Source: Intoshia linei (lineage: Eukaryota > Orthonectida > Rhopaluridae). From it: a stretch of 28,279 bases of DNA. How positions within the stretch are numbered: the first letter of the stretch is position 1; the number at the start of each line of letters is the position of its first letter. The stretch covers positions 1 to 28,279 of the forward strand of contig LWCA01000445.1 of NCBI GenBank assembly GCA_001642005.1. The letters are read 5' to 3'. Positions 1 through 28,279 of the stretch are shown piece after piece. A program made the translations under genes and the position numbers. The notes beneath the pieces are model-generated. The model saw only the letters and a program-made list of their open reading frames with translations. It did no database searches and was not told where the DNA came from.

Positions 1-258
1 ACAGTAAATATTCGTAAAGATATAATGATTTATAATAAAGTTACAATAAAAACAACATTACTTATGAAACGACTTAATATGAAAGACAATATGTTATTAT
101 TAGATAAATATTTATGTACAATTATAAAAGTTACCAAATACTTTTTTTCTTAAAATTTTTATTTCCTATTATTACGCATTTGGTGATAATTTTATTTTTT
201 ATGGTGTTTGTAAATATGATAGAAAGTTTGTCAAAGATTATTCCGTAATAAATTAGAT

Positions 259-625
259 CAGGGTGGTCAAAACACATGGCGAATGAGGGTCAAAATATAG
301 TCCAAAGGCAAGTATAACTAAAAAAGTCAAAATTTCACAGATTAATCGGAAAATTACTACGAGTATCATGATATGAATATTACGCCAATTAAAATTATAA
401 TTCGTATTTTATAAAGTCATAATAGTACAAAAGAATTATCATCGTAATCGTAATGTACAAAAAGTAAGAAATTGAGAATAATTAGTACAGGAAGACAGAA
501 TTATTTCTAAAAATATTAAATTAATGCTAGATAATATGGAATTTATGATATTTCTGTAAATCAATGCTTTTTAAAATAAATTACTAAACAATTTAATCTG
601 GCAGGTCACGTTTTGGACCACCCTG
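259..625. mobile_element. MITE-like element with terminal inverted repeats
   Basis: The left end reads CAGGGTGGTCAAAAC and the right end, reverse-complemented, reads CAGGGTGGTCCAAAAC, so the two ends form an inverted repeat of about 15 bp with one indel. The interior (about 335 bp) is A+T-rich and has no open frame of note. I see no clear target-site duplication, so the superfamily is open. A non-autonomous DNA transposon is the simplest reading. The 258 bases to its left hold nothing I recognise. Confidence 0.6.
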
Positions 626-1597
626 CATTATATTAAACCATTTTTTCTATATTGTTTTGATTCAAGATTTAAGTACAGTCAAAAGACAAAGCTTAAAGGC
701 TTTCCTACAAAATTAAATATGAAATTTTCACGCAACAGGTATTGATGCCATTACACTAATATATGAAAATTATAACAATTAATAATCATTAGCAAATAAA
801 CAAATTTAGTGCGCTTTCAATTTAACATGATTAATGCATACATAAGTTGTGTAGTTAAAAGTTTAGAATGACCTTTTTAATTTTAATAAATACAAAATAT
901 ACTAGTTAATTAAACATTTCATTAATGTAATATAATTTAAATGTATAGTATTCTGTTAGCCCATTACTATAATAAAATGGATATTTCGACTTAACTAAAA
1001 GATTGCATTAAATGAGACATTTTTGTTATGGGAGGAAATTTAATCAAATTGAGTATATACCATTTTATGCCAGGTCGTCTTAATCTTTCGTCACGCGCGG
1101 TCCATATCAAAATACCGTACCATTAGCATAAATTTGTATATACAATTTTACAGTGAGGATTTTGACATTTGGATCAAAGTGCATTAGAAAAAACAATTAT
1201 AATTATACAAATATGTATATATTTTGAAAAATAATAATAACTCATATTTTTTGTTGTTTCCAACTGAAAAGTTGTATTTTTGAGCGTGAAATATGATAGA
1301 GCATCCCTGATTTAATATATTTTTATCGTTGATAATATTTTATACGATTAAATATAACGATAAATATCGTTAGTAATAATTATTTTTTTTATATTTTGAG
1401 AAAATATGCCATCCTAACTTTTAAATTACCCGATAAAAATGTCTAATTTTTTGAGTAGTAATGTTTTATATATCTTTCATTATACACATTTTGTACATAT
1501 AATAGCATATAACACAATAGAATTCTACGATTGTTAGTTTTCGAAGAAACAAAAGAAGACAATATAGTGACAAATGTATGTAGGATAAAACTTGATT
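626..1597. other. Non-coding stretch, nothing recognised
   Basis: About 970 bp of A+T-rich sequence with stops in all frames. I see no conserved protein fragment, RNA gene or repeat shared with the rest of the window. A short GC-richer patch lies near 1073-1120 with no assignable function. Confidence 0.5.
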
Positions 1598-1852
1598 CAG
1601 GGGTCGGCAACCTAATGCGTCTCGTGGGTTACTTTTTATTTATAATAAAATTTTACGGGCCCCGTTTTTGAATATTTCAATTATAACTGAAGAGAAACGG
1701 TTATAGCATATTACACAAAATAATATCCAAGATCTGAAAATTCAGAGTTAAAATGAGCCAATTATGGTAGAAAAGTTGAAAAATAAATAATTTACATATA
1801 TACTTAAAGGGCCATCAAAATTATTCTGTGGGCCACTGGTTGCCGACCCCTG
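1598..1852. mobile_element. Short hAT-type non-autonomous element
   Basis: The element begins CAGGGGTCGGCAACC and ends with its exact reverse complement GGTTGCCGACCCCTG, a perfect 15-bp terminal inverted repeat. Termini of this form are typical of hAT-superfamily MITEs in many animals. It is 255 bp and non-coding. The flanking octamers (ACTTGATT and AGTTATAC) do not match well, so the target duplication has decayed or was lost. Confidence 0.8.
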
Positions 1853-2002
1853 AGTTATACGAATTGCATAAATGTTGCCATTTGACAACTTCGCTGTTTT
1901 AACGGCATCATATATGTATAAAGCTGTTTTTAATTTAATACGAAGTATATTTTAGTCTAATTTCAGAATTTTTCGAATATGGGGAAGTAAAATAGTCTAA
2001 AC

Positions 2003-2041
2003 CAGGGATGCCCAACCTTTTTTTGATGCGATCGACTCATA
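2003..2041. mobile_element. Orphan hAT-like terminus
   Basis: CAGGGATGCCCAACC followed by a run of T looks like the outer end of another hAT-type element. It is interrupted after 39 bp by the next element, which starts at 2042. No matching opposite end is visible downstream, so this is a truncated, nested relic. Confidence 0.5.
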
Positions 2042-2641
2042 CAGTGGTTTTCAACCTTTTTGTGTTCGCGACACCCTTATAAACATAAAAAATTTCGCGA
2101 CCCAAAAATTTTCTATATACTCCAAACATTATATCAGTTGGCATAAATGAAAATATTAAAAAATCATATTCAGTTTTATTTATATTTTATACTGTGCTCA
2201 TTGAGCACTACTCAGTACAATGTATTATTATAATAACTAAATTTATTTTCTTCATATGAAATTTAATGTTCCATTTTAGATACAATTATTGATATTCTAG
2301 ACAGTGTATGCAGTAAGGCGAGCCTCATATCACCTTAACATTCAATCTGTTTATTGACTTTGTTTTTATATGAACAAGTGTATAAAATCCTGCTTCACAC
2401 AGATAAGCTGACTGTAAAAATAGTAGCAATCTTAAAGCAATCGTAAATACATTTGGATATGAATCAATCATATTACACCAAAAAGTACTTAGTGGTTTTT
2501 CATCATAGAAAATATTACGTGCAGTGGAATCATTTATTAAATCTATTATTTCATCCTGTATTTTATCGGTAATACATGTAGTTTGTATATTGAGCGAAGA
2601 AGAACATTTAAAATTGTAATACAGAATGTAAATATTAATAT
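2042..2641 (-). mobile_element. hAT element relic (ZBED-type), 3' portion
   Basis: The terminus CAGTGGTTTTCAACC at 2042 is of the kind found on animal hAT elements whose transposases are related to ZBED-family genes. A hAT dimerisation-domain relic on the minus strand lies just inside, so 2042 is the end downstream of the transposase gene. The distal boundary is not visible; the stated end is approximate and the sequence runs into the duplicated region bounded by N bases. A related end fragment lies at 26283-26365. Confidence 0.6.
2300..2617 (-). pseudogene. hAT transposase C-terminal (dimerisation) domain, broken
   Basis: The minus strand encodes a stretch closely resembling the C-terminal hAT dimerisation domain of ZBED/SCAND3-like transposases: ...LSTFWCNMIDSYPNVF..., then ...QSAYLCEAGFYTLVHIKTK... 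and NRLNV. Family members read FW..L..EYP and YLCE.GFS.L..IKTK.RNRL.VEDDLR.AL. After NRLNVK the frame hits TGA, but the expected DMRLAL motif continues in another frame near 2312-2326, which shows a frameshift. No DDE catalytic core, BED finger or start is visible. This is a dead remnant. Confidence 0.8.
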
Positions 2642-2693
2642 TATATATTAAAATAAAAAAATATATTCATAAAATTTTCAAATTCTATAATAA

Positions 2694-3216
2694 ATGCAAG
2701 TATGAATTATAATTTTTACATTCCTGAAAAAAATTTAAAAATGTATCTCGTAGTTAAAGGATTAATTAATATTAATAACTGTCATTTCTAAATTAATATA
2801 TAAAGTTGATTCACTTTTAAATGAATGACCATTATTGTATAAAATCAAAAAAATCTTACTCCATGAAATGTGAACTATTTCGTGTTAAAGTTAAAAAAAT
2901 GTACACATGCGTTATGATTATTCTTTATGGTGGATTTCAAATTTTGTCTATTTGTTAATTATCAAAACTTAATTTAAAAAAAATCTGGATTATCAATAAT
3001 TTTGTGTCATAAAATTATATTTGCGTCTTCTCGTTAAGTTTTAGTCATAAGCATCGAGACCAAAAGTCAATTTGAATATATGAATCAATATGAAATTACA
3101 AACATTACGAAACCTGAAAAGCTTACAATAACTGTAAATAATAATATGACTAATAATACAATTTTATTGACAATATTTCGTGTATTAAAGGAAATATTTA
3201 CAAAAGGTTACATCAG
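2694..3216. repeat. 523-bp direct repeat, copy 1
   Basis: This segment recurs at 3811-4333 with the same length and, as far as I read it, the same bases throughout. Copy 1 ends directly at the N at 3217 and copy 2 begins directly after the N at 3810. A perfect repeat whose inner edges coincide with single ambiguous bases is what an unresolved contig overlap produces. It is non-coding; copy 2 forms the region just downstream of the SRPK stop codon. Confidence 0.9.
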
Positions 3217-3217
3217 N
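3217..3217. other. Single N, assembly join
   Basis: A lone ambiguous base exactly at the end of 523-bp repeat copy 1. It probably marks a scaffold join of unknown true size. Confidence 0.85.
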
Positions 3218-3420
3218 ATAATATGCAAATATGAATTATAATTTTTACATTCCTGAAAAAAATTTAAAAATGTATCTCGTAGTTAAAGGATTAATTAATA
3301 TTTAAATATTAATAACTGTCATTTCTGTAGTTACATACAACTAAACTAATATATAAAGTTGATTCACTTTTAAATGAATGACCATTATTGTATAAAATCA
3401 AAAAAATCTTCCTCTATGAA
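3218..3420. repeat. Diverged third copy of the repeat's first ~200 bp
   Basis: After the N, the first ~190 bp of the 523-bp repeat reappear with changes: ATGCAAATATG for ATGCAAGTATG, an extra ATTTAAATATT block and an extra block near 3330-3352. Beyond about 3420 the similarity stops. These differences suggest an alternative allele or a diverged repeat copy, unlike the exact copies on either side. Confidence 0.8.
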
Positions 3421-3536
3421 ATTTTTGTATTCACGTTTAATTCCAATAACAATATTAATATCAAAAAAAATATATTCTCCCTATTTTTATTAACAAGAAT
3501 ACAACATTCTTTCCTTGGTAGTTGAGAATTAAAGGT

Positions 3537-3735
3537 TATTCCAAAATATAATCATTCCGAAATCGAATAGGCAACTTGGCATTACGTTTTGGTCTTTCAC
3601 TTGGTGCTGTGGGTTCAACTGTATCTTCACCAATCATTTCAGTCTGATCAATTACATCGTCCAATATAGAGTTGGGGACTTTGTATCTGCATAATCGAGA
3701 ACCGTTATATACAGACGAGTATTCTAATCTATATA
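3537..3735 (-). pseudogene. LTR-retrotransposon polyprotein C-terminus fragment
   Basis: A minus-strand frame of about 65 codons ends at TAA (3537-3539). It reads like the tail of a Ty3/gypsy-type polyprotein: a segment resembling the integrase C-terminal region (RLEYSSVYNGSRLCRYKVP), an acidic linker, and a basic closing motif RPKRNAKLPIRFRNDYILE. The upstream part is broken by stops and runs into the N at 3810. No LTRs or catalytic domains are visible. The assignment rests on overall pattern only. Confidence 0.45.
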
Positions 3736-3809
3736 TACCTATAACCTATAATAACTTCAACAATTTTTAATGGATCTGACATAGAATATCCCTTTAATTG
3801 CGGACGACC

Positions 3810-3810
3810 N
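3810..3810. other. Single N, assembly join
   Basis: A lone ambiguous base immediately before 523-bp repeat copy 2. Together with the N at 3217 it isolates 3218-3809 as an inserted contig. Confidence 0.85.
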
Positions 3811-4333
3811 ATGCAAGTATGAATTATAATTTTTACATTCCTGAAAAAAATTTAAAAATGTATCTCGTAGTTAAAGGATTAATTAATATTAATAACTGTC
3901 ATTTCTAAATTAATATATAAAGTTGATTCACTTTTAAATGAATGACCATTATTGTATAAAATCAAAAAAATCTTACTCCATGAAATGTGAACTATTTCGT
4001 GTTAAAGTTAAAAAAATGTACACATGCGTTATGATTATTCTTTATGGTGGATTTCAAATTTTGTCTATTTGTTAATTATCAAAACTTAATTTAAAAAAAA
4101 TCTGGATTATCAATAATTTTGTGTCATAAAATTATATTTGCGTCTTCTCGTTAAGTTTTAGTCATAAGCATCGAGACCAAAAGTCAATTTGAATATATGA
4201 ATCAATATGAAATTACAAACATTACGAAACCTGAAAAGCTTACAATAACTGTAAATAATAATATGACTAATAATACAATTTTATTGACAATATTTCGTGT
4301 ATTAAAGGAAATATTTACAAAAGGTTACATCAG
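3811..4333. repeat. 523-bp direct repeat, copy 2
   Basis: Same sequence as 2694-3216. This copy is contiguous with the SRPK terminal exon, so it is the better candidate for the true genomic location. Confidence 0.9.
4280..4285 (-). terminator. Candidate polyadenylation signal of SRPK
   Basis: AATAAA on the minus strand, about 90 nt downstream of the SRPK stop codon. In such A+T-rich DNA the hexamer is common by chance, so the call rests on position. Confidence 0.4.
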
Positions 4334-4376
4334 ATTTTGACTATATCAAAACTAGATAAATTCATGATTCATGACA

Positions 4377-9766
<5,390 letters not shown>

Positions 9767-9936
9767 ATTAGATTACTAGTAAATCGAAAATGTAGTATTT
9801 ACGTCACACATTTACACATTTACAGTTGACGTATATTAAATAAATCAAAACAAAATACAGTTGATAATAAATTCAATAAAGTAGATTTAACAAACTGATT
9901 AATATAAACTCAACTTTGTTATAGCACTGCTAAAGT
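9767..9936. promoter_or_regulatory. Divergent (bidirectional) promoter, SRPK / PTCD3
   Basis: Only 170 bp separate the SRPK start codon (minus strand, 9766-9764) from the PTCD3-like start codon (plus strand, 9937-9939), so the two genes must share a promoter region including both 5' UTRs. It contains ACGTCA at 9801-9806 and TGACGT at 9827-9832, the same CRE/ATF half-site core in opposite orientations. No obvious TATA box can be singled out in this A+T-rich stretch. The promoter role is inferred from layout. Confidence 0.65.
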
Positions 9937-12900
9937 ATGCCTTTGAAAAAACTTTTAGTAAGACAATATCGTTGTCGATCGGTTTATAGACCAATCAATG
10001 CTGGTAATTAAGTTGTTTCCGATTTTATAGTGATTTAGATTTCAATATTCCTGCTAGAATTGATCGGTTATTGATTTAATTCTAAATATTTTTGTTTAGA
10101 AAAAGTACAGATATACTTGAAACTTTGTCTAAATCCATTAAACAAGTAATCGATTTTTTTACTTGCTTTAAAATTCAATTAGACTAAGAACACGTTAAAT
10201 TACAATTTTATTGATGATCCGCACTTGATCAATCAGTCTAGCTTGGTAATGTTTTCATTTATTTTATTAATTCATTTGAAGATGTATTTGGCTCTTAATA
10301 AGGCTTCAGGGAGAAAAACTGCCAAATTCGTTGTTGATCAATATTCGCATTTATTTTTTAATAACCCAACCGTTCCTAAAGTTGAGGTATTTATTTTTAT
10401 TTAAATTTTTTAAATTTTTTAATTAGGCTTTTTCTTCTCTTAAGCATAAGGAAGATCCACCAGAATTGAATAAAACTAATTTTACTGCATTTCAAGATTA
10501 TTTAGCCCAAAGGAATATTCCAAAATGTATTGAACTCTATCAGCTTAATGCTGATAGTAATGGTAATGGTAATTTGATCATTTTTAGTTGACTCTGAATT
10601 TCATTATCCTTGAAAATAAATGATATTTTTGTCGTTTCCAATTGAGCATCGTCGCCAATATAATGTAGCAAGTTTTTCGTAGACTGCAATATGAATCCAC
10701 TGTTAATCTACATATTAGGGTGGTTCATTTTAGTGTTTTTTTTTAATTTCAAAAACTATTTTTGCATACCATCCACATTTGGTATAAGTAGGAGCATGCC
10801 ACAAAAAAAATTTATCTGCCCTGTCAGGGTAAAATGTATTTTTTTTCATAATCTTATTGTTTTTTTTTGGAATGTTTTTTTTCTATGATCTTTGACAACC
10901 TGTATCAGGTTTTGCTTGGAATCTTCATTTATTGTATCAAAATTTTAGTACTTTTCAATCTATGCCTATTAGGATTGTTCGATTTTTACTAAAAATGATT
11001 TTTATTGAAAATACCCTATATTTGGTGATATATTTGAAGATGGTACTTAAAATTCCTAGAAAATATATTTTTATAAAAAATTACCGTTAAAACATTTTTT
11101 TATGTTTTTATAAGCTTTTTTCAAATTATTACATATATCGTCATATTACTTGTAATCAGGTATTGGAAATACAATGTAATTGATTAATTCCAATCTCTAA
11201 TTCTAATTTAATTTAACTGTGGTGAGTTTTACATTATTGTATAGATAAATGGAAATTGGACGAGAATATGATTGAAGAGTTTTTTAGTTTAATGTGCTTT
11301 TCAAATTCTGATCAATTAAACATTGAACTTGAGAGAGAAGAAAACACATTCTTATCTAATGATAGTGAAAAATTCAGTGGAAATACTTGGAAGTAAATTA
11401 TATGTACATTGTGAAAGTATATCAGCGGTTCCCATATGAGTGTACTGTGGTCTCTAGGGGTCTGCTTCACAGGGAATACGTAGATTTCTGGGGTTGAAAT
11501 TTTATATCTATTTCAACTAGAATAAGCTGTATAAGAATAATCTTTTTTTTTTTAATTCTAGAACCATTAATTAGTTTAAATTTTTGTTTTAATAAAATAC
11601 TTTCAAAAAAAATAAATACCAAATGATTTTTTAACCGTGAAGGCATCACTTTATGAGTTTAAAAAAAGATAATATGGTGTTTTGATAGTGAAAATACAAT
11701 TTTTGGTTGTTGTGGTCCTTACTTATATAAAATTGAATGTGTGTCTTGCAGTTATTTTCAATGACTGAGATTCCTAGAATTTTAACAAACACAAATTCCA
11801 TTCCGGGCAGAAATTAAAATAAATTTCAATCTCAGAAACTTACCAATTCCCGGTCAAAAACCCAATTATTTTTTTTTTAAAATCAAACGAGTCCTAGAAT
11901 TTAAAAAAATATACACTCTGATACTAGGGATGACAAATAACCGGAAAAAAATTAACCGGTTAATTAACCGTTAAAATTTATTAAACATTTTTAAAAAATT
12001 TTAAAAAGTCGAGACAGAAAAAATTTATAATATTTTAAGAATATTTCCAAATGAATTTAAAATGAAGGACGGCAGTTTAATTTGTATCAAATGCAATTGT
12101 GATGTCTCATTTGAAAAATTATATTATGTGCAGAGTCATAAGTCGTCTGTTAAACACAAATCATTAACTTTGAATGATACTACTATAATTCGTAAATATC
12201 GCAAATTAAAAAGTGATTTTGCCATTGACATAGTAGAACTTTTTGCCTCGATAGACATACCCTTATACAAATCTATCTGATACAGAGTTTAAAATCATTA
12301 GCATGCTAATAAATTTTAATTTCAAAAAGATATATTTCCATTTATGAGATGATAAAACCCAAATGAAAAAAGTATTAGAATATTATAAAACATACTTTTT
12401 ATGATTTTTTTAAATTATTAATCGCAATCACAAAACAGTTCATTTTCATGATCAAAACTCCTATACCCTTTTTTAAAAAATGAAAATAGGCCTAGAAATT
12501 TAATAAAATTACACACATACATTTATCTCGAGTTAATACACAAAAAATTATCCCAGAATTTATTTCAACTTATATACTTGTATATAATATGCTACGCTAT
12601 TTTTGTTTGTATGTGTGTGTTACGCTTTATTTAAATAACTATTTGTCTTAGAATTTTATAAAGTCCACATTTCAATTACAGTTTTTTCCGGGACGTATAA
12701 TAAGATAAATTTCAACCTTCCAAACTCACATCTTACGGGTCAAAAACCCCAATTGTCCTTCTTTTTGAAAATCAAATGAGTTGGAGAATTTAAAAAAATA
12801 TATACGCTGATACGGATTTTAAAATCATAAACATTATCATACATTTAAATTTAAAAAAATTATATTTTCAGGGCCAAAACTACAAATTACCCTTATTTTT

Positions 12901-15900
12901 TTAATGAAAACAACCCTAGAATTTAAAAAAATGTATAGGTTTTTATAATTTTATTTTTTTCTGGAATTTATGAGATTTTTTAGGATTGGACTGTTTATAC
13001 TTTATTTTTAATATTATACACACATTCTGTCTAATAAATTAAAAAAGTTTTAACTTTATTTTTAATATTATACACACATTCTGTCTAATAAATTAAAAAA
13101 ATGGGATTACAATTGTTTTTAAAATTCTTTACGCAAATGTTAAACAAAAAATTAAGATGGAATAATTTAGTTTAAAGTATAAAATAAATTAGATATGATG
13201 GTTTCAACTGAAACAAATTTGGGAACCACTCCTTTAAAGGATTGATAATAGTTGATAGTAGGATTTTTAAGTTAGATTTTAAATGTGAATTTATTTTTTT
13301 GGTATAATAAAAATGTGCCCTTGGCAGAGCTAGGTGCTGTTTGTACGTAGTACATAACAGTCAACCTATATTTTATAAAGTTTTAGGACATGTTCATAGT
13401 TAAAACGCATTCCAGAATTTATGTTTTATTAACTTTTTCGGCTAATTTTATTTAAAAAAAGGGTTAATTGGGTTTTTGATCATGAAGAACTCAAATTCGT
13501 AAACTGAAACAGATATAAACATGACATGCGAAAATCGGTATTAGAAATTTGGTTTTGTTAAATTCTGGGACTGTAATGTTATAAATATGCGGTAACAAAC
13601 ATTATGTGTGACACATAGACATTCAATTTTATATAAGTAAAGGATTCCTCCTTAAATCGAAACATTTGAAATATTAAAATGTGGGATAGACAAGATTGTA
13701 CATTAATTTTGAAGTGATGGCTTCTGTAGAGTATTTAACCCCGGAAAAAACTGTAATGGAAATGTGGAATTTTTTAAATTCTAGGACTCTTAGTTGTTGA
13801 AATAAACTATAACACATACAGACAAATATAGAGTTTTATACAAGTTAAAAATCATAACTTGTGACAAATAATAATATTCGAAAAATATGGGTTGATAATA
13901 TATTAAAAGTTATTTTTTACAGTGAACAGTGATTTTTGTTTTTTAAAATTTTTCTCTGAAATATCATATAAAAAGAATCAATGCTAAAATTCTTTTTTGA
14001 CTGTACAAGAGTCACTTTGTCAGATTGAAATTTTTTGTGCATGTTAACTGTATGAGCTGTAATTTTGTCTAAAATACTCTGGGGTTCGGCATTATAAACA
14101 GAAATAATAAATATTTAATGTAATTGACTATCCTTACTTAGATAATGTAATAGTTGCTGAAAATGTGTGGGTGTGTTTACTACTTTTATATTGAGTATAT
14201 TTAGAAACGAAGGATTTGCGGATAAATTTTTTTCAGAAATTGAAAAAACGGATAAAATTTACAATATTTATTTGTGTGGTCTTTGCAGGGTAATTTTTGT
14301 TCATTTTGATATTGTATAATTATGACTAGTTTGGTGACACTGTCAGAGCTAAAGAGATTTTTGAAGAGATGGATAATAATGTTAAAAGTTTTATATTGTG
14401 TTATACTATTATTATTTATTTGTTTTTAGTTTTCAAGTCATCTTATGATGCTTATATCAAAATTATTTCATATATGAATAACAACAGTTCATGGAATTAT
14501 GTAAAGGTGAGATTTTAATTTGAGAGTTACATATTTGTTAATTTAATCAATAATAAGTCATGACCGATTCTTGATAATTTTTTAGACAATTTGCAACAAA
14601 ATTTCTAAAGATGGAATATCTCCGGATGTATATACATTTGAGGCATTGTTTCAGTATCTCAGTGCGGTAATGTCAAGTCGAGATTACAAAAAAAAACTGG
14701 CTGTAACTCTCACGACAACTATGAAAAATATGAATATAGGTTATTATAATTTGATAAATTGTATATTTGTCTTTAGAAATTTCATTATCCTGCCTTTATC
14801 ATTTATTGGACATATTTTATTCTAAATATTGTATAAATTTTTTTTAACCTGGTAATAAAATGTAGCATACGAGGAAAAAATTGCGTATCAAGTTTTTGAT
14901 TATGTCAAATCTGCCAAAAAGGACAACTTAACGCAAAATTCTTATCATTGTAATTTCATTTTTTTGATACTATCCTTACTTTTATAAATTTTAGATAAAT
15001 TTCTTCCAAAATTGATGAATATCGTATATCACGTTTTCGATTTTTCTACTTTATTTAGGCGGCACAAAAAAAGGATTTTAAATTTGCCACACAAATTAAC
15101 AATCTTTTGAAAGCTAGTAATATGGAATTGCTGGGAGATAATTTGAGTATTTCGCTATATTAGTACTAATATGATGATTGTGATACATTTGAATTTAGTC
15201 ATCATTATCTCTTACTATTGTATCAAAACGTCAATTTGCATAATTTCTTTGAAATATATTCACAAATTGTACCCAACGTATCATTTTAATTTCAGAGTTT
15301 AAATATACTAGATATATGTTCCAAATAAAAACTATATGATAACATTATTAAAAGATGTTTTAAATCGAGGCCCTGGTCATTTGGAGGGTTTATTGATGGG
15401 TAAAATATATATTTTATCTTATTTATTTTTTTAATAGATATTCAGGATTTAAATTTACAATTATCTACACTGCCGACAGTCTTAAACCATTTTAAACAAA
15501 TTTTAAATAAATCGCTTTCAATCGATAAATCTGTATCTTTATACATTTATTTTTAAAACATTTGTGATAGACCCATAATGTTTTAAAATTTTACTTAAAA
15601 TCTTTATCAAGCAGTATAATTTCCAATTCAATGCCGAATCGATTAAAAATTATAAAACCTTATGCTCTTCACATGTTTGTATTAATTTATTATTTTATAT
15701 TTTTAGTAAAAATATTTCAGGAGATGATCTAAGTACTTTATTTGAAGCATTAATGTACTTTGAGCATAATAAAAATGTTGGGTTTGTTTTTAAAAGATAC
15801 GTATTAATTTAATTTTAGTCTTATTTTTGAACAGTACATGGATTATAAAAATGACATTGTTGGCTATTTAAGGTATTTTAAGTATCCATTCTGTATTTAT

Positions 15901-16123
15901 TCATTTATAGACCAAGCTGTGTTTATCAACTTTCTAAAAAATTTTGTAGAAATAACCTCCAAAGCTTTTCGGTAATTTTTAAAATAATTTTGATGCCACG
16001 GGTTAAAGCTTCAAAAAACTATGTATTGTGATTATTTCATTTTAAAATTAGAATTGTCTTTTGTTGTGTGAAGAGGTTGGATATGATGATATTTCAAAAA
16101 AAATTAAATGTATTGAAGTGTAA
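9937..16123 (+). CDS. PTCD3: PTCD3-like mitochondrial PPR protein (mS39), 23 exons, ~621 aa
   Basis: PTCD3 (mS39) is a PPR protein of the small mitoribosomal subunit. Exons: 9937-10003, 10039-10066, 10100-10145, 10183-10245, 10282-10386, 10427-10562, 11245-11392, 14205-14289, 14330-14387, 14430-14506, 14586-14739, 14777-14830, 14866-14949, 14995-15023, 15059-15162, 15199-15277, 15312-15399, 15438-15532, 15571-15674, 15707-15781, 15819-15872, 15911-15971, 16052-16123. All junction phases agree. The N-terminus (MPLKKLLVRQYRCRSVYRP) is basic without acids, like a mitochondrial presequence. Diagnostic stretches: NFIDDPHLINQSSL, SGRKTAKFVVDQYSHLF, GISPDVYTFEALFQYL, KFATQINNLLKASNMELLGD, SGDDLSTLFEALMYF. 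Length is near the human 689 aa. Eighteen of 22 introns are 32-45 nt. The exon 6 donor is ambiguous (10556, 10562 or 10568, all in phase), and the last junction is the least certain. Confidence 0.88.
10563..11244. other. PTCD3 intron 6, A+T-rich
   Basis: A 682-nt intron if the middle donor is used. It contains runs of T and a stretch near 10716-10870 with a GGGTGGTTCATTTTAG-like start, but no paired terminus. No gene or confident element was identified. Confidence 0.5.
11926..12275 (+). mobile_element. Internally deleted hAT element with perfect TSD
   Basis: The octamer TCTGATAC stands on both sides (11918-11925 and 12276-12283), an exact 8-bp target-site duplication of hAT type. Copy B of repeat R shows the same place uninterrupted (GCTGATACGG near 12817). 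The left end starts TAGGGATGACAAATAACCGG, followed by AACCGGTTAATTAACCG, resembling a known hAT terminus style. The right end is only ...CTA. The 350-bp element keeps the first part of a transposase gene and nothing after it. Confidence 0.8.
12062..12280 (+). pseudogene. hAT transposase N-terminal fragment (BED/CGGBP1-like finger)
   Basis: A 72-codon frame with a zinc-finger-like C-x2-C (CIKC) and H-x5-H (HKSSVKH), then DFAIDIVELFASIDIPLYK. That last stretch matches the region of hAT transposases that reads DF...... F....IPL.K. Family transposases are several hundred residues, so this is only the DNA-binding start. The stop codon is created beyond the element's right end, inside the target duplication. 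It cannot catalyse transposition. Confidence 0.7.
12583..12945 (+). repeat. Repeat R, copy B (in PTCD3 intron 7)
   Basis: Same order of blocks as copy A: TATAATATGCTACGC, TG-rich tract, AGAATTTTATAAAGTCCACA, TTTTTTCCGGGA, GGTCAAAAACCCCAATTG, ACGCTGATACGGATTTTAAA, and a tail with ACAACCCTAGAATTT. The 5' end is diverged from TCCTAACTT. Confidence 0.75.
13000..13101. repeat. 54-bp tandem duplication, two copies
   Basis: A block of about 47 nt starting CTTTATTTTTAATATTATAC and containing CACATTCTGTCTAATAAATT occurs at 13000 and again 54 bp later. The two copies read the same apart from their trailing edge. It is a recent local slippage or replication duplication inside an intron. Confidence 0.85.
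13395..13830 (-). repeat. Repeat R, inverted diverged copy E
   Basis: Reads as the reverse complement of R: GGGTTAATTGGGTTTTTGAT near 13463, CCCCGGAAAAAACTGTAATG near 13740, then GAATTTTTTAAATTCTAGGA. It lies in the same intron as forward copy B, so the transcript could fold the two together. Boundaries are approximate. Confidence 0.55.
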
Positions 16124-16426
16124 TTACAATAAATTTTACTTATTTCAATGTTCAAGGGATACCAGACCGCCAAAACTGATACTGTTTAAAATTTACAAAA
16201 AAATACTTTTGTTAATTTTTGACTTAAATATTTGTATAAAAAATAAAAAAAATGTTATTCATTTGAAATATTAAATCGTAAAAAAAGTACACATTGTATT
16301 TTAAATGTGACATCATTAATTCAATCAAAATTACAACATTAGATTAGCAATACGGTATTTAAAAACATGAAAACAACCTAATAACACTAAAAACGTAGAT
16401 TCGCAGACGAAAAAAAAAAATACAAA
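16124..16426. other. Convergent intergenic spacer, PTCD3 / ING
   Basis: About 300 bp between two genes that meet tail to tail. It should hold both 3' UTRs. No other feature is seen. Confidence 0.6.
16128..16133 (+). terminator. Candidate polyadenylation signal of PTCD3
   Basis: AATAAA four nt after the proposed TAA stop codon (16121-16123). The position is close but usable, and it mildly supports the last-exon model. Confidence 0.4.
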
Positions 16427-17694
16427 TTAATTTTTTAATAAACAATTGTTACAATACCATTTTCCTTTAGGTTGCGTCTTTATTCCAGCACATTCATAAT
16501 GAAACCATTCTAACATACATTCTTCGTTATCACAACCAATCATTAATCCATAAGATACTTTGTTGCAATAACAATATCTAAAATAAAAATTACAGTAATA
16601 CAGAAACTCACCCATTCAATGTTGATAACCTCGAAAAATATAAAATACCTTGGTTCATTTTCATCAATTGGCATATCGATAGTTTCTGAACACGACATGA
16701 GTAATAATGGTAATCTACTAGCTTCGGCGTCAGTTAATGAATAATTATGAGATTTATTGTTTTCTTTATTAAAAAGCGTTTGCTGGTATTTATCAAGATT
16801 TTCTGCATTCAACATTCTGAATAAAATTTTATCGTCTTTTAATTGATTTTCAAAACGTAAAAGATCCTTATCCAATTTGTTTATTTGATTGTCAATGAGG
16901 GTATATGAAAAATCAGATATCTTTACTTTTTTTTTAGATATTTTGATCAGTTTCTCAGCTGATGATTTAATAGAATTCCTTGTTTTCATTCTAAATTACG
17001 ATTAAAATAATCATATATACAAGTTATACGTTTAGGATACGCTTGTTTAAATAGTATATCGTGTGAAAAAACGTAAATACATATACATTTATATACTTCC
17101 CAGTCTGAACTATTTTATGGTCACAAGTTTTAATTTTTAGTTAATTTATATTATATTAATAATATATTCTTTTTGAAGACGAACATTTAACTACCCCTGA
17201 ATTAAATAAAAGTTAATTAATAAAGGGGTGAAAAATAAAAAAGATTAATAAACACGACGTGGACATAACAAAACCAAATTAAACAATTTATAATATAAAT
17301 GAATATTGATAATATCAACCAATAACGGTTGATTATCAGCATCATCGATTTAATTTATATTCAGAAAATAAAATCTAATTCGTTTGAATCAGAATTTTAC
17401 TATTTTGTAGTGGAAACCCAACAGAACCAATTACGATCATACTGTGCAAAGTACATAGTATGTACCATATACGTTAAACTATCATAAAAATTTAAAAAAT
17501 TACAAATTTGAGGTTGATTTATTCTTTTTTGATTTGATATAATCTTCCCATACATTATCTATTTCATTTAACCCATTAACATAGGTTTTATTTAAATTTG
17601 TTAAATCATTCAAATATTGTTTCAACTGTACAGGTATTTCATTTAGTACGTCAAAGCAACTATCCAGATACAAAGGAGAAAGTTTTGATCCCAT
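16427..17694 (-). CDS. ING4/5-type chromatin reader with PHD finger, 3 exons, 227 aa
   Basis: ING proteins sit in histone acetyltransferase complexes and read H3K4me3 in the nucleus. Exons: 17694-17504, 16990-16649, 16577-16427; phases agree (684 nt). The N-terminal ING domain reads [17 protein letters not shown] and continues as a coiled helix. The second part, [13 protein letters not shown], parallels the LDTDLARFEADLK of ING4/5. A short linker leads to [10 protein letters not shown] and a C-terminal PHD finger with all eight zinc ligands: C180, C182, C193, C198, H204, C207, C220, C223. Aromatic-cage positions Y179, M190 and W202 are kept, so H3K4me3 binding is likely. Human ING4 is 249 aa. 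This protein lacks the lysine-rich tail after the finger, ending in LLKN. The EPRYC junction also recalls ING3, but the short length and DMP motif favour ING4/5. Introns are 513 and 71 nt. Confidence 0.9.
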
Positions 17695-18052
17695 TTCATA
17701 AATATATGAATGTAATTTAAAATTTTTTAAATTTTGTCATAACAACAGTTCAATATAATCAGTAGACAAGTTAAATTTATATTCAACTTTAATTTGAATG
17801 TTTCAATTCACAATGTCAAATTTAATTTCAAACTGCAATGTTTTTCTATGGTTGTAATTCCTTTGATAGGTTGCCCATGTTTTGTGAACCATTTTGTTTT
17901 TTTAATTAAATTAATAGTAAATATAAATAGATTTACTATATTCGTCAATAATTTTTTTATTGACTTTACTTAAAGACTCGTGTGAATTAATCATCTTGTT
18001 TGCGTTAAGTAAAGAATGGAAAATCTTAACTCGTAAAGTAAATAACTATTAT
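17695..18052. other. Upstream region of the ING gene
   Basis: About 360 bp between the ING start codon and the next transposon. It presumably includes its promoter. No specific site can be supported. Confidence 0.4.
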
Positions 18053-18287
18053 CAGTGGCGGCTCGTCATAGAGGGCTGCAGCCCCTACAAAATTTTAAAT
18101 AATTTAAAACAAAATTATAATTTTATATAACAGTTCAATACATAAAACTCAATTTGTAATTTTTATTGAAAATTTAATACTATGGGCTGCACTGTTTACA
18201 GCCCACATCTAGTGAATTTCAGTGTGTAGGCTACATCCTGAAATTCACAATTTCAAAAGTGTAATAGCCATATGAAATTTAATACAT

Positions 18288-18600
18288 CCTAACTTATATA
18301 ATATGCTACGCGATTTTTGTGTGTGTGTGTATTCAGCTTTATTTGAACAACTACCAGTCTTAGAATTTTATAAAGTACACATTTCAATTACAGTTTTTTC
18401 CGGGGTGTAAATTATATATACTAATTTCAATAAATTTAATTATATTAAATAATTTAATATACATTATTATTACAATTATTATTATAATTATAATGTTATA
18501 TTAAAATTAGTTCGCAAACATAATTTTAACCTCTCAAACTCACATCTTACGCGTCAAAAACCCCAATTGTCCATCTTTTTGACAATCAAACGAGTTGGGT
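18288..18600 (+). repeat. Repeat R, copy C, with a nested insertion
   Basis: Begins TCCTAACTTATATAATATGC and follows copy A through TTTTTTCCGGGGTGT. After 93 extra bases it resumes at TCGCAAACATAATTT and GGTCAAAAACCCCAATTG. It is contained in the 741-bp hAT-like element. Confidence 0.75.
18419..18511. mobile_element. ~93-bp A+T-rich insertion in repeat R copy C
   Basis: Copy A reads GGTGT directly joined to TCGCAAAC; here 93 bp separate them. The insert has imperfect inverted ends (CTAATTTCAATAA near the left, TTATATTAAAATTAG at the right). It may be a tiny MITE, identified only by comparison with copy A. Confidence 0.55.
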
Positions 18601-18793
18601 AGAGATAGGTCCTGTTTGTACGTAGTACATAACAGTCAACCTGGTTATACATAATTTGTAATTTCTATTGACAATTTTAACGACACTGTCACTGAAGAGT
18701 TTGTGATATCAAAAAACCATTGAGATGAATTTAGATATAAATAATATCTTTTTTTTGCTGCCCACCGATTATTATATCTACGAGCCGCCACTG

Positions 18794-20531
18794 ACTATAT
18801 TATGTATAGTTTTTGGGGTTAATTATGAAGAATTCAAACATCTTTAAAAACCAAAATAAATCAGCTAGAAATGAATTTATAAAAACAAAATGGTTCAAAA
18901 AGCATGGTAAACCCATCAAAGGAATTACCAACAAAATTAAAGTTTATTATACACAAAATAAAGTTATTTTACATTTAGCCTACCATTTTTGTATGAATTT
19001 CAATAATTACATTTTGCGGGAGTAAATATTAACCGATTTCATTTTTTTAGATAAATGCTTTAAATCAAAAAAGGCATCCATATGCAAAATTGGGTTTTCT
19101 AATAAAAAAAAGTGGTCACCTTATTGAACAAGTACAATAGTTTATTTTTTGGAGATCTTATTAGTTTGTTACACAAACCTACAATCGACGCTACTCATTA
19201 AATTTTGAATGTACATAATACGTATTTGCTTGTATATTACCTGTTAAAATTATTGTACATAAAATAACTAAATGAGTCACAATGTGTAGTTACTATATAA
19301 ATGAATTTACTTTGAGCAACTAGGTCATTTTACAATTGTTATTTGCTTTAAATATCATTTTATGTTTTATTAAAACCAACTATCATCAAAAATGATTCAT
19401 CGGTAACTGCTTTTTGAATATTTTATTTAAAAAAAATTATTTTGAAAAATATAATAGTATATTTATCAACAATTAATATTATAAATCACGTACGACGTAC
19501 ATTACTACATGTATAAGTTTAGTAATGTTAAATGTGCAACCTTTATCTTTTAATTATACATTTTTATTTTATTTATAACCTCTTACTAGTTATGATTATT
19601 ATATTAAAGGTGATTTAATGAAATTAAATTTTTATTAAAACCATGGTTTGACCTTAAAATATTTCCCTGTATATATTTACTGTTATTCTTGTGGACTTAT
19701 AGTAATAAATTATTTTTAATACTACATTCTACAATTGATTACATACATACGATTGTATACTATTTTCAATATTAGACAAAAACAAAAGTAATTAATTGGG
19801 TTATATTTAATAGTAATTTTTAAACATGAGTCATTTAGAGTACATTACAGTCATAAGGCGTGAATCGTCAAATAATTCTTAATTTTTAAAATAGATAGAA
19901 TTTAATTTAATTTTACTTCCATACTGTTGTATACTCAAAAACACATAGTAAAATATAAAATCTTTCAAACGACTTTTGCATCGAAATGTGCACGTTGAGA
20001 AAATTTATGTACAATGTACGCATATAATTGGCATATTATCAATCTATAGCTAATCAAAAAGTAAAATTATTTCGATTTAAATTTGTAATGCTTCCAATTC
20101 TATTAAATCTTGTTGACATTTAATAGAACACTCATTTACAATGTTGATTTATATATATTGTATAGTGAATAATATCTGATTCAATATAGACAATATTTAT
20201 TGACATGTAGTAATTGTTATTTTAAAGTTTTCTAAAGTTACTGCATCCGTCCATTTATCTTATTAAAAATTTACAATATTCTCAAGGTTGACGTTTTTTA
20301 AATTATTTTAATATGTATAGCCCAATTTATTGATTTTTTATTTGTTTAAATAGTATTATTATTATTTTTTAATTAATCCATATAGGTCATAGGTTCTTAA
20401 CCTGGGGTGCCACAAAATTTCAAAATTTTTATAAATTTTGAATAAAAATCGTTTTGCAGCACTATTTTTTAAACTTGTATAAAGTTTCGAAAATAAAGTT
20501 ACATGTAATAAATATTTTCATGTTTTTGACA
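18794..20531. other. Non-coding stretch, nothing recognised
   Basis: About 1.7 kb of A+T-rich DNA. A 70-codon plus-strand frame at 18813-19025 is lysine- and asparagine-rich and resembles no family I know. I do not call it a gene. No RNA gene or element ends were seen. Confidence 0.5.
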
Positions 20532-20533
20532 TA

Positions 20534-21299
20534 CAGTAGCGAGTCGTTACTAGCGACATGTCCTTGTTGATTTTTTAATTTTAAACTTATTTTTATAATA
20601 ATAACCATTGAAATTCAAAACGAAACAGTTTTTAACTCACATTATTTTACACATTTTCTATAAAAATTAAGTAACGAGATAATTTAACGTTTTTTAAATT
20701 ATAAAATATATTCATTCATTAACAATTTTCCTATTAATAATAAAAATTGTCTTTTAAATTTAATAAGGTTACAAAATTATTAAAATATAATCTGATATCT
20801 TCTTTTTTTTTATGTAATCCTAAGATGAGATCGTCATGCCTCACTGATTTTTTTGAATTTTAGATATGCTTCAAGGTTCAAATTATAAATCATATATTCT
20901 GTTATGCAGTGCTTGAAATCAACTTATTGTTTCATTTGATAGGTTTTTTGAGGTGTAATATCTGTTTAAAAATTAATTGTTTCAATTTCTTTTTAATATT
21001 ATGGATTTCATTTGAAATATCAGATTAATTCGGCGGTAATTCTAAAATCATTGTATCGATTCTTTAGCAATTTTTCTATCCGAATCGCCTCCAGCAATTT
21101 CTTTTGTTTTAATAAAATTTCAGATTTTTCAAAACATGGTCCGCTTCTTAAATTTTATTATCAAATATTTATTTCTTTTATAGTCACACAAGTCATTTAT
21201 ATAGAAAAAACGTGCGAGTAATGAAAATCTTGAAATTTTGAAACAAGTGATCCATGTTTTTCACAACTGGTCCCTAGTCCGCTTAATATGTCGCTACTG
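20534..21299 (-). mobile_element. Tigger/pogo-like element, degenerate
   Basis: The ends CAGTAGCGA and TCGCTACTG are flanked by TA on both sides (20532-20533 and 21300-21301), the Tc1/mariner-pogo arrangement. The minus strand near 21080-21130 carries a scrambled helix-turn-helix relic (DSDRKIAKES), like the N-terminal part of Tigger transposases (..G.S.RKIAKE), with several stops around it. Length is 766 bp, much less than an autonomous copy. The target site TTGACA-TA-TGTCAA is itself a palindrome. Confidence 0.65.
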
Positions 21300-21500
21300 T
21301 ATGTCAATAAAAGAAAAAAAAGTGATGATTATATTCGGATTGACTAAAATAAATGATATTGATAAATTGGACAAACCAGTGTTTTTTTTAATTCAAATGT
21401 TTACCCATTTCAGCTAACAATTTTAGTTACAGTAGTTATAATATTAACATTTATCATATTTTATTTTTTTAGTTACACAAAGTTTTTATATCGAGACATC

Positions 21501-24500
21501 ATGACCAAAGTTGCATCAGAAACTACAACTTTGCCAAAAATTATATATGGAAAATCAGACGTATTGCCACAAAGTGTTATCAAATTTGTTGAAAAATACT
21601 GTGATGTTTGTACTCCACATAATTTACATTTTTGCGATGGATCTCAAAAAGAATATGACATGTTGACTCAAAAATTAGTTTTAAATGGAACTATCAAACC
21701 GTTAAAGAAATATGATAATTGGTTAATCTTTATTGTAAATAAAAATATTCAAATCATAAATTATAATTTATATAAATGCATCAAATTGATACTATTATTT
21801 AAATTAATTAACAAAGGTTTTAATTTAATTGACCACTTAATTGAAATTCCAGAGAATTCAAAGAATAGTTAACATAAATTATTCTAGATTCTAGAATGTC
21901 GTTCTTACTTATATTTATTATTTAGTTGGCTCGCTCGAACAGATCCTCGAGACGTTGCTCGTGTAGAAAGTAAAACTGTTATATCATCAAGTAACAAACG
22001 CGACACAGTACCATTAATATCTCACGGAAATTTGGGAAATTGGATTTCTACAAGTGCCCTTGAAGTAATTTAATTTTAGTTTTTAATTCAGATTAGCATT
22101 TTTTAGTTTAAGTATAGGGCGGTGGTTAGTAGCATGTTTGCCATATCATCTAAAGTTATATGATAAATTTAATTCATCATGGACTCGATCTAATCCTTAG
22201 ATTATAAGGAATTAACCATTTCGTCGCGTCTTCAGTATATTTTTGAAATTTTTAACGTTTTCAATTTAAAGATTCTGTTTGTTTCTCCCCATGTTATAAT
22301 TTCTTTTTTAATATTAGTTATTGAAGCAGAGGTTTTTGAAATGCTTACGCGTTCTTTGGCTGTCATCATGTAACATGATTCAAGTTAATGTTTCATCAAT
22401 ACGCATTTGTTATTTTTTATGTTGCTGGGATTAGTGTGATGTACTCTTTGCTATGGTAATAATTAATAGATTTTCATTTTTTTGATCGAGGGTTTTGGTT
22501 TATTGAAATTTTTATCAATTAATTTGTAATATGTTAGTAGCAAGTCGAGGTTCAAAACAGATTTATTATAAATTTTATAACAATTTAATTGTAAGTTGTG
22601 AAAGTGGAATGTATCACACCGTGTAATTTACACGTTAAATTTTATCAATTGTTTACAAGTTTACTTTTTTGTTTCACGATTTTGTCATTGAAATTGTCAT
22701 TTTAGAAAATATAAATATTTCATTGATAACACAGTAGGGTGTCCATTTTTTGTATTAGAAAGAGCTATTTTACACGTGGATGTCTTTTTTGATTATAAAC
22801 ACTTATCCAAAAAAAAAATTAAGAAAAACACGGACATAAACTTAAATTTAGCCATATTTTGTTAATTACTTAATTGATAAAGCGGTTTTTGACATCGTGA
22901 TTTCTATTCAAAAATACACATGATCTACCTGGTACGTGTTGCAAAATCGTAAAATTTAAAATAAATGTGGTTTTTAAATTCAACACAAAATAATTGATAT
23001 TCTTTTTACTTATTTTTTTAATATTCAATTTGAAAAATCAGATCGCCATTTTACAAAAAATTCGTGTAGGTCTTTCAGAAGAGGGGTATCGGCGTGGTAG
23101 ATTCGGGTCTAAAACTACAAAACTGAAACCCTACTATACAGTTTAAAATGTACAAAGGGCCGATTCGACTGGTCAACCTGTCTAAATCGTTCATTTATTT
23201 GAATTAAGGTTTTGTTATTTTTATGGAACAGGATGATGACATTGACTACTTTTTTTTAAGTAGCCTTTAAAAGGAAATTGTAGATTATCATATTTTTTTA
23301 AATTTTGGACATCTAGTTCTACCGTCACACCCATTTATTACGTCTTGGATTGATCATGAGTCATGACTTATAGAATACAGTATGTTAATGAATTAATTTT
23401 TAGATTGAAAAAAATAAAAGATTTCCAGGTTGCATGAATGGAAGAACAATGTACATTATACCGTTTGTGATGGGACCATTGGGTGGCCCCCTGAGTAAAA
23501 TTGCTATTCAATTGACAGATTCAGCGTATGTAGTAATGTCAATGAGAACCATGACTAGGATGAACCCTGAAGTTTATAACTATATTAATAAGGGTGATAG
23601 TTTTGTCAAATGTGTACATTCGGTAGGTGTTCCCAATCCTTCATCAAAAAATAATTCTATAACATGGCCATGTAATCCAGAATTAACCATGGTAGCACAT
23701 GAACCTGAAAAAAACACAATAATGTCATTTGGAAGTGGCTACGGAGGAAATTCGCTGTTAGGTAAAAAGTGCTTAGCTTTAAGACTTGGAAGTATTATGG
23801 GTAAAAAAGAAAGTTGGTTAGCAGAGCACATGTTAATATTGGGAATTACATGTCCAAATGGAAAAAAAAGATATGTTGCAGCCGCTTTTCCAAGTGCATG
23901 TGGAAAAACCAATTTAGCTATGATGAGTGCCACATTGCCAGGTTATAAGATTGAATGTATTGGAGATGATATTGCATGGATGAAATATAACAAAGCAGGA
24001 GAATTGCGAGCAATTAATCCAGAATATGGCTTTTTTGGTGTTGCTCCAGGTACATCAGATAAAACAAATATCAATGCAATGAAGACAATAAATCGAAACA
24101 CTATTTTTACAAATGTTGCTGAGACCGAAGATGGCGATTTTTATTGGGAGGGTTTGCCATTACCGAAATCTAAAATAACATCGTGGTTGGGTAAAGAATG
24201 GAATCCCAATTCTTCAAATACACCTGCAGCTCATCCAAATTCTAGATTTTGTGTTCCTGCGAAACAATGCCCAAATATTGATGACCGATGGAATGATCCA
24301 AACGGTGTACCTATTGATGCTATAATTTTTGGTGGAAGACGATCTAGCCATGTTCCTTTAATTTATGAAAGTTTTGATTGGAATCATGGTGTTTTCATTG
24401 GTGCATCAATGAGATCTGAGGCCACTGCTGCTGCTGAGCATACAGGTATTTTGATTATTAATTAATTGCAACTTTTAATCAACTTGTTATACTGTTGTAT

Positions 24501-25035
24501 TACGCTATTCACATAAACTACATAATTTTAATTTAAATTATACTAATTTATATTTTTAGCTAAAGTTTTAATGAATGACCCTTTTGCAATGAGACCATTT
24601 TTCGGATACAATTTTGGTGACTATTTACAACACTGGTTAAATATGGGAGACAAATCTAAAGACAGTAATTCTAATCGTATTGTACCAAAGATTTTTCATG
24701 TAAATTGGTTCCGAAAATGTGAGAAAACTGGAAAATTTTTATGGCCAGGTTTTGGAGAAAATTGTAGAGTTTTAGATTGGATTATAAGGAGGTTGGATGA
24801 CAAAGACAATAAACTATGTAATGCATCACCGATCGGCTACTTACCAAAATTCAATACTTTCAATTTATCTAATCTTACAAATATTGATATGGAGCAATTG
24901 TTTTCATTGTCAAAAGAGGCATGGCTAAAAGAAACCGATGCTATAAATGCATATTTAAAAAATTCTGTTGGCGAAGATGTTCCATCAGAAATTACAAAAC
25001 AGTTGTTAGAATTACGTAGTCGTTTAATCAAATAG
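21501..25035 (+). CDS. PEPCK: Phosphoenolpyruvate carboxykinase (GTP), 4 exons, 625 aa
   Basis: Converts oxaloacetate and GTP to phosphoenolpyruvate, CO2 and GDP, the committed step of gluconeogenesis and glyceroneogenesis. Exons: 21501-21721, 21926-22064, 23404-24445, 24560-25035. Phases agree (1878 nt), and the length matches the 622-aa vertebrate cytosolic enzyme. Visible signatures: [12 protein letters not shown] (R86 region), [13 protein letters not shown] with metal-ligand lysine K242, LAEHM (H262), P-loop [11 protein letters not shown] with reactive C286, IGDDIAWM (D309), FGGRR, the GTP-pocket region [20 protein letters not shown] (W517, F518), and [16 protein letters not shown]. No catalytic residue appears lost. 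The N-terminus [13 protein letters not shown] is not an obvious mitochondrial presequence, so cytosol is more likely. A TTTTTTTAG acceptor-like site at ~21462-21471 hints at a spliced 5' UTR. Introns are 204, 1339 and 114 nt, none in the micro class. Confidence 0.96.
22110..22200 (+). repeat. Possible tRNA-derived SINE fragment
   Basis: GGGCGGTGGTTAGTAGCATG followed by TTTGCC resembles the 5' part of tRNA-derived SINEs (A-box region), and GGACTCGATCTAATCC about 55 nt later resembles a B-box (GGTTCGANNCC) with changes. It is not a foldable functional tRNA as far as I can see. There is only one copy in the window, so the call is weak. Confidence 0.3.
22731..23315. mobile_element. Possible MITE with GTAGGGTGTCCA ends
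   Basis: GTAGGGTGTCCATTTTTT at the left and AATTTTGGACATCTAGT at the right form an imperfect inverted repeat. The motif CTAGGGTGTCCACTTTT also occurs at about 7018 in the SRPK intron. The interior is non-coding. Boundaries and class are uncertain. Confidence 0.3.
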
Positions 25036-25050
25036 AAAAACTCATTGTTG

Positions 25051-25056
25051 AATAAA
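25051..25056 (+). terminator. Candidate polyadenylation signal of PEPCK
   Basis: AATAAA 15 nt after the PEPCK stop codon, the first such hexamer downstream. Confidence 0.45.
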
Positions 25057-25204
25057 TTACATTAAATAATTTAAATATTTTCGGTTTAAATTAAAAAAAC
25101 TGACATTCAAATTAAATAAGCTGAAGTATAAATTAAAAACATTTTATGTACTATAATTTATAGCAAAATAGGTTTATCATCCAAAAATTCATCATATTGA
25201 ATAG

Positions 25205-25850
25205 TTTTCTTGGACATGATTAAATTTCATACAATTCTACAGTGTAATGGCTTGGATTAATGTCAATTATGTTTTCTAGTCTTTGGAGTCGAGTTTCTCT
25301 TATAGCATATTTCGAGGTGATGCAATAATGTGGTTTAGTTAAAATAAATGTTATTTCATAACAGATTTTAATATACTCCAACATTTTTCAATGACGTTGA
25401 AAGGAGCGCTATAAAGAGCGGCTTGTATCATATTAATACCGATGAATTCAACTTAATCTGCAACATCTTCCAAATTGGTGTAAACTGGTGCATTATCGAA
25501 TACAATCAATATTGATTTAAGGAGTTCAATAATTTTCTAAGCCATTCGTGACAATCATTTTTTTGATGAGACACGCCTTCTTTCCCATTAAACCATACCT
25601 GTCTCAGAAATACCGCCAATGATGTGGATGTTATTGTTCCTTGTGACAATGGACGTTTGACAATGCATTTTATTCCTCTTCTCTAACAATATGGTCGATA
25701 TCCTTTTCTAATCCAGCCATAATCTGTACTTACTGCCGCTACAACTTTCCAGTCCTCGTTCTCGTACGCTTTCAATATTCGACGCTTAGTTTCATCTTCA
25801 GGTTTCGCATACCTTCCTCTTATATTTCCAGATTTTACACCTCTTTTCTC
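25205..25850 (-). pseudogene. Tc1/mariner-IS630-type DDE transposase relic
   Basis: Minus-strand fragments in shifting frames follow the order of an IS630/Tc1-superfamily transposase. An N-terminal helix-turn-helix stretch (RGRYAKPEDETKRRILKAY, then ENEDWKVVAAV) lies near 25727-25835. A strand with the second catalytic Asp (FDNAPVYTNLEDV) lies near 25450-25505. The C-terminal YSAPFNVIEKCWSILKSVMK, corresponding to the family's YSPFLNPIE motif with the catalytic Glu, lies near 25360-25420. Stops and frameshifts interrupt it at several points. No terminal repeats were located around it. Confidence 0.65.
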
Positions 25851-26094
25851 TTTAATGGATTCAATTAAAAATGAACTTTCGATGTCAGAGATTTGTTAAT
25901 ATGATAAAAGATAAAATGGAATAAGGCGCAATGTAATATGCAGCATAATTGGAGGCGAATAGGTAAGTTTATAGTGGTAGATGCTCTTATAACACAATGT
26001 ATATTAAACAAAATAAAATTAAGATCAGTTTTTTGAATTTGAACTGAAAAAGGTGTAGTTTCTCAAAAAGTCAATAGAGCCTAGAATTAGACGT
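25851..26094. other. Spacer between transposon relics
   Basis: About 240 bp with nothing recognised. Confidence 0.4.
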
Positions 26095-26282
26095 GTATTC
26101 ACCAGTGGCGTAGCGTCATAGTGTGTTTAATTTTAAAATTTAAAAAAATAATATTTTAAATAACAATTTTTATAATTTTAATTTCATTTACAAACATCTT
26201 TCTGACATAATGAAAAATGTTATTTATAAGAATGAAATTAAATTCATTTCAAATACAAGTAGTCTTTCAAGTATACTTTATA

Positions 26283-26365
26283 GAAGTGATTTTCAAATTT
26301 TCTGCATTCGCAACCTCTTATAAACATAAAACATTTTCGCGACCCAAAAATTTTATATATACAAT
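26283..26365. mobile_element. Fragment of a ZBED-type hAT end
   Basis: AACCTCTTATAAACATAAAA, then TTTCGCGACCCAAAAATTTT, match 2072-2115 almost base for base. It is a second, diverged copy of the subterminal region of the element at 2042. Confidence 0.65.
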
Positions 26366-26393
26366 AGTTTTTCGTTTATAAATACACTCGTTA

Positions 26394-26690
26394 TTAAACG
26401 TAAGTATAACGTAAATTTCGGAGATTTTTTGTAAAATACTGGCGACTCGTTTGCATTGTAAATTTGTTCATAGAATAATTTTTTTCGGCGATTATATTAT
26501 TAAACTTTTCAATGAAGCCAGCAACAAATTCACTATCAGCGGACAAACGTTTACCTGTCATTTTACGGGTCGAAATTGAAAATCTTTTCTTAAATTTTGA
26601 CAACCAACGGTATGATTTACCATCTTCAATTTCGGATATAATTTTTAATTTAGTAAATAAATTTATAGCAATTCTTCGTTTGATGGACCA
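26394..26690 (-). pseudogene. Tigger/pogo transposase N-terminal part, internally deleted
   Basis: The minus strand first encodes KRRIAINLFTKLKIISEIED, like the start of the CENP-B/Tigger helix-turn-helix, followed almost at once by WLSKFKKRFSISTRKMTGKR and LSADSEFVAGF, the second (CENPB-type) DNA-binding domain. The roughly 50-70 residues that normally lie between them are missing. It continues FIEKFNNIIAEKNYSMNKF, where family members lead into the NADET catalytic motif. Here the text is MQTSRQ, so the first catalytic Asp is lost, and a stop follows at 26394. Non-functional. Confidence 0.7.
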
Positions 26691-26879
26691 TAATTAAAAT
26701 GAAAATAAGCAGACTTTAAGTGATAATTTAATTTATGATGATATTATATTTTATGAATGATTTATATTATAATAATATTTTGTGGACATTCATTTTTATT
26801 TGGGATCAAATTTTATGTTACCAAGGAACCAATTCCGCACACCTTGTGAGAAAAGTCACGCTACGCCACTGGTATCCAC

Positions 26880-27208
26880 CGGTCAATATTAATATACATT
26901 GAGGATCATTTTACATTACTTTTTAATGAAATAATCTCACTTAATTTTATTAACATAACATTTTTTATGTAATATTTAAATTAAATATTTAAGTTAACAC
27001 TGTTAACTGGATATAGCTGTATCAACTATAATTTTTTTAAATGGACTATTTTAATTTAATAAATTTTATAAAAAAGGGTGATTTGGGGTTGGATCCAATA
27101 AATTGCATGATTAAAAACAACATATTATTATTATATTACTAGAATTATATGAATATTATTTATTTGTGAGCAAAATAAATAATAATAAATTAAAATATGT
27201 ATTTATAA
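26880..27208. other. Intergenic, with partial repeat R blocks
   Basis: TGTTAACTGGATATAGCTGTAT near 27000 and AAAAAAGGGTGATTTGGGGTTG near 27070 match blocks of the R copy at 7203-7305. Otherwise A+T-rich and empty. Confidence 0.45.
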
Positions 27209-27452
27209 TTACAATATTTTTTTAGAACTTTTTGACATTATTTTTTCATTAATTAATCGGTGAACATCTGTGTAAATTAACATACCAATGAAAATCAAAA
27301 CTAATCCAACCACAAATGGCCATGTTACAACATGGTTGAATATAAAAATAGAGATTATTATTGATATCAATTTTCGTAAGGTAAGTAATATATTCAAAGA
27401 AAGAGAACTAACTCGAGTAATCAATACATATACGCAACGCATGCAAACATAA
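27209..27452 (-). CDS. Nucleotide-sugar transporter (SLC35B4-like), last coding exon
   Basis: SLC35B/UAA-family transporters carry nucleotide sugars into ER or Golgi. This exon of 80 codons starts after a TTTAG acceptor (split codon) with YVCMRCVYVLI, then SSLSLNILLTLRKLISIIIS, matching the family's T..SLTVT...TLRKF.SL..SI.YF. It then encodes a final hydrophobic helix (TWPFVVGLVLIFIGMLIYTD) and a cytosolic tail ending in KKIL, a dilysine (KKXX) ER-retrieval signal. The full family protein is about 330 aa, so roughly three quarters lies upstream on the minus strand (higher coordinates). I could not place those exons inside the window. The substrate (UDP-GlcNAc/UDP-xylose or GDP-fucose) cannot be read from this part. 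Confidence 0.75.
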
Positions 27453-28279
27453 CTAAACATATTATAATTATGTATTATTTATATAAATGGTTTTAAATTT
27501 GAAAAAATACAAATTTACATGTAACCCTTATAATAACGCTTAGATTCCAAAGTAATTAAATTCATAACTTCAGATGAGCTCTCTAAATTTCAAAAATACC
27601 CAAAATCGTCAGATTGGACTATGGGAGTGCCGAAAATATTGTTATTTCATATGCATCAATACATCTCAAAAATTTAAGTTTTATTGTTCACAGAATATAA
27701 GTTGCGCAATGCGCAAATGCGTTATTTGTATTCTTTCTGTAAACATCATTTCATAAAAACATTAAATTCATCCAGTGAAAATTTACACTGGGAACGTTTG
27801 GATAATTTTCGGAATAGCTAATTAATATAAACATTCAAAATTACAAAGCTATGACATTCATTGGTACCAAAAAAAATTGATAATAATCTAATTAATAATA
27901 ATTGATAATTAAAAATAAAATATAAAAACGAGACTACATGCCTCATACCAGTCAGATTTGTTATGGAAAAGGTACCGCATAATGAAATGAATATAACAGA
28001 AATCAATATTGATCATACCAGTGTCACATTTTGAGTAAAATGTATTCTGAAAAATAAATTGATATATTAAAAACATTGTTAAATTTTATTCAAAATATTT
28101 TAAAATGAGAATTTAAAATTTAAAAATTGCGAAGGAATGAATTATATAGATTCCACCCATATTTCTTTATAGAAAATGTGTAGACGTTCAATGCACATTT
28201 TTTTGAAATTGTAGGATCAAGTTATATTTTCAATTTCTATTTTAATTGAAATATTTGAAAAATATTGGTTGATAATATA
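27453..28279. other. Probable transporter intron, one unexplained hydrophobic frame
   Basis: About 830 bp upstream of the last transporter exon. On the minus strand near 27950-28010 a frame reads ISVIFISLCGTFSITNLT between an in-frame TGA and a GTATGA donor-like site, with a TTTTTCAG acceptor-like site ~50 nt upstream. It could be a decayed or unrecognised exon. No other feature is seen. Confidence 0.4.

Follow-up and report, generated by a model that had tools for sequence, protein, structure and literature searches.

Introduction

Among the closest described systems are the dicyemids, simplified parasitic spiralians whose spliceosomal introns are likewise miniaturised (PMC6543705, PMC6736024); the available text of the first of these reports gives a median of 27 bp, with about two thirds of the introns under 30 (PMC6543705). 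Dicyemid introns are shorter than those of Intoshia linei, for which few introns are predicted below 32 nt and most do not lie below 30 nt. Short introns in I. linei are themselves in print, with a median of 57 bp and most longer than 30 bp (PMC6543705), in an account whose available portions describe neither a mode nor a lower edge, and neither donors nor U1.

More distant cases differ in other respects, as far as the accessible parts of the reports go. The ciliate Stentor also has exceptionally small introns with conventional U1 and U2, its U1 carrying ACUUACCU, whereas I. linei additionally has altered U1 ends (PMC9505925). Kudoa (Myxozoa) are also parasitic animals with compact AT-rich genomes, but they are cnidarians with longer introns, those listed measuring 49 and 61 bp, and form an independent case (PMC12239612). 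Human short introns dependent on SPF45/RBM17 need special 3' recognition, and the model intron in that work is of 56 nt (PMC8363638). Among planarian and human variant U1 genes, the stem-cell-enriched planarian change lies at the -1 contact (PMC6312358, PMC5159530), unlike that of the I. linei U1 gene L051 described below, which affects the +5 contact and fits the genome's commonest donor.

Results

We analysed a window of 28,279 nt of I. linei DNA (the whole of contig LWCA01000445.1), for which the original prediction had proposed a tight class of real introns of 32–45 nt, routinely handled by the spliceosome. The PTCD3/mS39 gene lies at 9937–16125 on the + strand and comprises 23 exons and 22 introns; once the introns are removed, its 623-aa frame is 100% identical to P0122, an I. 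linei protein in the public record under the name 'PTCD3, mitochondrial'. A 605-aa version without one exon matched the Pfam family PF22330 (mS39) with an E value of 3.5e-30. The mS39 junctions were fitted with P0122 as guide. For each of the 27 annotated introns (22 in mS39, 5 in SRPK) the junctions represent one solution fitted with GT..AG imposed, beside which other splits may yield the same protein, and the public proteins P0122 and P0124 may be partly predictions.

The 22 PTCD3 introns, all on the + strand and all missing from P0122, are as follows from 5' to 3'. The gene opens with introns of 35 nt (10004–10038, GTAATT..TTAG), 33 nt (10067–10099, GTTATT..TTAG), 37 nt (10146–10182, GTAATC..TTAG), 36 nt (10246–10281, GTAATG..GAAG) and 40 nt (10387–10426, GTATTT..TTAG), followed by two long ones of 676 nt (10569–11244) and 2812 nt (11393–14204). 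Next come introns of 40 nt (14290–14329, GTAATT..CTAG), 42 nt (14388–14429, GTTTTA..TTAG), 79 nt (14507–14585), 37 nt (14740–14776, GTTATT..TTAG), 35 nt (14831–14865, GTATAA..GTAG), 45 nt (14950–14994, GTAATT..TTAG), 35 nt (15024–15058, GTATAT..TTAG), 36 nt (15163–15198, GTACTA..TTAG) and 34 nt (15278–15311, GTATCA..CTAG). The 3' part holds two of 38 nt (15400–15437, GTAAAA..ATAG; 15533–15570, GTATCT..ATAG), one of 32 nt (15675–15706, GTTTGT..TTAG; the minimum among all 27 annotated introns), one of 37 nt (15782–15818, GTTTGT..TTAG), another of 38 nt (15873–15910, GTATTT..ATAG) and a last one of 80 nt (15972–16051). All but the four of 676, 2812, 79 and 80 nt thus measure 32–45 nt. This count of 18 of 22 is the one originally predicted, here obtained from a frame identical to P0122, and the examples cited for it, at 15675–15706, 10067–10099 and 15278–15311, have exactly these coordinates.

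The annotated part of the SRPK gene (A3Q56_03667, 361 aa) lies at 4377–7721 on the - strand and, by spliced alignment, is identical to P0124 once five introns are removed. Four of them are short, with 40 nt (5306–5345), 38 nt (5041–5078), 45 nt (4888–4932) and 34 nt (4691–4724), and the fifth measures 2102 nt in the annotated model (5521–7622). The proposed count of 7 in 11 was not reproduced because P0124 starts at an internal ATG. Pooling mS39 and annotated SRPK, 22 of 27 introns measure 32–45 nt and none is below 30 nt. In PEPCK at least one intron is firm, of 114 nt (24446–24559). Among 36 junctions that homology defines in kinase genes outside this window, 11 span 34–41 nt and 16 span 29–53 nt; together with the annotated genes, these junctions bear out the proposed class of routinely spliced introns.

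It is highly improbable that the short segments are unspliced, being either annotation artefacts or coding indels. If retained, 15 of the 18 short mS39 introns would terminate translation prematurely. Two of the 18 are spanned without gaps when PTCD3 is aligned with the best solved mS39, at 15163–15198 (36 nt) and 15278–15311 (34 nt); the absence of a length peak from control DNA (see below) also argues against this reading. What it has in its favour are the two introns whose length is a multiple of 3 and whose retention would add amino acids without an early stop (10246–10281 and 14388–14429), the first of which barely alters the Pfam score (105.7 bits spliced, 104 retained) and so hardly discriminates. 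Retention of the intron at 15873–15910 takes the frame past the end of the slice.

Raw counts of motif distances showed only a weak excess, at 36–40 nt, and a gene model was therefore built. It uses a monotone length prior and was self-trained without annotation on DNA that includes this window; the 295,271 bases modelled (about 295 kb) are a non-random sample, in which kinase loci and snRNA flanks are joined by pieces cut for the most part from the same contigs. Within these bases, 280 introns were called confidently (p≥0.8), with a mode of 37 nt: 12 of at most 32 nt, 156 of 33–45 nt, 35 of 46–60 nt and 77 above 60 nt. The lower edge is steep, with 1 confident intron at 28–32 nt versus 70 at 33–37 nt. 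The 12 predictions of 18–31 nt may be shorter introns or errors.

Control DNA did not reproduce the peak. The first 263 kb modelled yielded 407 predicted introns, 105 of them at 35–39 nt, while the same model found 46 introns (3 at 35–39 nt) in reversed DNA and 26 (again 3) in dinucleotide-shuffled DNA, neither with a peak. A flat model that required only GT..AG retained it (93 of 437 introns at 35–39 nt). The genome-wide peak expected near 35–40 nt is thus present in the gene model and absent from the controls. On the two annotated genes, 14 of 16 predictions at p≥0.8 were exact, including 12 of 12 short ones. Of the 27 annotated introns, the model placed 15 without error, 14 of them at p≥0.8, and missed the three longest, so its median of 42–45 is an underestimate when compared with the published 57. 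A search for COX1 gave no match; we suppose that mitochondrial DNA is absent from the assembly. A myxozoan 18S primer, with as many as 2 mismatches allowed, matched nowhere, and among the 120 matches listed for PEPCK, many of them unnamed, no named protein came from I. linei.

Most metazoan donors carry G at +5. The donors of I. linei depart from this consensus: +5G is largely lost, being found in 3 of 27 annotated donors and in 14% and 11% of the predictions of the trained and flat models. All 27 annotated introns admit a GT..AG solution, other termini not being allowed in the fits. The donor is weak, AAG|GTA followed by A or T with little +5G (predicted consensus GTA[AT]TT), and positions +5 and +6 are near the intron background in both models. 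GTAATT is the commonest donor, with 6 of the 27 annotated introns; in the trained set it makes up 45 of 216 GTA donors (21%) compared with 7.6% of 527 intronic GTA decoys (P 9e-7), and in the flat model 23 of 146 (P 7e-4). Acceptors are mostly TAG, with a diffuse and modest enrichment of TAA 11–15 nt upstream. No branch-point consensus stood out in the predicted introns, and no class-specific bases were found at donor positions +6 to +9. The genome contains the canonical recognition sequences U6 ACAGAGA and U2 GUAGUA and canonical U1 5' ends.

A U1 3'-stem pattern matched nine times in the genome, and the reversed pattern not at all. Three U1 genes have canonical 5' ends, and the ends of the variants L051, L052 and L053 are altered. 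L051, on contig C1088, has the 5' end UCAAUUACCU, complementary to AGGTAATTGA, with A in place of C at position 4; its location was deduced from the match to Rfam and the distance from the promoter. L051 scores 74.3 bits in Rfam, above the gathering score of 69.5, and L052 (58.4) and L053 (36.3) fall below it. Both the U1A loop AUUGCAC and an Sm-like site, AAUUUAU, are present in L051 and its pairs are kept; AUUGCAC is conserved in all six aligned U1 sequences. In this alignment 14 of 38 pairs are changed on both sides, a level reached by 0 of 500 shuffles, which is not a probability because the consensus structure derives from the same six related sequences. L049–L052, the canonical L049 and L050 among them, each have an element 71 nt upstream that we take to be an snRNA promoter element. 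Folding energies are unexceptional: 12 of 200 shuffles fold as well as L051, 3 as well as L052, 23 as well as L053 and 44 as well as the canonical L049. Degenerate matches comprise L059 (internally deleted), L060 (altered Sm-like site) and L061 (altered U1A loop), and variants share contigs, L048 with L051 on C1088 and L052 with L053 on C813.

Mean pairing scores separate donors from decoys best for canonical U1 (6.30 versus 5.18), closely followed by L051 (6.47 versus 5.55); L052 separates weakly (6.21 versus 5.83) and L053 in the wrong direction (5.21 versus 5.63). Some variant outscores canonical U1 in 75% of donors and in 88% of decoys. L051 predicts G at +7, where GTAAT donors carry T (59%), and GTATAT, the match of L053, is depleted in the trained donor set and not significantly so in the flat set. 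On the pairing scores we rejected the proposal that all three variant ends read donor classes, for which L053 failed and L052 was weak.

Discussion

Our results show that I. linei almost certainly splices, by a U2-type spliceosome, a sharply bounded intron class of about 32–45 nt with a mode of 37 nt, accompanied by a broad longer tail. As short introns of I. linei and of dicyemids are already in print, the class is not new in kind, and its lower edge is no universal steric floor. The suggestion that these introns sit near the steric lower limit fails on the dicyemid median of 27 bp, as given in the available text of PMC6543705, since an animal spliceosome goes lower; the edge near 32–33 nt is the floor of the I. 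linei lineage. Comparison of this edge with the dicyemid median suggests a floor that differs from one spliceosome to another and is not a single physical limit. Ultra-short introns are a test of the closest spacing that U1 and U2 tolerate on the same RNA. In the mechanism that we propose, splicing would proceed by intron definition: the two sites of each intron would be paired with one another, U1 and U2 being neighbours on very AT-rich RNA (13% GC), and the acceptor would be the first good TAG beyond a diffuse branch site some 11–15 nt upstream of it. The steep lower edge would follow if deletion bias, acting on a small genome, shrinks introns to the shortest span still cut well, about 32–33 nt.

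The loss of +5G, the TAG acceptors and the variant U1 genes, all absent from the original prediction, are more unusual than the shortness of the introns. Neutral drift, to which we give an even chance, would account for the first and last of these if strong AT pressure eroded +5G in a donor that needs little beyond AAG|GTA, and if the U1 variants were duplicates in decay that play no part in selecting donors. The near-background +5 and +6 positions, the deletion or altered sites of L059, L060 and L061, the sharing of contigs that tandem duplicates would show and the mixed fit between U1 and donors are consistent with it, although GTAATT exceeds decoys from the same AT-rich introns about threefold and the paired double changes speak against simple decay of the six genes in the alignment.

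These last two observations favour, on the other hand, a diversification of U1 together with the donors, in which at least one variant, L051, would pair with U at +5 and read the dominant GUAAUU donors, leaving the others to canonical U1. We regard this reading as possible though less likely than not. It draws further on the complementarity of the L051 end to GTAATT, its score above the Rfam threshold, the stem matches lacking for the reversed pattern, the invariant AUUGCAC and the promoter element. Against it, canonical U1 discriminates donors best and variants outscore it more often in decoys, the predicted +7 G and the GTATAT donors of L053 do not appear as expected, the folding energies are unremarkable, the Rfam scores of L052 and L053 fall short of the threshold, and the consensus structure comes from the six related sequences themselves. 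We infer from sequence comparison that U1 and donors may have co-evolved. A further reading, possible but less likely than not, is a partial re-coding of the first splicing step, in which donors passed from GTAAGT to GTAATT and a second U1 of intact appearance acquired a matching C-to-A change at its +5 contact. If true, it would represent a natural genome-wide compensation between U1 and the 5' splice site in an animal with dominant 33–45-nt introns; and if L051 truly reads drifted donors, nature would offer in I. linei an example of joint snRNA and splice-site change.

Among the matches listed in our literature search, which covered few subscription journals and lay outside the I. linei / I. 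variabili genome papers, the loss of +5G, the dominance of GTAATT, the TAG acceptors and I. linei U1 variants were not found in print. In this partial assembly with tiny exons, a search for METTL16 gave no match and a search for LUC7 gave six.

Short introns in the PTCD3 and SRPK genes

Removal of 22 introns from positions 9937-16125 leaves a 623-aa frame identical to the public I. linei protein P0122 ("Pentatricopeptide repeat domain-containing protein 3, mitochondrial [Intoshia linei]"). Spliced in this way, the gene has 18 introns of 32-45 nt, the count given in the original prediction, whose three examples (15675-15706, 10067-10099 and 15278-15311) are exact; the remaining four measure 79, 80, 676 and 2812 nt. 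The mS39 domain PF22330 is recovered with E 3.5e-30 (Pfam, 605-aa version), and the alignment to the best solved mS39 spans residues 29-442 without gaps at introns 15163-15198 and 15278-15311.

Of the 18 short PTCD3 introns, retained one by one, 15 introduce a premature stop, two add amino acids and one reads on beyond the end of the slice. Introns 10246-10281 and 14388-14429 have lengths that are multiples of three, and their retention would only add amino acids. As the Pfam mS39 score drops by only 1.7 bits when the former (36 nt) is kept, this intron rests on the public protein. The 2812-nt intron contains a 72-aa open frame (12062-12279) with a sub-threshold Pfam match.

SRPK, represented by public protein P0124 (A3Q56_03667), is interrupted in the window by five introns of 40, 38, 45, 34 and 2102 nt. 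The proportion of 7 in 11 proposed for SRPK was not reproduced, nor were the three PEPCK introns or the overall total of 38. Both genes combined, 22 of 27 annotated introns measure 32-45 nt, in fits that required GT and AG.

Genome-wide intron lengths

The window is the entire contig C363 (28,279 bases), and the assembly searched holds 34.65 Mb in 1319 contigs. Since a passage of PMC9218549 gives the I. linei genome as 41.6 Mb, this copy is probably partial.

A gene model with three-periodic coding, splice matrices and geometric intron length was self-trained on 263,020 bases (39 stretches, window included). It predicted 407 introns, 105 of them of 35-39 nt, as opposed to 46 in reversed and 26 in dinucleotide-shuffled DNA, with three at 35-39 nt in each control. 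The peak persists when the splice matrices are flattened to GT and AG only (93 of 437 introns at 35-39 nt), and neither control shows it.

Across 295,271 modelled bases, 280 of 458 introns reached a posterior of at least 0.8: 12 at 32 nt or less, 156 at 33-45, 35 at 46-60 and 77 above 60. The mode is 37 nt (22 introns), with one intron at 28-32 nt versus 70 at 33-37 nt, and the interior GC of the 33-45-nt introns is 13%. At this threshold, 14 of 16 introns predicted in the two annotated genes are exact, including 12 of 12 short ones. Recall is only 14 of 27 and the three longest are all missed, so the model's median of 42 nt is too low; PMC6543705 reports that I. linei introns are short, with a median of 57 bp, and that those of dicyemids are even shorter.

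Kinase domains provided 36 neighbouring pairs among the 146 matches listed, with estimated junction lengths of 34-41 nt in 11 and 29-53 nt in 16; some longer "junctions" are inserts inside a single open frame, not introns (e.g. contigs C811 and C836). Contig C1064 contains four introns, each 69 nt long, that resemble one another; two are identical, as would suit a gene built from tandem repeats.

Splice sites

Confident introns of 28-60 nt show a donor (percent) of A54 A58 G53, then G T A79, followed by A54/T39, T52/A27/G14 and T55/A33 at +4 to +6. G at +5 amounts to 11% without any donor matrix (221 introns of 30-60 nt, flat model) and to 3 of 27 annotated introns. The commonest donor is GTAATT. 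It accounts for 45 of 216 GTA donors, compared with 7.6% of the 527 intronic GTA decoys (P 9e-7, odds ratio 3.2), for 23 of 146 such donors in the flat model (P 7e-4) and for 6 of 27 annotated introns. GTAAGT and GTATGT are about fourfold enriched yet rare (7 and 8 of 216), and only GTATGT stands out in the flat set. GTAAAT is enriched 1.9-fold (P 0.05; flat set, P 0.03) and GTATAT depleted (odds ratio 0.44, P 0.02; flat set, P 0.27).

At the acceptor, T occupies -3 in 96% of introns (trained model), in 26 of 27 annotated ones and in most of the flat set, where the four NTAG forms make up 193 of 221. No branch-site consensus was found in the predicted introns; in the flat model, the density of TAA rises slightly at 11-15 nt before the acceptor.

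U1 variants and donor recognition

U6 is present in two identical copies with ACAGAGA, and U2 in three copies with GUAGUA. Rfam identifies six U1 genes, four above gathering score, and a U1 3'-stem pattern occurs at nine places, its reversal at none. Copies L048, L049 and L050 carry the canonical end ACUUACCU. L051 begins with UCAAUUACCU, the complement of AGGTAATTGA, and L052 with UUAAUUUACU, matching GTAAATTAA. A promoter element common to both U6 genes lies 71 nt upstream in L049-L052, with a variant in the aligned place in L048, and 76 nt upstream of the Rfam start in L053, whose 5' end, if shifted by 5 nt, would be UUAAUAUACG, matching GTATATTAA. L060 and L061 resemble L053, with UUAAUUUACG at the same place; the Sm-like site is altered in L060 and the U1A loop in L061, while L059 is missing an internal segment.

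AUUGCAC is kept in L048-L053, and 94.2% of pair cells in the six aligned sequences are standard. Both sides have changed in 14 of 38 pairs, a number reached in 0 of 500 shuffles with a structure derived from these same related sequences. Folding energies are unexceptional, including that of canonical L049. AUCA in stem-loop I, the U1-70K loop motif, is kept in L048 and L051-L053; L049 (contig C621) and L050 (C166), with canonical ends, lack it (GGACAAGAGG).

The best-preserved variant, L051, matches the most frequent donor, which makes U1-donor co-evolution a tentative candidate for this copy. We consider drift under AT pressure the stronger explanation, because canonical U1 best separates donors from decoys (by mean pairing score, 6.30 vs 5.18, compared with 6.47 vs 5.55 for L051, 6.21 vs 5.83 for L052 and 5.21 vs 5.63 for L053), some variant outscores it in 75% of donors and in even more decoys (88%), and GTAAT donors have T at +7, not the G predicted from L051.

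Variant U1 ends are also described in planarian and human (PMC6312358, PMC5159530). In Stentor, whose spliceosome removes tiny introns, the U1 carries ACUUACCU (PMC9505925). Among the literature matches listed, the two Intoshia genome papers apart, neither variant U1 genes nor drifted donors are described for orthonectids.

Other genes and elements

METTL16 (PF05971), the U6 methyltransferase family, has no match in the I. linei assembly, a weak negative given the very small size of exons in this genome and an incomplete assembly. The LUC7 family gives six matches, on contigs C1037 and C605. On the minus strand of the window, 2325-2666 bears a weak resemblance to the dimerisation region of hAT transposases (E 0.0097, short of the Pfam cut-off), and 16428-16989 holds a predicted two-exon gene with one 71-nt intron and weak PHD-finger and ING matches, below Pfam cut-offs.
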